DNA of 64,000 nucleotides from Tianweitania populi (GTDB lineage: Bacteria; Pseudomonadota; Alphaproteobacteria; Rhizobiales; Rhizobiaceae): NCBI RefSeq assembly GCF_014652875.1, contig NZ_BMZQ01000002.1:1-64000 (forward strand). The letters run 5' to 3'. Position numbers and translations under genes: made by a program. Under the pieces are notes generated by a model. The model saw nothing but the letters and a program-made list of their open reading frames with translations, did no database searches and was not told the DNA's origin. Every line of letters starts with the position of its first letter. The first letter of the stretch is position 1. Of the stretch, positions 1-64,000 are shown piece by piece.

Positions 1-469
1 GATTGGTCGCGGCACCTGCCATATAGCGGCGATGCGAGAACAGGTTTGCCGTGCCCCACAGCAGCTTGACGCCGGTTTCTTCCTGCTTGCGCGCAAAGAT
101 GTCGACGATCTCGTCGAGCCGCTTGGCACTTTCAGCAAACGTTTCGCCTTCCGGCCTGATATCGGCATCGTGGAAGCAGTAGAACGGTGCGCCAAGCGCT
201 GCAAACATCTCGAACGCAACATCGGCCTTTAACCGGGCACCAGCCATATCCGCGGTAAACCACGGCCGCTCGAAGGTCTGTCCGCCAAACGGATCGCTGC
301 CCTCCCAGGCAAAGGAATGCCAGTAGGCCACGGCAAAGCGCAGATGGTCTTCCATCCGCTTGCCGGCCACCAACTCGTCTTTGTTGTAGTGGCGGTAGGC
401 CAGCGGGTTGGTGCTGTCCGTTCCCTCAAACCGCACCGGCGCAACGTCGCCGAAAAAGCCTGTCGTCAT
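1..469 (-). CDS. xylA: Xylose isomerase, N-terminal part (gene runs off the left edge)
   Basis: Xylose isomerase converts D-xylose to D-xylulose in the cytoplasm. About 156 N-terminal codons are in the window. The reverse strand reads [19 protein letters not shown], then a [15 protein letters not shown] segment, then YCFHDADI, which carries the catalytic His and Asp of the family (FHDxDI), and [15 protein letters not shown] near the edge. The ATG at 467-469 has a GGAGG ribosome site just upstream. It lies 33 bases downstream of xylB on the same strand, so the two are probably one operon for xylose breakdown. Seen: motifs and start. Known: family function. Not seen: the C-terminal metal ligands, outside the window. 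Confidence 0.93.
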
Positions 470-502
470 GATGATCCTCCCAAAACCATGCCGCGTCTTG
501 GC

Positions 503-1951
503 TCAAGCAGCCTTGATCGCGGGATAAAGGCTGCGATAGCGCTCGTAGGCGTCCTCGAAGGCCGGCCGTAAAGCACTGTCCGGCTCGATGGTGAGGTCTG
601 TCGCCGGCGGCGTGCACACAGTCAGGGGATCAGCGCCGATCGCGGCAATCAAGCCAAGGCGCGCTGCGCCAAATGCTGCGCCAAAATCGCCATCGGCAGG
701 AATGTCGACCGGGATTCCCAACGCTGTCGCAATGACCTTCAACCAGTAATGCGACCGCGATCCGCCGCCGATGGCCGTAACGCGGCTGAGTTCGGTGCCC
801 GCAACGCGAAGTGCTTCCAGGCTGTCGCGGAACGCGAAGGCAACACCCTCGAGCACGGCCTGGGTCATCTCGGTCGCACCCGTCTCCTGCTCCAGCCCAG
901 AAAAAACGCCGCGGATCAAAGCATCATTATGCGGCGTGCGCTCACCTGAAAGATAAGGCAGGAAGGTCACGCCTGTTGGCGCCCGCAGAGTGTCACCCAA
1001 AGGCTGCGTCAGATCGGCAGCTTTCTTGCCCGTGATACGCGAGAGCCAGTTCAGCGAATCGGTGGCCGACAGGATGACGCCCATCTGGTGCCAGGTGCCC
1101 GGGAGAGCGTGGCAAAATGTATGCACCGCGCTTGAAGCGTTCGGGAGATAAGCAGCATTGGATGCAAACAGAACGCCTGAGGTACCGAGCGACACGAAAG
1201 CCGAACCCGGCTTTACCGTGCCCATACCGCAGGCCGAGGCGGCGTTGTCGCCCGCACCACCAGCAACAACAACAGTGCCACTAATGCCCCAAGCCGAGGC
1301 CAGCTCGGCACGCAAAGTGCCGCCGACCTCCGTGCCTTCCACTAGAGCGGGCATGTGGCTTTCATCAAGATCGGTCGCCGCAAGAAGATCCGACGACCAC
1401 TTGCGATTAGCGACATCGAGCCACGCCGTTCCGGCAGAATCCGACATCTCCGAAATGGCTTCGCCGGTCAGCCATAGGCGCAGATAATCCTTCGGCAAGA
1501 GAACCTTGGCCACCTTCGCAAAAACGTCCGGCTCGTTCGCCTTGACCCAAGCCAGTTTGGGAGCGGTAAAGCCAGGGAAGACGATATTACCGGTAATGTC
1601 GCGGAAGCGCGGATCGGCATCAAGTGCTGCGGCTTCCCGATAAGAGCGCGTGTCGTTCCAAAGAATGCACGGTCGCAAGACCGCGCCGGTAGCATCGATC
1701 AGAGTCGCGCCATGCATCTGACCCGAAAGACCGACACCTTTCACTGCGGAAAGTTCAGCCGGATGGGCGGCCTTCAGCGCGCTGATCGCTTCTTCCGTGG
1801 CACGGATCCAATGGGCCGGATCCTGCTCCGACCATCCTGAATGCGGCCGCGACACTTCAAGCGAACCATTCGCCGATCCGACAATCCGCTGCTCATCATC
1901 GATAAGCAGCGCCTTAACACCCGACGTGCCGAGATCGAGACCTAGATACAT
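503..1951 (-). CDS. xylB: Xylulokinase
   Basis: Phosphorylates D-xylulose to D-xylulose 5-phosphate for the pentose phosphate pathway. The 482-residue product is the usual length for the FGGY kinase family. The N-terminal phosphate motif is GLDLGTSGVKALLID, a GWSEQDPAHW segment follows, SLGTSGVLFA lies near the middle, and AIGGGSRSHYW with a DFGAAFGAARLG segment lies near the end. An open frame continues 52 codons upstream, but the ATG at 1949-1951 has a GGAGG site a few bases before it and starts exactly at the conserved MYLGLDLG, so I chose it. It is upstream of xylA in the same direction. Confidence 0.95.
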   Translation of the reverse strand: MYLGLDLGTSGVKALLIDDEQRIVGSANGSLEVSRPHSGWSEQDPAHWIRATEEAISALKAAHPAELSAVKGVGLSGQMHGATLIDATGAVLRPCILWNDTRSYREAAALDADPRFRDITGNIVFPGFTAPKLAWVKANEPDVFAKVAKVLLPKDYLRLWLTGEAISEMSDSAGTAWLDVANRKWSSDLLAATDLDESHMPALVEGTEVGGTLRAELASAWGISGTVVVAGGAGDNAASACGMGTVKPGSAFVSLGTSGVLFASNAAYLPNASSAVHTFCHALPGTWHQMGVILSATDSLNWLSRITGKKAADLTQPLGDTLRAPTGVTFLPYLSGERTPHNDALIRGVFSGLEQETGATEMTQAVLEGVAFAFRDSLEALRVAGTELSRVTAIGGGSRSHYWLKVIATALGIPVDIPADGDFGAAFGAARLGLIAAIGADPLTVCTPPATDLTIEPDSALRPAFEDAYERYRSLYPAIKAA

Positions 1952-2739
1952 GCATTCCTCCAGCAACTCTCCGCACGAAGCTGAGAGTTCGCGATAAGCG
2001 ATGCCTCCGGTGAGGCTGTTGGGCTCTGTCATAGCAAAATGCACGAGAGCGAAAAGCAGGAACCCTGCGCTATCGAACGTTTTCTGCTTCGGAGAGTTCA
2101 AGCCCAAGGCTCAGCAGTATCCATACCTGAGTAGGAAGCTAGGATTTCAAGTCCGATGAGTGGCAGCTGCCTAGGAACGTAAAGGCACCATCGGTCTCAA
2201 ATATTCCAAGGAATTAGAAAAAGCTAATTTAGAGATTCAACTTCAAGTAAGTGCAGCTGAACAAAACAGCAGGCATTTACAACCTCAGGCTCGTTCTTGT
2301 GCATCTTTGTAGCTGGCATGATCTGCATCATGTCGGCGGAAGCGGATCATCCACAAAACCTCGTTCTAAAATGGAGACAGGACGAGCAGAACGATGCCTT
2401 CTTGGCCAGCAATCAGATGCGCTGCTCGGCTTCCTATATGCAGACATTGCAGCAAGGTATTGCGCGAACATGCATAATCTACATACCGAAGGGTGGCGTA
2501 CCAAACAGGCCAGACTTGAATGCCTGCTTCGCAGCAAAAGCTGTTCTCCACCGTATCGAGAATGATCTTTGTGATGGCAAACGCGTTATGCTTCATCTTG
2601 CCAATATGATGCCTCTTCCATTTCCAACGCCACGTGAATTAGCTGGCGTGCTGCTGGAATTTGGCGAAGCTTATGGAAGACGTGATTATTCGCGCGAGCA
2701 GTAAGATGTCTACTCGTCATGGGGAAAGGAGTGGCTCGT
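1952..2739. other. Long non-core stretch upstream of xylB
   Basis: This 788-base interval has no recognisable conserved gene and lower GC than its neighbours. It should contain the xylB promoter near its left end. A CGAACGTT half-palindrome lies at 2074-2081, about 120 bases upstream of the xylB start. A weak open frame on the plus strand is listed separately. Adjacent decayed genes on the right suggest this is eroding accessory DNA. Confidence 0.4.
2297..2704 (+). CDS. Possible hypothetical protein, weak open frame
   Basis: I do not recognise this 135-residue product. It begins MCIFVAGMICIMSAEADHP and ends with a PLPFPTPRELAGVLLEFGE segment; a more likely start is the ATG at 2330. No convincing ribosome site is seen, codon third positions are not as GC-rich as in neighbouring genes, and open frames exist on the other strand too. 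It lies between xylB and a decayed ABC ATPase in a region of gene decay. It may be an orphan accessory gene or chance open frame; I lean towards chance. Confidence 0.2.
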   Translation: MCIFVAGMICIMSAEADHPQNLVLKWRQDEQNDAFLASNQMRCSASYMQTLQQGIARTCIIYIPKGGVPNRPDLNACFAAKAVLHRIENDLCDGKRVMLHLANMMPLPFPTPRELAGVLLEFGEAYGRRDYSREQ

Positions 2740-3131
2740 TTATCTTGCTTCGATATGCTGCCAGATATGATCAACAAGCTCCCGGTAAACGGGATCCTTT
2801 CTGACCTGCCGAGCATCTCTTGGACGTGCAAGATCAATTGACTGATCCAGCACGATGCGCCCTGGTTTTGCGGCCATGACGATGACCCTGTCCGAAAGCG
2901 TGACGGCTTCTTCGATATCGTGGGTGACAAAAACCACAGTTTTCGTGTCCTCGGCCCAGATCCGCAACAACTCGCGTCCCATCGCCATCTTTGTCTGGCT
3001 GTCGAGGGCGCCGAACGGTTCATCCATGAGGAAGATGTCCGGTTCGTAGGCAAGGAGCCGACCCAGCGATACACGCTGGCGCATGCCGCCTGACAGTTGA
3101 TGCGGACGATGATGCTCGAAACCCTTGAGCC
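2740..3131 (-). pseudogene. C-terminal remnant of a nitrate/sulfonate/taurine-type ABC ATPase
   Basis: The reverse strand encodes only the C-terminal half of an SsuB/TauB/NrtD-like ATP-binding subunit: the signature HQLSGGMRQRVSLGR, Walker B IFLMDEPFGALDSQT, the H-loop VVFVTHDIEEA and a complete C-terminus. Walker A is missing. Upstream of GFEHHRPHQLSGG the reading frame meets a stop and the sequence changes directly, near 3131-3138, into part of a plus-strand monooxygenase. No permease or binding-protein partner is nearby. It is therefore a truncated leftover of an organosulfur or related importer. Substrate cannot be told from this subunit alone. Confidence 0.8.
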
Positions 3132-3138
3132 TCAGAAA

Positions 3139-3830
3139 CTGCTACGCTCGATCATTTGAGCGGCGGTCGGATCGGCTGGAACATCGTCACGGGCGAAGCC
3201 GAAGCGGCAGCCCAGAATTACGGTCGCAAGGAGCACTGGGACAACAACCAGTGCTACGAATGGGCTGGCGAGTTCGTTCAGGTGGTGAAATCCCTCTGGG
3301 ACAGAGGGAAGGACGATGCGCGCGCTGCCGACAAGGAAAAAGGGCCACTTCATCGACGAGGCACGTGTCCATCGCGTCAGCCACCATGGGAGATTCTTCA
3401 ACGTCGAAGGACCGCTCAACGCGCAGCGCCCGATTCAAGGACAGATCCCGATTGTCAATACCGGCCGGTCAGATCGCTCCATTGAGCTGGGTACCAAATA
3501 TTCGACATCAAGTTCACCAACTCGTCGACCTTCGGCTTGGATGGCGCCAAGGCCTACTATGCCGACCTGAAGGCTCGGGTCGCTCGCGTCGGACGCAAGC
3601 CGGACGAGCAGTTCATCTTTCCCGGCATCGTCGTCTACACCGACGAAACGGACGAGGAGCACATGCGCTGTATTGCGAGGTCCAGGAGCTCTGGACGCGA
3701 TGAGGCGACCTGCGCACCATGATTGCCGGAATGCGCGAAGCCGGCGCACGACCTTCAACTTCAACATGATCGAAGGACTGACTGGTGTTCGTGTAGATCA
3801 GGGTTCGGGACGGATCCACTGAGGCTTGGA
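3139..3830 (+). pseudogene. Decayed bacterial-luciferase-like flavin monooxygenase (NtaA/SnaA/DszA type)
   Basis: Protein similarity is spread over several plus-strand frames. The first piece reads ATLDHLSGGRIGWNIVT and EFVQVVKSLWD; after a run of five A (about 3336-3340) the match moves frame to HFIDEARVHRVSHHGRFFNV; near 3500 it moves again to FDIKFTNSSTFGLDGAKAYY and PDEQFIFPGIVVY; a last shift gives LYCEVQELWTR. These are the order and spacing of the LLM-class FMN-dependent monooxygenases that act with a flavin reductase on sulfonates, aminopolycarboxylates or thiophenes. The N-terminus is absent. With at least three frameshifts and no start it cannot make a working enzyme. It abuts the truncated ABC ATPase head to head. 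Confidence 0.8.
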
Positions 3831-4006
3831 TGGTCTCGCAAAGAACCGATAGCCGAACGTCCCCTTTCCCTGAAGATTGTTTGATAGCTACCGGTCAGCT
3901 TTCGGCCAGTGGCAGACATTCACGTCCAATGGGCGAATTTTGCTATTGGTGCGGTACCGCGCGACACCCTCGGCAGATCTGACCACTCAGATGGTTTCGG
4001 CTCGTC

Positions 4007-5038
4007 TCACCCAGCGCGCTTTTGCAGAACAAAGAACACGCCAGCGCAGAGGATGAAAAGGCCGAGGATCGCGGTCTGCCATGAGCTCGGAATGCCGATC
4101 AGGATCAGCACATTGTTGACCAGCGTGATCAGAACCACCCCAAGCAGCGTGCCAAGGACGGAGCCCGATCCGCCGGTGATGCGGGCGCCACCGAGGATCA
4201 CGGCCGAGATTACCGACAATTCGATACCGGCGAGATCAAACGGGTTGGCAAGCCGGTTGCTCGAAACATGGATGATGCCGGCAATGCCGGCCAGCATGCC
4301 CGCCCAGGCAAACACGAAAAGCTGTACGCTGGACACGCGGTATCCTAGCCGCTCGGCAATGTCGGGCCTGCCGCCAATGGCATAAACGGCGCGGCCGATT
4401 AGGGTGAAGCGCAGCATGGCCCAGGTGGCAAGCGCTGCAACCGCCAGAACCAGAACGAAGCCCGGCAGTTGCACGGTGAAGCCGTTTTCGGCTGTGCGCG
4501 ACATCAGGCTCCATTGGCCAAACGCGTCCATGGCGGGGGGGATATTCATGAACAGCGCCGTGCCGATAAAGGTCAGCAGAAAGCCACGATAGGCATATTG
4601 CGTGCCGATAGTGACGATCAGCGATGGCGCTTTCAGCGTATTTACGAGAAGGCCGTTGATCGCGCCTAGCAGCGCGCCGCCAACCGCCGACATGATGAAG
4701 ATCGACAGCATGCCCATGTCGGGTGCAAACAGCGTCACGGCCTTTGTGACGGCATACATCACAAGCGCGGCAATGGCTGAAAAGGACACATCGAGGCCGC
4801 CCGCAGCCAGCACCATCAGGACGCCCAGCGCAAACAGACCGCGCACAACGGAGGCGCGCAGAATGTCGAACAGGTTGGCTAGTTGCCAGAAGGCCGGGTT
4901 CAGCAGACCGACGGCGACGCACAAAACCACGATCAGAAGGGCGGCAAAGGCTTCCGGATAACGGCGAAAGAAGCCTGCCGTGCGGCTTGCAAAGCCGGCG
5001 CGCGGAGCGTGGTCTTCATTTGTGGCAGACAGGCTCAT
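4007..5038 (-). CDS. Sugar ABC transporter permease (RbsC/XylH family)
   Basis: Integral membrane subunit of a CUT2-type sugar importer. The 343-residue product has a basic cytosolic start (FFRRYPEAFAALLIV), about nine or ten hydrophobic segments, and the family block GxLNGLLV seen here as GAINGLLVNTLKAPSLIVTIGT, followed late by GARITGGSGSVLGTLLG. It is the last gene of a minus-strand operon (permease, binding protein, ATPase, permease); its start overlaps the ATPase stop by four bases (ATGA), which suggests translational coupling. The two unlike permeases should form a heterodimer. The substrate is not shown by sequence; a pentose, deoxy-sugar or AI-2-like sugar would fit the family. Confidence 0.9.
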   Translation of the reverse strand: MSLSATNEDHAPRAGFASRTAGFFRRYPEAFAALLIVVLCVAVGLLNPAFWQLANLFDILRASVVRGLFALGVLMVLAAGGLDVSFSAIAALVMYAVTKAVTLFAPDMGMLSIFIMSAVGGALLGAINGLLVNTLKAPSLIVTIGTQYAYRGFLLTFIGTALFMNIPPAMDAFGQWSLMSRTAENGFTVQLPGFVLVLAVAALATWAMLRFTLIGRAVYAIGGRPDIAERLGYRVSSVQLFVFAWAGMLAGIAGIIHVSSNRLANPFDLAGIELSVISAVILGGARITGGSGSVLGTLLGVVLITLVNNVLILIGIPSSWQTAILGLFILCAGVFFVLQKRAG

Positions 5039-6633
5039 GCTGTTTTCCCCGCCGCGTCGCCCGTGCGGATCGCGGCACCCATCAGTTCATAAAGAGCGGT
5101 TTCGGTTAGGCTTTCGGCCGCTTGCGTGGCCACGACCCTGCCCTTCTGCATCACCGCGATGCGATCGCAGTTCTGCAGCAGTTCCGGCAGGTCGTCGCTG
5201 ATCAGGATCACTGCCATGCCCGTATCAGCAAGCCCCTGGATGATGCGGAAGATCGTGTCCTTGGAGCCGACATCGACACCGACGGTCGGGCCATGCAGGA
5301 TCAGGAGGCGCGGCTCGATGGCCAGCCAGCGGCCGATCAGCACGCGCTGCTGGTTGCCGCCGGACAGGGATTGCACCGGCGCCTTGATGTTAGGGGCGAC
5401 GACCTTGAGGTCGCTCATCAGCTTGCCGGCAACGGCTGCGCTTTTGCTGCGATCCACCAGACCGAGCATGTTGCGCAACCGGTTGAGGATCGCCATGACA
5501 ACATTGTCTTCGATTGGCTTTTCCAGAAACAGGCCTTCCGTGAGGCGGTCTTCCGGCACATAGCCGACGCCTGCCGCGTTAGCGGACGCTGGATCGGGTA
5601 GGGACAGGCGCTCGCCGCCAAGCCGGATTTCGCCGCTATCAGCCGGAACCACGCCGGCAAGGGCCAGCGCCAGCTCGTTGCGGCCGGAGTCCAGCAAGCC
5701 GGTGATGCCGAGGATTTCGCCCTTGGCAACGGAAAAGGACACATCGGCAAAGCGCCCGTCGCGGCTGAGATCGGCCACCTGCAGAAGCGTATCGCCAAGC
5801 TGCGGATTTTCGCGGTATCGGCCTTCTTCCAGCTCGCGGCCGGTCATCCACTGGCCGAGTTCGCGCTTGCTGGCTTCGCTGATGTCGCATTCGCGCACCA
5901 TCTCGCCGTCGCGCATCACAATGGCACGGCCGCCGATTTCCTTGCACTCATCGAGCTTGTGGGTGACGAATAGCACGGACACGCCATCAGCATGAAGCGT
6001 GCGCACAACCGAAATCAGGTTTTCCACCTCGCGGCGCGTTAGCGACGTGGTGGGCTCGTCCATGATCACGAGGCCGGCCTTGCCGGCAATGGCGCGTGCG
6101 ATGGCCACCAGCTGGCGCGTCGCGATCGGCAAGTCCTCAATGCGGCTGGACAAGAAGCCGTTGTCGGTCGGCAGGCCGACCTTGGCGAGCGCGCCCTTGG
6201 CGGTTTCGCGCAATCGGCGGCCGTGCAGCGGCCGGAACAAGCGGCCATTGCCTTCAACCAGCTGCTGGGTGAGGCCGATATTCTCCTCGACCGAAAGGTT
6301 CGGGAGAAGCGACAGGTCCTGATAAACGGTTTCAATGCCGGCCTGCAGGGCGCGGATCGGGTCGAGCTCTTTGCGAGGGGTGCCGTCGATCACGAGATCG
6401 CCTTCGCTGGACGGCTGAGCGCCGGACAGGATCTTGATCAGCGTCGACTTTCCGCAGCCGTTTTCGCCAAGCAGATGATAGGTCTGGCCGCGCTCGATGG
6501 AAAAGCTCACGCCGCGCAAGGCATGCACGCCGCCATAACGCTTGTGGAGGTTGCGCACTTCAAGGAAGGGCGTTGATCGGGCGCGCTGCTGACCCGGGGC
6601 CGCGGCGGGCTGGCTCTTGGCGTCGAGTTCCAT
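5035..6633 (-). CDS. Sugar ABC transporter double ATP-binding subunit (RbsA/XylG/MglA family)
   Basis: Cytoplasmic ATPase with two fused nucleotide-binding domains, 532 residues, slightly long because of a 25-residue Ala/Gln-rich N-terminus. Domain 1 has Walker A LLGENGCGKSTLIKIL and Walker B LVIMDEPTTSLT. Domain 2 has the usual degenerate first loop (GLLDSGRNELALAL) and an intact signature QSLSGGNQQRVLIGRW, but its Walker B region reads LLILHGPTVGVDVG where most relatives have DEPT, so the catalytic Glu of site 2 is missing. It overlaps the downstream permease by four bases and follows the binding-protein gene by 114 bases. Drives import by the two permeases at 4007-5038 and 7818-8801. Confidence 0.93.
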   Translation of the reverse strand: MELDAKSQPAAAPGQQRARSTPFLEVRNLHKRYGGVHALRGVSFSIERGQTYHLLGENGCGKSTLIKILSGAQPSSEGDLVIDGTPRKELDPIRALQAGIETVYQDLSLLPNLSVEENIGLTQQLVEGNGRLFRPLHGRRLRETAKGALAKVGLPTDNGFLSSRIEDLPIATRQLVAIARAIAGKAGLVIMDEPTTSLTRREVENLISVVRTLHADGVSVLFVTHKLDECKEIGGRAIVMRDGEMVRECDISEASKRELGQWMTGRELEEGRYRENPQLGDTLLQVADLSRDGRFADVSFSVAKGEILGITGLLDSGRNELALALAGVVPADSGEIRLGGERLSLPDPASANAAGVGYVPEDRLTEGLFLEKPIEDNVVMAILNRLRNMLGLVDRSKSAAVAGKLMSDLKVVAPNIKAPVQSLSGGNQQRVLIGRWLAIEPRLLILHGPTVGVDVGSKDTIFRIIQGLADTGMAVILISDDLPELLQNCDRIAVMQKGRVVATQAAESLTETALYELMGAAIRTGDAAGKTA

Positions 6634-6747
6634 GTTCTCGGTCCTGCGTAAAGCCTGCAGCAGCGCATCGAAGCACTGCGGTCAGATAAGGAGGAAGGTC
6701 AGGACGACCTGGCGCCGTCCTGGCCTTCGTGGGCGCCGTTCAGATGA

Positions 6748-7746
6748 TCAGAACGGGTAGTCCTTGTAGTTGTCCTTGGTTACGTCGACCCAGGCCTGGC
6801 CGCGCACGATCACGCCTTCGCCCGGCCCCTTGGTGACGGCAACCTTGTTGTAGCCGGACACGCCGAGATCCATGCCGTCGGTGATTTCCTCGCCCTTGAG
6901 GACCTTGTGGGCCAGGATGTTCATGACATAGCCGGCATCCTTGGGATCCCAGAAGGAGATGCTGTCAACGGCGCCGGAGTCGAGGTACGGGCCGGAGTCC
7001 TTAGGCAGGCCGAGGCCGATCACGCAGGTCTTGTCGGCAAGGCCGGCTTCCTCGACCGCGCGGCCGATGCCGATTACGTCGATGGCCGAACCGCCCTGGA
7101 AGCCCTTTATGTCGGGATGGGCTCGCAGGATTTCCTTAGCGAGTTCGTAAGCGCGGTTGGCATCGTTGAAGGACTCGTTCTTCGGGGAAACAAGCTCCAT
7201 CTCGGAATGCTTCTTGGCGTTCTCCGCGCCGCCATCCGCCCACTGCACATGGGTCAGGCTGCCCAGCGAACCGACGAAGGAGGTCCACTTGCCCTTGCCT
7301 CCCATGCAGGTGGCGAGCTGTTCGTTAAAGTGGGCGCCGAAAGCGGTGTTGTCGAAGGCTTCCAGGTCAACCAGAGTGTTCTGCAGGTTGTCGGCTTCGT
7401 GGGTGATGACCTTGATGCCGCGGCCCTGCGCGCGCCGCAGCACGCCTTCCAGCGAAGACGGGTCCATCGGCACGATGGCAATGGCGCCGACGCCCTGGGC
7501 AATCAGGTCCTGCACGATCGCGGCCTGCTGAGCGGCATCGGCCTTGGCCGGGCCGACTTGGCGGGTGGTCACGTCCTTGTTGTCTTCGCCGTAAGCCTTG
7601 ACGCCTTCTTCCATGCGGGTGAACCAGTTTTCTCCAGTCACCTTCACCACGGTCACGATGCTGTTGTTGCCTTCCTGGGCAACCAACGGGGTTGCGAGCA
7701 GGGCGAAAATGGCCGCGCCGCCGAGAAGAGTTGAAACTTTACGCAT
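6748..7746 (-). CDS. Periplasmic sugar-binding protein of the CUT2 transporter
   Basis: Secreted receptor of the sugar importer, 332 residues. The start MRKVSTLLGGAAIFALLA begins a clear Sec signal peptide cut after LVAQ-E. The mature part has the periplasmic-binding-protein-1 fold signs of the RhaS/LsrB group: VVKVTGENWFTRMEEG, IVPMDPSSLEGVLRRA, GIKVITHEADN, and IKGFQGGSAIDVIGIGRAV. The chosen ATG at 7744-7746 is preceded by GGAGG; the open frame continues 108 codons upstream but without signal sequence logic. It lies between one permease gene upstream and the ATPase downstream. Relatives bind rhamnose, AI-2 or pentoses; which one applies is open. Confidence 0.93.
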   Translation of the reverse strand: MRKVSTLLGGAAIFALLATPLVAQEGNNSIVTVVKVTGENWFTRMEEGVKAYGEDNKDVTTRQVGPAKADAAQQAAIVQDLIAQGVGAIAIVPMDPSSLEGVLRRAQGRGIKVITHEADNLQNTLVDLEAFDNTAFGAHFNEQLATCMGGKGKWTSFVGSLGSLTHVQWADGGAENAKKHSEMELVSPKNESFNDANRAYELAKEILRAHPDIKGFQGGSAIDVIGIGRAVEEAGLADKTCVIGLGLPKDSGPYLDSGAVDSISFWDPKDAGYVMNILAHKVLKGEEITDGMDLGVSGYNKVAVTKGPGEGVIVRGQAWVDVTKDNYKDYPF

Positions 7747-7817
7747 GTTTGGGGTCCTCCCTTTATCCCTCTCGATGATCGCCGCTGCGCATGAGGGCGT
7801 GCGCTGCGGTCGGTTCT

Positions 7818-8801
7818 TCAACTCCGGACGCGTCGGTAGGGCGTCAGGTCGATGCGAGCCGATGCAAGGAAAAGCAGCAGCAGCACGCCCCAGGCGCAAT
7901 CGCGGAAGAAGTTCGAAATGTTCATGAAGTTGAACAGACTGGAAAGCATCTGCAATGCGATGGCCGACAGTACGACGCAGATGACCCGTCCATATCCGCC
8001 AGCGGGCCGTACACCGGCCATTACCACAACGAGGATCGCCACCAGCACATAGGACGTGCCGTAATCCCATTTCACGCTCGAGGTTCGTGCGGCGATGATG
8101 AAGCCGGCGATGGAAGCGAGTACGCCCGCCAGCGTGTAGGTGTGGAACAGCATACGACGCACCGGGATGCCCGCAAAGAAGGCTGCCGTTGGATTGCTGC
8201 CGAGTAGAAACAGGCGTTTTCCGAACGAGGAAAAACGCAAAACGACGGCAATGATGGCGGCAACGGCAACGAACAGCGCAAACGGCAGCGGAATTCCCCA
8301 GAAGGGCATATTGCCGAAATCATCCATCGGTACGATGTAGCCGAGCGTGCGGGCCGAGCCGCCGGTCAAGCCGACCGCAATGCCTGTGAACAGCAGCTGA
8401 GTGCCCAACGTCGCAATGATGGGCGTGAGGCCGGCATAGCCGACAAGCACGCCGTTCACCATGCCGCCAACGAGGCCAGTTGACAGTGCCACCAGTGCGA
8501 AGCTGAACGTGTAGGCTGAGGGGGCGGCTTCGGGCGAAACAACAAACGGAACCAGCAGTACGGCCACGACGCCAGACAGATTGGCAAGCGCGATGCCCGA
8601 TAAATCGATGCCGCCATTGCCGGAAATCATCGCCAACATGACACCCAGCGATAAAAGGCCGAGTTCAGGCACCTGCGCGCCCATGGACTGAAAATTAAAA
8701 AGATTGATGAAGGAGCCGCCCACAAACATCAGTGCGGCCACAAGGATCAGCACGTTGACACTGGCCAAGAAGCCAAGCTGGCCATCAAATTGCCTATCCA
8801 C
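7818..8801 (-). CDS. Sugar ABC transporter permease, second subunit (RbsC family)
   Basis: First gene of the sugar importer operon, 327 residues with eight to ten hydrophobic spans. Family blocks seen: LISGNGGIDLS variant LAMISGNGGIDLSGIALANLS, VNGVLVGYAGLTPIIATLGT, and GGYGRVICVVL near the end. The start is a GTG at 8799-8801; GGAG sits seven bases upstream (in GACGGAGCAAGTAG), while no in-frame ATG lies near. It pairs with the permease at 4007-5038 to form the membrane channel. A TTGACA box with a weak -10 lies about 70-95 bases upstream, suitable for driving the four-gene operon. Confidence 0.9.
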   Translation of the reverse strand: MDRQFDGQLGFLASVNVLILVAALMFVGGSFINLFNFQSMGAQVPELGLLSLGVMLAMISGNGGIDLSGIALANLSGVVAVLLVPFVVSPEAAPSAYTFSFALVALSTGLVGGMVNGVLVGYAGLTPIIATLGTQLLFTGIAVGLTGGSARTLGYIVPMDDFGNMPFWGIPLPFALFVAVAAIIAVVLRFSSFGKRLFLLGSNPTAAFFAGIPVRRMLFHTYTLAGVLASIAGFIIAARTSSVKWDYGTSYVLVAILVVVMAGVRPAGGYGRVICVVLSAIALQMLSSLFNFMNISNFFRDCAWGVLLLLFLASARIDLTPYRRVRS

Positions 8802-8868
8802 CTACTTGCTCCGTCATATCTTCATTGTCGATTAGCTGAGGCATAGGCGAGAGACGTTTTCCCACCCT

Positions 8869-8896
8869 AAGCTACCTTTAGATCGACATCTGTCAA
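8869..8896 (-). promoter_or_regulatory. Candidate sigma-70 promoter of the sugar ABC operon
   Basis: On the minus strand TTGACA (8896-8891), a 16-base spacer and TAGCTT (8874-8869). The -35 box is perfect, the -10 box is poor. It lies about 70 bases before the GTG start of the first permease. Placement supports it; no experiment is implied. Confidence 0.35.
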
Positions 8897-9614
8897 ACAC
8901 AAGCTGAAATACGTAAACTCCACATTCACCTTCCTAAGCCTCTAAGTGGCGATCCGCTTTTTCAACGGTGGTTGAATCTAAGAAGCACAATACTGTTCTT
9001 GGTGATGAGTTCGGGCCACAGGGCCGGTCTCAAGACCGCGTTTAGGTAAAAAGCGCCCCGCTGATTGTGCCCACCTAGTCATGCCCTTATGTTAGTAGGA
9101 AGGATTGTTAAATTTCGAACGTTCGCAAGACAGAGTATTCGCCACTTAGTTAAATTGATCAGCCTCGTATGCTGAAAGTCTGAATTTAATCTTCAGCGGC
9201 CTATTAGCCGACAGTCCAGGTTCAGCCAGACAAGGGCATAAGGTTCAACGAAAGCAGCTCACTGGATCCGGCGTTTAAGGAAGCATTTGTCCACCTGGGA
9301 CACTATTCCAAGACGGACAAATGAAGCTCGATTTTGCAGTTCCTCGCAACGAGCTCAGTCGGAACTGGATCGCTCTAACGCAATTCCGAGGCGCAAGACT
9401 GGCAATCCGCGTTTTACGAAGTAATGGGGAGTAGGCAAGGCAGGTGATAACGGCGTTTGATGGCCCCCCCCCCCTGGTGACGTACTGCGTGCCTGTGGGC
9501 ACAGTGCACGGGTCATCGGCTGGATCAAAGCTCCGCTGGATGATGCGGCGATTAAGGATCGCGTCGCAACCATCAAGGGTATCAAGGTTCGTTACCCACT
9601 TCACCTCCGGTTGC
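8897..9614. other. Intergenic stretch without a supported gene
   Basis: About 720 bases with moderate GC and no protein similarity that I recognise on either strand. A perfect ten-base palindrome CGAACGTTCG lies at 9116-9125; it has the central CG typical of LacI-family operators and shares CGAACGTT with a site upstream of xylB. Open frames crossing 9275-9706 have no ribosome site or recognisable content. Confidence 0.4.
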
Positions 9615-9970
9615 CTAGCGTCCACTGCTTTCCTCCCAATGCTCCGCAACGTTGTGGACTTGCGGGAGGAGGTGCCCCCTGCCCTGGAAAGTCCAGCCTT
9701 CGCCATATCGTTTCACGATCGCCTTGAAGGCTCGGTCCGACGCCTTGGCATCGAAGCCGCGGCAAACAGCCGCTCGATCACGGCGTCAGCCAGCAGCCGC
9801 AGCTGCTTTCCGCATCCAAAATTCAAGTTTTCTGTAATCGCGTAGTGCAGGAGCTCGCGCGCGATCTCATCCCGGTCGGGTTCACGCGATGCCTTGATGC
9901 GCTTGCGATACTCCTGCTGGTACTCTCTTTGCTCCCTGAGCCGCTCCTCGCGCGCGTCTCGCTTCGCCAT
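9615..9970 (-). pseudogene. Conserved hypothetical protein, broken by one frameshift
   Basis: From the ATG at 9968-9970 the reverse strand reads MAKRDAREERLREQREYQQ, then a highly charged helix, then RDEIARELLHYAITENL and LLADAVIERLFAA. Near 9758 the frame is lost: continuing it gives a short nonsense tail, whereas moving one base gives GFDAKASDRAFKAIVKRYG and EGWTFQGRGHLL, ending at a TAG at 9615-9617, which is the natural continuation. I recall similar small proteins in rhizobial accessory DNA but cannot give a function. It sits directly downstream of a truncated AAA ATPase remnant. Confidence 0.6.
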
Positions 9971-10000
9971 GTCTACATCCGAGTTCGGCACCATTGCCAC

Positions 10001-10515
10001 GGCAGGGGATTTCGATATGCGTCTCCAAACGTCCCAACCGCTTGAGGGCTGGATCAATCACATCCGGACCGTTGGTTGCGCCTACGATAATTAGGCCGTC
10101 GGAACGGGTTGTGCCGTCGAGCAGCTCCAGCAGTTTGTTGACGACGCTGTTCCAGTAGTCAGCGTATTCGTTTTTCTCGCCGCGCCTGCCGATGCCGTCG
10201 ATCTCGTTCACGAACAAATGGCGGGTACATGGTCCTGTGCTTCCTCAAAGGCCAGCCACATGCCCTTGATGACATTGCCAAGATGGCTCCGCTCCGGTCA
10301 GGTAGACACGGATGTGGCAATTAGAGGCACCGCAAGCTGTTGCAGAGAGCCCGCGCGAACGTTGTCTTGCCCGTTCCCGGCGGTCCGGAAAGCAGCAACC
10401 TACCTGCCATGCCTCGCGCGACAGTTGCGTGCCGATCCAGGGGCGGGCGTCGATGGCATCGAAACGGCCAAGCCAATCGCGCGGATCGTCTCTGCAGGCT
10501 TTGGGCTTCCAGCAC
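10001..10515 (-). pseudogene. AAA-family ATPase remnant with frameshifts
   Basis: The reverse strand carries the core of a CDC48/FtsH-like AAA ATPase in pieces. Walker A is LLLSGPPGTGKTTFARALCN (one frame); the middle part shifts frame through SHLGNVIKGMWLAFEEAQ; Walker B and sensor 1 appear in a third frame as LFVNEIDGIGRRGEKNEY and GLIIVGATNGPDVIDPALKR, ending at LGRLETHIEIP. The part after this, including the arginine fingers and lid, is gone, and the sequence runs into the next remnant. The Walker B reads NEID rather than the usual DEID. It is inactive. Original role is unknown; relatives occur in plasmid- or island-borne gene sets. Confidence 0.7.
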
Positions 10516-10521
10516 ACCGGC

Positions 10522-10683
10522 TTAGAGCCCTGCGACGACGAAGTTGGTCGCAGCGTTCAGCAAGGCGTTCTCGTCTGCTACGCACCAATAGATCGCCCCG
10601 CTGCCAGTTCCCAGATGGACTGAAAGTGCCCGAAAGGTCAGAGCGTTCTCACCTTCCGCGTCCAAAATTTCAATTTCGGCCAT
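10522..10683 (-). pseudogene. N-terminal fragment of a TetR-family regulator
   Basis: About 53 residues beginning MAEIEILDAEGENALTFRA and containing the TetR helix-turn-helix LSVHLGTGSGAIYWCVAD, then ending at a stop after NFVVAGL. TetR proteins are normally near 200 residues; the ligand-binding domain is missing and the following DNA belongs to the AAA ATPase remnant. The DNA-recognition helix normally has YWHV where this has YWCV. It is best read as a decayed regulator rather than a short functional one. Confidence 0.6.
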
Positions 10684-10934
10684 GATTCCGTCCGAGGGCT
10701 GCAACTGGCAATTGCGAGGTGATAGCTGCTTGTTCCCGTCCTATCGGAAGTTTCTGCCAGCCTGAGGATCCATCTTCACTATCGTCGCTGCAGACTACCC
10801 GCCGCAACACCAATGTCATGAGGTACTTTTTGTCATTCCTTGTTCAATCATAATGCGTTCTGCGACGTTGTAACGAGAAGCTACCTCTTGTGACGCGTCG
10901 AAAAGACGGTTCACGCAATTAAGAGGAATGCAAA

Positions 10935-11810
10935 ATGTCCGATCGCAACGACATTACAGGCGGTAGCAGCGCTTCAGCAGGCGTAGTCTCGCGCCGCAAA
11001 CTTCTCGCAGCGGCTGCCGCTGCACCTGCCTTCGCAGCAGTCGTGGCGTCAGGAGCTGCGGCGCAAGTGCCTAGTGGCGGAAGCAACAAGGTTGCGCTCG
11101 TGACTGGGTCGTCGCGCGGCATCGGTGCAGCGACAGCAAAGCGCCTTGCGCGCGATGGCTACAAGGTCATGGTCAACTGCGTGGTCAATCGCGATCTCGC
11201 TGCTGAGGTTGTGCGGGATATCGAAGCAGCGGACGGACAGGCAGCCTGGGAACAGGCCGATGTCAGCGATCCCCGCGCTGTTGCGCGCTTGTTCGAGGCA
11301 ACCGACAAGGCCTTCGGCGGCGTCGATGTCGTGGTCAACAATGCCGGCATCATGAACCTCGCGCCCTTCGCGCAAATGAGCGACGACGACTTTAACCGGA
11401 TGATCGACGTCAACCTGAAGGGCGGTTTCTTTGTGCTTCGCGAGGCTGCCAAGCGCGTTCGCGACGGCGGACGCATTATCAGCCTGTCATCAAGCATCAT
11501 CGAGCTTCGTTCGCCGACTTACGGACCCTACACCGCCACGAAGGGTGCCAACTCCTATTACTCGAACATCCTAGCAAAGGAGCTTGCCGGGCGGCAGATC
11601 TCGGTGAACGCTGTTGCACCTGGTCTGGTCAACACGACCCTGTTCACTGATGGCAAGACGCCTGAAATGATCGACGGCTTCGTTCAGCGCACCCCGCACA
11701 AGCGCCTCGGGGAGCCCGAAGACATTGCAAACGTAATCGGCACGCTGTGTGAAGGCGATGGTGCCTGGATCAACGGACAAACCATCTTCGCCAATGGTGG
11801 CGTCGTTTAA
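10935..11810 (+). CDS. Short-chain dehydrogenase/reductase with an N-terminal twin-arginine leader
   Basis: NAD(P)-dependent oxidoreductase of the classical SDR family, 291 residues. Residues 1-44 form a Tat-type leader: SRRKLL at 19-24, an Ala-rich hydrophobic stretch and AAAQ before the mature part. The Rossmann motif TGSSRGIG is at 57-64, NNAG at 135-138, catalytic Ser around 185-187, and the YTATK active-site motif at 199-203. The C-terminal GDGAWINGQTIFANGGVV is typical. SDRs are mostly cytoplasmic, so a Tat leader would place this one with its cofactor in the periplasm. Substrate unknown. It faces a LysR gene end to end across a short hairpin. Confidence 0.9.
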   Translation: MSDRNDITGGSSASAGVVSRRKLLAAAAAAPAFAAVVASGAAAQVPSGGSNKVALVTGSSRGIGAATAKRLARDGYKVMVNCVVNRDLAAEVVRDIEAADGQAAWEQADVSDPRAVARLFEATDKAFGGVDVVVNNAGIMNLAPFAQMSDDDFNRMIDVNLKGGFFVLREAAKRVRDGGRIISLSSSIIELRSPTYGPYTATKGANSYYSNILAKELAGRQISVNAVAPGLVNTTLFTDGKTPEMIDGFVQRTPHKRLGEPEDIANVIGTLCEGDGAWINGQTIFANGGVV

Positions 11811-11832
11811 GCATCAGAAGGCTGCGTGGCAG

Positions 11833-11856
11833 GTCGAGCGGCGCTCGTCGCTCGAC
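11833..11856. terminator. Inverted repeat between convergent SDR and lysR genes
   Basis: GTCGAGCG (11833-11840) and CGCTCGAC (11849-11856) pair over eight bases with an eight-base loop, between the stop codons of two convergent genes. No long T run follows on either strand, so termination by this hairpin alone is uncertain. Confidence 0.35.
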
Positions 11857-11862
11857 AGCCGC

Positions 11863-12762
11863 CTACTTCGCAATCTCAGTCAGAAAGTCGAGGATGGCAC
11901 GCACCTTGGCTGATACCATCTTCGGCGAGTGGTGGTAGACGTAAAGCGGAAAGGTTTCTTCGGCCCAATCCGGCAGAAGCTGGATCAGGCGTCCGTCCGC
12001 CAGCAGCGGACGCGTGTAGATTTCCAGCGGTTGCGCGATGCCGTAGCCAGACTGGCACGCGGCAAGCAGGCCGCCTGTATCGGTCACCATCATCCGGCCG
12101 TTGATCTTGATGGCAATCGTTTCCTCGCCTTTCACGAAATCCCAGTCGTAATGCTTGCCCGTTGCTGGATCACGCATGAGGATGCATTCGCGCGCTTCTA
12201 GGTCACTGGGGTGTTCAGGCCTCCCCCATCGCTCGACATAGGCTGGCGATGCGCAAGTCAGGACGCGTGTTTCCAGCAACAATCGGCAGATGAGCGACGA
12301 GGGTTCCGGCGGGCCGAAATGGATACCGACATCGAACCCATCTGCAACCAGGTCGCCCATCCGGTCACGGACATGCATCTCCAGAGAAAGCTCAGGATAT
12401 CGGTCGAGGAACGTGGGCAGGACGGGTCCAAGCACGTAATGCCCGAAACAGCTGTCTACGTTGATGCGCAGGCGGCCGCGGACTTCAGCGCCTGCTCCGG
12501 CTGCCCTTGTTGCGGCGTCCTCGATGCTGGTCAGGTGCGGCGCAACCTGCTCGTAGAAGCGCCGGCCTTCATCGGTCAGGGTAATGGATCGAGCATTTCG
12601 GTGAAAGATGCGGATACCGACACGTTGCTCGAGGCGAGCAACCGCTCGACTTACAGCCGATTGCGTCAGTCCAATGGCTTCACCAGCGCGTTTGAAGCTG
12701 CCCGCTTCAATTACAGCCGAAAGAACTCCGATCCCGTTCAGAAGGCGGCTGTCAAAGACCAT
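11863..12762 (-). CDS. LysR-family transcriptional regulator
   Basis: 299 residues, the standard LysR length. The N-terminal winged helix-turn-helix reads LNGIGVLSAVIEAGSFKRAG, then LTQSAVSRAVARLEQRVG and IRIFHRNARSITLTDEG. The rest is the LysR effector-binding domain with VADGFDVGIHFGPPEPSSL and GYGIAQPLEIYTRP. The start ATG is at 12760-12762. It is convergent with the Tat-leader SDR; LysR genes often control a neighbour, but the usual target is divergent, and upstream there is only a broken gene, so its regulon is not evident here. Confidence 0.93.
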   Translation of the reverse strand: MVFDSRLLNGIGVLSAVIEAGSFKRAGEAIGLTQSAVSRAVARLEQRVGIRIFHRNARSITLTDEGRRFYEQVAPHLTSIEDAATRAAGAGAEVRGRLRINVDSCFGHYVLGPVLPTFLDRYPELSLEMHVRDRMGDLVADGFDVGIHFGPPEPSSLICRLLLETRVLTCASPAYVERWGRPEHPSDLEARECILMRDPATGKHYDWDFVKGEETIAIKINGRMMVTDTGGLLAACQSGYGIAQPLEIYTRPLLADGRLIQLLPDWAEETFPLYVYHHSPKMVSAKVRAILDFLTEIAK

Positions 12763-12930
12763 GTGTCATGCTTGATGTCTTCTACCGAGATCAGGTGCTC
12801 GAACATGTTTGGTGCACCGGAACCTCATGCGAGCCACTGCATGCAGTCCATCACTGCCCGACAGTAAGACGTCAAGTTCGGCCTTCTGACAGTTACGTGA
12901 AGCAAGCCTACGAAGCGGCGGTGGTGCAAG

Positions 12931-13427
12931 TCATTCACACTCGGCAGCACTTAGTGTCTTCACCAGGTTCCTCACTACCGGTTCGAAAGCAGCAGCATGC
13001 TTCTCGTTATACTCCAGTCGAAAGTATACAGATGCGCCGTCGCATACCGGGATCGCACGCTGGTAGGAAATCCGCGCCCCTTTTCTTCCTGACCAACTCC
13101 AGAACACGTCTGCTTCACGCTTGTAAGAAATCACCCAGCCCGCATGCAAATCTTGCTCAACACGCCATCTGTTCTCAGCAGAGAAACTGCTTTGGTCCGT
13201 ATAAGCTGCCCACACCCGGAGTTCAGCGGTGCCATCGGCGGAGCGAGCTACGCCACCATCCCCGTTGTCTGACTCTTCAACTCTGGTGAAACCGGCAGGA
13301 ACTGTTACGCGGTTGCCAAAGCGAGATTTGCGTACTCCTCGGGTTCACTCAAAGCGTCCGTTATGTATCCGGCCTGGGCAGACGCGGCGGAAAGTAACAC
13401 CAGAAGGGCCGAGATTGTTCTAAGCAT
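12931..13427 (-). pseudogene. Small secreted protein of unknown function, interrupted by a one-base shift
   Basis: The ATG at 13425-13427, after GGAG, begins a signal peptide MLRTISALLVLLSAASAQA. The frame then reads SEPEEYANLALATA and stops. Shifting by one base just after the Asn codon gives RFGNRVTVPAGFTRVEESDN, and this frame runs on to NLVKTLSAAECE at 12931. The spliced product would be about 164 residues and looks like a rhizobial exported protein with the order Y-x-N-x-RFG. The missing base is not in a homopolymer. Either a true inactivating deletion or a sequence error. Function unknown. Confidence 0.6.
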
Positions 13428-13503
13428 TTCTACTCCATGTTCGGCACGGCGCCGGCCGTGAAAAGTACCTGTGGCTTACCGAAGAGAGCGGCGGCGAAAG
13501 AAT

Positions 13504-14274
13504 CTAGGCATAGTCGAGCAGGGATCGTCTAGGAGACGACTTCGCTGTGCCCTGAGAGTGTCGACCAATAGTTGATCTTTGCGGATCAGCCAAAGCCCGT
13601 TCCTGCCAAGCAGTCATCAACGATCGCAACGACGTTTTAAGGATGCCCACCTGGCCAGCAATCATCAGACCTCTTCGACCAAACCAGCGATGCTTTGGCT
13701 GGTGTGCAAATGTGCATACGAGAATGTTGCCTTGGCTCGTCAGCCTGAAGTCCGAAATGCTTTCCCAGCGGTAAGAGCACCGACCAGTCAGCTTTAGATA
13801 CTCGAAGCCCTCACGCCTGAGTACAAGCTCCCGGCGGGGCAGCGTACAAAGAGCGCCTGCCGTCACAGGGAGGCTTAATATCCCGCCTATCATCAGGTTG
13901 AGAGGATCCCAATCGTCAAGCCGTCCCGGCTCTCCCCGAACGCCAACAGAGTAGAAGAGTAATCCTGCGAGAAGCATCACGGCGAGGCATAGCAGAAGGC
14001 GATGCCAGAGCGGCGCGCTGAAGCTGATGGGCCCCGGATAAAGCGCCATCCACTTGTCGGCTTGGCCTCGTGAGTAAGCGGAGGCGAACAACCCGTAAAG
14101 CATCGACCCTGAAAAGAAGAGGATCGGTAAGGCGAGCCAGCTGCCTTCTTTTTCGAAAGCGATCAACCAGACAGCAGATACAGCAGCCGAAGCGATTAAA
14201 GCGGAGACAACAAGAGAAAGGGCTATGGTTGAGTTCGCCAGGCTTTTTAGCGACTGCCACCATCTAATGCGCAC
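13504..14274 (-). CDS. Hypothetical membrane protein
   Basis: 256 residues, not recognised. Four hydrophobic segments are visible: two near the N-terminus (TIALSLVVSALIASAAVSAV and LALPILFFSGSMLYGLFA), then LLLCLAVMLLAGLLFYSV, then LMIGGILSLPVTAGALC. A soluble C-terminal part follows with RREGFEYLKLTGRCSYRWESI, which resembles a PH-like or STM3941-type membrane-associated module, although this is a guess. It starts three bases after the stop of the 84-residue gene upstream, so they are probably cotranscribed. Confidence 0.6.
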   Translation of the reverse strand: MRIRWWQSLKSLANSTIALSLVVSALIASAAVSAVWLIAFEKEGSWLALPILFFSGSMLYGLFASAYSRGQADKWMALYPGPISFSAPLWHRLLLCLAVMLLAGLLFYSVGVRGEPGRLDDWDPLNLMIGGILSLPVTAGALCTLPRRELVLRREGFEYLKLTGRCSYRWESISDFRLTSQGNILVCTFAHQPKHRWFGRRGLMIAGQVGILKTSLRSLMTAWQERALADPQRSTIGRHSQGTAKSSPRRSLLDYA

Positions 14275-14277
14275 CGC

Positions 14278-14532
14278 TTACTCCACATCCGGCATGGCGC
14301 CAGCCTGAAACAGCACCGTCGGTTCGCCGTACTCCCCAAGCGCCACATCGGCCACGCGCGACCAGGCGATGACTTCCGCGTGTTTGTCGGTGAGCCCCTT
14401 CGCAATTCGAACCGCCCTTTCCTCGCTTTGTTGATCGACAGGGCCGAACACAGTCTGCAGTTCGCCCTCTTCGTCGCGATCGGAAACCATAACATCAATC
14501 AGCTTCGGGAGCTTTGCTTCAGATGACATCAT
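14278..14532 (-). CDS. Conserved hypothetical small protein
   Basis: 84 residues of unknown function: MMSSEAKLPKLIDVMVSDRD, then FGPVDQQSEERAVRIAKGL and ADVALGEYGEPTVLFQAG. Acidic, no signal or membrane segment. I recall similar small proteins in Mesorhizobium-like genomes, without known role. Two ATG codons are adjacent; the second may be used. It is the first gene of a probable two-gene unit with the membrane protein three bases downstream. Confidence 0.65.
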   Translation of the reverse strand: MMSSEAKLPKLIDVMVSDRDEEGELQTVFGPVDQQSEERAVRIAKGLTDKHAEVIAWSRVADVALGEYGEPTVLFQAGAMPDVE

Positions 14533-14641
14533 GATCCCCAGTCATGCCGGCAATGATGATCAAGAACTGCTTTGGCGACAAGATGGGGCGCATCCAAACT
14601 GGCTGCCGTTGGTTACACCAGACAAATTCTAGGAGATCCAC

Positions 14642-14878
14642 ATGGCCACCAACAACGAGCGTCCGAGCATATTATCGCGAAAGTCCGCCTCGGAAACCGA
14701 GCGCACACCCGCCCATGGCGACATGCCCAGGGTCTCGGATACGCTGGTGAACATGACCGGGGCACCCGACGCTGACTACCATCCCGAAGCTCTGGCCAAC
14801 GCGGTAGCAGACAACGAAGCCGGAACCATCCCGGATGACGAGATCGGCGGGATTGAGCCGCTCGAACGCAAGAAGTAG
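14642..14878 (+). CDS. Hypothetical small hydrophilic protein
   Basis: 78 residues, unknown function. It reads MATNNERPSILSRKSASETE, later PDADYHPEALANAVADNEAG and ends PLERKK. It is acidic, has no membrane segment and is probably largely disordered. AGGAG seven bases before the ATG is a strong ribosome site and makes it a likely real gene despite its size. It stands alone, divergent from the 84-residue gene and converging on the damaged SRAP gene. Confidence 0.65.
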   Translation: MATNNERPSILSRKSASETERTPAHGDMPRVSDTLVNMTGAPDADYHPEALANAVADNEAGTIPDDEIGGIEPLERKK

Positions 14879-14898
14879 AAGTCAGGATGTCGGGCCAG

Positions 14899-15441
14899 CT
14901 ACGATAGACAGTGAGCATCGGGAAACGGTCGCTGTAGTGCCTTCGCTTCGCTCCAGGGCGCACGCATCCCAGCAAACACGATCAGCGGCTCTCTTTTATC
15001 CAGCGCAAACCAGTGCAACGGCTTCTTGTTGGTCACCGGGTCAGGCATAGGGCCGTACTCGGAGAAGGACGTCGCCGCCACCAGGCAGCGGCTTTCCGGC
15101 TCCAGCCACCGCTTCCAGGGGGCGGAGGACACGTTGCGGAAGTTTGTGGTGCCTGCGTCCGGCTCCATCTTCAGCAAAGCCGCGAAGTCGACATCCTTGC
15201 CCTTAGCACGCAGCTTATCGGCCCGTGTGCTGACGGTATCCGTCAGCGCCTTCTGTGAAGACGGCATTCCCCAGTGGGCACGGACAAGCTCGCGTTCGCC
15301 GTCGGCGTCAGTGCGAACGATCGGCGCCGAATAGTCAGGAAACACTTTCCCAGGTTCGAGATTGCCGACGTCGGTACGCATCGCTCGTGTGAACTCAAGG
15401 ATCGCCTGCGGACCTTTGGGTACATTGTAGAGGTTGCACAT
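14899..15441 (-). pseudogene. SOS-response-associated (SRAP/YedK) protein with an internal deletion
   Basis: SRAP proteins bind abasic sites in single-stranded DNA by a Cys2 thiazolidine crosslink and can self-release. Here the start MCNLYNVPKGPQAI keeps Cys2, TTNFRNVSSAPWKRWL supplies the conserved Asn region, and CLVAATSFSEYG has the conserved Glu. Then FAGMRAPWS jumps straight to EAKALQRPFPD, so about 50 residues are absent, including the segment that carries the IHxxMP histidine. The tail also leaves the family frame and stops after AHCLS. At 180 residues against about 220-250, it is probably inactive, though Cys2 and a folded N-terminal half could remain. Confidence 0.7.
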
Positions 15442-15458
15442 AGCGCGAACTTACAGGC

Positions 15459-15881
15459 ATGGTCTTTGACTGTAAGTCGGCTCTTGAGTGTGTCATGCGC
15501 AAAGATTTCGATCCCGAGACAGTGAAGGCCGATGGTAGATCGGCTGCCAAGGGGTTCCTGTTCGATCCAACAGCACCCGGTCCATGGCGCGGCTCTTTAG
15601 CAGGAGAGACCATTGGCAGCCCTGTGACAGTGCTCGCCTACGGCAACGATACACCTGGTGAGGGTCCACCCTTGCATGTTCATCCCTACGACGAGACGTT
15701 CGTGGTTTTTGCGGGACGGGCCAGGTTCTTTGTGGGGGATCAAGTAATCGACGCCACCGCAGGAGAGGCCGTGTTAGGACCTGCTGGTGTACCCCATAGG
15801 TTTGTGAACCTAGGTCCAGGACGTTTGCAGACGATCGACATCCATCATTCCGATCGTTGGATCCAAACGGACCTCGCATAA
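15459..15881 (+). CDS. Cupin-domain protein
   Basis: 140 residues forming one small beta-barrel cupin. Motif 1 is GPPLHVHPYDETFVVFAGRA with His-x-His and Glu as likely metal ligands; motif 2 is GPAGVPHRFVNLGPG with the third His. Such proteins may be dioxygenases, isomerases or sugar/metabolite sensors, and this sequence does not tell which. The ATG at 15459 gives the full frame, but an ATG at 15495 (MRKDFDPETVKADG) is also reasonable. It is divergent from the damaged SRAP gene across a short spacer. Confidence 0.85.
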   Translation: MVFDCKSALECVMRKDFDPETVKADGRSAAKGFLFDPTAPGPWRGSLAGETIGSPVTVLAYGNDTPGEGPPLHVHPYDETFVVFAGRARFFVGDQVIDATAGEAVLGPAGVPHRFVNLGPGRLQTIDIHHSDRWIQTDLA

Positions 15882-15957
15882 AGCCGTCTTCGATCAGTCG
15901 GAGGGACCAAACAGGCCTGCTCGGACGTTAGTGGATGACCAATCGACAGGACGTCCC

Positions 15958-16416
15958 ATGCTCAGATCAATGCTGATAGGCCTTACTGCTGGCCAGCGCT
16001 CGATGATGCCACTTGCAGCGCTTGCGTTCGCAGCTTGGCGCCGAACGCTTCCGCACGATAACCCTGAAGCACGCTTGATGCAGTTGCCCTTGATTGCCGC
16101 AGGCGGTGCGGTGATGGCGGCCGCAGAGGTGGCAGGCGACAAGATGAAGACCGCGCCGGATCGGACGGTGTTCCTCGGCCTGCTCGCGCGAACGATTACC
16201 AGCGGCTTTGCAGGTGCGGCTCTCGCGCCTTCGAAGCATAGGGCAGCGGGAGCAACACTCGGCATCGGCGCGGCAATCGGATCGTCCTACCTGGGGCTTG
16301 CCACACGCAAATGGGCGATGCGCCGCTGGGGACAAACAACCACTGGCTTCGTAGAGGATGCGATTGTCTTCGCCGCGGCTATGATGATTACCAACGCTAA
16401 ACGTAAGCGATTCTGA
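15958..16416 (+). CDS. DUF4126-like membrane protein
   Basis: 152 residues with several hydrophobic helices: MLRSMLIGLTAGQRSMMPLA, then LIAAGGAVMAAAEVAGDKM, the PDRTVFLGLLARTITSGFAG segment and GAAIGSSYLGLATR. The pattern, with TAGQRSM near the start and GDKMKTAPDRT in the middle, fits the DUF4126 group of small inner-membrane proteins of unknown function. AGGACG precedes the chosen ATG; an earlier in-frame ATG at 15931 lacks a good site. It lies 77 bases after the cupin gene and may share its transcript. Confidence 0.75.
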   Translation: MLRSMLIGLTAGQRSMMPLAALAFAAWRRTLPHDNPEARLMQLPLIAAGGAVMAAAEVAGDKMKTAPDRTVFLGLLARTITSGFAGAALAPSKHRAAGATLGIGAAIGSSYLGLATRKWAMRRWGQTTTGFVEDAIVFAAAMMITNAKRKRF

Positions 16417-16521
16417 GGGGACAGGATCGGGCTGTATCCTAGATGGTCGGCCATCAAGCAGATAAAGGCCCACCGGTTACGAGCTGGCTATAAGCGTCAA
16501 AGCCGTCTTGCCCACTCCCCT

Positions 16522-16850
16522 TTAGATCTTCGTGCGCAGATGACGAAGCTCCTCGTCGTACAACTCCTCATTGATTTGAGTACACCATGTCTTTGATCGC
16601 CCATCATCGCCGTTCGACCACCGACAACCCTCGCCTCCTTCATGTCGAACGGTGAGATCTGGGCGAAGATGCGATCCTGCAGCGTGCACTCGATCGAAGC
16701 AGCTCGGCGAAAGGCGGTTATTCCACCTCCTCCACCGCACGTGCCAGAACGTCAAGCAGTGCGTGACAATCGTCGGTTGCGCGATGCCCCTCATGAAAGA
16801 GGCCTGACTGGCCAACCAAGTAGCCGAGCTTGTTGCCTTCAAAGCACCGC
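16522..16850 (-). pseudogene. C-terminal remnant of a DnaQ-like 3'-5' exonuclease, several frameshifts
   Basis: Reverse-strand pieces in three frames match, in order, the end of alphaproteobacterial DnaQ-fold exonucleases: FEGNKLGYLVGQSGLFHEGH and RATDDCHALLDVLA (with the catalytic His and Asp), then FAELLRSSARCRI, then FAQISPFDMKEA, then CRWSNGDDGRSKTW and DEELRHLRTKI. The N-terminal DxE motif is not present upstream. At least three shifts are needed, so the gene is dead. It is one of several broken DNA-related or accessory genes in this part of the window. Confidence 0.75.
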
Positions 16851-17060
16851 CCCCTATAGGTCTTTAGTGCCAGAAAACCGACTGATAGCTTTCCACCACT
16901 TACTGCCATGTAGGATCGAGGAAACAAGCAGCTAGCACTGGTAGGAGGCCGCCCCCTCTTGCCGTCGATGATCAGTTCACGCCTGGGCAATGGAAATGTT
17001 GCCGATGCCTGGCAGATAGCTTTTAAGATTGCTCAGCACCATGTTTGAAAGAAACGCTGC

Positions 17061-19457
17061 TTAACTTTGAGCTCGTCCTAATTCCCCTGAACGTAGTTGG
17101 GAAAATTCGCTCCTTGCTTGAAGTTCACCGAGTGGCATTGGCTTGGAGAAAAGGAAGCCTTGCAGGTCGGTGCATCCAAGGGCCACAAGAAAGTCCCGCT
17201 GCGCTTCGGTTTCTACACCTTCCGCAGTTGTCGAAATACTCAGAGTACGCGCGAGGCTCAGCAGCCCGGAGACGAGCGCGGCTCCATCCGCTCTGGCTCC
17301 GAGGAGCGCTACGAAAGATCTGTCGATCTTTATTCTATCTATGCCGAAATGCATGAGATGGCTTAGGGATGAGTACCCCGTGCCGAAGTCGTCAAGGGAG
17401 ACCTGTACACCTCTTGCCCGAAGACGCCTCAATGCTCCGGCGATGTCGCGGCTGTCTTCAATCAGGGCGGACTCTGTTACTTCAAGTTCGAGACGTGACG
17501 GAGGCAAGCCTGTCTCAAGAAGCACGGTCTCAACCACATCCTCAAAGCCCGGCACTCGTAGTTGCGAAGGTGAGACATTTACGGCCACGAAGGTGTCTGG
17601 CGACCAACTTGCTGCAGCGCTGCAGGCCTCCCGCAGCACCCAACGACCCAGCAGTTCAAGCAAGCCGCCCTCCTCCGCAAGCGGAATGAACTCGTCGGGT
17701 GCTAGAAAACCATGCCGTGGATGATGCCATCGGATCAACGCTTCCGCGCCAGACGGCTTGTAGCCATCCGACGCACGGTGGATTGTTTGGTAATAGAGAT
17801 CGAGTTTCCCGAAATTCTCGTCAAAGCCGAAGGTAGAAGCAGACTGGCCGTTTTGCCCCAGACCGCTGTCTGGCGAGTTCTCCAGCAGCTTGCGCAACTC
17901 GCCCTTGAGCGCTTCCCGTGCGTCGCGGCCCTCTTCCATGTCTGGCTGAAACAGCACAGATCTCCCGCGACCCTGGTTCTTGGCCTCGTACAAAGCAACA
18001 TCGGCCTGTCTCAGGATCTCGCTTGCACTCCCTCCTGAGGGCGGAAGAAGCGTCATGCCCGCCGACCCGCCTATGTGGGCCACAACTTCTCCTGACCGGA
18101 GATGGAAGGGACGGCTTAGTTCAGCTACAAGCGCCTTGCATTTGTCACCAAGGGTATTTTCCTCCCTGCCGCTGGTGCAGATCAGGAGCGCAAACTCGTC
18201 GCCACCAATCCTGGCCAGGACGTCAGCCGGTCCTATTATGGATCGCATGCGCTCGGCGGCCGTACGGATCAGTTCGTCCCCGGCCGCGTGACCGAAGCGG
18301 TCATTGACCGCTTTGAAGCGGTCAAGGTCGATCAGGGCAATCGCTGATCGCTGATCGGACACCGGCTTTTTCGCAAGACATTCTTCCAGCTGAGCCGAGA
18401 AATAGGCGCGGTTTGGCAAGGCCGTCAGGACATCATGGCTCGCCAGATGGCGGGCATTGGCTTCGCTGAGCTTGAGTTCGATCAGGCTCGTTCTGAGACG
18501 TTTAAGAAGCAGCAGGAAGAGGACGGCAATGACAAGTGCTGCGCCTAGCAAAGCAGGCAGAAGGCGTCCAATAACCCTGGAGCCAGGCAGGTCGGGGCTC
18601 CAGACGATGAAGCCGATCGGTTCTCCAGTGGCGCCAGCATCGATCTGAACGGCCACTTCATTGGGATCGGGATCTGCAGAGCGAGCAAACCGGGCACCAT
18701 TCAATCCTTGCTCGCGGCTTAGATCGTCAAGCGCGGCACCGTCCAGGAAGCGGATTGCGATCAGATAGCGCATGTCTTGCGGCGTGAGAGGTGGCTCTCT
18801 TGAGCTGAGATCCTCGGCACGATTTATTGGCGCGATACCGGCAATTGTGGGACGGCCCTCTAGGCGCATCAGTTCAGCAAAGCTGCCGCGACGAGAACTT
18901 GATTCCGACGAGTTGGCGAGGACATTGTTGCTGGACATTCGACGAGCCGGATTTGCGCCAGGCTGTCTTTCACGCAGCAGCGGCAGCAGCAGCGGTCGTA
19001 TCCATCGATAGCGTGCCTCCACTTCCGGACCCGAGCGCATCGCCAATTGTCCATTGCCATCAACCACGAATGCTTGGTCGTAACCGAACACGGCAACAAC
19101 GATCTTGCTTATCGTTTCCGCGGATTCCGGCCCAGCTACCTCCGACGCCAAAACATCGCCGCTGCTGACCGGACTGGGAACACGGCTGACTTGCGAGGAC
19201 AATAAAGCCATGTAGCCGGAGCTCACCTGGTCGATCGCTTCGGCCACCTGGTCGACCTGTTCGTGAAGGCGTTGATTAATGAGCGACCGCTGACGTTCAA
19301 GCGCAGCGGCATCGCTTTCGGCACCAGCCCAGAGGCCGGACAGAACGACGAGGCCTAAGGTTGCGAGTCCAATCCCCCCAATCAACCACAGGACGCTGCT
19401 GGAAGCATTGGCAGCGCGGTACATCAGATAGCCAGGCTCTGGAAGGTTAAGACGCAC
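17061..19457 (-). CDS. Membrane-bound GGDEF-EAL protein (cyclic di-GMP turnover)
   Basis: About 798 residues. Two membrane helices (about 21-43 and 297-318) flank a periplasmic sensor of CHASE4 type with FGYDQAFVVDGNGQLAMRSG. The GGDEF domain has RIGGDEFALL (near residue 418) and an intact active site; the inhibitory RxxD site is replaced by GPAD. The EAL domain follows with AEALIRWHHP, EVTESALIED, LDDFGTGYSSL and KIDRSF, all catalytic positions kept. So it may make or degrade c-di-GMP. Start: GTG at 19455-19457 with GGGGGA six bases upstream; a TTG at 19463 and an ATG at 19424 are alternatives. It is divergent from an orphan periplasmic binding protein. Confidence 0.92.
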   Translation of the reverse strand: MRLNLPEPGYLMYRAANASSSVLWLIGGIGLATLGLVVLSGLWAGAESDAAALERQRSLINQRLHEQVDQVAEAIDQVSSGYMALLSSQVSRVPSPVSSGDVLASEVAGPESAETISKIVVAVFGYDQAFVVDGNGQLAMRSGPEVEARYRWIRPLLLPLLRERQPGANPARRMSSNNVLANSSESSSRRGSFAELMRLEGRPTIAGIAPINRAEDLSSREPPLTPQDMRYLIAIRFLDGAALDDLSREQGLNGARFARSADPDPNEVAVQIDAGATGEPIGFIVWSPDLPGSRVIGRLLPALLGAALVIAVLFLLLLKRLRTSLIELKLSEANARHLASHDVLTALPNRAYFSAQLEECLAKKPVSDQRSAIALIDLDRFKAVNDRFGHAAGDELIRTAAERMRSIIGPADVLARIGGDEFALLICTSGREENTLGDKCKALVAELSRPFHLRSGEVVAHIGGSAGMTLLPPSGGSASEILRQADVALYEAKNQGRGRSVLFQPDMEEGRDAREALKGELRKLLENSPDSGLGQNGQSASTFGFDENFGKLDLYYQTIHRASDGYKPSGAEALIRWHHPRHGFLAPDEFIPLAEEGGLLELLGRWVLREACSAAASWSPDTFVAVNVSPSQLRVPGFEDVVETVLLETGLPPSRLELEVTESALIEDSRDIAGALRRLRARGVQVSLDDFGTGYSSLSHLMHFGIDRIKIDRSFVALLGARADGAALVSGLLSLARTLSISTTAEGVETEAQRDFLVALGCTDLQGFLFSKPMPLGELQARSEFSQLRSGELGRAQS

Positions 19458-19644
19458 AGACAATCCCCCACTAAGGCGGAGTATCTCGCCAATGCGTTGA
19501 GCATGCCTTACGAAACAACTGGAACTTGCTTTTATGATTACATTGAAACGTCGATTCCGATTTCAATTTATCTTAAGCTGTTTCCGGCCACCGTTGTCGC
19601 GCAGCGGAGCCGATTTGCGTTGCTCCATACAGCCGGGAGGTCTC

Positions 19645-20442
19645 ATGCGCTTCGCCAATGCGTCACCGCTTTCCCCTGCGCTCTTCGCGGCTGTAAGTAT
19701 CCTGATGATCGCCTTTCCAGACTTCAGCCAGGCGCAGACCAAAGTGATTACCAAAATTGCGGTGGAAGGCAGCTTTCCGCCCTTCAACTATGTCGACGCG
19801 GACAACAAACTTCAGGGCTTCGACGTCGAGATTGCTCGCGCGCTTTGCGAGACTGCAAACCTTTCGTGCGAGTTCATCATCCAGAAATGGGATGACATGA
19901 TCCCGAACCTAAACGCGCGCCATTACGATGCTATCGTTTCCTCGATGTCGATGAGCGAGGAGAGACAGAAGCTCGTTGCCTTCACGAACAGCTATTATTC
20001 CAGCCCTTCGGTTTTCGTCGTCCGCAAGGAAAGAGAAATGCCTGACTTCCAGTCGAGGTCTCTGGGTGGCCTTGCTCTTGGCGTCACTCTGGATACGGTG
20101 CAGGCAGCTTACGTCGCCGAGTTCTTTCCCGATGCAAAGGTGACGATCTTCCCCTCATCGCCTGACCTCTACAAAGGGCTCGCGGAAGGAAGCATCGACG
20201 TAGCCTTCGAGGACAAACTTGCGATCTACGACTGGCTGACAAACACAAAGGCGGGTGGCTGCTGCGAGTTCAGAGGCAACGACATCATCGATCGCAAATT
20301 TTTCGGCGACGGTGCCGGGATCGCCATCCGCAAGGCAGATGACGACCTCCGCGCAAAATTCAACACTGCACTGGCCGAGATCTCTTCGAACGGAACCTAC
20401 GACGCTATCAACGCCAAATACTTTCCGTTCAGCATTCGATAA
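19645..20442 (+). CDS. Periplasmic amino-acid-type substrate-binding protein (orphan)
   Basis: 265 residues of the SBP_bac_3 family. A signal peptide MRFANASPLSPALFAAVSI is cut near FSQAQ-T. Mature motifs: IAVEGSFPPFNYVDADNKLQ, GFDVEIARALCETANLSC, NARHYDAIVSSMSMSEERQ and VAFEDKLAIYDWL. These fit receptors for basic or polar amino acids. GGGAGG directly precedes the chosen ATG; longer frames lack one. No ABC permease or ATPase accompanies it, so it may serve a distant transporter or act as a signal receptor with the divergent GGDEF-EAL protein 187 bases away. The latter is inference only. Confidence 0.9.
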   Translation: MRFANASPLSPALFAAVSILMIAFPDFSQAQTKVITKIAVEGSFPPFNYVDADNKLQGFDVEIARALCETANLSCEFIIQKWDDMIPNLNARHYDAIVSSMSMSEERQKLVAFTNSYYSSPSVFVVRKEREMPDFQSRSLGGLALGVTLDTVQAAYVAEFFPDAKVTIFPSSPDLYKGLAEGSIDVAFEDKLAIYDWLTNTKAGGCCEFRGNDIIDRKFFGDGAGIAIRKADDDLRAKFNTALAEISSNGTYDAINAKYFPFSIR

Positions 20443-20580
20443 GGGTGAACTGCGTCGCGAAGGTGCAGTCTTGGCAACCAAATCAGCTTGGCTGAGCGCT
20501 TAGGAACCAACCCCCGCCATCTCGCCACTTGCCATCTGACTGTCGCCACCCGAAAAGGAAACGAACCTGGAGGCGCCGGC

Positions 20581-21348
20581 GTGTTTCTTTCTGAACGGCA
20601 TGCAACGATCATCGCAATGGCCAAGGAGAATGGCCGTGTTCTGGTCGGTGATCTTGCTGCGCATTTCAATGTCACTCCGCAAACGATCCGCAAGGAACTG
20701 AACGACCTTTGCAACCAGCGCCTGTTGACGCGCACCCATGGCGGTGCACTGTTTCCATCGGGCATTGAGAACATGGAATACGAAGCGCGGCGTCTCATCG
20801 CCGCCGCCGAAAAGGATGCGATCGGTCGGGCAGCGGCCGACATCATCCCGAACAATGCATCGCTGTTCGTCAATATCGGCACGACCACAGAAGCTGTTTC
20901 GGAAGCTTTGCTCGCTCATAGCGGCCTCATGGTAATTACCAACAACATCAACGTCGCCAACCGGATGCGTGTTTATCCATCGATCGAAGTCATCATCGCC
21001 GGGGGCGTCGTGCGCGGCTCGGATGGCGGCATTGTCGGCGAGGCAGCGGTGGATTTCATTCGTCAGTTCAAGGTCGATTATGCCGTGATTGGCGCATCCG
21101 CGATCGACCATGATGGAGCGTTGCTGGATTTTGATCTTCGCGAAGTAAAGGTGGCGCAGGCAATCATTGCCAACGCGCGCCATGTCATCCTTGTGGCCGA
21201 CGCCACCAAGCTGGAGCGCACTGCGCCCGTAAGGATCGGGCAACTTGCGCAGGTCGACACCTTCATTACCGACCGATGCGACGTCGAAGCCTTACGCACG
21301 ATCTGCGCCCAAAACGATGTTCGCCTTGTCGAGACCGCCACCAGATAA
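20581..21348 (+). CDS. glpR: DeoR-family repressor of glycerol genes
   Basis: 255 residues. The N-terminal DeoR helix-turn-helix spans ERHATIIAMAKENGRVLVGD and FNVTPQTIRKELNDL, followed by RTHGGAL; the sugar-phosphate sensor domain has NIGTTTEAVSEAL, NNINVANRM and ADATKLERTAPVRIGQL. GlpR represses in the absence of glycerol 3-phosphate. I chose the GTG at 20581 because GGAGG lies seven bases before it and the protein then starts at VFLSERHA; the open frame continues 31 codons upstream without similarity. It heads the glp cluster, 114 bases before glpD. Confidence 0.92.
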   Translation: MFLSERHATIIAMAKENGRVLVGDLAAHFNVTPQTIRKELNDLCNQRLLTRTHGGALFPSGIENMEYEARRLIAAAEKDAIGRAAADIIPNNASLFVNIGTTTEAVSEALLAHSGLMVITNNINVANRMRVYPSIEVIIAGGVVRGSDGGIVGEAAVDFIRQFKVDYAVIGASAIDHDGALLDFDLREVKVAQAIIANARHVILVADATKLERTAPVRIGQLAQVDTFITDRCDVEALRTICAQNDVRLVETATR

Positions 21349-21361
21349 GCTGACATAGTGT

Positions 21362-21407
21362 TTGACATTCGTTTGAGTTTGAAACTAACCTTCACTTACT
21401 TTCGTTA
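21362..21407 (+). promoter_or_regulatory. Candidate glpD promoter and GlpR-site region
   Basis: A TTGACA box lies at 21362-21367 between glpR and glpD. ATTCGTTT (21367-21374) and TTTCGTTA (21400-21407) form imperfect direct repeats; TTTCG-type repeats are common in DeoR-family operators. The -10 region is poor. This is a candidate only. Confidence 0.3.
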
Positions 21408-21462
21408 TGGCGCGGAATAAGCATCAGGCGGGGGTTGGAGGAGCTCTTTCAGCGGCGGGCGG

Positions 21463-22974
21463 ATGTACGACATCCTTGTCATCGGCGGTGGCGTTAACGG
21501 CTGCGGAATTGCCCGCGATGCCGCAGGACGTGGCTATTCGGTGCTGCTTGCGGAAATGAATGACCTCGCCAGCGGCACGTCTTCTTGGTCTACCAAGCTC
21601 ATCCATGGCGGCTTGCGCTATCTGGAACATTACGAGTTTCGGCTGGTACGCGAAGCGCTGATTGAGCGCGAGGTTCTGTGGCGGAATGCGCCGCACATCA
21701 TCTGGCCGATGCGCTTCGTGCTGCCTCATGCTCAGGGCCTTCGGCCTGCCTGGCTGATCCGCCTCGGGCTGTTTCTCTACGACAATCTGGGTGGCCGCCG
21801 CTTGCTACCCCCTACCGGCACGCTCGACATGCGCAGCGATCCAGCCGGACTTCCGTTGAAGCCCGGGTTTGCAAAAGCGTTCGAATATTCGGACTGCTGG
21901 GTCGACGATGCCCGTCTGGTTGTCCTGAATGCGCGAGACGCGGCTGATCGCGGCGCTGAGATTCTGACCCGCACCAAAGTGGTGCGCGCCGTGCGTGATG
22001 GAGACCACTGGCGCGTCACGCTCAGAGACACGATCAGTGGCGAAACGCGTGACATCACGGCTCGCCTGATCGTCAATGCGGCGGGTCCTTGGGTCGATCG
22101 TGTCATCGCCGATGCGCTGAACGTTCCGGAAAAGCACCATGTTCGGCTGGTTCAGGGCAGCCACATCGTGGTGCGCCGAAAGTTCAGCGACCCGCGCGCC
22201 TACTTCTTCCAGAACCGCGATGGGCGGATCATCTTCGCCATTCCCTATGAGACCGATTTCACGCTGATCGGCACGACGGACCGTGATTATACCGGTGAGC
22301 CCGGCTCGGCCGCGATATCGCAGGAAGAGACCGACTATCTCTGCGCAGCCGCCAGCGAATATTTCCGTGAGCCTGTTCGGCGCGGAGACATTGTGTGGAC
22401 TTATTCCGGTGTCCGGCCGCTCTACGACGATGGTGCATCCAAGGCGCAGGAAGCGACGCGCGACTATGTTCTGAAATCCGAAGGTGGACCGGGGCAAGCG
22501 CCGCTCGTGAACATCTTTGGCGGCAAGATCACGACTTATCGTCGATTGGCGGAGTCGATGCTGCAAAAAATTGAGGCGCTGATCGGTCGTAAGGGCAGCG
22601 CCTGGACGGCGACGGCACCGCTTCCAGGCGGCGATTTCCCGGTTGAGGGCTTCGATAAGGAGGCCGACCGGCTTTTGCGTGATTATCCGTTCTTGGCTTC
22701 GAACGGCGCTCGACGCCTGTCGCGGCTTTACGGAACGCGCGCCCTAAGCTTCCTCGGCAATGCAAATGACGCTGCTGATCTGGGCCAAGTGTTCGGCCAC
22801 GGCTTGACGGAGGCTGAGGTTCGGTACCTGATGGATCAGGAATGGGCGCTCACGGCGGAAGACGTCCTTTGGCGCCGCACCAAGCTCGGCTTACACTTGG
22901 AGGAGCGCCAAGTGGCGGCCCTCGAGTACTTTATAAGGACGACCGCTAAGCGATATCGACCCGCAGCGGAATAG
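21463..22974 (+). CDS. glpD: Glycerol-3-phosphate dehydrogenase (FAD, aerobic type)
   Basis: Membrane-associated flavoprotein that oxidises glycerol 3-phosphate to dihydroxyacetone phosphate and passes electrons to quinone. 503 residues, the usual size. The FAD motif is ILVIGGGVNGCGIARDAAGR at the start; WSTKLIHGGLRYLEHYEF is the family block, LIVNAAGPWVD the second nucleotide motif, and FGGKITTYRRLAE the C-terminal signature. It is the second gene of the glp unit; the importer begins 22 bases later. GGAGGAG upstream at 21436-21442 is far for a ribosome site, so the start is set by homology. Confidence 0.95.
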   Translation: MYDILVIGGGVNGCGIARDAAGRGYSVLLAEMNDLASGTSSWSTKLIHGGLRYLEHYEFRLVREALIEREVLWRNAPHIIWPMRFVLPHAQGLRPAWLIRLGLFLYDNLGGRRLLPPTGTLDMRSDPAGLPLKPGFAKAFEYSDCWVDDARLVVLNARDAADRGAEILTRTKVVRAVRDGDHWRVTLRDTISGETRDITARLIVNAAGPWVDRVIADALNVPEKHHVRLVQGSHIVVRRKFSDPRAYFFQNRDGRIIFAIPYETDFTLIGTTDRDYTGEPGSAAISQEETDYLCAAASEYFREPVRRGDIVWTYSGVRPLYDDGASKAQEATRDYVLKSEGGPGQAPLVNIFGGKITTYRRLAESMLQKIEALIGRKGSAWTATAPLPGGDFPVEGFDKEADRLLRDYPFLASNGARRLSRLYGTRALSFLGNANDAADLGQVFGHGLTEAEVRYLMDQEWALTAEDVLWRRTKLGLHLEERQVAALEYFIRTTAKRYRPAAE

Positions 22975-22996
22975 AGCAAGACGGAGGGAGGCCGGA

Positions 22997-24076
22997 ATGC
23001 TCGAAATCAGAAACGTCTCGACGCTGGTGGGTGGCCGAACGCATATCGATGGCGTTTCGATCAACCTCGAACGTGGCACGCTCAATGTGCTGCTTGGCCC
23101 GACCCTTTCGGGCAAGACTTCGTTGATGCGCCTGATGGCAGGGCTCGACCGACCGACATCGGGCCAGGTGCTTGTTGATGGCAAGGACGTCACTGGCGTT
23201 CCGGTACAGAAGCGCAACGTCGCGATGGTGTACCAGCAGTTCATCAACTACCCCGCGATGACGGTCTACGAAAACATCGCTTCGCCGCTGCGTGTCGCCG
23301 GAAAGGACAAGGGCGCCATCGACAAGGCGGTCCGCGACGCTGCCGCCCTGCTGAAGCTGACGCCCTATCTGGACCGCATGCCACTCAGCCTGTCCGGCGG
23401 TCAGCAGCAGCGAACGGCTTTGGCACGAGCGATTGTCAAGAATGCCGAGCTGGTGCTGCTCGACGAGCCGCTGGCCAATCTCGACTACAAACTTCGCGAG
23501 GAACTTCGGGCCGAACTGCCCCGCCTTTTTGCCGCGACTGGCGCCGTCTTCGTTTACGCGACCACTGAGCCACACGAGGCGCTGCTGCTGGGCGGCAACA
23601 CGGCCACCCTTTCCGAGGGGCGCATCACGCAGTTCGGGCCGACCGTCGATGTGTTCCGCAAGCCGCTCGACTTGATAACGGCTCGAACTTTCGCCGACCC
23701 GCCGCTGAACACGCTGGCCGTGCAAAAGGTAGGCACCCGTCTTGAGATCGAGGACGGACCCGCCTTGCCTCTGCCGCCGAATGCGAATGGCACAGCGGAC
23801 GGCAGCTATACGATCGCCATCCAGCCGCACCACCTCTCGCTGTCGACACCCGCTGGAGAGGCCATCGCGCTCAAAGGCCGCGTTTCGATCGTGGAGATCA
23901 CCGGTTCCGAAAGCTTCGTGCATCTCGATTTTTCCGGCACGCGCTGGGTCATGCTTGCTCATGGCATCCACCAGTTCGAGCAGGGCGACGAGGTCACGTT
24001 CTGGCTCGAGCCGCGCCACATCATGGTCTTCGACGCATACGGACGGGCAGCGACATCGCTGGCGGAGGCTGCGTAA
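22997..24076 (+). CDS. glpS: Glycerol ABC importer ATP-binding subunit GlpS
   Basis: 359-residue CUT1-type ATPase. Walker A is LLGPTLSGKTSLMRLMAG, an unusual but complete form; the Q-loop region is YQQFINYPAMTVYEN, the signature LSLSGGQQQRTALARA, and Walker B LVLLDEPLANLDYKLR. A C-terminal TOBE-like domain follows. In Rhizobium leguminosarum two such ATPases (GlpS and GlpT) serve the glycerol transporter; here they are likewise adjacent, four bases apart. A GGAGG at 22983-22987 precedes the ATG. Works with GlpT, GlpP, GlpQ and GlpV in the inner membrane. Confidence 0.92.
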   Translation: MLEIRNVSTLVGGRTHIDGVSINLERGTLNVLLGPTLSGKTSLMRLMAGLDRPTSGQVLVDGKDVTGVPVQKRNVAMVYQQFINYPAMTVYENIASPLRVAGKDKGAIDKAVRDAAALLKLTPYLDRMPLSLSGGQQQRTALARAIVKNAELVLLDEPLANLDYKLREELRAELPRLFAATGAVFVYATTEPHEALLLGGNTATLSEGRITQFGPTVDVFRKPLDLITARTFADPPLNTLAVQKVGTRLEIEDGPALPLPPNANGTADGSYTIAIQPHHLSLSTPAGEAIALKGRVSIVEITGSESFVHLDFSGTRWVMLAHGIHQFEQGDEVTFWLEPRHIMVFDAYGRAATSLAEAA

Positions 24077-24080
24077 AACG

Positions 24081-25147
24081 ATGGCACGCATCGACCTTGA
24101 CCATATCCGGCACGCATACGGGGCACGGACGCAGAAGCCGGCTCAATATGCGCTGAAAGAGGTGCATCACACCTTTGAGGACGGCGGCGCCTATGCCCTT
24201 CTCGGGCCATCCGGATGCGGCAAGACCACGCTGCTCAACATCATCTCCGGTCTGGTGCAATCATCCGAAGGGCGCATCCTATTCAACGGCCGCGACGTGA
24301 CGCCGCTGTCGACCCAAGAGCGCAACATTGCCCAAGTGTTTCAGTTTCCGGTCATCTACGACACGATGACGGTCTACGACAATCTGGCCTTCCCGCTGCG
24401 AAACCGGGGTGTTGCCGAGCGGGAGGTGGACCGCACGGTTCGCGAGATCCTAGCCATGATCGACCTGGAGAGCTGGACCAACCGCAAGGCACGTGGACTT
24501 ACGGCCGACCAGAAGCAGAAGATTTCGCTCGGCCGCGGCCTCGTGCGTGCCGATGTCAACGCCATCCTGTTCGACGAACCGCTGACGGTCATCGATCCGC
24601 ACATGAAGTGGGTTTTGCGCTCGCAGCTCAAGCAACTCCACAAGCGCTTCGGCTACACGATGGTCTATGTCACGCACGACCAAACCGAGGCGCTGACCTT
24701 TGCAGACCAGGTCGTCGTGATGTTCGAAGGCGAGATCGTTCAGATCGGAACGCCAGCCGAACTTTTCGCGCGGCCCGAGCACACCTTTGTAGGCTACTTC
24801 ATCGGCTCACCCGGCATGAACGTTCTGCCTGTGACTTTGGAGGGCGGGACGGCGCGGATTGGCACCAACGAAATCCAACTGCACACCGCGCCAACCCAAG
24901 CTCCAAACGGCACGATTGAACTCGGCATCCGGCCTGAATTCGTGCGGATCGGGCGCGAGGGGATGCCTGCTACGGTTACCAAGGTCGAGGATGTCGGCCG
25001 CCACCGTATCGTGCGCGCCAAAGTGGAAGGGCACGAGGTTGCGGCGATCCTTGGCGAGGACGACGAAATTCCAGCCGAGCCTCGGATGATCTTCGACCCG
25101 GCCGGCATCAATCTCTACGCCGACAACTGGCGGGTGGAAACGGCGCG

Positions 25148-25151
<4 letters not shown>
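24081..25151 (+). CDS. glpT: Glycerol ABC importer ATP-binding subunit GlpT
   Basis: 356 residues, second ATPase of the glycerol importer (not the MFS glycerol-3-phosphate transporter of the same name in enteric bacteria). Walker A ALLGPSGCGKTTLLNII and Walker B NAILFDEPLTVIDPHMKW are good, the H-loop is MVYVTHDQTEAL, but the signature is GLTADQKQKISLGRGL instead of LSGGQ. The start ATG is at 24081, four bases after glpS; a longer frame from 23742 only overlaps glpS. It overlaps glpP by four bases (ATGA). An asymmetric GlpS/GlpT pair is expected. Confidence 0.92.
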
Positions 25152-26014
<863 letters not shown>

Positions 26015-26015
26015 C

Positions 26016-26915
26016 ATGAACGACACCGTATCGCGCGTTAATCTGGCCGGCACGGCAGCACCATCGCTTGCAGCCTCGGACAAGCTCGCCCGTTCGATGC
26101 GCCGACGCGGCGACGAGAGCCGCTTCTGGTGGCTGGTTCCCTTGCTCTACATCCTGTTTCTGATGCTGCCGATCTACTGGCTCATGAACATGAGCTTTAA
26201 GACGAACCAGGAGATCCTCGGCACATTTTCGCTGTGGCCACAGAGCCCAACGCTTCGGAACTATCAGGTCATTCTGACAGACCCATCCTGGTACAAGGGC
26301 TACATCAACTCGATCATCTACGTGGTCATGAACACGGTAATTGCGGTGACAGCAGCCCTGCCCGCCGCCTATGCCTTTTCCCGCTATCGGTTCCTCGGCG
26401 ACAAACACCTGTTCTTCTGGCTCCTGACCAACCGCATGGCGCCGCCGGCGGTGTTCGCCTTGCCCTTCTTCCAGCTTTATTCAGCCTTCGGACTCATCGA
26501 CACGCACATCGCGGTAGCGCTCGCGCATTGCCTGTTCAACGTGCCGCTAGCGGTGTGGATCCTGGAAGGCTTCATGTCGGGCGTGCCGAAGGAGATCGAC
26601 GAAACCGCCTATATCGACGGCTACTCTTTTCCGCGCTTCTTTGTGAAGATCTTCATGCCGCTGATTGCGAGCGGCGTCGGCGTCGCAGCGTTCTTCTGCT
26701 TCATGTTCTCTTGGGTCGAACTGTTGCTCGCCCGCACACTGACGACCACCGAAGCCAAGCCGATCTCCGCGATCATGACGCGCACGGTTTCCGCTTCCGG
26801 TCTCGACTGGGGCGTCCTGGCGGCAGCAGGAGTTCTGACCATCATCCCCGGTGCTCTCGTGATCTGGTTCGTTCGAAATTACATCGCCAAGGGCTTCGCC
26901 CTTGGTCGAGTTTGA
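26016..26915 (+). CDS. glpQ: Glycerol ABC importer permease GlpQ
   Basis: 299-residue permease of the MalG/UgpE type, not the periplasmic phosphodiesterase with the same symbol in E. coli. About 35 cytosolic residues precede the first span (LLYILFLMLPIYWLMNMSFK). The EAA loop is PKEIDETAYIDGYSFPRFFV, and GALVIWFVRNYIAKGFALG ends the protein. The ATG at 26016 has GGAGCGG before it and follows the glpP stop by one base. With GlpP it makes the membrane part of the glycerol importer. Confidence 0.93.
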   Translation: MNDTVSRVNLAGTAAPSLAASDKLARSMRRRGDESRFWWLVPLLYILFLMLPIYWLMNMSFKTNQEILGTFSLWPQSPTLRNYQVILTDPSWYKGYINSIIYVVMNTVIAVTAALPAAYAFSRYRFLGDKHLFFWLLTNRMAPPAVFALPFFQLYSAFGLIDTHIAVALAHCLFNVPLAVWILEGFMSGVPKEIDETAYIDGYSFPRFFVKIFMPLIASGVGVAAFFCFMFSWVELLLARTLTTTEAKPISAIMTRTVSASGLDWGVLAAAGVLTIIPGALVIWFVRNYIAKGFALGRV

Positions 26916-26930
26916 GCGGAGGGTTTGACC

Positions 26931-27212
26931 ATGAACCTTTCCTGGATGGCATGGACCCTGCCGACCGCAGCCTTTTTCGTCACGATCCTGCTTCTGCTGG
27001 TCGGGATGGCAGCCTGGGAATACGCATCCCCCGGCGGCAATCCGCGCGTCGGTATCCTGCGCTTCGAGACGACGCGCGGCGACCGGCTCTTCGTCTCGCT
27101 GCTCGGCAGCGCCTTCATCCATCTCACATGGCTCGGGCTGATCGGCCCCAATCTGTGGTGGGCACTCGCTCTTTCGGTGGTTTACGCGATCGGCGTCTTC
27201 CGTTTCGTCTGA
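26931..27212 (+). CDS. glpU: GlpU, small membrane protein of the glycerol operon (DUF2160)
   Basis: 93 residues with two or three membrane spans: WTLPTAAFFVTILLLLVGMA, then a cytosolic part with RFETTRGDRLFVSLLGSAF, then WLGLIGPNLWWALALSVVYA. This is the DUF2160 family, which occurs between permease and binding-protein genes in rhizobial glycerol operons; its job is not defined, possibly an accessory of the permease. The ATG at 26931 follows GGAGG by several bases; a TTG six bases earlier is less likely. Confidence 0.85.
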   Translation: MNLSWMAWTLPTAAFFVTILLLLVGMAAWEYASPGGNPRVGILRFETTRGDRLFVSLLGSAFIHLTWLGLIGPNLWWALALSVVYAIGVFRFV

Positions 27213-27295
27213 GGGAGGACTTGTGGTTCCGGCTGGAGGGCCGGAGCTAAATGCTAGGGAAGTGAACTCGTCGCTTTTTCCAGGGAGGAACGAAC

Positions 27296-29017
27296 ATGCG
27301 ACTGAATTTAGTGGCTTCCAGCAGCGCGCTTGTGCTGCTTTGCGGCTTGGGCACCGCCCATGCCGGTATGGATGAGGCGAAAGCCTTCCTTGACACCGAG
27401 ATCGGCGACATGTCGACGCTCGACCGTGCCGCACAGGAAAAGGAGATGCAGTGGTTCGTGGATGCGGCCAAGCCCTTTGCAGGCATGGACATCAAGGTCG
27501 TTTCGGAAACACTGACAACGCATGAATACGAATCCAAGACGCTGGCCAAGGCGTTCTCGGAAATTACGGGCATCAACCTGACCCACGACCTCATCGGCGA
27601 GGGCGATGTCGTCGAAAAACTGCAAACACAGATGCAGTCGGGCGAGAATGTGTACGACGCCTATGTCAACGACAGTGATCTGATCGGCACGCATTGGCGC
27701 TACCAGCAGGCACGCTCGCTGACCAAGTGGATGGCGAACGAAGGCAAGGACGTCACGAGCCCGACGCTGGACCTTCCCGACTTCATCGGCACCAAGTTTA
27801 CCACTGCGCCTGACGGAGATCTGTACCAGCTGCCCGACCAGCAGTTCGCAAACCTCTACTGGTTCCGCTACGATTGGTTCAACGACGAGAAGAACAAGGC
27901 CGACTTCAAGGCGAAGTATGGCTACGACCTCGGCGTTCCCGTAAACTGGTCCGCCTATGAGGACATTGCCGAGTTCTTCACCGGCCGCGAGATCGACGGC
28001 AAGAAGGTCTATGGCCACATGGACTACGGCAAGAAGGATCCGTCGCTCGGCTGGCGTTTCACCGATGCCTGGCTTTCAATGGCCGGCAATGGTGACAAGG
28101 GCCTGCCGAACGGTCTTCCGGTCGACGAATGGGGCATCAAGGTAGACGAGAACTCGCGCCCCGTCGGCTCCTGCGTGGCTCGCGGCGGCGACACGAACGG
28201 CCCGGCTTCGGTTTATGCCATTCAGAAATATCTCGACTGGATCAAAGCCTATGCACCGCCGGCGGCACAAGGCATGACCTTTGGTGAGTCCGGTCCCGTA
28301 CCGAGCCAGGGCGAAGTGGCCCAACAGATGTTCACCTACACGGCGTTCACAGCCGATTTTGTCAAGCCAGGCCTGCCAGTGGTGAATGCGGACGGCACAC
28401 CGAAATGGCGCTTTGCCCCCTCGCCCCACGGCGTCTACTGGAAGGATGGCATGAAGCTCGGCTACCAGGACGTGGGCTCCTGGACCCTGCTGAAGTCGAC
28501 CCCTGATGATCGCGCGAAAGCCGCCTGGCTCTATGCACAGTTCGTTACCTCGAAGACCGTGGACGTGAAGAAGAGCCATGTCGGTCTCACGCTCACCCGT
28601 GAGTCGACCATTCAGCACAAGTCGTTTACCGACCGCGCTCCCAAGCTTGGAGGCCTGATCGAGTTTTACCGTTCGCCTGCGCGTGTCCAGTGGTCGCCTA
28701 CCGGTACGAACGTCCCAGACTATCCGAAGCTTGCGCAGCTTTGGTGGCAGGCGGTCGGCGACGCCTCGTCAGGTGCCAAGACCGCGCAGGAGGCGATGGA
28801 CTCGCTCTGCGCCGAACAGGAAAAGGTCATGGAGCGTCTCGAGCGTGCGGGCGTTCAGGGCGACTTCGGGCCGAAGATGGCCGAGGAGCACGATCTCGAA
28901 TACTGGAACAAGGACGCGGTCGCCAAGGGTAACCTCGCTCCGCAGCTCAAGATCGAGAACGAGAAAGAAAAGCCGATGACCGTCAACTACGACGAGCTGG
29001 TGAAGAGCTGGCAGTAA
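27296..29017 (+). CDS. glpV: Periplasmic glycerol-binding protein GlpV
   Basis: 573-residue extracellular solute-binding protein, large for this class but normal for the GlpV group. The signal peptide MRLNLVASSSALVLLCGLGT ends at AHA-G. The mature part shows ALDxGE-like helices, GEGDVVEKLQTQMQSGENVY, LYQLPDQQFANLYWFRYDWF and WSPTGTNVPDYPKLAQLWW. GGAGG at 27282-27286 precedes the ATG. It delivers glycerol to GlpPQ. A strong hairpin follows it before glpK, which may make this part of the mRNA more abundant than glpK. Confidence 0.93.
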   Translation: MRLNLVASSSALVLLCGLGTAHAGMDEAKAFLDTEIGDMSTLDRAAQEKEMQWFVDAAKPFAGMDIKVVSETLTTHEYESKTLAKAFSEITGINLTHDLIGEGDVVEKLQTQMQSGENVYDAYVNDSDLIGTHWRYQQARSLTKWMANEGKDVTSPTLDLPDFIGTKFTTAPDGDLYQLPDQQFANLYWFRYDWFNDEKNKADFKAKYGYDLGVPVNWSAYEDIAEFFTGREIDGKKVYGHMDYGKKDPSLGWRFTDAWLSMAGNGDKGLPNGLPVDEWGIKVDENSRPVGSCVARGGDTNGPASVYAIQKYLDWIKAYAPPAAQGMTFGESGPVPSQGEVAQQMFTYTAFTADFVKPGLPVVNADGTPKWRFAPSPHGVYWKDGMKLGYQDVGSWTLLKSTPDDRAKAAWLYAQFVTSKTVDVKKSHVGLTLTRESTIQHKSFTDRAPKLGGLIEFYRSPARVQWSPTGTNVPDYPKLAQLWWQAVGDASSGAKTAQEAMDSLCAEQEKVMERLERAGVQGDFGPKMAEEHDLEYWNKDAVAKGNLAPQLKIENEKEKPMTVNYDELVKSWQ

Positions 29018-29037
29018 TCGCCTCGGCTTGAAAGCAA

Positions 29038-29067
29038 AACGGGCGGGCGAGCGATCTCCCGCCCGTT
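29038..29067 (+). terminator. Strong hairpin between glpV and glpK
   Basis: AACGGGCGGG (29038-29047) pairs perfectly with CCCGCCCGTT (29058-29067), a ten-base-pair GC-rich stem with a ten-base loop. It is followed by CCTTGG, not a T run, so it looks more like an mRNA-stabilising or attenuating stem than a full terminator. It lies in the 80-base glpV-glpK gap. Confidence 0.5.
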
Positions 29068-29097
29068 CCTTGGCAGCGGTGCGAACCGGACAAGAGC

Positions 29098-30603
29098 ATG
29101 AAAAAGCATATCCTCGCTATCGACCAAGGCACGACATCGTCTCGCGCGATCGTCTTCGACACGAAGATGGACATCGTCGCAGCCGGACAGAAGGAATTCG
29201 AGCAGCACTATCCACAATCCGGCTGGGTCGAGCATGACCCGGAAGACATCTGGGGTACTGTTGTCTGGTCAGTAAACGAGGCGCTCAACACTGCCAGGCT
29301 GAAGGCGGACGACGTCGCTGCGATCGGCATCACCAACCAGCGCGAGACCGTCGTGATCTGGGATCGCGCGTCGGGCAAGCCGATCTACAACGCGATCGTC
29401 TGGCAGGACCGGCGGGGAGCGTCGTTGTGCAGGACGTTGCGGGAAGAAGGGTTCGAGCCGGCCTTCTCCCAGAAGACAGGTCTGCTGCTCGATCCGTACT
29501 TTTCCGGCACCAAGATCGCTTGGCTGCTGGACAATGTTCCAGGTGCGAGAGAGCGCGCCGAGCGGGGTGAACTGGCTGCGGGAACGATAGACACGTTCCT
29601 GATCTGGCGCCTGACCGCTGGCAAGGTTCACGCAACAGATGCGACCAACGCGTCACGCACATTGATCTACAACATCGTTGAGAACCGATGGGACAAGGAG
29701 TTGCTCGATATCTTGGGCATTCCAGCTTCGCTGCTTCCTCAGGTGCATGATTGCGCCGCTGACTACGGCTTGACCGACAAGTCGCTGTTTGGAGTGGAAA
29801 TACCGATCCTCGGCGTCGCCGGCGATCAGCAGGCCGCCACGATCGGGCAGGCATGCTTCGAGCCGGGAATGATCAAGTCGACCTACGGCACGGGCTGCTT
29901 CGCCGTCCTGAACACAGGCAAGGAGATCGTGCGATCGGAGAACCGGCTCCTCACCACCATCGCCTACCGGCTGGACGGTGAAACCACGTATGCCCTCGAG
30001 GGCTCGATCTTCATCGCGGGCGCGGCAGTGCAATGGCTGCGCGACGGCGCCCGGATGATCTCGAAGGCAGCCGACGCTGGGGAACTCGCCGAACAGGCAG
30101 ACCCGACCCAGACAATCTATTTCGTCCCCGCCTTCGTCGGCCTCGGTGCGCCGCACTGGGATGCGGACGCACGAGGGGCGATCTATGGGCTCACCCGTAA
30201 CACCGGTCCGGCCGAATTTGCGCGGGCCACGCTCGAATCCGTCGCATTCCAGACCCGCGATCTTCTCGATGCGATGCACAAGGATTGGAAGTCTAGCGGA
30301 ACAAACACGGTGCTGCGCGTCGATGGCGGCATGGTAGCTTCTGATTGGACCATGCAGCGGCTTGCGGACATCCTGGATGCGCCCGTCGATCGTCCGCGCA
30401 TTTTGGAAACCACCGCGCTGGGTGCAGCCTGGCTGGCCGGCAGCCGATCCGGCTTGTGGCCAAGAGAAAAGGGTTTCGCGGACAGCTGGGCACTGGAACG
30501 ACGGTTCCAGCCGATCATGGAAAACGGCGTGCGGCTGAAGGCAATTAACGGCTGGCGTGACGCCGTAAAGCGCACGTTGTCAGATCCGGTGCCCCAAGAC
30601 TGA
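29098..30603 (+). CDS. glpK: Glycerol kinase
   Basis: Phosphorylates imported glycerol to glycerol 3-phosphate, the substrate of GlpD and the inducer sensed by GlpR. 501 residues, normal length. FGGY-family motifs: [18 protein letters not shown] at the start, [26 protein letters not shown], and [19 protein letters not shown] followed by [13 protein letters not shown]. The catalytic Asp region is VFLIWRLT-type, seen here as [20 protein letters not shown]. It is the last gene of the glycerol unit, 80 bases after glpV. Confidence 0.96.
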
Positions 30604-30667
30604 CTCCACTGCAGGAAAGCAAAAAGCTGCCTGTCCGCCTCCCACCAAGTTCATCAACGCAAAGGAC

Positions 30668-31255
30668 CTATCGACCGCCGATCGCCCCGATCATGCGTTT
30701 GACGGCTGGCGGTTCAAAGCGCTTGTGTGGTATAATCGCCATGAGGACATGGCCTGCGACCAGAACCGCCAGCGTCCACGCGAGAGAACCGTGGAGCCAA
30801 TCGGCAGGTTCAGTCAGCCAAGCGATCTTCTGTCCTGTTTGCGGAACAAGTCGAATTCCCCAAAACTCGTACCCTTTTCCGCTTCCATAGGCGCGCGTCA
30901 GGGCCAGGAACGGAACTGCGAACATGAGCATGTAGAAGATGCCGTGAACGAGGCTGGCGACCCTTCTTCGAAAGGATTGATCCGGCGATTGGCGACAACG
31001 CCAGCTTGCAACGGTCCAGGCAATGCGCGGCATCAGCAGGGCGAGAACCAGAACGCCGACGGTGCCATGCGCAGGGCCGAGTTGTGATACCGTCCGCATA
31101 ACAGTGCCGTCCCCCAGCACACGCCAGCCCACAAGCGTGACGAACTGCCAGACCAAGAGGTAGGCCATGGCCCAGTGCAAGCATCGGCTTATCAGCCCAT
31201 AGCGCTCCGGCGTGTCGAGCCATTTACTGTTTTGCATCGGTCGTTTCCCACTCAC
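30668..31255 (-). CDS. Cytochrome b561 family protein
   Basis: 195-residue inner-membrane di-haem cytochrome b of the YodB/b561 type. Four membrane helices with haem-ligand His: [50 protein letters not shown] and [20 protein letters not shown]. Probably passes electrons from quinol to a periplasmic partner that is not identified here. The GTG at 31253-31255 overlaps the upstream mntP stop by four bases (GTGA); an ATG six codons later (31237) is an alternative start. Being coupled to a broken mntP might lower its translation. Confidence 0.88.
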
Positions 31256-31815
31256 GCGCTCAGATGCTCGAACAGGATCGATGCGCCAAGCACCACCAGA
31301 GCGATGCCCGCCACGCCTTCAGCGAGCCTGCCGAACCGTTCAACGATGAGGCGCCCGACCAGCATCCCGCCCGATGCCATAAGGAAGGTGGCCAAGCCAA
31401 TCGCAACTGCGATCACAACTACGTTGACGTCGAAAAACGCCAGCGACACGCCCGAAGGGTATGGCATCCGGGCTGTTGCCGATCGCGATCGCAAGCAGAA
31501 CGGTCATGGATCGCACGGCGGTTGCTTCGCCCTCCTTATGGGACAGGGCAGAGAACACCATGTGGAGACCGACGACGGCCAGTATTGCAAACGCAATCCA
31601 GTGATCGACGGCTTCGACGAAGCTGCTGGCAGCCAGACCCGCGAACCATCCGATGATCGGCGTGATCGACTCCACAGCACCGAACACTGCGCCGGTTCGG
31701 AGCGTTTCCCAAACCGGGGCTGACCGATTGCGGCGCCGCGTCCGACCGAACCGGCAAAGGCGTCGACCGACATGCTGACAGCGACCGATGCGACGGTAAA
31801 TGGCGACGAAAACAC
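31252..31815 (-). pseudogene. mntP: Manganese efflux pump MntP, disrupted by two frameshifts
   Basis: MntP exports Mn2+ across the inner membrane. Frame one gives [20 protein letters not shown] and GAAIGQPRF; frame two [20 protein letters not shown], then [20 protein letters not shown] and NSPDAIPFG; frame three [20 protein letters not shown] to FEHLSA. Together this is a whole MntP with both conserved Asp motifs (SMSVDAF, NSPDAI). The shifts are one missing base near a GGG run at about 31708-31712 and one extra G at about 31460-31464. Both are at G runs and restore the frame only when combined, so sequencing error is a real alternative. Start GTG at 31815. Confidence 0.75.
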
Positions 31816-32216
31816 CGCCTCAAGGACAAACGAGAACAGGCTCCGTGCTCACCCGTCCGCTGTAGGTGCATGCAAGCACGGTCTTACTTTCCAGGTCAGG
31901 TCGAACACGCCACGCGCTGATGCGCGATTCTCTGGCGCGCTGCCGTTCACAAGAGGTCGCTAGTTCCGATACGCATCACCCAGCTTCGGCAGTGCAGAAA
32001 GTCAGACCATAACAGCAGCTTAGAATGTTTATGGCGCAGTCTCCCGTCTTGGTACCTTCGCAGTCCCATCCGCCCTGTGCTCCGTCGGCCCAAAGCGGAT
32101 GGACACCAGCTCTGGACATCCCTGTGGGCACAAGTTGCGGCAAGCCGATACGACACGAGGGAGCGTCGCTTCGAACAGCTGGATTTCTGCGGATTTCGTG
32201 AACCTGGAAAGCAGTT
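31816..32216. other. Intergenic stretch between tRNA-Gln and mntP
   Basis: About 400 bases with no protein similarity that I recognise in any frame. It is immediately downstream of the 3' end of tRNA-Gln, a typical integration site for islands, but I see no integrase fragment and no second copy of the tRNA 3' end in the window. I also looked for a Mn-sensing yybP-ykoY element before mntP and did not find a convincing one. Confidence 0.4.
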
Positions 32217-32290
32217 TGGCTGGGGAACCTGGATTCGAACCAGGACTAACGGAGTCAGAGTCCGTGGGTCTACCGTTAACCTATTCCCCA
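32217..32290 (-). tRNA. tRNA-Gln (anticodon CUG)
   Basis: The reverse strand folds as a full cloverleaf: acceptor TGGGGAA with TTCCCCA, D arm GGTTAACGGTAGACC, anticodon stem ACGGA/TCCGT with loop CTCTGAC (anticodon CTG), T arm CCTGG-TTCGAAT-CCAGG, discriminator G and an encoded CCA at 32219-32217. Total 74 bases. The small D arm is normal for tRNA-Gln. A good sigma-70 promoter lies about 45-75 bases upstream. Confidence 0.96.
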
Positions 32291-32335
32291 GCAGGCGAAA
32301 GAGGATGGCTTGGCCGGTCCGTCTTTGCGAGGCGC

Positions 32336-32364
32336 GTTATGTCGGTGATAGCAGGTTGTGTCAA
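32336..32364 (-). promoter_or_regulatory. Sigma-70-type promoter of tRNA-Gln
   Basis: On the minus strand a perfect TTGACA (32364-32359), a 17-base spacer, and CATAAC (32341-32336). It points into tRNA-Gln; expected transcript start near 32329, about 40 bases before the mature 5' end. Confidence 0.6.
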
Positions 32365-32471
32365 GTGGAAAGGCGGCGGCTTATTTCGGGGTTGTGCAAT
32401 ACCCACAAGGGTCTCTTTAGCCGACCGTCGGGCGGAGCCGACACGCTAGGTAAGCGCGTCGGAACCCGGTC

Positions 32472-32612
32472 TTAGGGCAGGAAGCCGAAAACGACTGCCA
32501 GGGTGAACACAGCGGCTGCCGTGAAGACCGTGTAGGCGGCTGCCTGTGAGAGGCTGAACGGACGCGCCTTCAAGGGACGTGTGGCGGGTGCGAGGTCGGT
32601 AATCAGGGCCAT
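32472..32612 (-). CDS. 46-residue single-span membrane protein
   Basis: Short gene missed by length filters. The reverse strand from ATG at 32610-32612 reads MALITDLAPATRPLKARPFS, then a hydrophobic helix AAYTVFTAAAVFTLAVVF and ends GFLP. A GGAG ribosome site lies nine bases before the ATG. Small proteins of this design are common in Phyllobacteriaceae from memory; function unknown. It begins 11 bases after the stop of the 105-residue gene upstream, so the two form a small operon. Confidence 0.65.
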   Translation of the reverse strand: MALITDLAPATRPLKARPFSLSQAAAYTVFTAAAVFTLAVVFGFLP

Positions 32613-32623
32613 CGGTTGTCTCC

Positions 32624-32941
32624 TTAGGCTCGCAGGCGTTCAACGAACAGCGTGCGCATCAAAGTGGCCGCGTCGGCATAGGTGACCTGCTGGTCGCTCA
32701 GCGCTCCGTCCTCCTGGGTAACCGCGCGCACTGTTTCGAGCGTGCGCGTCGGCAGAAGGTCGGTGCAATCGCGCATGCGACCGAACACGGCGCTGATGCC
32801 CACTGCGCGGCCGTCGAACTCGACTTCCGGTTCGGCCAGATCAGGCGCCCATTCCTCGTAGGCATGGATCGCATCGTCGAAGGCTTGATGCAGAAAGATC
32901 GGGGCGTGCCCTTCATGAAGCGCGGGAAGCACAGTCGTCAT
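32624..32941 (-). CDS. Conserved hypothetical protein
   Basis: 105 residues, soluble and acidic, with no recognised domain: MTTVLPALHEGHAPIFLHQA, then AYEEWAPDLAEPEVEFDGRA, then a helix with ADAATLMRTLFVERLRA. No signal or membrane helix. It is followed 11 bases later by the 46-residue membrane protein, and both are near tRNA-Gln. Function cannot be inferred; an alternative shadow frame on the same strand has no ribosome site. Confidence 0.65.
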   Translation of the reverse strand: MTTVLPALHEGHAPIFLHQAFDDAIHAYEEWAPDLAEPEVEFDGRAVGISAVFGRMRDCTDLLPTRTLETVRAVTQEDGALSDQQVTYADAATLMRTLFVERLRA

Positions 32942-33272
32942 CGGTCTGTCCTCAGCTTGATGGCAAGATGCCGGTTCAGTTCAGAGCGTCAGATCACTGG
33001 TTCGAGGGAAAGGTTAACGCGGACGGATCGGGAAAGTTGTTTCATTTTTCGGCCGCAAGCAGAAACATCTTCCTCAAGAATGAACCCGTGCGATTGGAGG
33101 AGCGTCAGGCTCCCTAAGCCGGTTTTCTCAACATCGGCTCAAGGAGTATGACGCACTGAAACAGGATGTCAACAATGTCTACCAAGCTTGTAGATTAAGG
33201 CAATGCTTGATGAAAAGCGCCTCTAAGCCATTGATCCGGCTAAGATTCAGGCTCTTGTGGTAAGGCCAGACC
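32942..33272. other. Intergenic stretch
   Basis: About 330 bases between the small hypothetical operon and the dehydratase gene. A near-palindrome (CTACCAAGCTTGTAG) lies at 33178-33192. No gene or RNA is recognised; the promoter of the 105-residue gene should be near the left end. Confidence 0.4.
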
Positions 33273-35258
33273 TCAGCTCGCGTCCTGATTATATCCGGCT
33301 GAGGGTGTGAGATCGGAGGAAGAAAGGAGCGCGCGGTCGCCTGAGTCGGCGCGATATTCCGGCACGATGTGGAACAGCAGCTGCAGCGCGCGCTCGGCGT
33401 CTTCTGCGTCCGCTGCCGCCTCGATTTCGTCGATGGTGCGCTTCAGCAAGGCCTTGTCGATCACGCGCGGCGAGGCCATGACATAGCCTTCGTCAGTCCG
33501 TTCGTTCTTCACTTCGGATGGGTCGAACAGCTCTTCGTAGAGCTTCTCGCCGGGGCGCAGACCGGTGTAGGTGATCTCGATATCCACGCGCGGCTTGAGC
33601 CCCGCCAGCTGGATGAGGCGCTCGGCCAGGTCGACGATGCGCACGGGCTTGCCCATGTCGAGCACCATGATCTTGCCGCGCTCGTTTCTCTGCTGAAGCG
33701 CGTGCGACGACGCATGGAGCACGAGGCGCACGGCTTCCGGGATGGTCATGAAATAGCGGATGATATGCGGATGGGTGACCGTGACCGGCCCGCCGCGCGC
33801 GATCTGTTCCTGGAAGCGGGGCACGACGGAGCCGTTGGAGCCCAGCACATTGCCGAAGCGCACGGTCTTGAAGCGGGTCTTCGCGGACGCGAGGTCGAGC
33901 GACTGGCAATAGGCTTCGGCGCCGCGCTTGGTGGCGCCCATGACGTTGGTGGGGTTCACCGCCTTGTCGGTGGAGATCATCACGAAGGTCGAAGCGCCGG
34001 CTTCGAGTGCGGCATTGGCGATGTTGCGTGTGCCGAGCAGATTGGTTTTCACACCTTCGAGCGGGTTGTCCTCGACGAAGGGAACATGCTTGAGCGCCGC
34101 GGCATGGAACACGATGTCCGGCCGGTGTTCGGCGAACAGGCTTTGAACGCGGCCGGTGTCGCGGATGTCCATGATGCGCGAAACGACCGGCAGCTTCGGG
34201 TGGGTGTCGTGCAGTTCGAGATCGAGCTCGAACAGGTGGAACTCCGAGTTGTCGGTGGCAATCAACACGCGCGGCGCAAAGCCTGCAATCTGGCGGCAGA
34301 TCTCAGAGCCGATCGACCCGCCTGCCCCGGTCACGAACACGACCTTGTCGTTGAGGAGGCGTGACACGCCTTCGAGGTCGGTTTGGACTTCAGCTCGGCC
34401 GAGAAGATCGCCGAGTTCGATCGGCTTGCGTTCCATGGCATCGCCGCTGCGCACTTCCGAGCGCTCGGATTCGCCCGGCAAACGCGACACGATCATGCCA
34501 TGCGCTGTTGCAGCTTCCACGATCTCGCCAAGCCTCGCCCGATCGACGCCCGCTTCCGTAATCAGCAATTCGGTGATGGACACGCCGCGTCGCTTCAAGG
34601 CCGCGTTTATCGCCGGCAGATCCTCCAGCGAGCCCAGAACTTTGACGCCCTGCACCTTGCGGCCGAGATTGCTGCGCGACTTGTCGAGGATGCCGATAAC
34701 GGACACGCCTCCGGCGGGATTGCGGCGCGCCGAGCGGATGAAGCTGTCGGCCGCATCGCTCATGCCCAGCAACAGGATATAGCGTCGGTTTTCCGACAAA
34801 CGGCCGATCATCGGCGTGCCGAGGAAGCTGCGCTCCACGATCAGGCGATAGGTGAGCCGCGAGGCCGTCATGCCGCCGACAAGATAGATCATGGTCAGGA
34901 TCGGCACGGAGCGCGGCAGCCATTCGCCACGCGAAACCAGGAACGCGGCGAGCGTGCAGGTGATCACGGCCGTCAGCGCTGCCTTGATGATAGCCGTCAG
35001 ATCCGGCAAGGACACATAGCGCCAGGAGCCGGAACTCACCGAAAACAGGATGAAGGACACGGCGCACACGGCGGCAAAGGCGCCGATGCGCAGATGCAGA
35101 TCCGGCACATACATCAGGCCAATCTCGCCGTAGAAGGTGAGATATGCGAGATAAACCGCGATACATGCGACGATCAGGTCGTGCGCGAGGCTGACATAGC
35201 GCAAAATGCCGTGATCCCTCGCAAAGCCGTAGAGACTCATTGCATCATCCAAACCCAA
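33273..35258 (-). CDS. Membrane nucleoside-diphosphate-sugar 4,6-dehydratase (CapD/WbpM family)
   Basis: 661 residues, normal for the large membrane-bound group. Four N-terminal membrane helices are followed by a Rossmann-like CoA_binding_3 region (ILLLGMSDAADSFIRSARRN) and then by the catalytic SDR domain with VVFVTGAGGSIGSEICRQ. The active-site block is MISTDKAVNPTNVMGATKRG, in which Met takes the place of Tyr in the usual YxxxK, as in WbpM. Such enzymes convert UDP-GlcNAc to the 4-keto-6-deoxy sugar used for QuiNAc, FucNAc or bacillosamine in O-antigen or capsule. It is divergent from an epimerase and a phosphoglycosyl transferase, a sensible three-gene glycan-initiation set. Confidence 0.93.
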   Translation of the reverse strand: MGLDDAMSLYGFARDHGILRYVSLAHDLIVACIAVYLAYLTFYGEIGLMYVPDLHLRIGAFAAVCAVSFILFSVSSGSWRYVSLPDLTAIIKAALTAVITCTLAAFLVSRGEWLPRSVPILTMIYLVGGMTASRLTYRLIVERSFLGTPMIGRLSENRRYILLLGMSDAADSFIRSARRNPAGGVSVIGILDKSRSNLGRKVQGVKVLGSLEDLPAINAALKRRGVSITELLITEAGVDRARLGEIVEAATAHGMIVSRLPGESERSEVRSGDAMERKPIELGDLLGRAEVQTDLEGVSRLLNDKVVFVTGAGGSIGSEICRQIAGFAPRVLIATDNSEFHLFELDLELHDTHPKLPVVSRIMDIRDTGRVQSLFAEHRPDIVFHAAALKHVPFVEDNPLEGVKTNLLGTRNIANAALEAGASTFVMISTDKAVNPTNVMGATKRGAEAYCQSLDLASAKTRFKTVRFGNVLGSNGSVVPRFQEQIARGGPVTVTHPHIIRYFMTIPEAVRLVLHASSHALQQRNERGKIMVLDMGKPVRIVDLAERLIQLAGLKPRVDIEITYTGLRPGEKLYEELFDPSEVKNERTDEGYVMASPRVIDKALLKRTIDEIEAAADAEDAERALQLLFHIVPEYRADSGDRALLSSSDLTPSAGYNQDAS

Positions 35259-35345
35259 TTCACGTCATTCACTTAGGACAACAGCCATGTGCAAGCAATT
35301 GCATCCGCATCACAGCGGCTTTCTCGCATCGACGGGTGCGGACAA

Positions 35346-36299
35346 ATGAGGCTGGCCGTCACAGGGGCCAACGGCTTCATCGGGCGTCACGTCGTCCGCC
35401 ATCTGGCTAATCAGGGCTACCAGGTGGCAGCGGGCATCCGCGCCGGTGCGGCAATCCCCGCTGACTGGAACGGCACGTCCGGGATCGACCTCGTTCGCCT
35501 GAGTGAAAAGCCCGACCAGTTCGCACCCTTGCTCGACGGCGCCGAGGCCGTGATCCACCTCGCCGGGCTGGCCGCCGTTCCGAAGGGCGATGACGTAGCC
35601 CAAGCCCTGCAGGCGGCGAATGTGGATCTGACCGCCGCGCTGGTGAAAGCCGCAAAGGCCGCCGGCGTTCAGAGTTTCATTCATCTTAGCTCCATCCGCG
35701 CCGTGGTCGGATCGACGTCATCGACCGTCGTGACGAACGAAACGCCGCCGGCGCCAGTCGAGCCCTATGGCCGCTCCAAGCTGGACAGCGAGCGTATCGT
35801 CGCCACCTTTGCCTCGCCGGAACGTCTGGCCGTCGCATTGCGGCCGCCGTTGGTGATCGGCGCCGATGCGGGCGGCAACTGGAAACGGCTTCAGCAGCTC
35901 GCTGCCAGCGGCCTGCCCCTGCCCTTCGGCGGCATCGACAATCGACGCTCCTACCTGTCCGTGCAGACCCTGAGCGAAGCGCTTGCGCATCTTGCCGGAC
36001 GCGAATGGGCAGTTGACCTTTCGGGGACCTACTGCCTCGCCGATCCTCTCCCGCTTGCCCTTCCGGAGGTCATCACCGCCTTGCGGATGGGGATGAAGCG
36101 CGGCGGCCGCTTGTTCTTTTTGCCTGGCCTGTCCGCCACACGCGCCCTGCCCGTCTTGAGCGGTGCGGCCAACAGCCTGTTCGGCTCGTTGCCGGTCGAT
36201 GCAGGCCACTTCTTCCGCTCCTTCGCCTTCGAGCCAAGCACGCCGCTGGTGAACGCCATCGAGGCGTCGGGCGCGCAATATGTTGCGGCTTCCTCATGA
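35346..36299 (+). CDS. NAD-dependent epimerase/dehydratase (nucleotide sugar)
   Basis: 317 residues of the extended SDR family. Rossmann motif AVTGANGFIGRHVVRHLANQ, FIHLSSIRAVVG with the catalytic Ser, and PYGRSKLDSERIVAT with YxxxK. Probably reduces or epimerises the 4-keto sugar made by the neighbouring dehydratase, for example to a UDP-QuiNAc- or FucNAc-type donor; this is inference from context. I chose the ATG at 35346, where the fold starts; an earlier in-frame ATG at 35289 only adds 19 unrelated residues. The next gene, the sugar transferase, follows after 42 bases. Confidence 0.9.
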   Translation: MRLAVTGANGFIGRHVVRHLANQGYQVAAGIRAGAAIPADWNGTSGIDLVRLSEKPDQFAPLLDGAEAVIHLAGLAAVPKGDDVAQALQAANVDLTAALVKAAKAAGVQSFIHLSSIRAVVGSTSSTVVTNETPPAPVEPYGRSKLDSERIVATFASPERLAVALRPPLVIGADAGGNWKRLQQLAASGLPLPFGGIDNRRSYLSVQTLSEALAHLAGREWAVDLSGTYCLADPLPLALPEVITALRMGMKRGGRLFFLPGLSATRALPVLSGAANSLFGSLPVDAGHFFRSFAFEPSTPLVNAIEASGAQYVAASS

Positions 36300-36341
36300 G
36301 ACAGCTGGTCAGGCAGGCCCTTCCCCTTCTATGAGGCGTGC

Positions 36342-36893
36342 ATGAAGCGCTTGCTCGACCTTTCTTTGGCCCTGATCGGCATTGTTCCCGCCTTGGCGGT
36401 GATCGGCATTCTGGTCATCTTCGTGCGCCGCGGCTCTCCGGGTCCCGGCCTTTTGCGGCAGGCGCGGGTGGGACGCGATGAGCAGGTCTTCACCTGTTTC
36501 AAGTTGCGCACGATGTTTGTGGATACGCCTGATCGCCCTAGCCACGAAGTCGGCCGCGTCGCCATCACTCCGATCGGCGGGTTGTTGCGGCGCACCAAGC
36601 TCGACGAACTGCCGCAGCTCATCAACATCCTGCGCGGCGAGATGAGCTTCGTGGGCCCACGCCCTTGCTTGCCGAGCCAGGTCGCCTTGGTCGAAGCCCG
36701 GCGCCGACACGGTGTTTCCCACCTGCGGCCAGGCATTACGGGCGTGTCGCAGGTAGCGGGCGTCGATATGTCCGATCCCGAACCCCTCGCCACGCTGGAC
36801 GCAACCTATCTCGGTCAGATGACGGTTGCGCGCGATTTGCAACTGATCATCCAGACCGTGCTCGGTTCAGGTCGGGGTGACCGGGTCGTTTAA
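36342..36893 (+). CDS. Undecaprenyl-phosphate sugar phosphotransferase (monotopic, PglC type)
   Basis: 183 residues. One N-terminal reentrant helix (LLDLSLALIGIVPALAVIGI), then GPGLLRQARVGRDEQVFTCF, KLRTMFVD, the catalytic Asp-Glu in RRTKLDELPQLINI and SFVGPRPCLP. This is the small catalytic-core form of the family that transfers a sugar phosphate from UDP-sugar to undecaprenyl phosphate on the cytosolic face, starting an O-antigen, capsule or glycoprotein glycan. Its neighbours make a suitable UDP-deoxyamino sugar. No flippase or polymerase is in the window. Confidence 0.92.
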   Translation: MKRLLDLSLALIGIVPALAVIGILVIFVRRGSPGPGLLRQARVGRDEQVFTCFKLRTMFVDTPDRPSHEVGRVAITPIGGLLRRTKLDELPQLINILRGEMSFVGPRPCLPSQVALVEARRRHGVSHLRPGITGVSQVAGVDMSDPEPLATLDATYLGQMTVARDLQLIIQTVLGSGRGDRVV

Positions 36894-36914
36894 AATCGCT
36901 CTAGCGACGCGCGC

Positions 36915-37391
36915 TCAAGCAGCGTCATAGTGCGAAAAGATCTCGGTCTTCCCGTTCTTGCCGAACAGCACGACATCATAGGCTTCGCGTTCGGCCTCCG
37001 ACCCCATGCCCGGCGCGCCCGTGGGCATGCCCGGCGCAGACAGGCCGATGGCGTCGCGGCGTTCGTCTAACAAGCGCACGATATCGGCAGCCGGCACATG
37101 TCCTTCGATCAGGTAGCCGTCGATGTGGGCCGTGTGGCAGGAGAACAGCGCTTCGGGAATGCCATTCTCGCGCTTGTAGCGATCAAGCTCGATCGCATCG
37201 ATCGTTTCCACGGTGACCTTGAAGCCGGCTTTTTGCATAACATTCACCCAGGCCGAGCAGCAGCCACAGTTCGGATCCTTGAGGACATGGATTTCGCGGC
37301 TTTGCGCGTTTGCGGCCGGCATGGCCAGCGTCAGCCCAAGGGCAGAAGCGGCGAGCAGAAGTTTGCGGCGGGAATAAAGGTGAGTGGACAT
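36915..37391 (-). CDS. DUF411 metal-associated exported protein
   Basis: 158 residues. The N-terminus MSTHLYSRRKLLLAASALGL has a twin-arginine-type leader ending at ANAQ. Then VLKDPNCGCCSAWVNVMQKA, with CxCC as likely metal ligands, and LFSCHTAHIDGYLIEGHVPA, with Cys/His, both conserved in the DUF411 family, which is often linked to copper. Probable role: periplasmic copper or thiol binding. Its stop faces the sugar transferase stop with 21 bases between; no copper genes are adjacent. Confidence 0.85.
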   Translation of the reverse strand: MSTHLYSRRKLLLAASALGLTLAMPAANAQSREIHVLKDPNCGCCSAWVNVMQKAGFKVTVETIDAIELDRYKRENGIPEALFSCHTAHIDGYLIEGHVPAADIVRLLDERRDAIGLSAPGMPTGAPGMGSEAEREAYDVVLFGKNGKTEIFSHYDAA

Positions 37392-37683
37392 GACGATCCT
37401 TCATCTGACGGACAAACGGATCGAGCCGTCGCGCCGCCTTTTCGTGCCTTGGCTGCCGGTGGTGCCGAACCTGGCTCGTTCGCCATCCCCCGCCGAAGGC
37501 AAGTGCTTGCAGCATCGTTAAAGACCGCCATCGGGCAATGGTCTTTGAGGTAGATCAACGGGCATCAAAAATGCAGCGCTTCGCTCAGGCTCGTAAGGGC
37601 ACCGAAGCCGTTTCGAGATCAGCTTGATTGACGCCGCTGCGCACATCGGCTCTGTAGCGCTCAGGTGAATGCGAGAGGACGCC

Positions 37684-38025
37684 ATGAACATCAAAGAGAT
37701 CGCACCGGACTATTCGGTTTCCGCGCAGATCCAGGCCGGCGATGTCGCCGAACTGAAGGCTGCCGGCTTCAAGAGCGTGATCTGCAACCGTCCCGACAAT
37801 GAAGATCCCGGCCAGCCCAGCGTTGCCGAGATCCAGGCGGCCGTTGAAGCCGCTGGCCTGGAATTCCGCCATGTGCCGGTGATCAGCGGCCAGATGACCG
37901 CGCAGAATGTCGAGGAACAGGCGCAGGCGCTCGAAGCGTTGCCGAAGCCGGTCTTTGCTTATTGCCGGTCCGGCACGCGTTCCACCAACCTTTATGGCTA
38001 TATCCAGGAAATGAACCGAGGCTAA
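37684..38025 (+). CDS. TIGR01244-type phosphatase-like sulfur transferase (Blh-related)
   Basis: 113 residues: ISAQIQAGDVAELKAAGF-like start seen as SAQIQAGDVAELKAAGFKSV, then NRPDNEDPGQPS and the active loop VFAYCRSGTRSTNLY, a CxxGxR phosphatase loop. This family (DUF442) is fused to beta-lactamase-like sulfur dioxygenases in some bacteria; here it stands alone. Likely a small thiol-dependent phosphatase or persulfide-related enzyme. GAGGACG precedes the ATG at 37684. Confidence 0.88.
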   Translation: MNIKEIAPDYSVSAQIQAGDVAELKAAGFKSVICNRPDNEDPGQPSVAEIQAAVEAAGLEFRHVPVISGQMTAQNVEEQAQALEALPKPVFAYCRSGTRSTNLYGYIQEMNRG

Positions 38026-38174
38026 GCCGCTAGCAGCTTAGTCGTGGTGCCCACCACCTAGTCTTGGCTGCAACGCCTCGGTAACCACGATCGACTTAGC
38101 GCGGGGAACATTTTCCGACTCATTAACTTCATCCGGTGACTGTCCGTGGGGGGCGGGACAACCGGGGAAAAAGA

Positions 38175-40244
38175 ATGACGGATAAGGGGTCCGGTCCAAG
38201 TGCGGACAGGCTGAGTACCGTCATCAAGTGCGCCTACTGGTTTGCCTTGATGGTCATGTCCGCCATGACCATTGCTTCCTTCGTGCTGCTGCAGCAGATG
38301 ATGACGGAACAGCAGCGCGACGCAGGCATCCTGCAACTGTCCGGCGAGCAGAAGGCGCTGTCGCAGCGCGTCGTATTTCTCGTGCTTGCCGCCAGCAAGG
38401 GCAATGGCGACAACGAAAACCTCGTTTACTCCCTCCGGTCCGCAACGGCGCTGTTCGAAAAGAACTATGATCGCCTGCTGTCGCTCACGGGTGCGGATTT
38501 CAACTCACCAAACGTGCAAGACCCTGCTTCGGTGGACGCCGTCTTCTACGGCAAGCCCTATCATCTCGACCACTTCTCAACGAGCCTGGCTGCCAATGGC
38601 TGGAGGCTCGCGACCGCAATCGAAGAGGGACTGGAGCAAGAAGGACAAAGTGCGACCTACCTTGCCGGCCGCGAGCGCGCCAATGTCGATCGCACCGTCG
38701 CCGACGCGACGCTCAACGCCTATGAGGCGCTGAGCACCCGGCTGATGGAGCAGGCCGAACAGCGGCGAGCGCAGCTGATGAGCATGCATCGCAAGCTGTT
38801 CATGCTGTCCATGGCGACGATCGCGATGATCGGTCTGCTGGTTTTCCGGCCGATGACGCAGATGATCGTGCGGCGCACCGGCCAGTTGGTGGAAGCGCGC
38901 AACGAAATGGCCTTTGCCGCCGAGCACGATTCGCTCACCAGCCTTTACAATCGCGCCTATCTCATCGCCAATTTCGAGCGTTTTCTGAGCGATATGCGCG
39001 CCCGTGGAGAGCGGCTCGCGGTGATCCAGATCGATCTCGACCGTTTCAAGCAGATCAACGACACGCTCGGTCATGCAGCGGGCGACATGGTGCTCAGCCG
39101 CACGGCGCAGCGCATGCGCCAGGCCTGCCGTGCCAAGGACATCTGCGTTCGCCTTGGCGGCGATGAATTCATCGTCCTCATTCCAGCACCCAACAGCTTC
39201 ACCAGCGTCCAGTCCGCCACAACGCATCTGCTCGACACCATCAACCAGCCCCTCACTTTCAACGGGGCGACCATTCTTCCCGGTGCGAGCGCCGGCGTCG
39301 CGATTTTCCCTGACGATGCCAGCCGATCCGAGGATCTGATCGTGCATGCCGACCTCGCGCTGTATTCCGCCAAGCGGCTGGGCGGCGGAGCGTCCGCCTT
39401 CTTTTCCGGCGATCTGCGCGCCGAGCTCGATCATCACAAGGCATTTGCGCGCGACATCCGCATCGCGGTGGCTGATGACGCCTTCAACGTCTTCTTCCAG
39501 CCGCAGGTCGATCTGATCGGAGGGTCCGTGATCGGCGTTGAAGCGCTTATACGCTGGCGCCACCCCGTCCGCGGTACGATCTCGCCATCGATCTTCCTGC
39601 CTGTTGCGGAAAAAAGCGGCGCGATGGCAGATATCGGTCGCCTCGTCATTCGCAAGGCGATTGCGCAGGCAGGCATATGGCATCGCGCCGGCATCGTGTT
39701 CGGGCGGCTTGCCGTGAATGTGTCGAGCGCTGAATTGCGCGAGCCCGACTTCGAGAGCTTCCTGTTCAAGGCACTCGACCAGGCCGGCCTGCCGATCTCG
39801 TGCCTCTCGCTCGAGATCGTGGAATCCGTCATTCTCGACGACGAAAAGACGGGCATCGCCCACAAGCTGCGCCGGCTGCGGCTTGCCGGCATCCATCTCG
39901 AACTCGACGATTTCGGCACCGGCTATGCGTCGCTCAGCCATATCGATCCGGACCAGATCGACCGGGTGAAGATCGATCGCCGTTTCGTCAGCGGCATTGA
40001 CCACCATGATGCCAATGCCAAGATCGTGCGCGCGGTGATCGAACTGGCGCGGGCGCTGGAGATCGGCGTGGTCGCCGAGGGTGCGGAAACGCAGGCGCAA
40101 CTCGAAGCCCTGAAGCGTTTGGGATGCCCTGCCGTTCAGGGCTACGGCATCGCCTTCCCCATGCCCGGCCACGAAACCGCTGTGTGGCTGACGCAGCAGG
40201 CGCGCATGGTTGCCGGCCTGCCGCCATCAAGCCAGGTTGCCTGA
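38175..40244 (+). CDS. GGDEF-EAL protein with PilJ-like periplasmic sensor
   Basis: 689 residues. Helix one (about 20-42) and helix two (about 207-224) enclose a periplasmic domain containing LQLSGEQKALSQRVVF, the hallmark of the type IV pili methyl-accepting PilJ-type sensor. GGDEF domain: RLGGDEFIVL at 326-335 with a complete RAKD inhibitory site five residues upstream. EAL domain: VEALIRWRHP at 455-464, EIVESVILDD, LDDFGTGYASL and KIDRRF. Both halves look able to act; product inhibition of the cyclase is expected. GGGGAAA precedes the ATG at 38175; an earlier in-frame ATG at 38136 is less good. Confidence 0.92.
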   Translation: MTDKGSGPSADRLSTVIKCAYWFALMVMSAMTIASFVLLQQMMTEQQRDAGILQLSGEQKALSQRVVFLVLAASKGNGDNENLVYSLRSATALFEKNYDRLLSLTGADFNSPNVQDPASVDAVFYGKPYHLDHFSTSLAANGWRLATAIEEGLEQEGQSATYLAGRERANVDRTVADATLNAYEALSTRLMEQAEQRRAQLMSMHRKLFMLSMATIAMIGLLVFRPMTQMIVRRTGQLVEARNEMAFAAEHDSLTSLYNRAYLIANFERFLSDMRARGERLAVIQIDLDRFKQINDTLGHAAGDMVLSRTAQRMRQACRAKDICVRLGGDEFIVLIPAPNSFTSVQSATTHLLDTINQPLTFNGATILPGASAGVAIFPDDASRSEDLIVHADLALYSAKRLGGGASAFFSGDLRAELDHHKAFARDIRIAVADDAFNVFFQPQVDLIGGSVIGVEALIRWRHPVRGTISPSIFLPVAEKSGAMADIGRLVIRKAIAQAGIWHRAGIVFGRLAVNVSSAELREPDFESFLFKALDQAGLPISCLSLEIVESVILDDEKTGIAHKLRRLRLAGIHLELDDFGTGYASLSHIDPDQIDRVKIDRRFVSGIDHHDANAKIVRAVIELARALEIGVVAEGAETQAQLEALKRLGCPAVQGYGIAFPMPGHETAVWLTQQARMVAGLPPSSQVA

Positions 40245-40299
40245 AAAGCTCGAACACTGACAGGCTGACCGGACCGTCGAATCCGGCTATAGCTACGTC

Positions 40300-42075
40300 A
40301 TGCCCATTCGCCAGCTTTCAGACAGCGTCATCAACCAGATCGCCGCCGGCGAGGTCATCGAGCGCCCCGCTTCGGTGGTCAAGGAGCTGGTGGAAAACGC
40401 GCTCGATGCCGGTGCCTCGCGTATCGAGATCGCGACGGCCGGCGGCGGGCTGACGCTTCTACGCGTCAGCGACGACGGCTGCGGCATGGGCCCGGACGAA
40501 CTGCCGCTGGCGATCGGCCGCCATTGCACCTCCAAGCTCAGCGACGACATCTTCGACATCCGCTCGCTCGGCTTCCGCGGCGAAGCTCTGCCCTCGATCG
40601 GTTCGGTGTCGCGCCTGTCGATCCGCTCGCGTACACGCGATGGCGAGGCAGCCGAAATCCGGATCGAAGGCGGCACACTGCATCCGGTGCGCCCGGCGGC
40701 GGGCAATCAGGGCACGGTGGTGGAAGTGCGCGACCTCTTTTATGCCACCCCTGCCCGGCTGAAATTCATGAAAAGCGAGCGGGCCGAAACCGCCGCCATC
40801 ACCGATTTGGTCAAGCGCATCTCCATCGCCTTTCCGCATGTCCGCTTCACCCTGTCCGGCAGCGACCGCTCCACGCTCGACCTCCCCGCCCATACAGGGC
40901 CCAATGCCCGGATCGCCCGCATCGCCGATGTGTTGGGCGCAGAGTTCGCCGACAACGCGCTGCCGCTGGAAGCCGGTCGCGAAGGCGTGCAGCTTGCCGG
41001 CTACATCTCCATTCCCGCCTTCAGCCGCGCCAACGCCCTGATGGCGCATGTTTATGTCAACGGCCGCCCGGTGCGCGACAAGATGCTCGGCGGCGCCATT
41101 CGCGGTGCCTATGCCGACGTTCTGTCGCGCGATCGCTATCCGGTGACCGCGCTGTTTCTGTCGCTCGATCCCGCACAAGTTGACGTCAACGTTCATCCCG
41201 CCAAGGCCGATGTCCGCTTCCGCGATCCCGGCCTGGTGCGCGGCCTCCTCGTCGGCGCGATCCGGCAGGCATTGGCGCTTGGCGGCGTGCGGGCGGCGAC
41301 CTCGGGCGCGGATGCGATGCTGCAAGCGTTTCGTCCGGGCACGCCGCCCCCGTCCACTCCGCAGCCAGCGCCCTTCTCCTACACCGCCTCCCCCTCCCGC
41401 CCGCTAGACTTCGGCTTCCGCGAAAGCGCGCGCAGCGATTACGTCGCGGTTGAACCGGCACCCGCGCCTGAACCGCCGGATTTCATCACCGATCAGCAGA
41501 CGCTGGGTGCGGCCCGCGCGCAGGTGCATGAGAACTACATCGTCGCTCAGACCGCCGATTCCCTCATCATCGTCGACCAGCACGCCGCCCATGAGCGCCT
41601 GGTCTACGAAGCGTTGAAAACCGCGCTGCATGACCGCCCTCTTCCCACCCAGATGCTGCTTCTGCCGGAGATCGTCGATCTGCCGGAAGACGACGCCAGC
41701 CGCCTCGAAACCCACGCTGACACGCTCGCCCGCCTCGGTCTCGTTCTGGAGCGCTTCGGCCCAGGTGCGATGGCCGTGCGTGAAACCCCGGCGATGCTCG
41801 GCGAAGTGGATGTGCCCGCGCTGATCCGCGATCTGGCCGACGAGATCGCCGACAGTGACACCACCGACGCGCTTACCCGCCGCCTTCATGCGATCGCCTC
41901 GCGCATGGCCTGCCATGGCTCTGTGCGCTCAGGCCGGCGGTTGCGGGCGGAGGAGATGAACGCGCTTTTGCGCCAGATGGAAGCGACGCCGGGGTCCGGC
42001 ACCTGCAATCATGGCCGCCCCACCTATATTGAACTGAAATTGCACGATATAGAGCGGCTGTTCGGACGCCGCTGA
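40300..42075 (+). CDS. mutL: DNA mismatch repair protein MutL
   Basis: 591 residues. GHKL ATPase motifs: [53 protein letters not shown]. The middle linker (about 340-400) is Pro-rich. The C-terminal dimer domain has [15 protein letters not shown] and [12 protein letters not shown]; it carries DQHAAHER, and near the end CNHGRPTY, but the full endonuclease metal set of QHAxDExxxxE type is altered ([12 protein letters not shown]), as usual for alphaproteobacteria. Couples MutS recognition to repair. It stands 55 bases after the GGDEF-EAL gene and just before a DUF2093 gene. Confidence 0.95.
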
Positions 42076-42081
42076 GACCAT

Positions 42082-42318
42082 ATGATGATGAACCGTTTTG
42101 AAGGGCCCGGTGCCCGTGAAGCCAAGCTGCGCTACCTGGATGGCGACTTCCAGGTGACAAGCCCCGGCGCCTTTGTTCGCTGCGCCGTGACGCACGAGAC
42201 GATCCCGCTCGACGAGCTGCGCTATTGGAGCGTCGAACGCCAGGAGCCTTACGCCAGCTGCGAGGTCTCCCTTCAGCGCGAAATCGACAACAATCCGGAT
42301 CTGCGCAAGCGGGGTTGA
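42082..42318 (+). CDS. DUF2093 protein
   Basis: 78 residues (76 if the third ATG is used). MMMNRFEGPGAREAKLRYLD, then FQVTSPGAFVRCAVTHETIP and LRYWSVERQEPYASCEVSL. This matches the alphaproteobacterial DUF2093 family, a short beta-rich protein with conserved Cys, function unknown. It starts six bases after mutL and is probably cotranscribed. Confidence 0.88.
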   Translation: MMMNRFEGPGAREAKLRYLDGDFQVTSPGAFVRCAVTHETIPLDELRYWSVERQEPYASCEVSLQREIDNNPDLRKRG

Positions 42319-42432
42319 ATCAGCAAAGTCCCGGGGGATTGAAGCTCCCGCCCGTTAGGAGCATGGCTCGGCCATGCCGGCTTGCGCCCATCTCGGCGAG
42401 TCGGCGGTTTCATCAGCCTACGGACTTTGACT

Positions 42433-42735
42433 ATGCAGACCTTCAAGCAATTCCTTATCCCGATCATCGTCGGCCTCGTGGTCGGCTTCGGCGCCATGAC
42501 AGCCGACAAGATGCGCGGGCGCGAATGGGTAGTTTCGCCCGAACAGATCGCCCAGGCCAAGGCGGAGGGCAAAATGGGCTATGAAAGCGCGCCCGGCACG
42601 GTGACCGTACTGCCGATCCGCAGCGAAAGGGCCGATAGCCTCCCCTTCATCTGGACCTTCTATGGCATCGCCGCCGCTGCCGCGTCTTTCGTCGTGATCC
42701 GCCGCAAGGAAAAGGCAAAGGCCAAGCAGGCCTAG
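42433..42735 (+). CDS. Hypothetical membrane protein
   Basis: 100 residues, not recognised. Helix one FLIPIIVGLVVGFGAMTAD near the start, helix two FIWTFYGIAAAAASFVVIRR near the end, with a short extracytoplasmic part VVSPEQIAQAKAEGKMGYES between. C-terminal tail is Lys-rich. The chosen ATG removes an upstream extension that lacks similarity. It converges on lpxK, with 12 bases between the stops. Confidence 0.7.
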   Translation: MQTFKQFLIPIIVGLVVGFGAMTADKMRGREWVVSPEQIAQAKAEGKMGYESAPGTVTVLPIRSERADSLPFIWTFYGIAAAAASFVVIRRKEKAKAKQA

Positions 42736-42747
42736 GACCCACCTCAG

Positions 42748-43779
42748 TCAGCCAGAAACTGCTCGCCGCTGCTTGTATGCGGCGAGCGTTGCGTCGATGA
42801 TCCGCTGGGTCGCCGTGGGATTGTCGAAAGCGGTCTCGACCTCCAGCACGTCCACCCCCTCCAGGAAGCGGTTGGCCGCCGGCGACCAGCCCTGCAACCG
42901 CGCCGCGTCCTTGGCCGTGGTGATCAGCCTAGCATCCAGATCCGCCGCCGAGCGCTCGAGATCTGCGAGTTCGTCTTCCGCATAAGCATGATGATCGGGG
43001 AAGCTCCGCGTTCCCCTCAGCTCGCCGCCCGCATCGCGCACCGTGTCGAAGAACTTGGCATTGTTGCCGATCCCCGCGAAAGCCAGAAAGCGGCGTCCAA
43101 CGAAATCCTGACCCGGCACGAGCCGCGTTTGCGCCTCGAATACCGCCCGCCCGGCACGAGCCGCCTTGCGGATCACGAGATCGCCCGCAGTACCCCGCCC
43201 CATCTTCAACACCGCATCGGTGAAGCGCAGTTGTTCCACCAGACCGGCGCGCAGCGGCCCCCCGGGGATGACATGGCCGTTGCCGATGCCGCGCGCCGCA
43301 TCCACCACCAGAAGCGCGAAATCGATATGGATACGCGCGCTTTGAAACCCGTCATCCATGATCAGCGCGTCACAGCCCTGCTCGATCAGCAGCCGGGCGC
43401 CCGCTTGCCGATCGGCTGAAACAGCCACTGGCGCTGCCGCTGCCAGAAGCAACGGCTCGTCGCCGACATGGCGGGCAATATCGTGATGCAGGTCAACCAG
43501 ATGCGGCTTGCCGAAGCTGCCGCCATGGCCGCGCGACAGGATCCCGGGCGTGAAGCCGCGCGCTCGAAAGGCTTTCGCCATGGCAATCGCCACCGGCGTC
43601 TTGCCCGTTCCGCCGACCGTAAAATTGCCGATGCACAGCACCGGCGCCGCGACCTTCACGCGCGCCGCCCGGCGCATCTGCCGCCCTGCCACCGCGCCAT
43701 AGAGGGCCGAAGCCGGCCAAAGGCCCCAGGCGCGCCAGTCCGGTTGTTCCCACCAGAAGGGCGGTGCCTCGCTTGCCAT
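42748..43779 (-). CDS. lpxK: Tetraacyldisaccharide 4'-kinase
   Basis: Adds the 4'-phosphate to the tetraacyldisaccharide precursor of lipid A at the inner face of the inner membrane. 343 residues; one N-terminal hydrophobic stretch, then CIGNFTVGGTGKTPVAIAMA (Walker A) and later LIMDDGFQSARIHIDFALLV (the DDGFQ motif). HAYAEDELADLE lies near the end. Start overlaps the waaA stop by one base (TGATG). It is the last gene of the pmbA-cysQ-DUF4170-DUF374-waaA-lpxK series. Confidence 0.95.
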   Translation of the reverse strand: MASEAPPFWWEQPDWRAWGLWPASALYGAVAGRQMRRAARVKVAAPVLCIGNFTVGGTGKTPVAIAMAKAFRARGFTPGILSRGHGGSFGKPHLVDLHHDIARHVGDEPLLLAAAAPVAVSADRQAGARLLIEQGCDALIMDDGFQSARIHIDFALLVVDAARGIGNGHVIPGGPLRAGLVEQLRFTDAVLKMGRGTAGDLVIRKAARAGRAVFEAQTRLVPGQDFVGRRFLAFAGIGNNAKFFDTVRDAGGELRGTRSFPDHHAYAEDELADLERSAADLDARLITTAKDAARLQGWSPAANRFLEGVDVLEVETAFDNPTATQRIIDATLAAYKQRRAVSG

Positions 43780-45092
43780 CAGCCAAAGCCGCCTTCAAGC
43801 CGCGCTTTCACCACCAGCGGATGGATGAAGGGGTCGAGCGCGCGCAAGGTGCGATCGAGCGCGCCGCGCATGTCCTCCACGGTCGCAAAAGCTGCCGCAC
43901 CCATCTTGTGCCGCACGGCATCGTTGTTGAGCAGGAAACTGACGGCACCCGCCAGCATCTCGCGATCCTTGACCAGCCGCGCACCGCCACCCTCGATCAG
44001 CTGCGAATAGGTGTCGCGAAAATTCTGCACGTTCTCGCCGGACAAAACGGCCGTTTCCAGCATGGCCGGCTCGATCGGGTTCTGCCCGCCCTGCCCGGCC
44101 ATTGAGCGCCCCATGAAGGCGATCTCGGTCAGGCGCAGATAAAGCCCCATATCGCCGATCGTGTCGCCCAGCAGCACATCGACATCCGGCCGCACCGGCT
44201 CGTTCAGGCTTTGGCGCGCAACCGAAAGGCCGCGCTTGGCGAGGTCAGCCGCCACCGCGTCGCCGCGCTCGGGATGGCGCGGCACGATAATGGTCAGGAT
44301 CCCCTCATGCCGGCTTTTCAGCTGCGCATGGACCTCGCCGGCGATCTCTTCCTCGCCCGGATGGGTCGAGACGGCCGCCCAGGTTTCGCGATCGTTGATC
44401 TGGCTGGCAAGCCGCTTGTGCATGCGCGGGTCGAATGGCGGCGGATCGGTGTCGAGCTTGAGATTGCCGGAGACGGTCACGGGACGCGCGCCCAGCGCAC
44501 GGAAGCGCTCGCCGTCGAGTTCGGACTGCGCCACGACGAAAGCGAGGTTCTCGAACAGCGCTTCGGCCAGATGTGGCCGCTTCTGCCAAGACTTGAACGA
44601 GCGATCCGACAAACGCCCGTTCACCAGCACCTGCGGCACGCGCCGCTTGCCGAGCGCCAGGATCGTGGTCGGCCAGATCTCGGATTCCGCGATGATGGCG
44701 AGGTCTGGCTGCCAGTGATCGAGGAAGCGCTCCACCGCCGGCTTCAAATCCAGCGGCACATATTGGTGGATCACCTGATGGCCGAGCCGTTCCTCGACGA
44801 TCTTTGCCGAGGTCACCGTGCCCGTCGTCAGCACCACCCGGATGCCGACATCGAGTATGCGCTCGATCAGCGGAATCACCGCGCCAGTCTCACCCACACT
44901 AGCGGCATGGATCCAGATCACAGGGCCGTTGGGACGCTCCTGCCCAGCCACGCCATAGCGCTCGCGCCTTCGTTGCCGGTCTTCCTTGCCGCGGCTGGCG
45001 CGGTAGGCAACATAAGGACCAACGAAGGGAAAAGCTGCCGAACCGGCAATGCCATAAAGCGACAGCAGCCGGCGTGCCCAGCGCTCGCTCAT
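43779..45092 (-). CDS. waaA: 3-deoxy-D-manno-octulosonic acid transferase
   Basis: Transfers Kdo from CMP-Kdo to lipid IVA. 437 residues: a membrane anchor near the N-terminus, the glycosyltransferase N-terminal block IWIHAASVGETGAVIPLIER, then LVNGRLSDRSFKSWQ, VVAQSELDGERFRALG, and late GRSMAGQGGQNPIEPAM with GGQNP, the Kdo transferase mark. The ATG overlaps the stop of the DUF374 acyltransferase by four bases (ATGA); the product and LpxK work in consecutive steps of lipid A-core assembly. Confidence 0.95.
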   Translation of the reverse strand: MSERWARRLLSLYGIAGSAAFPFVGPYVAYRASRGKEDRQRRRERYGVAGQERPNGPVIWIHAASVGETGAVIPLIERILDVGIRVVLTTGTVTSAKIVEERLGHQVIHQYVPLDLKPAVERFLDHWQPDLAIIAESEIWPTTILALGKRRVPQVLVNGRLSDRSFKSWQKRPHLAEALFENLAFVVAQSELDGERFRALGARPVTVSGNLKLDTDPPPFDPRMHKRLASQINDRETWAAVSTHPGEEEIAGEVHAQLKSRHEGILTIIVPRHPERGDAVAADLAKRGLSVARQSLNEPVRPDVDVLLGDTIGDMGLYLRLTEIAFMGRSMAGQGGQNPIEPAMLETAVLSGENVQNFRDTYSQLIEGGGARLVKDREMLAGAVSFLLNNDAVRHKMGAAAFATVEDMRGALDRTLRALDPFIHPLVVKARLEGGFG

Positions 45093-45895
45093 TGAGCGGC
45101 TCCGGTCTGGTTGGGCTTGGCATCCACCAGGTCATGCGCGCGCACCGTCACCTCGTTCAGGCCGCTGGTCACGGCCAAACGCAGCACTTCCATCTCGGCT
45201 TCGGTCGCATCATCGGCAACATGGATCGGTTCGCCAATCACCATGGCGCTGCGTCCGAAAGGCAGGCTGATCGTCATCTTGTCCCAGGAGCGTTCCACCA
45301 CCTTGCGGCGGCTGCTGGCATAGGCGGCGGGAAAGATCGGTCGGCCGGAAATGCGGGCGAGCATGACGATGCCCATTCCGGCATCGCGCGGCGTCCCATT
45401 GGGAATATCTGCAACCATGGCCACCGATCTTCCCTCATCCAGTGACTTTTTAAGGGCAAGCAGCGCACGCGCGCCGCCTTTTTCGACCGACTTCTTGGCG
45501 CTGCGGCCGCCAGACCCGCGCACGATGCCGACGCCGAAGCGCTTCATCACCAGCGCGTTCAACTCGGCATCGCTGCTGCGCGAGACCATCACGTCGATGG
45601 GATATTCCTTGGGGTAGAGCGTCGGATACATCAGGTGCTGGCCGTGCCACACCGCATAGATCGCCGGCCCGTCCTGCGCCATGGATGTCGCGAGGTCGCT
45701 CGAGCCCGGCACGAGCCGGTTGGTGCCGCCGACGAAACGCAGGCCGCCTTCAACCAGAAAGGCGAGCGCATGCTTCACCACCGCCGAGTTCGCCAGGGGC
45801 CGGCGGATCGTCCGCCACAGCTCCTTGAGCGCGCGCGGCGAGTGGCGGCGGCGCGCGGGCGCCTTCCGCTTTGCGCTCACCTCCGTTGTCGTCAC
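45089..45895 (-). CDS. DUF374 lysophospholipid acyltransferase-like protein
   Basis: 268 residues, with PAIYAVWHGQHLMYPTLYPK near residue 82, the HX4D-like motif of the LPLAT superfamily as WHGQHL, then VSRSSDAELNALVMKRFGVG and RGSGGRSAKKSVEKGGARAL. This DUF374 group is regularly next to waaA and lpxK in alphaproteobacteria; role in acyl or Kdo/lipid A chemistry is likely but not shown. The GTG start at 45893-45895 overlaps the DUF4170 stop (GTGA); the stop overlaps waaA. Confidence 0.88.
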   Translation of the reverse strand: MTTTEVSAKRKAPARRRHSPRALKELWRTIRRPLANSAVVKHALAFLVEGGLRFVGGTNRLVPGSSDLATSMAQDGPAIYAVWHGQHLMYPTLYPKEYPIDVMVSRSSDAELNALVMKRFGVGIVRGSGGRSAKKSVEKGGARALLALKKSLDEGRSVAMVADIPNGTPRDAGMGIVMLARISGRPIFPAAYASSRRKVVERSWDKMTISLPFGRSAMVIGEPIHVADDATEAEMEVLRLAVTSGLNEVTVRAHDLVDAKPNQTGAAQ

Positions 45896-46143
45896 GCTTG
45901 CGGTGCCGCAGACACTGCCGGTTCGAGAAGGCGGTGAAGATGCACGATGAAATAGCGCATATGGGCGTTGTCGACCGTTTCCTGCGCCTTGGCGCGCCAG
46001 GCGCGTTCGGCCGACTTGTAGTCGGGGAAGATGCCGACGATGTCGAGGTCGTCGAGATTGCGGAAGTCGACGCCCTTGAGGGAGCTCAGCTCGCCGCCGA
46101 AAACCAGGTGCAGCAGCTGCTTGGGTTCTGTTTGTTCGGTCAT
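45892..46143 (-). CDS. DUF4170 protein
   Basis: 83 residues, cytosolic: LLHLVFGGELSSLKGVDFRN, LDIVGIFPDYKSAERAWRAK, NAHMRYFIVHLHRLLEP. This matches DUF4170, conserved in alphaproteobacteria near cysQ and waaA, function unknown. Its stop overlaps the DUF374 start by four bases; cysQ is 66 bases upstream on the same strand. Confidence 0.88.
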   Translation of the reverse strand: MTEQTEPKQLLHLVFGGELSSLKGVDFRNLDDLDIVGIFPDYKSAERAWRAKAQETVDNAHMRYFIVHLHRLLEPAVSAAPQA

Positions 46144-46209
46144 GCGGCTCTCCAGAAAATCTAAGGTGATGCGGATGAACGCCGTTCTACATGGGCTCGG
46201 GCTGCGAAG

Positions 46210-47010
46210 TCACCGGAATTTTGCGAGGATCACCGTCATCTTCGCAAGCAGCGGCCCACTGCCGGCGGCAAGCGCGCCGTGCTTGGAATTGGCCGTCGCG
46301 TAAACCAACGGCTCGCCGGTCGCATCCACGACCTTTCCGCCCGCTTCATGCAAGATGCAATCGGCACCCGCCAGATCCCAATCATGGGAGTCGGGCTTCA
46401 CGAAAGTCCCATCGATCTCACCGCGCGCCACCATGGCCACGCGATAAGCCAGCGACGGCACATAGGTCACCGGGCGGAAGTCGCGCCGGTCGGCTTCATC
46501 GAGAGACTGGATCATCGGCCTCGGCCCGCCGACCGCCGGCTCGGCACGGGTCGGCGCAACGGAGATCGCATGGCCGTTCAACCGCGCCCCGCCGCCAAGG
46601 GCTGCCTCGAAAATCTCGTTCTTCACCGGACAGTCGAGCACGCCGGCGATCGAGCGCCCATCTTCCACCACGCCGATCGAAACGCACCAGGTCGCCTTGC
46701 CTTCGATATAAGCGCGGGTGCCGTCGATCGGGTCGACCACGAAAGTGCGCTTGGCGGAAAGGCGATCCAGATTGTCGGCGGTTTCTTCCGACAGCCAGCC
46801 GTAATCAGGTCTTGCCGCGATCAGCGTTTCGCGCAGGAACTTGTCGACGGCGTAATCGGCCTCGCTCACCGGCGACTGGCCTTCCTTCCACCAGACTTCC
46901 GGCGACTGCTTGAAATAACGCATGGCGATCTCGCCCGCTTCCCGCGCGGCATCGCGTATCAGGTCGAGATCGGCATCAAAGGCGGTCGGGATCGTGTCAG
47001 CTTCCAGCAA
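46210..47010 (-). CDS. cysQ: Inositol monophosphatase family protein, probably 3'(2'),5'-bisphosphate nucleotidase
   Basis: 266 residues. Metal and catalytic motifs of the IMPase/CysQ fold: SPVSEADYAVDKFLRETL, GWLSEETADN (Glu ligands), FVVDPIDGTRAYIEG (DPxDGT) and HDWDLAGADCILHEAGG. CysQ removes pAp in sulfate assimilation, and the position between pmbA and waaA is typical in rhizobia. An inositol phosphatase role cannot be excluded by sequence. Its start overlaps the pmbA end by 14 bases. Confidence 0.88.
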   Translation of the reverse strand: MLEADTIPTAFDADLDLIRDAAREAGEIAMRYFKQSPEVWWKEGQSPVSEADYAVDKFLRETLIAARPDYGWLSEETADNLDRLSAKRTFVVDPIDGTRAYIEGKATWCVSIGVVEDGRSIAGVLDCPVKNEIFEAALGGGARLNGHAISVAPTRAEPAVGGPRPMIQSLDEADRRDFRPVTYVPSLAYRVAMVARGEIDGTFVKPDSHDWDLAGADCILHEAGGKVVDATGEPLVYATANSKHGALAAGSGPLLAKMTVILAKFR

Positions 47011-48337
47011 GCGTCATTCCCTCGATCAGCAAGGTCGGCGCGGCGGTGCCGAAGTTGCGGTCCACATCGGAGGCTGGCACCATGCGCAAGAACATATCCT
47101 TCAAGTTGGAAGCGATCGTCACTTCGGCAACCGGATAGGCCAATTCGCCCTTCTCGATCCAGAAGCCCGATGCTCCACGGCTATATTCGCCGGTCACCAT
47201 GTTGACGCCCTGACCGAACACTTCCGTTACGTAGAACCCGCTTTCCAGCCCGGCGATCATGTCTTCCGGCGAGATAGAACCCGGCTCGATGGCAAGGTTG
47301 GTCGAACTCGGCGAAACCGACGTACCATGACGCGCGCCGCGCCCGTTGGTGACCAGGCCCAGCTCCTTTGCGGCGGAGGTCGATAAGAACCACTGCTGCA
47401 GCACGCCGCCATCGACCATCACCAGCCGTTCGCCACGCACTCCTTCGCCATCAAAGGGCCGCGATGCCGAACCGCGCCTGCGGGTCGGATCATCCGTGAC
47501 GGTAATCGCGGCCGACGCGACCTGCTTGTTCATGCTGTCGCGCAGGAAGCTGGTCTTGCGCGCAACCGAAGCGCCGTTGATTGCGCCTGCCAGATGTCCT
47601 GCAATGCCGCGTGCGACGCGTGGATCGAACACAACGGTGACCGGTCCAGTCTTCGCCTTGCGCGGCTTCAAGCGCCGCACAGCCCTTTCGCCAGCGCGGC
47701 GGCCGATCGTGGCGGCATCTTCCAGCTCGTTGAAGTGAATGCGCGACGAGAAATCATAATCGCGCTCCATGCCGGTGCCCTCACCCGCAATCACGCTGAC
47801 CGAGCGCGAGAAGCGCGAGCCGACATAATGGCCGGTGAAACCGTGCGACGTCGCCAGCACCAGACCGCCATATCCGAAGCCCGCACCGCTGCCCGCCGAG
47901 TTCGTCACGCCCTCGATGCCAAGTGCAGCTTCCTCGGCCTCAAGTGCGGCTTCGCGTAACTGATCGCCGGACAGTTCAGTCGGGTCGAAAAGATCGAGAT
48001 CATCGACGCCTTCTGACAGAAGCGATGGATCTGCCAGCGACTGATAGGGATCTTCCGGCGACACCTTCGCCATCGCCACAGCGCGCTCTGCCAAAGCCGC
48101 AATGTCGGCGCCGGCGTTGGCTGAAATATTCGCCACCCGCTGCCCGACAAAAACCCGCAGCGAGATGTCGTCGCTCTCAGATGCTTCCGTGTTCTCGACC
48201 TTGCCGAGACGAACCGAGACCCCCACCGAGCGTCCGCGAACGGCAACCGCATCGGCGGCATCGGCACCTGCGCGCTTGGCCGCTTCCACCAGCTCAGCCA
48301 CCTGATTGACGAGCTTTTCGGCGGCTGAATCGGGCAT
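46997..48337 (-). CDS. pmbA: TldD/PmbA family metalloprotease subunit (TldE)
   Basis: 446 residues, the length of PmbA (TldE). Motifs: ASESDDISLRVFVGQRVANI, GVSVRLGKVENTEASE, DRDYDFSSRIHF-like segment, KTGPVTVVFDPRVARGIAGH, NLAIEPGSISPEDMIAGLES and YSRGASGFWIEKGELAYPV. TldE lacks the HExxxH of TldD and works with it in modified-peptide processing and leader removal. The HExxxH is not seen here, which fits PmbA. It is the first gene of the lipid A-associated series; cysQ starts within its last codons. Confidence 0.92.
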   Translation of the reverse strand: MPDSAAEKLVNQVAELVEAAKRAGADAADAVAVRGRSVGVSVRLGKVENTEASESDDISLRVFVGQRVANISANAGADIAALAERAVAMAKVSPEDPYQSLADPSLLSEGVDDLDLFDPTELSGDQLREAALEAEEAALGIEGVTNSAGSGAGFGYGGLVLATSHGFTGHYVGSRFSRSVSVIAGEGTGMERDYDFSSRIHFNELEDAATIGRRAGERAVRRLKPRKAKTGPVTVVFDPRVARGIAGHLAGAINGASVARKTSFLRDSMNKQVASAAITVTDDPTRRRGSASRPFDGEGVRGERLVMVDGGVLQQWFLSTSAAKELGLVTNGRGARHGTSVSPSSTNLAIEPGSISPEDMIAGLESGFYVTEVFGQGVNMVTGEYSRGASGFWIEKGELAYPVAEVTIASNLKDMFLRMVPASDVDRNFGTAAPTLLIEGMTLAGS

Positions 48338-48471
48338 TCTGTGTTCCTAAACGGGAAAAAACGGGCGCAAAACGGGACAAAAGCGGCAGGCGACGCCGTA
48401 AAAACCGGCTTCAGCAACCATCTATTGCCGGCTTTCGGCCTCTGCAATGGCGCAGTCGGTTTTAATCTGCT

Positions 48472-49359
48472 TCAGGCCGCGGCTTTGACCGCGACATCGA
48501 CCGCACGTTTCAATTCATCCTTGACCGATAGCGTTTCGGACAGGACGCGATCGATCTTGAGGAAGTCGAGCGCCCGGTAGCGCGTGCCCGGCCGCAGATA
48601 GATTGCCGGCGGATTCTGCTTCATCTTCAACTGGTTGATCGCCTGCATCATGATCTGGTTGGCGCCCAGCAGCATATCCATCGACTTCGGCGTGCGGCCG
48701 ATATCCTCGATCGGATCACCGATCACGTCGATCGCGATCACGATGTCAGCCTTCCCTTCAACCAGATCGAACGGCACCGGGTTGTAGATGCCGCCGTCGA
48801 TCAAGGTCCGGCCATCGCGTTGAACCGGACTGAAGATCGCCGGAATCGCCGCCGACGCACACAGCGCCGATTGCAGCTCGCCGTCTTCGATAACCACTTG
48901 TTCCTGCTTGAAAAAATCAGTCGCAGTAACCTTCAGAGGTATATGCAAGTCCTCAAAACTGGCCGGCAGACCGTCCGGCAGGAAAGCACTTAACAGGCGC
49001 TGAATGTTGAACTGGCTGACCCGCAAACCGGACGACATCAGGTCGCTCAGCGTGCCAGGCCGAGCGCTCCACATGCGGCGCGTCAGTTCGGCTCGCTTGC
49101 TGAGAACGAGCCGAGCAAATTCATGGATTTCCTTGCCGCTCAGGCCGGAAGCCATGGCAGCGCCCATGATTGCGCCGATGGAGGAGCCGGCGATGGCGAC
49201 CGGGCGGATGCCGAGTTCGTCGAGCGCTTCGATGACGTGGATGTGGGCAAGTCCGCGCGCACCGCCGCCGCCGAAGGCCACGGCGAAGCTTGGTTCGCTT
49301 CGCTTCGGCAGGGACGTACCCTGGGTTCGGTTGACGTCCACCACATCATCGAAGGCCAT
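48472..49359 (-). CDS. Patatin-like phospholipase (RssA type)
   Basis: 295 residues. Oxyanion motif AFGGGGARGLAHIHVIEAL, nucleophile GSSIG in IAGSSIGAIMGA, catalytic Asp in LIDGGIYNPVPFDL, so the Ser-Asp dyad is complete. Cytoplasmic serine hydrolase of the RssA/YchK group, which is probably membrane-linked; substrate unknown. The ATG at 49359 has GGAGGG four bases before it. It overlaps nothing but starts one base before the stop of the M16-like gene upstream, so the three genes M16, M16 and patatin run as an operon. Confidence 0.9.
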   Translation of the reverse strand: MAFDDVVDVNRTQGTSLPKRSEPSFAVAFGGGGARGLAHIHVIEALDELGIRPVAIAGSSIGAIMGAAMASGLSGKEIHEFARLVLSKRAELTRRMWSARPGTLSDLMSSGLRVSQFNIQRLLSAFLPDGLPASFEDLHIPLKVTATDFFKQEQVVIEDGELQSALCASAAIPAIFSPVQRDGRTLIDGGIYNPVPFDLVEGKADIVIAIDVIGDPIEDIGRTPKSMDMLLGANQIMMQAINQLKMKQNPPAIYLRPGTRYRALDFLKIDRVLSETLSVKDELKRAVDVAVKAAA

Positions 49360-49360
49360 C

Positions 49361-50827
49361 TTACCCTCCGGTTTGGGTCTTTCCCTCGTCCGCTGCCGGC
49401 ACCTCAGGCGATTCACCAGCGGGAGCCGGCGCAGGTGCCGGGCCAGACGTTGCAGCCGGCGGCGCACCGTCTTTCTTCGCAGCCGGGCCAACGATCATGA
49501 TCGCAGGCTGGGCTTCAAGCAAGCGCTTTGCCTGCGCCTTGACGTCGTCCAGCGTCACCGCCTCGATCAGCCCTTCGCGGCGCTCGATGTAATCGATGCC
49601 GAGATCTTCCAGCTGGATCTGGGTCAGCGTCGCAGCGATCGAACCCGAGCTGTCGAGATTGTTGATGGCATAAGCGCCGATCGTGTAGCGCTTGGCCTTG
49701 TCGAGCTCTTCCTGCGTCGGACCACCATCCGCCATCCTCTTCACTTCCTGCCGGATGAGGTCGAGCGTTTCGCCCGAACGATCCGCGCGGGTCGCGGTGC
49801 CGATTGCAAGCGCCGACGAGTAGCGGCGCGTCGACAGCGACGAGCCCACGCCATAGGCCAGCCCGCGCTTTTCACGGACTTCCTCGAACAAGCGCGACAA
49901 GAAGGTGCCGCCGCCTAGAACCTCGTTCATGAGATAGGCTGCGAAGAAGCCTGGATCCTTGCGGCTGACGCCGGGGTAAGCAAGCTGAATGCTGGTTTGC
50001 GGCAGGTCGTAGTCGATCTTGATATCCTGGCCGAGCTTCATGTCGGCCTGCGGGATCTCGCGCAGTTCGGCATGTTCCGGCAGGGCGCCGAACACCTCGT
50101 CCAGATAGGCTTTCAGCTTTTCCGGATCGATCGCGCCGACGACGCTGACCACCAGATTGTCGCGGGCAAACTGTGCCTTGTGCATCGCGAGGAGATCATC
50201 GCGGGTCAGGCTGGTGAGGCTCTGCGTGCCGCCATCTTCCTGGCGGGCATAGGGATGCGAGCCGTAAACGGCGCGGCTCCAGGCGATCTTGGCCTGTTCC
50301 TGCGGATCGCGCGAACGGGCCGCGATACCGGCAAGCAGTTGCGAGCGGATGCGCTCGACCGGCTCGGCATCGAAGCGCGGCTTCTGTACGGACAAAGCCA
50401 GCAGCTTCATGCCTTCATCGAGATCCTCCTGGATGGCGCGGAACGAACCCTGGATCTCGTCGGTCGAAGACGCAAAGCTAATTTCTGCACCGGAATCATC
50501 GAGCCGATCCTGATAGGCTTCGCGATCGAGATCGCCTGCGCCCTCGTCGAAGAGGCCGGACATCAGGGTCGCGAGACCTTCCTTGCCGGCGGGGTCCTGC
50601 ACCGAACCGCCCTTGAAGGCAAAGCGCATGGAAATGATCGGAACAGAATAATCTTCCACCAGCCAGGCGGTGACACCGGATTGGCTTTTCACCTCCTGGA
50701 TCTTGACTGCGGCATGCGCCATCAGCGGCTGCATCGTCAGCCAAGCGAGTGCAAGGATGGTGGTGACGAAAGCGAGTTTCAAACGGGCCATGGTGGGAAG
50801 GAGCATCATCTCACAAAAACGATTCAC
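49361..50827 (-). CDS. M16-family peptidase-like protein, inactive-type partner
   Basis: 488 residues with a signal peptide ([20 protein letters not shown], cut near AHA-A). The N-terminal M16 block reads [20 protein letters not shown] and [20 protein letters not shown], lacking HxxEH, so the zinc site is lost, typical of the non-catalytic member of paired M16 peptidases. The C-terminus is Pro/Ala-rich. It follows the active-type M16 gene, overlapping by four bases, and the two likely form a periplasmic heterodimer. Confidence 0.92.
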
Positions 50828-52218
50828 GACTTCTCCTCCCCGGCAGGCAGCAGATAGCTGCTGACGGCACGCTTCTGGTTGAGGAACTCGGTTGCGGCGC
50901 GCTGGATATCAGCGGCTGTCAGCGCCTTGATGCGCTCGGGCCATTCCTCGATGTCCTTGATCTCGCCGCCGGTGGTCAGCGTCGAACCATAGATCCGCGC
51001 CATGCCGGACTGGTTGTCGCGCGCAAAGATCAGGCCGCGCACCAGACGGTTCTTGGCACGTTCCAGTTCCTGATCGCCGATGCCGTCCTTCACCAGACGC
51101 GCGATCTCGGCATCAACCGCCTTTTCCAGCGTTTCCAGCTTGGTTTCACCGATGGGCGAGCCGTAAACGGTGAAGCTCGACGCATCCAGCGCGGTGCCCT
51201 GATAATAGGAGCCGACGGATGCCGCGAGCTTCTCCTTCACGACAAGCGCCTGGTAAAGCCGGCTGCGCGCGCCGCCCCCAAGCACTTCAGCCAGAAGATC
51301 GAGCGCTTCGGCTTGGCCGGGCACCTTCTTGGCGCTGCCATAAGACGGCACAACCCAGGACTTCTGGTAGCTGGGAATCGTCACGCGCGGATCAGACATC
51401 GAGACGGTGCGCGACGTGTTCTGCTCCGGTTCCTGCGGGCGAACGCGCGGCGGCAGATCCGGACCGCGCTCAACCTTGCCATAGGTCTTTTCGGCCAGAG
51501 CCTTTACGCCTGCAACATCCACATCGCCGGCAACCACCAGCACTGCGTTGTTGGGCGCATAATAGCGGTTGTAGAAGTCGATGGCGTCAGCGCGGTTCAG
51601 CTCTTCCATTTCCTGCATCCAGCCGATCACCGGGATGCGATAGGGATGGTTCTGGTAGAGCGTCGCCGACATTTCTTCCTGAAGCAGCGCGCTGGGATCA
51701 CCCTCGATGCGCATACGGCGTTCTTCAAGGATCACGTCGCGCTCAGGACCGATCACGGCATCCGTCAGAACGAGGTTGCGCATCCGGTCGGCCTCGAAGC
51801 CCATCATGGTTTCGAGTGCATCCGGCGATACCTGCTGGAAGAAGGCGGTGTAATCATAGGAGGTGAAGGCGTTTTCCGAGCCGCCGATCGCCGCAACCGC
51901 TGCCGAAAATTCGCCGGCCTTATGGTTCGAGGTGCCCTTGAACATCAGGTGCTCGAAGAAGTGCGCGATACCAGACTTGCCGGGCGCTTCATCGGCGCTG
52001 CCGATCTTGTACCACAGCATGTGCGTGACAACCGGCGCGCGACGATCCGGGATCACGACGACTTGCAGCCCATTGGCGAGGGTGAAGTTCTCGACCCGAT
52101 TTTCGATTGCAGCAGCGGCCGGTTTTTCCTGTGCCATTGCCACGGGAACAGGTCCCGCCAGACACAGGCCGAGCGCAAGCGCCCCGCCCCAGTTCGATGC
52201 CAGTTTGCGCAACGCCAT
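50824..52218 (-). CDS. M16-family zinc peptidase (pitrilysin-like), active type
   Basis: 464 residues. A signal peptide of about 29 residues ([18 protein letters not shown]) is followed by the zinc motif [13 protein letters not shown] (HxxEH) with the third ligand Glu in [16 protein letters not shown]. The second half is the substrate-clamp domain. ATG at 52218 has GGAG upstream; a frame extension of 21 codons lacks support. Secreted or periplasmic peptidase, perhaps outer-membrane-protein or peptide turnover. Operon: this gene, the inactive partner, then the patatin-like gene. Confidence 0.93.
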
Positions 52219-52313
52219 GCCGCTCCTCGCTTCCGAATGCAGATACCGCGAATCCCGCTTGGGCTCGCTGGACAGTTTCAAGCACGCTACACGTCAGGCG
52301 AAAGCGGCCAAAG

Positions 52314-52868
52314 TCAGGCGCGGCGAATGAAACGAATAACCGTTTCGCCGTAGTTGCGCTCGTCTTCGGTCACGAAGCCTTGAGGCAGGTCGAACGGGGC
52401 GGCGGCACTTTCTTCCACCACACACAGAACATCAGGCTCGAGCCATCCGCCCTTCAAGGCAGACAGCAGGGCGGCCTCGCCGAGTTGCTTGTTATAAGGC
52501 GGGTCGGCAAAAAGCAGGCCGAAGGGCTGCAGGGTGCCGACCGGACCAAGCGAGGTCGCATCGCGGCGAAAGATCCGGGTGCGCCCTTGCAGGCTAAAGG
52601 CTTCGACATTTTCGCGGATCAAGCCGCGGCCTTCCGCGCCTTCCTCGATGAACACAGCGCTGGCAGCACCACGCGACACGGCTTCAAGCCCGAGCGCGCC
52701 CGTTCCCGCAAAGAGATCGAGCACGCGCCGGCCTTTCAGCGCATCGGGGAAGCGATGGGCAAGCACGTTGAAGACCGCTTCGCGGGTGCGGTCGGTGGTG
52801 GGGCGGATGGACTGCGTGCGGGGCGTGGCGAGCGCGCGCCCGCGCAGCTCACCGCCGACGATCCGCAT
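52314..52868 (-). CDS. rsmD: 16S rRNA (guanine966-N2)-methyltransferase RsmD
   Basis: 184 residues. MRIVGGELRGRALATPRTQS is the typical start, RVLDLFAGTGALGLEAVSRG the SAM loop, and LLFADPPYNKQ the DPPY catalytic motif. It modifies G966 of 16S rRNA in the small-subunit head. I chose the ATG at 52866-52868; the open frame extends 43 codons further, but that part is the shared end of the rluB-like gene. The start lies 20 bases inside the rluB gene, so they are translated from one mRNA. Confidence 0.94.
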   Translation of the reverse strand: MRIVGGELRGRALATPRTQSIRPTTDRTREAVFNVLAHRFPDALKGRRVLDLFAGTGALGLEAVSRGAASAVFIEEGAEGRGLIRENVEAFSLQGRTRIFRRDATSLGPVGTLQPFGLLFADPPYNKQLGEAALLSALKGGWLEPDVLCVVEESAAAPFDLPQGFVTEDERNYGETVIRFIRRA

Positions 52869-54876
52869 TTCTTCCGCCGCTCCTCGGACCACCGCCGGGT
52901 CCACCACGCTTCGGACCATCATTGCCGCGGCTTTCGCCGCCGGCGCGTGGACCAGCCTCGCTCCTCGGCTTGAACGAGCGGGTCTCCGGCCTGTCACCGC
53001 CGGATGGACGATCCTTGTTGAACGGACGCTTGTCGCCGAACGGCTTCTTGGCGAAGGGCTTGTCGCCTGCAGGACGCGGAGCGCGATCTTCGCTGCGAGT
53101 TTCCGGCCGGTCGCGCTTTACATAGGACTGACCCTCGCTGGAGCGTGCACGGTAGGGCTTGGCTGCTCCTTCCTCGCGGTCGCCACGCGGCGCGCCGAAA
53201 CCACCTTCCGGACGGTCGCGCTTGACGAAGGGGCGCCCTTCGGTCGGGCGCGCACGATATGGCTTCGCACCGCCCTCTTCACGGTTTTCGCGGGGGCCGC
53301 TCTCCCGGGGCTTGAAGCTGCGGCCTTCGGAGCTGGCATCGCTGCGATAGGGCCGGTCGGAGGATGGGCGCGAGCGTGGTGCGCGCGCTTCATCGCGTGC
53401 TGCTCGTTCGGCCGCTTCCGCCTCGACCTTCTTGTCGCTTCTCGGTCGCGCGCCGGGTGCCATCCAGACATTGGCATTGCGGCGGGGCGGCGGTGGCGCG
53501 CGCTCTTCTTCGCGCTTGCCGCGCGGACCCGCTCCGCCCGATTTGAAGCCGCCTGGCTTATCGCCGAACCGGCCAGCGGGTTTGTCGCCGAAGCGATCCG
53601 GCTTGTCGCCAAAGCTGCGCGGCTTGTCGCCGAACCGGCCTTGTGGCTTGGTTTGCAGCCGGTCCAGCATGTCGGTGCGGTGGTCTTCACGCTCCCGCTT
53701 GCGGTTCGGCGTGCCTTCGCTGCGACGTTCACGCTGCGGTTCTTCCGCGCGCGCAGGCGCAGGCGCAGCGCGGTCGGGCAGATCGAACACTGCGCCGGAT
53801 TCGGCCATCAAGCGTTCACCCAGCTGGTCACGCAGATAGCGGCCCTTCAGCTCGGACACGGTGCCTTCCGGCAACTCACCCAGCTGGAACGGGCCGTAGG
53901 AAATGCGGATCAGGCGGGTGACGTCGAGACCGAGCGCCCCCAGCACGTTCTTGACCTCGCGGTTCTTGCCTTCACGCAAACCGATCGTCAGCCAGGCATT
54001 GGAGCCCTGCTGCCGGTCGAGCGCGGCTTCGATCGAGCCATAGAATACGCCGTCGACGGCGATGCCGTTCTTCAATTCGGCAAGCTTGGCCTCATCCACC
54101 GTGCCGTGAACGCGGACGCGGTAACGCCGCAGCCAGCCGGTGGCCGGCAGTTCCAGAACGCGCGCCAGCCCGCCATCGTTGGTCAGCAGCAGCAGGCCCT
54201 CGGTATTGATGTCGAGGCGACCAACGGTGAGCAGACGCGGAAGATCCTTGGGCAGCACGTCGAACACTGTGCGGCGGCCTTCCGGGTCCTTGTTGGTGGT
54301 GACCACACCACCCGGCTTGTGGAACAGGAACAGCCGCGTGCGCTCGATCTCGGGGATCGGATTGCCGTCGAGTTCGATGCGATCATTGGCGGTGACGTTG
54401 CGGGCCGGGCTGTCGAGCACCACACCGTTGACCCGGATGCGGCCGTCGGCGATCAGCGCTTCGGCATCGCGGCGCGAGGAAATGCCCGCGCGCGCCAGCC
54501 GCTTGGCGATGCGCTCGCCATTCGTCGGATCTTCCACCTCGACCATGCGGCGGCGCGGTGGCGGCGCATCGCCGTCACGCGGCTTGCGATCGCCGGACGG
54601 CCGGTCGCCGAAAGGCTTTCTGTCGCCGAACGATTTGCGTTCGCCAAACGGCTTGCGGTCATCGAACGGCCTGTCGCCGGCCGGACGATCGCCGCGTGGC
54701 TTGTCTCCATAGGGCTTGTCACCATGCGGCTTGGCGCCATAAGGCTTGTCGCCGCGCGGTTTGTCGGCGCGAGGGCGATCGTCTCGCGGCCTGTCACCCT
54801 GAGGGCGATCGCGGTCAGCGCGTGCGCCCGGGCGGCTGTTGCCGGGCTTGAATGGTTTTTTGCGGTCGTCGTCCAT
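52849..54876 (-). CDS. rluB: 23S rRNA pseudouridine synthase (RluB type) with long disordered arms
   Basis: 675 residues; the usual bacterial enzyme is 240-320. Residues about 1-110 are a charged low-complexity arm of repeated GDKP/GDRP/DRKP units. The core follows: S4 RNA-binding domain ERIAKRLARAGISSRRDAEA (121-140), then the RluB/E/F block LLTVGRLDINTEGLLLLTND with catalytic Asp 222, and LREGKNREVKNVLGALG. From about 375 to the end is a second arm rich in Arg, Gly, Pro and Lys (GDKPxxFGDKP, DRPE, RRR end). It probably modifies U2605 of 23S rRNA; the arms may bind RNA. ATG at 54874-54876. Confidence 0.9.
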   Translation of the reverse strand: MDDDRKKPFKPGNSRPGARADRDRPQGDRPRDDRPRADKPRGDKPYGAKPHGDKPYGDKPRGDRPAGDRPFDDRKPFGERKSFGDRKPFGDRPSGDRKPRDGDAPPPRRRMVEVEDPTNGERIAKRLARAGISSRRDAEALIADGRIRVNGVVLDSPARNVTANDRIELDGNPIPEIERTRLFLFHKPGGVVTTNKDPEGRRTVFDVLPKDLPRLLTVGRLDINTEGLLLLTNDGGLARVLELPATGWLRRYRVRVHGTVDEAKLAELKNGIAVDGVFYGSIEAALDRQQGSNAWLTIGLREGKNREVKNVLGALGLDVTRLIRISYGPFQLGELPEGTVSELKGRYLRDQLGERLMAESGAVFDLPDRAAPAPARAEEPQRERRSEGTPNRKREREDHRTDMLDRLQTKPQGRFGDKPRSFGDKPDRFGDKPAGRFGDKPGGFKSGGAGPRGKREEERAPPPPRRNANVWMAPGARPRSDKKVEAEAAERAARDEARAPRSRPSSDRPYRSDASSEGRSFKPRESGPRENREEGGAKPYRARPTEGRPFVKRDRPEGGFGAPRGDREEGAAKPYRARSSEGQSYVKRDRPETRSEDRAPRPAGDKPFAKKPFGDKRPFNKDRPSGGDRPETRSFKPRSEAGPRAGGESRGNDGPKRGGPGGGPRSGGRNADRRR

Positions 54877-54951
54877 GTGGCCTTCGTCGTGTTCGGCGGA
54901 TAGATACCCGCTTCGCCTTGGCGTTGCGAGGTTTATAGTGCGGATACGATC

Positions 54952-55404
54952 ATGACGCAGCCGGATTTCATGGCAATCGCCTTCGAACAGGCGGAAAAAG
55001 CCGCAGCGAGAGGCGAAGTGCCCGTTGGCGCCGTGATTGTCGGCAACGGCGCGGTCATTGCTGCGGGCGGAAACGAAACGCGCTTGCGCAACGATCCCAC
55101 TGCCCATGCCGAGATCGTGGCAATCCGCAGCGCCTGCGAACAGCTCGGTCAGGAAAGGCTGACCGGTCTCGATCTTTACGTGACGCTGGAGCCCTGCGCC
55201 ATGTGCGCGGCGGCGATTTCGTTCGCCAGGATGCGCCGGCTTTATTACGGCGCTTCAGACCCGAAGGGCGGGGGCGTCGAGCATGGCGGCCGCTTCTTCA
55301 CACAGCCGACCTGCCATCACCAGCCGGACATCTATTCCGGCTTGGGCGAGACGCGCTCGGCAGATTTGCTGCGGCGCTTCTTTGCCGGGAAGCGTGACGC
55401 TTAA
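54952..55404 (+). CDS. tadA: tRNA adenosine deaminase TadA
   Basis: 150 residues. Zinc deaminase motifs: AHAEIVAIRSA (HAE, catalytic Glu) and VTLEPCAMCAAAISFARM (PCxxC). EVPVGAVIVGNG and FFTQPTCHHQPDIYSG complete the TadA pattern. It makes inosine at the wobble base of tRNA-Arg(ACG). The ATG at 54952 is the start. It converges on the lipoprotein gene; the two stops overlap (TTAA at 55401-55404). Confidence 0.93.
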   Translation: MTQPDFMAIAFEQAEKAAARGEVPVGAVIVGNGAVIAAGGNETRLRNDPTAHAEIVAIRSACEQLGQERLTGLDLYVTLEPCAMCAAAISFARMRRLYYGASDPKGGGVEHGGRFFTQPTCHHQPDIYSGLGETRSADLLRRFFAGKRDA

Positions 55405-56078
55405 AGCCAGGGGATCCAGCTCTTGCCGCTGCTGCCCGACTCCTTGCGAGCCGCAGCCTTGGCACGACGCTCCTTCACAGCCTCATCCTCGCCGATGTCG
55501 TTGGCATCGGCCGTGGCGGATGGCTCGCGATAGGTGAGCGGCGGCTCGCTGAGATACTTGCGGCTGGTCGGGCTGCCCTGACGCTGTTCGGCAACGCGGC
55601 GGCGGACCTCTTCGCGCTCGCTGCGGGCGCCGGGTTCCAGACCGTTCATCGGACGCTCGGACAAGCGGGCGTTGACCGCGACAGGCTGGCGTGCGCGCGC
55701 TGCCGGATCGACATCCGGCACGACTTCGGGACGGTAGTTCGGGTTATTTTGATTGGCCGTCGCGTCGGCGCGAATACGCGCACGGCGCTGTTCGGGCGAT
55801 TCCGGCCAGGCGGTGTTGTCGGCGGAAGCGACGCTTTCCTGCGGCGGCGGCAGGTTCTTGGAGGACGGGCGCACGAGATCAGGGCGCGGCTTGTAGTCGA
55901 TCCGTTCCTTTTTCTCACCCATGCCCAGCGCGAACATGCCCGACACATCCTCGACGAGTTGCTCGTTGGCCGTCTTGTCCGTGCCGTAAGTGGGCGAGGA
56001 CATGCAGCCTGCAGCCAAAGCGCTGGCGAAAAGAACCGGCGCTACAATCGCAGCACGCCTTGCCGAGAAGCCTGTCAT
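55401..56078 (-). CDS. Putative lipoprotein, unknown function
   Basis: 225 residues. Type II signal peptide: ARRAAIVAPVLFASALAAGC (Cys at about 25), so membrane-attached after lipidation. The rest is hydrophilic with Pro/Arg-rich stretches: IDYKPRPDLVRPSSKNLPPP, NYRPEVVPDVDPAARARQPV and RRRVAEQRQGSPTSRKYLS. No known domain. Start ATG at 56078 keeps only the leader; the extension upstream has no similarity. It is downstream of ileS in the same direction, separated by 220 bases, and converges with tadA. Confidence 0.8.
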   Translation of the reverse strand: MTGFSARRAAIVAPVLFASALAAGCMSSPTYGTDKTANEQLVEDVSGMFALGMGEKKERIDYKPRPDLVRPSSKNLPPPQESVASADNTAWPESPEQRRARIRADATANQNNPNYRPEVVPDVDPAARARQPVAVNARLSERPMNGLEPGARSEREEVRRRVAEQRQGSPTSRKYLSEPPLTYREPSATADANDIGEDEAVKERRAKAAARKESGSSGKSWIPWL

Positions 56079-56298
56079 ATCGTCGCTTCGCCCTTCATCA
56101 CCATCCAGCCAGAACCACCTCGACGAGACGGTTCTCCCGGCCAAGCGCCGGATGCGGCTCCCCAGCCGCATGAACGCCCTGCATCGCGGTGGAATTCGGC
56201 GACAACAAGGCATGGTTGCCATAAAGGAAAGCGGAACGGAGAGCAACGCGCCCGCGACGCTCCCCTTCCCCCGTTTCCACAAGCGGTGGGCCCTGCCC

Positions 56299-59200
56299 TC
56301 AGATCCGGCCGAGCGCCTTCAGTTCGCGCAAAGCGGCCGCATCGCGGGCCGACACGTCGGGATAATCGGCATCGGTGCCGACATCATCCGTATAGCGCCA
56401 GGAGCGCGCGCATTTCGTGCCGGACGCCAAGGCCGGAACCACCGCGACGCCGGCCACATCGTCCAGCGCGAACGCGCCTGAAGGTGCGGCTTCGCTCGAC
56501 AGGGTCAGGCCCGAAGTGATGGCGATCTCAGCGAGGTCCACATCCGATACGGCTGACGCAAGATCGGCATCGGTGACGTAGACGGTCGGCGCGGCTTCCA
56601 GCGAGGAGCCGATCGCCTTCTTGGCGCGTTCGATTTCGAGGGCTGCCGTGACGACTTTGCGGACCTGACGGACCTTGCGCCACTTCGCAGCAAGCGCATC
56701 GTCGCGCCATTCGGCCGGCAGATCCGGGAACTGCTCGAGATGCACCGAGATGGCATCCGGGTTGCGGTCGCGCCAGGCTTCTTCCGTGGTGAAGGGCAGC
56801 ATGGGTGCGAGCCACTTCACGACGCAGTTGAAGAGGTGCCGCACGACCACGAGCGAGGCCTTGCGGCGGGTGCTCGACGGCGCGTCGCAATAGAGCGCGT
56901 CCTTGCGGATGTCGAAGTAGAAGGCCGACAGCTCTACCACCATGAAGTCGATCAGCGCACGCGTGATGCGCTTGAACTCGAACTCGTCATAGCCCTTGCG
57001 GACCAGCTCATCGAGTTCCGACAGCCGGTGCAGCATGAGCCGTTCAAGTTCCGGCATGTCGGCCAATGCGACGTCCTCGCCTTCGTCATGAGCGAGCGTG
57101 CCCAGCATCCAGCGGATGGTGTTGCGCAGCTTGCGGTAGGCGTCGATGTTGGTTTGCAGCACGTTCTTGCCGAGCCGCTGGTCTTCCCAGTAATCGGTGG
57201 TCATGACCCACAGGCGCAGGATATCGGCGCCGGACTGTTTCATGACATCCTGCGGAACGACCGTATTGCCGAGCGACTTCGACATCTTGCGGCCGTCCTC
57301 GTCCATGGTGAAGCCATGGGTGACAACGGCGTTGTAGGGCGCACGGCCGCGCGTGGCGCAGCTTTCCAGAAGCGAGGAATGGAACCAGCCGCGATGCTGG
57401 TCCGAGCCCTCGAGATAGACATCGGCCGGCCATTTTAGGTCGGGACGGTCTTCCAGCGTGAAGGTATGGGTCGAGCCCGAGTCGAACCAGACATCGAGGA
57501 TGTCGCGGACCATCGTCCAGGGTTCATTAGCGCGGGAGCCGAGGAAGCGCTCGCGGGCACCTTCCGCGAACCAGGCATCGGCGCCCTCTGCCTCGAAGGC
57601 TTCGAGGATGCGGGCATTGACGCCTTCATCCTTGAGCACATTGCCATCCTTGTCGGCGAAGGCGCAGATCGGCACGCCCCACGCCCTTTGCCGGGAAAGC
57701 ACCCAGTCGGGACGATCGGCGATCATGGCGCGCAGACGGGTCTGGCCCTGTTCGGGGACGAAGCGGGTGGCGTCGATGGCGGCGAGTGCGCGGGAGCGGA
57801 GGGTGTCGGGTGTACCAGCAGGATCCCCCTCCCCCTTGAGGGGAGAGGTTAGGGGTGGGGGTACTGAAGCGCCGAGTGCGTCATTACCCCCACCCGAACC
57901 TTCGGTTCGACCTCCCCTCAAGGGGGAGGTTGAAGAGGCCAAGCCATAGCCGTTCAGTTCCTTGTCCATATGGACGAACCATTGCGGCGTGTTGCGGAAG
58001 ATCACCGGCTTTTTGGAGCGCCAGGAATGCGGATAGGAGTGTTTGAGACGGCCGCGCGCAAACAGCGCGTTGGCAGCGATCAGGGCCTCGATGACGACCT
58101 TGTTGGCGTCGCCCTTCTTGCCGTTGTCATCGATCACGCGCGCAGGGCCGCCTTCTCGATCCGGCCCAAAGCCCGGCGCGTCTTTGGTGAAGTAGCCGGC
58201 GTCATCCACGGTGAAGGGGATGGCGGTGTCGATTCCTCGGGCGCGTAGCGATGGGGCTGCATCCATCCAGGCGTCGAAATCCTCGCGGCCGTGGCTGGGT
58301 GCCGTGTGGACGAAGCCGGTGCCGGCGTCATCGGTGACGTGGTCGCCGAGAAGAAGCGGGACGATAAAGGAGTAAGGCTCGACGCTTCCGCCCTCCTCCC
58401 ACTTGAGGGGAGGGGTAAGGGGTGGGGGTGCTGCGTTGGCGCCATCACCCCCACCCGAACCTTCGGTTCGACCTCCCCTCAAGGGGGAGGTTGAAGACAA
58501 GCCCTTCAGCGGATGTGAAAGCTGAATCGTAGCCAGTTCCGCGGCTGAGACATCGCGGATGAAGGTCAGCGTAAGCTTGGCCTTGGTCGCGGCATCTTCG
58601 GCTAGCTTCTTCGCAAAGATCAGCTTCTCGCCAGCGCGGGGGCCAAAATCGTTCTCGACGGATGCGACTTCATACAGGCCGTATTCAACACGGTCGGAAT
58701 AAGCGACAGCGCGGTTGCCGGGGATGGTCCACGGCGTCGTGGTCCAGATGACCACGCTTGCGCCGTCGAGGTCGGTCCCCTCGCCCACGCCGGTGGCAGC
58801 CAACGCATTCGCCGATGCGCTGTTGGCGCCGGATTGCACCGGGAACTTCACCCAGATCGTGTCCGACTCGTAGTCGTGATACTCGACCTCGGCCTCCGCC
58901 AGCGCCGTGCGCTCAACCACTGACCACATCACCGGCTTTGAGCCGCGATAAAGCTGGTCGGACATCGCGAACTTCAGCAGCTCGCCGGCGATGCGGGCTT
59001 CGGCGTGGAAGTTCATGGTGGTGTAGGGGTTCTTGAAGTCGCCGACAACGCCCAGGCGCTGGAACTCGGCACCCTGCACGCTGATCCAGCCAGCGGCGAA
59101 TTCGCGGCACTCCTTGCGGAACTCGTTGATATCAACCTGGTCCTTGTCGAGGCCCTTGGCGCGGTACTGTTCCTCGATCTTCCATTCGATCGGCAGGCCG

Positions 59201-59511
59201 TGGCAGTCCCAGCCCGGCACGTAATTAGAGTCGTAGCCGCGCATCTGGAAGGAGCGCGTGATGACGTCCTTCAGGATCTTGTTGAGCGCATGGCCGATAT
59301 GGATGTTGCCGTTGGCATAGGGCGGGCCGTCATGCAGGACGTATTTGGGTCGGCCGGAGCCACTTTCGCGAAGCTTGGCGTAGAGGTCCATCTCCTGCCA
59401 GCGCGCCACGATCTGCGGCTCCTTGTCCGGCAGGCCAGCGCGCATCGGGAAATCCGTCTGCGGCAGATAAAGGGTCTTGGAGTAATCGAGGGTTTCAGGC
59501 GTGTCGGACAT
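56299..59511 (-). CDS. ileS: Isoleucyl-tRNA synthetase carrying two in-frame repeat insertions
   Basis: 1070 residues; relatives in this order have roughly 970-1000. Class I motifs are intact: [15 protein letters not shown] at 65-79 and [10 protein letters not shown] around 740-749. The CP1 editing domain has [11 protein letters not shown] (256-266) and [12 protein letters not shown] (397-408). Between these, residues about 338-377, and again at about 525-565, lie two Pro/Gly-rich peptides beginning [17 protein letters not shown], encoded by repeats at 58390-58494 and 57825-57934. The first falls in the editing domain, the second before DWVLSRQR. Charging is expected to remain. The C-terminal CARSWRY region lacks full zinc Cys set, usual here. 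Start ATG at 59511. Confidence 0.94.
57825..57934. repeat. Palindromic repeat element inside ileS, copy 1
   Basis: About 110 bases beginning CCCCTCCCCCTTGAGGGG and ending CCCTCAAGGGGGAGGTTGA. It contains a perfect hairpin CGAACC-TTC-GGTTCG at its right third and complementary ends (CCTCCCC/GGGGGAGG). Nearly the same as copy 2, with a variable middle. It is read in frame in the gene on the minus strand. Confidence 0.85.
58390..58494. repeat. Palindromic repeat element inside ileS, copy 2
   Basis: About 105 bases, same orientation as copy 1. Both share ACCCCCACCCGAACC, TTCGGTTCGACCTCCCC and TCAAGGGGGAGGTTGAAGA, but differ in the middle (about 25 bases). Read in the same frame in ileS, giving a similar peptide. 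Confidence 0.85.
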
Positions 59512-59824
59512 AAGAAGAAGGCCATCTGAAGGGCGGGCACTGAAGGGCCGGCGTCGAAGGGTCAGGCTAACAGAAAGAGCGCGAACGAGGCCGCGCAGAT
59601 ATCCCGGAGCTTCCGGTGGCCTCAGGCCGCCCGGAAGGCCGGGCCAATAATTCGTATCGCAGGAGCGATCAGGGGCAGATGCGCTGGCATGAGCGCGTTC
59701 TTAGCCAAGGCTGCGGCCGGAATAAAGCGCGAAGTTTGAGCAGATGCAGCGGCATCGCCCGGCTACCGCGATCGGAACCAATCCACCAGCGATGGATTGA
59801 GCGGCTTTACCGGGGATGTTGCTT
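59512..59824. other. Intergenic stretch between divergent ileS and a membrane protein gene
   Basis: About 310 bases carrying both promoters. A short perfect inverted repeat GGCC-TCA-GGCC lies near 59618-59628. No other gene or RNA is recognised. Confidence 0.4.
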
Positions 59825-60424
59825 ATGCCGACCACCTTCACGCCCAACTCAACGCGCTCTGGTCTCGACCCGCGCTCGCGCTTGTCCGTGGCTGAGCTGC
59901 GTCACCGCTGGGGCTGGTTCGTGGCTCTGGGCGTTGCGTTGATCCTGCTGGGCACCATGGCCTTCCTGAACACGCTCGTGGCAACCGTCGCGTCCGTTTA
60001 TACAGTCGGCCTCCTCATGCTGATTGCCGCTGCGATCCAGATTGCGCAGGCCTTTTCGGTGAAAAGCTGGTCGAGCTTCTTCTGGTGGGTGCTGGGCGGC
60101 GTGATCTATGCGCTAGCGGGGCTGGCGGCGCTGATCAACCCGCTGATGGCCTCGGCCTTCCTCACCCTGTTCCTCGCGGCTGCTCTGGTTGCGAGCGGCG
60201 TGGCGCGGATCGGCGTCGGCTTTCAGTCGCGTCCAGCCCACAACTGGGGCTGGATGGTGCTTTCCGGCTTGGTCACTCTGCTGGCTGGCCTCGTGATCGC
60301 GCTTGGCTGGCCCGTGAACAGCCTGTGGGTGCTCGGCATGTTCCTGGCAATCGACCTCATATTCCAGGGCTGGGCCACGATTGCTCTCGGCCTCGCCCTG
60401 AAACACGGTGTTCCCTCCGCTTAG
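59825..60424 (+). CDS. HdeD-family (DUF308) membrane protein
   Basis: 199 residues. Six membrane helices with the HdeD pattern: GWFVALGVALILLGTMAFLN, VGLLMLIAAAIQIAQAFSV, FFWWVLGGVIYALAGLAAL, FLTLFLAAALVASGVARIG, WMVLSGLVTLLAGLVIALG and LWVLGMFLAIDLIFQGWA. Such proteins are linked to acid or stress tolerance in some species, but function is open. GGGGA eight bases before the ATG at 59825 decides the start; an ATG at 59816 has no room for a ribosome site. Its stop overlaps the MipA-like stop. Confidence 0.85.
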   Translation: MPTTFTPNSTRSGLDPRSRLSVAELRHRWGWFVALGVALILLGTMAFLNTLVATVASVYTVGLLMLIAAAIQIAQAFSVKSWSSFFWWVLGGVIYALAGLAALINPLMASAFLTLFLAAALVASGVARIGVGFQSRPAHNWGWMVLSGLVTLLAGLVIALGWPVNSLWVLGMFLAIDLIFQGWATIALGLALKHGVPSA

Positions 60425-61248
60425 AGCGCGAAGTCGAAGCGGTAGGTTGCCGAGACGCCGACCGTGAACTGGTTCTTGTTGCCGCGTTCCTGCACGATGC
60501 TGGAATCTTCAGCCGGGCCAGCCAAACGGCGATATTCGCCGAACAGGCTGGTTTCGATCCGGTCGGTGGTCTTCCAGGTCAGCGCGCCGCCGACACCGTA
60601 GGACGCGACGCCCTCATCCGGCGAATAAGGCGACAGGCCGCTGACGGCGGCTTCGGAGAAGTCGACGCCATAATAGGCATCGAAATACTTGTCGTTGCCA
60701 TAGGTGATGCGCGGGCCACCGGAGATGCGCAGTGCAGGCGTCAGATAGGCGAAGGCATCGATCGCGCCATCGGCGACCAGACCTTCATGAGCGCCGATCG
60801 CCTGGCGCACTTCACCGCGGAAGCGGATCCACTCGGTCGGGTAGAACTCGGCGAAGCCACCGACTTCGACGCCGAAATCGACATCGCTCAGGCCTTCGAT
60901 ATCGTCATAATCATCGCTGTCGCGGCCGAAAACCAGCTTGCCGGTCGGACCAGCGCGGAAGTTGCCGGTGTCGATGAGCGCAATCGAAATGTTGTCGTTG
61001 CGCGAGGTGAAGCGCTGCTCGGTGCCCTTGCGGCCAAACGAGACCAGCGGCTGCGCAAAGAAGCGGTAGTCCTTCGAACCCTCGAACTCCGGAATGGCTA
61101 GAGCGGCCGCGCCGATGGTCAGGCTCCATTCGCCGCCGAAGAACCCGGTGGAGGTTTCAACCGGGGCTTCCAGCTGATCGGCAGCCTGCGCATAGGCGGT
61201 GACCGCCAACAGGATTGCAGCCGTCGAACCCATCAAACCGTAACGCAT
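60421..61248 (-). CDS. MipA/OmpV-family outer membrane protein
   Basis: 275 residues. Signal peptide MRYGLMGSTAAILLAVTAYA, cut near AQA-A. The mature protein is a beta-barrel with alternating strands (WSLTIGAAALAIPEFEGSKD, EQRFTSRNDNISIALI) and ends in an aromatic residue strand with ATYRFDFAL. The MipA/OmpV family may bind murein enzymes or act as a pore. Convergent stop with the HdeD gene (TTAG overlap at 60421-60424). Confidence 0.88.
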   Translation of the reverse strand: MRYGLMGSTAAILLAVTAYAQAADQLEAPVETSTGFFGGEWSLTIGAAALAIPEFEGSKDYRFFAQPLVSFGRKGTEQRFTSRNDNISIALIDTGNFRAGPTGKLVFGRDSDDYDDIEGLSDVDFGVEVGGFAEFYPTEWIRFRGEVRQAIGAHEGLVADGAIDAFAYLTPALRISGGPRITYGNDKYFDAYYGVDFSEAAVSGLSPYSPDEGVASYGVGGALTWKTTDRIETSLFGEYRRLAGPAEDSSIVQERGNKNQFTVGVSATYRFDFAL

Positions 61249-61322
61249 GACCTACTCCTTGCCGCCTGCCACTGAGGCCTCATGGTCGAGGATTGAGGCG
61301 GCTATGGTTTCGATCTGCCTAA

Positions 61323-62306
61323 TCAGGAGCCGAATGACAAGGCGCGATCCAAATCACTCAGCGGAGTGATGCGCGAAAGCAACGCTCTCGCTTCCGCCTC
61401 ATCCTTCTTCATCTGGACGACCAAAGCGTCGAGATCGTCGAACTTTTCTTCGCCGCGCAGGAAGCCAAAAAACGAGACGGAGGAGACTTCGCCGTAGAGA
61501 TTGCCGCTGAAATCGAACAGGAAGGTTTCAAGCAGCGGCGCACCATCCGCGTCCACCGTCGGACGGCGGCCGAAGGAGGCGACGCCGTCATGCAGGCTGC
61601 CGTCTGGCCGACGGTAACGCACCGCATAGATGCCGAGCGCGAGATCGGTTTCGGCCGGCAGCCGCATATTGGCAGTGGGGTAGCCGAGCGTGCGGCCGAG
61701 CTTCTTGCCGTGGCCGACCTCCGCTTCAACCGTGAAGCGATAGCCCAGCAGGCCGGCCGCTTCAGCCACATCGCCCGCGCTCAGGAGCGAGCGGATGCGG
61801 CTGGAGGAAATCACCTCGGCATTCTCATCGCGGAACGCATCCACCAGCGTGACGCCAAAGCCGAGCCGCTCCCCTTCAGCCATCAGAAAGGCCGGGCCGC
61901 CACGGCGCTCTTTTCCGAAATGGAAGTCGACGCCGGTGACGACGTGGCGGATGTCCAGGGCATCCCGCAGAATGGAATGAACGAAGTCTTCCGCCGAGGT
62001 CGAGGCGAAGCCGCGGTTGAATGGCTGCTCGATCACGGCATCGAAGCCGAGCGCGTCCAGAAGCCGTGCGCGAAGCGGCGCCGGTGTCAGCCGGAAAACC
62101 GGACTGTCAGGGCGAAAAACGGAGCGCGGATGCGGCTCGAAGGTGAGGACCAGCGCCGGAACGCCGGATTCACGCGCGATCTCCAGAGCGCGCTCGAGCA
62201 CGCTGAAATGGCCGCGATGCACACCGTCGAAATTGCCGATGGCAACCACGCCGCCGCGCAATTGTGCCGGCAGATCAGACGGTGAAGCAATGCGGAGGAT
62301 GGTCAT
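61323..62306 (-). CDS. ribF: Bifunctional riboflavin kinase/FAD synthetase
   Basis: Makes FMN and FAD from riboflavin. 327 residues: N-terminal FAD synthetase domain with VVAIGNFDGVHRGHFSVLER (HxGH motif), VVTGVDFHFGKERRG, then SSRIRSLLSAGDVAEAAGLL, and the C-terminal riboflavin kinase domain with GRTLGYPTANMRLPAETDLA (GYPTAN). Start two bases after the HAD gene stop, so they are one operon. No riboswitch is seen. Confidence 0.95.
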   Translation of the reverse strand: MTILRIASPSDLPAQLRGGVVAIGNFDGVHRGHFSVLERALEIARESGVPALVLTFEPHPRSVFRPDSPVFRLTPAPLRARLLDALGFDAVIEQPFNRGFASTSAEDFVHSILRDALDIRHVVTGVDFHFGKERRGGPAFLMAEGERLGFGVTLVDAFRDENAEVISSSRIRSLLSAGDVAEAAGLLGYRFTVEAEVGHGKKLGRTLGYPTANMRLPAETDLALGIYAVRYRRPDGSLHDGVASFGRRPTVDADGAPLLETFLFDFSGNLYGEVSSVSFFGFLRGEEKFDDLDALVVQMKKDEAEARALLSRITPLSDLDRALSFGS

Positions 62307-62308
62307 TC

Positions 62309-63169
62309 TTATCGCAGCATCGGGATGACGCCGACAGGATCGGCGCTGTGCTTGGCAAGGAAGCTGCCGAGCATGGCAACATCCGGCGCATGCGACGGAC
62401 CATATTCCCGCGCGTGGATGCCGGCCGAGACGTAGAGCACATCGACACCGTTATCGACCGCGCCCTTCACATCGGTCAGCATGCCATCGCCAATCGCAAG
62501 GCAGTCGGACGCGCTGATCTCACGGCCTAGAACTTCGGACGCGGCAGCGAAGGCTGCCTGGTAGATCGGGCGATGCGGCTTGCCGGCAATCAGCGTGCGG
62601 CCACCGAGCAAGCCATAATCACGCGCCAGGGCGCCGGCGCACCAGGCCAGTTCATGGCCGCGTTCCACCACGATGTCGGGATTGGCGCAGATCATCGGCA
62701 GATCACGCGAGCGCAGACGGCGCAGCTGTTCGGCGTAATCTTCCGGCGTTTCCGTTCGGTCGTCGAACAGGCCGGTGCAGCAGATGCCGGATGCCTCGAA
62801 CTCCTCGACCAGCTCGACGTCGAGGCCTTCGTACAGGGTGAGTTCCCGCTCGTTGCCGATATGGTAGATGCGGCGCGGGCCGTTTCGGATCAGCTCGCGC
62901 GTGACATCGCCGGAGGTGACGATGCGGTCATAGGCTTCAGCCGGCACGCCGAGACCTCGGATCTGCGCTTCCACATCGGCATAAGGGCGCGGCGCATTGG
63001 TGATGAGCACCACAGCCAGGCCGCGAGCGCGCGCGGCCGTCAATGCCTCGCTTGCCTCCTTGAAGCTGTCGACGCCGTTGTGCAGCACACCCCACACATC
63101 ACACAAAATGGCGGCGTAGCTGTCCGAGACCTGATCGAGCGAGGCGATCATCTTCGGCGCTGATGTCAT
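62309..63169 (-). CDS. HAD hydrolase, TIGR01459 family (NagD/phosphoglycolate type)
   Basis: 286 residues. Motif I DVWGVLHNGVDSF (DxWGxLH), motif II VVLITNAPRP, Lys motif GKPHRPIYQAAF, and motif IV IGDGMLTDVKGAVDNGVDVL. The cap is the C2 type used on sugar or nucleotide phosphates. AGGAC before the ATG at 63169 decides the start; the 54-codon upstream extension lacks similarity. It sits before ribF in most relatives, and here the genes are two bases apart. Substrate unknown. Confidence 0.9.
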   Translation of the reverse strand: MTSAPKMIASLDQVSDSYAAILCDVWGVLHNGVDSFKEASEALTAARARGLAVVLITNAPRPYADVEAQIRGLGVPAEAYDRIVTSGDVTRELIRNGPRRIYHIGNERELTLYEGLDVELVEEFEASGICCTGLFDDRTETPEDYAEQLRRLRSRDLPMICANPDIVVERGHELAWCAGALARDYGLLGGRTLIAGKPHRPIYQAAFAAASEVLGREISASDCLAIGDGMLTDVKGAVDNGVDVLYVSAGIHAREYGPSHAPDVAMLGSFLAKHSADPVGVIPMLR

Positions 63170-63329
63170 GAACTGTCCTGCAAGCATGGATGAAAGGCGC
63201 GCCGTTCGCTTAGCCCAAGGCCGCGCACCTGTCACCCTGTTCGCGTGGCATGAGGCTCCTGCTGCTCCTTTATCGAGACGCATAAAAAGCAAACAATCGG
63301 CCGAACAGCATCTTAGGAGCTGCCGTGCC

Positions 63330-63344
63330 ATGACGCGCTCATGA
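63330..63344 (+). other. Four-codon open frame ending on the vWA gene start
   Basis: ATG ACG CGC TCA TGA at 63330-63344 follows AGGAG by ten bases, and its stop overlaps the next start (ATGA, 63341-63344). The gene downstream has no better ribosome site, so translation may be coupled. Confidence 0.3.
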
Positions 63345-64000
63345 CCCGTAAACGCTTTTCCTCCCTGATCCGTGACTTCCTGCAGGACACACGCGGCAAT
63401 TACGCGCTGATGACCATCATCGCCGCCGTTCCGCTTTTCGGCGCGGTGGCGCTCGCCGTTGATTACAGCGAAATGAGCCGCGAGCGGCAGATGACGCTGA
63501 ACGCGTTGGACGCGGCCGGTATCGCGACGGCGAGGCGGATTTTGGAAGGGGCAACGGATGCGGAGACGGAAACCTACGCGCGCCAGTTTTTCGATGCGAA
63601 TCTAGGGAACATCAATCCCAAGAGGGCAACGCTCCAAGTTGATCTTCCCGGAAGCAAAGCCGGTGGCGGTTTGCTGAAGATGTCGGCTAATCTGAGCTAC
63701 GATCCCGTGTTCTTCGGAACCTTTCAGTCGCTGATGGGCAAGCAGGCGAGTTCGCTGTCCTTTGCAGCTGCGACTGAGGTCAAGCTGAAGAACACGATTG
63801 AAGTGGCGCTCGTGCTCGATAATTCGGGGTCGATGAGCGATAAGGGCAAAGGCTCAGGGAAGGCGCGCCTCACAATTCTCAAGGACGCCGCCAAGCAGCT
63901 TGTCGATACGATGTCGGCGGAAAGCGCCAAGATGAAACAGGTCGACAAGCCGGTTCAGATCGGCTTGGTACCATTCGCCGCTTCCGTGAATGTGGGAGCA
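63341..64000 (+). CDS. TadE/TadG-like pilus protein with vWA domain, N-terminal part
   Basis: 220 codons run off the right edge. Start: MTRKRFSSLIRDFLQDTRGN, then a membrane helix YALMTIIAAVPLFGAVALAV (the TadG/Flp-pilus-like DTRGNYALM leader), a coiled region, then the vWA start VALVLDNSGSMSDKGKGSGK with the MIDAS DxSxS as DNSGS. These proteins belong with Tad pilus or secretion systems, or are exported with adhesion roles. ATG at 63341 is the only plausible one; a ribosome site AGGAG lies 21-25 bases before. The C-terminal part is outside the window. Confidence 0.85.
   Translation, partial: MTRKRFSSLIRDFLQDTRGNYALMTIIAAVPLFGAVALAVDYSEMSRERQMTLNALDAAGIATARRILEGATDAETETYARQFFDANLGNINPKRATLQVDLPGSKAGGGLLKMSANLSYDPVFFGTFQSLMGKQASSLSFAAATEVKLKNTIEVALVLDNSGSMSDKGKGSGKARLTILKDAAKQLVDTMSAESAKMKQVDKPVQIGLVPFAASVNVGA

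Follow-up and report, generated by a model that had tools for sequence, protein, structure and literature searches.

The ileS gene of Tianweitania populi, which encodes isoleucine--tRNA ligase (IleRS), contains two copies of a palindromic repeat, both of which leave its reading frame open. It is highly probable that a mobile, non-autonomous palindromic repeat was inserted twice in frame into ileS after this lineage had split from its congeners, and that the inserts are tolerated and likely to be translated. Moreover, the two IleRS loops concerned have repeatedly received inserts of several repeat families, which goes beyond the original prediction. That prediction, made from the letters of the window (the whole stretch of 64,000 nucleotides analysed here), proposed in-frame insertion of dispersed palindromic repeats, and it was supported by the presence of multiple copies, by the empty sites of the congeners and by the single reading frame of the element that is shared by its four copies within genes.

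In the window, ileS is one open frame of 1070 codons at 56299-59511 on the minus strand, which was identified by NCBIfam TIGR00392 (768.8 bits against a cut-off of 621.4) and also matched Pfam tRNA-synt_1. A repeat search returned a direct repeat pair in equal orientation within this frame, at 57825-57936 and 58392-58497, with 86% identity over 112 columns and gaps totalling 6 bases. Thus, two repeats lying in frame and in the same orientation were confirmed; their description as near-identical was slightly overstated and fits only a 59-base portion with 97% identity. The encoded peptides, which had been expected at about residues 338-377 and 525-565, were located at the residues given in Table 1, and both start with the same 17 residues. 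The hairpin predicted for each repeat was also recovered: both form long hairpins on the coding strand (-78.9 and -72.1 kcal/mol; z = -7.8 and -6.3), and none of 200 dinucleotide shuffles folded equally well. The 19-base palindrome arm occurred four times in the window at three or fewer mismatches, against an expectation of 0.06. Elsewhere in the window, a large frame on the minus strand (52849-55107) was noted by eye, in which long, low-complexity sequence with much Arg, Asp, Lys and Pro lies on both sides of an apparent pseudouridine synthase core.

Table 1. Positions in the window of the two ileS inserts and of their palindrome arms.
Feature	Position	Strand	Remark
Site 1 insert (palindromic repeat copy, residues 339-376)	58384..58497	-	absent in congeners G001, G002
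Site 2 insert (palindromic repeat copy, residues 526-566)	57814..57936	-	absent in congeners G001, G002
Outer arm, site 2 palindrome	57828..57846	-	pattern search, 1 mismatch
Outer arm, site 2 palindrome	57911..57929	+	pattern search, exact
Outer arm, site 1 palindrome	58395..58413	-	pattern search, 1 mismatch
Outer arm, site 1 palindrome	58472..58490	+	pattern search, exact

The repeat, named F1 in this study (the family names F1 to F6 were all coined here), is about 105-115 bases long and consists of a head-to-head pair of REP-like units, which were also found singly. The genome-wide search that the original prediction had suggested was carried out with the site 2 repeat and revealed a dispersed multi-copy family, with 35 match rows at 22 distinct places at E<=0.01 (weakest E 0.005). 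Near-full-length copies were found at 6 of the 22 places, and the others were partial, some of them paired at variable distance. Two of the near-full copies lie between genes, and four are in frame within genes that were recognised by Pfam: two in ileS, one in glyS (glycyl-tRNA synthetase beta) and one in uvrD/pcrA (UvrD/PcrA helicase). The gaps among these four copies are of 6 bases, and 2, 2, 1 and 3 of their six frames are open. The ileS inserts would add 35-46 residues in which Ser, Gly and Pro are abundant, and they are most likely translated. Two F1 half units in inverted order were also observed at C1:1538216-1538349 (L014/L018), in frame in an apparent N-terminal extension of UvrB that precedes the Pfam domains of this protein. 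GTAG was seen after a G-run in some F1 copies (uvrD, L009) and not in the ileS copies, as judged by eye only.

Several candidate origins of the repeat were rejected. Rfam 15 gave eight matches at E<=1, and none reached the gathering score (best 41 bits against 52.5), so that an RNA of a known Rfam family was discarded. At E<=0.001, Y1_Tnp (RAYT, PF01797) had no match in seven of ten genomes, including the present genome (G000), G144, G004 and G116, and was matched in G211, G193 and G241; mobilisation by a RAYT in this genome was therefore unsupported. A phage origin was dropped as there was no match among phage records. The repeat did occur in five plasmid records (two from Aminobacter and one each from Phyllobacterium, Pannonibacter and Methylobacterium), in parts only, none of which reached 80% of the query.

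Both ileS inserts are missing in the two other sequenced genomes of the genus, G001 and G002, and the DNA of these congeners aligns across the empty sites. The suggestion that IleRS is overlong held true, with a loop excess of 38 and 35 residues relative to G001 and of 38 and 46 residues relative to G002. The F1 query found no match in either congener at E<=1e-12, and it gave 6 and 7 match rows in G103 and G241 of another genus. Since the congeners have neither the inserts nor a repeat match at this threshold, the ileS insertions are recent; in the IleRS tree they are private to their own branch. With respect to MITE criteria, inverted repeats are present in F1, and no target-site duplication was seen at the ileS inserts in the DNA alignment with the congeners. 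Furthermore, glyS of G001 is empty at the corresponding place, and uvrD of the congeners carries a different insert where this genome has F1 (fold z -1.5 and -1.4).

Sequence matches place site 1 within the CP1 editing domain, a short distance ahead of a stretch of 20 residues. The query segment before it (247-285) matched the isolated CP1-domain chains 1ue0, 1udz and 1wny at E of about 3e-9, and the stretch past it gave a weak CP1-chain match (E 0.05) and 1wk8 at E 0.003. The claim that one insert falls within CP1 therefore holds at this level, with CP1-matching stretches on both sides of site 1, the second one weakly matched. Site 2 is a loop after a stretch of 13 residues; it follows QWF and is located after the CP1 insertion. 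At both sites the loops are shorter in S. aureus IleRS (1ffy) and in chain 8c9e, which suggests that the inserts sit at the protein surface.

The nearest named IleRS proteins belong to Mesorhizobium and other Hyphomicrobiales. Among 80 named loci, inserts at site 1 or site 2 were found in Mesorhizobium alhagi, Aureimonas glaciei, Rhodoplanes and a Boseaceae strain, and shorter inserts, which folded poorly or had no fold value, in two Devosia and one Pelagibacterium. Within the family, G004 and G022, from two other genera, have other inserts at both sites. A 268-residue query was matched in 245 of 247 family genomes, with at least two matches in 34 and a single match in 211; all of the 34, of which three came from the earlier loci and 31 were retrieved from this survey, and only some of the 211 were read. 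An insert of a palindromic family, recognised by its peptide and fold, is present at one or both sites in at least 20 of the 245 genomes (20 of the 34 read). The remaining split-match genomes comprise seven with an F4-type insert, four with another insert (G054, G059, G158, G218) and three with no insert at the sites, namely G246 (gene on two contigs), G251 (contig break) and G225 (other position). All ileS inserts of relatives that could be read across are in one frame. The insertion points vary by several residues within each loop, the insert peptides differ between lineages, and the L178 insert resembles a shortened remnant. The original prediction had been set against the case in which all close relatives carry the same peptides at the same places in unrelated DNA; what was found is that the congeners are empty and that relatives carry other repeats at these places. 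The draft contigs of G215 (L151) and G104 (L170) end inside ileS inserts, as is expected if the inserts are repeats.

An all-against-all comparison of 22 insert DNAs showed no mutual match at E<=1e-3 among F1, F2, F3 and the Rhodoplanes insert. Pieces of F1, F2 or F3 recur in F5 and F6, and short stretches of the Boseaceae insert match F1 and F2. There are thus at least four distinct insert groups, some of them mosaics, and the idea that the repeat families are all unrelated was rejected on account of the pieces shared by F5 and F6. F2 is dispersed in four of five genomes, with at least 36 match rows in G144, at least 11 in G211, at least 4 in G050 and 4 in G004, some rows being the two strands of one palindrome. 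Not every insert is demonstrated as a repeat: F2 had no match at E<=1e-12 among the matches listed for G116, F1 had none at this threshold in G085, and F4 gave one match in G051. The dispersal of F4 is unsupported by this single match, and F4 is best treated as a plain insert. In G144, 19 fetched stretches held 20 further F2 copies, of which three are in frame in Pfam-verified genes (one in cobN and two in glyS) and 17 lie outside any spanning Pfam-matched frame; one more copy is in ileS. The two copies in glyS of this genome (L283, C34:358000-360800) occupy separate places, and its cobN (L267, C45:243200-245750) carries an apparent composite F3/F2 palindromic insert.

Two other genes, glyS and uvrD, were chosen since the window genome has inserts there. 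For glyS, searched with its own flanks joined as an empty site, two matches were obtained in 25 of 130 genomes, and the break fell at or near our own insertion point, residue 151, in most genomes among the matches listed. Eighteen stretches were fetched and 14 inserts measured, 11 of which had z <= -3; the measured inserts resemble F1, F2, F3, F5 and F6. The four unmeasured stretches were F2-like (L252), F4-like (L264), unclassified (L262) and frame-split (L260, G072). This one glyS loop behaves like the two IleRS loops. For uvrD, two matches were found in 111 of 241 genomes, and 3 of the 17 inserts read had z <= -3; inserts are frequent in this loop, and few of them are proven to be palindromic. 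The frame was kept across the insert in 17 of 18 stretches for each gene. The gene halves lie in different frames in glyS of G072 (L260) and uvrD of G241 (L228), which may stem from a draft error, from gene breakage or from something else. In-frame insertion is the rule, with exceptions. As a control, a MutL segment of similar length gave two matches in 2 of 128 genomes, one of them at a contig break, and a single partial match only in G103.

Folding was compared among loop spans that were 28 residues or longer and included a few flanking residues; they came from 142 IleRS proteins after removal of short and duplicate rows, and L158 was left out since it has the same insert as M. alhagi L064 and apparently comes from the same genome. 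Fold z <= -3 was reached by 8 of 9 spans at site 1, 19 of 32 at site 2 and 1 of 43 at the control loop near residue 230; the Fisher p of 1e-10 for the two sites against the control is too small, as the rows are not independent. The control loop (residues 225-247; 58771-58839) is very length-variable in relatives and contains none of the site 1 or site 2 insert peptides; with one folding span among 43, it was rejected as a third repeat site. A FastTree phylogeny of 141 IleRS proteins, built with the three loops removed and with poor support for 39 of its 138 inner branches, implied at least 8 state changes at site 1 and at least 16 at site 2 (18 if each family is scored separately), F4 and unclassified inserts being treated as absent. 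These counts do not tell gain from loss; it is the distinct insert families that require separate gains.

On the reading that we prefer, F1 may have been moved in trans by a mobilising enzyme, and it would have entered ileS in frame on two occasions after the split from the two sequenced congeners. Such insertions would fall widely, and those within genes would persist only in permissive loops and open frames (1 to 3 of 6 in the four genic copies). The recurrence of the sites is most plausibly a matter of survivorship. Both loops appear to be under little length constraint, so that the inserts would be tolerated and probably close to neutral. A broader reading is that a few housekeeping loops (two in IleRS, one in GlyRS beta and one in UvrD) are long-term landing pads, in which elements enter, decay and are replaced dozens of times, with the insertion aimed or the hairpin or peptide useful; this seems unlikely. 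Distinctly unlikely is that the loops are preferred targets in DNA or transcript, that is, true insertion hot spots beyond permissive protein loops. The convergence of several families on two ileS loops and one glyS loop speaks for such targeting, as does the loop near residue 230, which varies in length and yet has hardly any folding insert. However, the insertion points shift within each loop, no common flanking motif was noticed by eye, and 17 of the 20 further F2 copies in G144 have no spanning Pfam-matched frame.

Retention by selection, for example because the inserts pause translation near the boundary of CP1 or serve as a functional flexible linker, would agree with very stable hairpins within an essential frame, with the location of site 2 past the CP1 insertion and with the repeated changes on the IleRS tree. 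It is nevertheless quite improbable, given that both congeners and 211 of the 245 family genomes are unsplit there that the peptides vary between lineages and that the L178 insert looks like a shortened remnant. An IleRS of normal length could also arise if the repeat RNA were excised or bypassed. The strong hairpin with its arms close together and the out-of-frame glyS of G072 and uvrD of G241 are compatible with this, but the four genic F1 copies share one open frame and differ by gaps of 6 bases, and the readable ileS inserts and nearly all those of glyS and uvrD keep one frame; none of this is required under excision or bypass, which we regard as very improbable. The chance of an assembly artefact is minimal: the genome is a draft of 16 contigs and two contigs of relatives end within such inserts, but the two ileS copies differ by 14% and lie within a 1.46 Mb contig, and independent genomes have inserts at the same sites. 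Tolerated in-frame insertion of a mobile palindrome is retained as the most probable explanation. It offers a replicated natural experiment on which loops can accommodate 35-100 foreign residues, one of them within the editing domain of a tRNA synthetase, and the question whether the inserts are neutral or useful can be tested with sister species that have or lack them.

Palindromic mosaic repeats of rhizobia include RIME, the Rhizobium-specific intergenic mosaic elements. Set side by side by description only, RIME are named as intergenic, whereas F1 is also intragenic. A parallel in architecture is provided by the Rickettsia palindromic elements (RPE) and their Wolbachia equivalents, described as stem-loop repeats of 105-146 bases with an open frame, which lie in frame in conserved genes as well as between genes (PMC2229807, PMC10969869). 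F1, with its about 105-115 bases, likewise falls within a size range of about 105-150 bases for palindromes with a long stem-loop, and it is found in frame in unrelated conserved genes (twice in ileS, and in glyS and uvrD) with one recurring peptide; the Rickettsia precedent invoked in the original prediction is apt as to how insertion works. In contrast to RPE, F1 occurs in Hyphomicrobiales and is G+C-rich, the likeness drawn here being one of architecture, and here several families repeatedly enter the same protein loops.

Intragenic REPs of the GTAG and CGTC families have been described as singlets and dimers in ORFs of many species, free-living ones included, with UvrD/REP helicase and tRNA synthetase genes among their hosts (Di Nocera et al. 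2013, PMC3733652). According to the same report, two Xanthomonas recB genes carry a REP at about the same site, and other genes of the same category carry REPs at different sites; 'ileS' is absent from its main text, the part considered here, as distinct from its supplementary gene list (Additional file 3). F1 units resemble these REPs in being single or head-to-head dimers dispersed in the genome, and differ in that one loop was hit many times across a bacterial family and in that the GTAG/CGTC tag is unclear in F1. A search of titles and abstracts, with subscription journals mostly outside its coverage, found no report of palindromic inserts in ileS. Protein-coding palindromes are a known kind of element, and their many-fold convergence on fixed loops is new, as far as the literature search tells. 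Whereas the known protein-coding palindromes are scattered cases, the present ones result from many entries by several families into the same essential-enzyme loops, all within one bacterial family.
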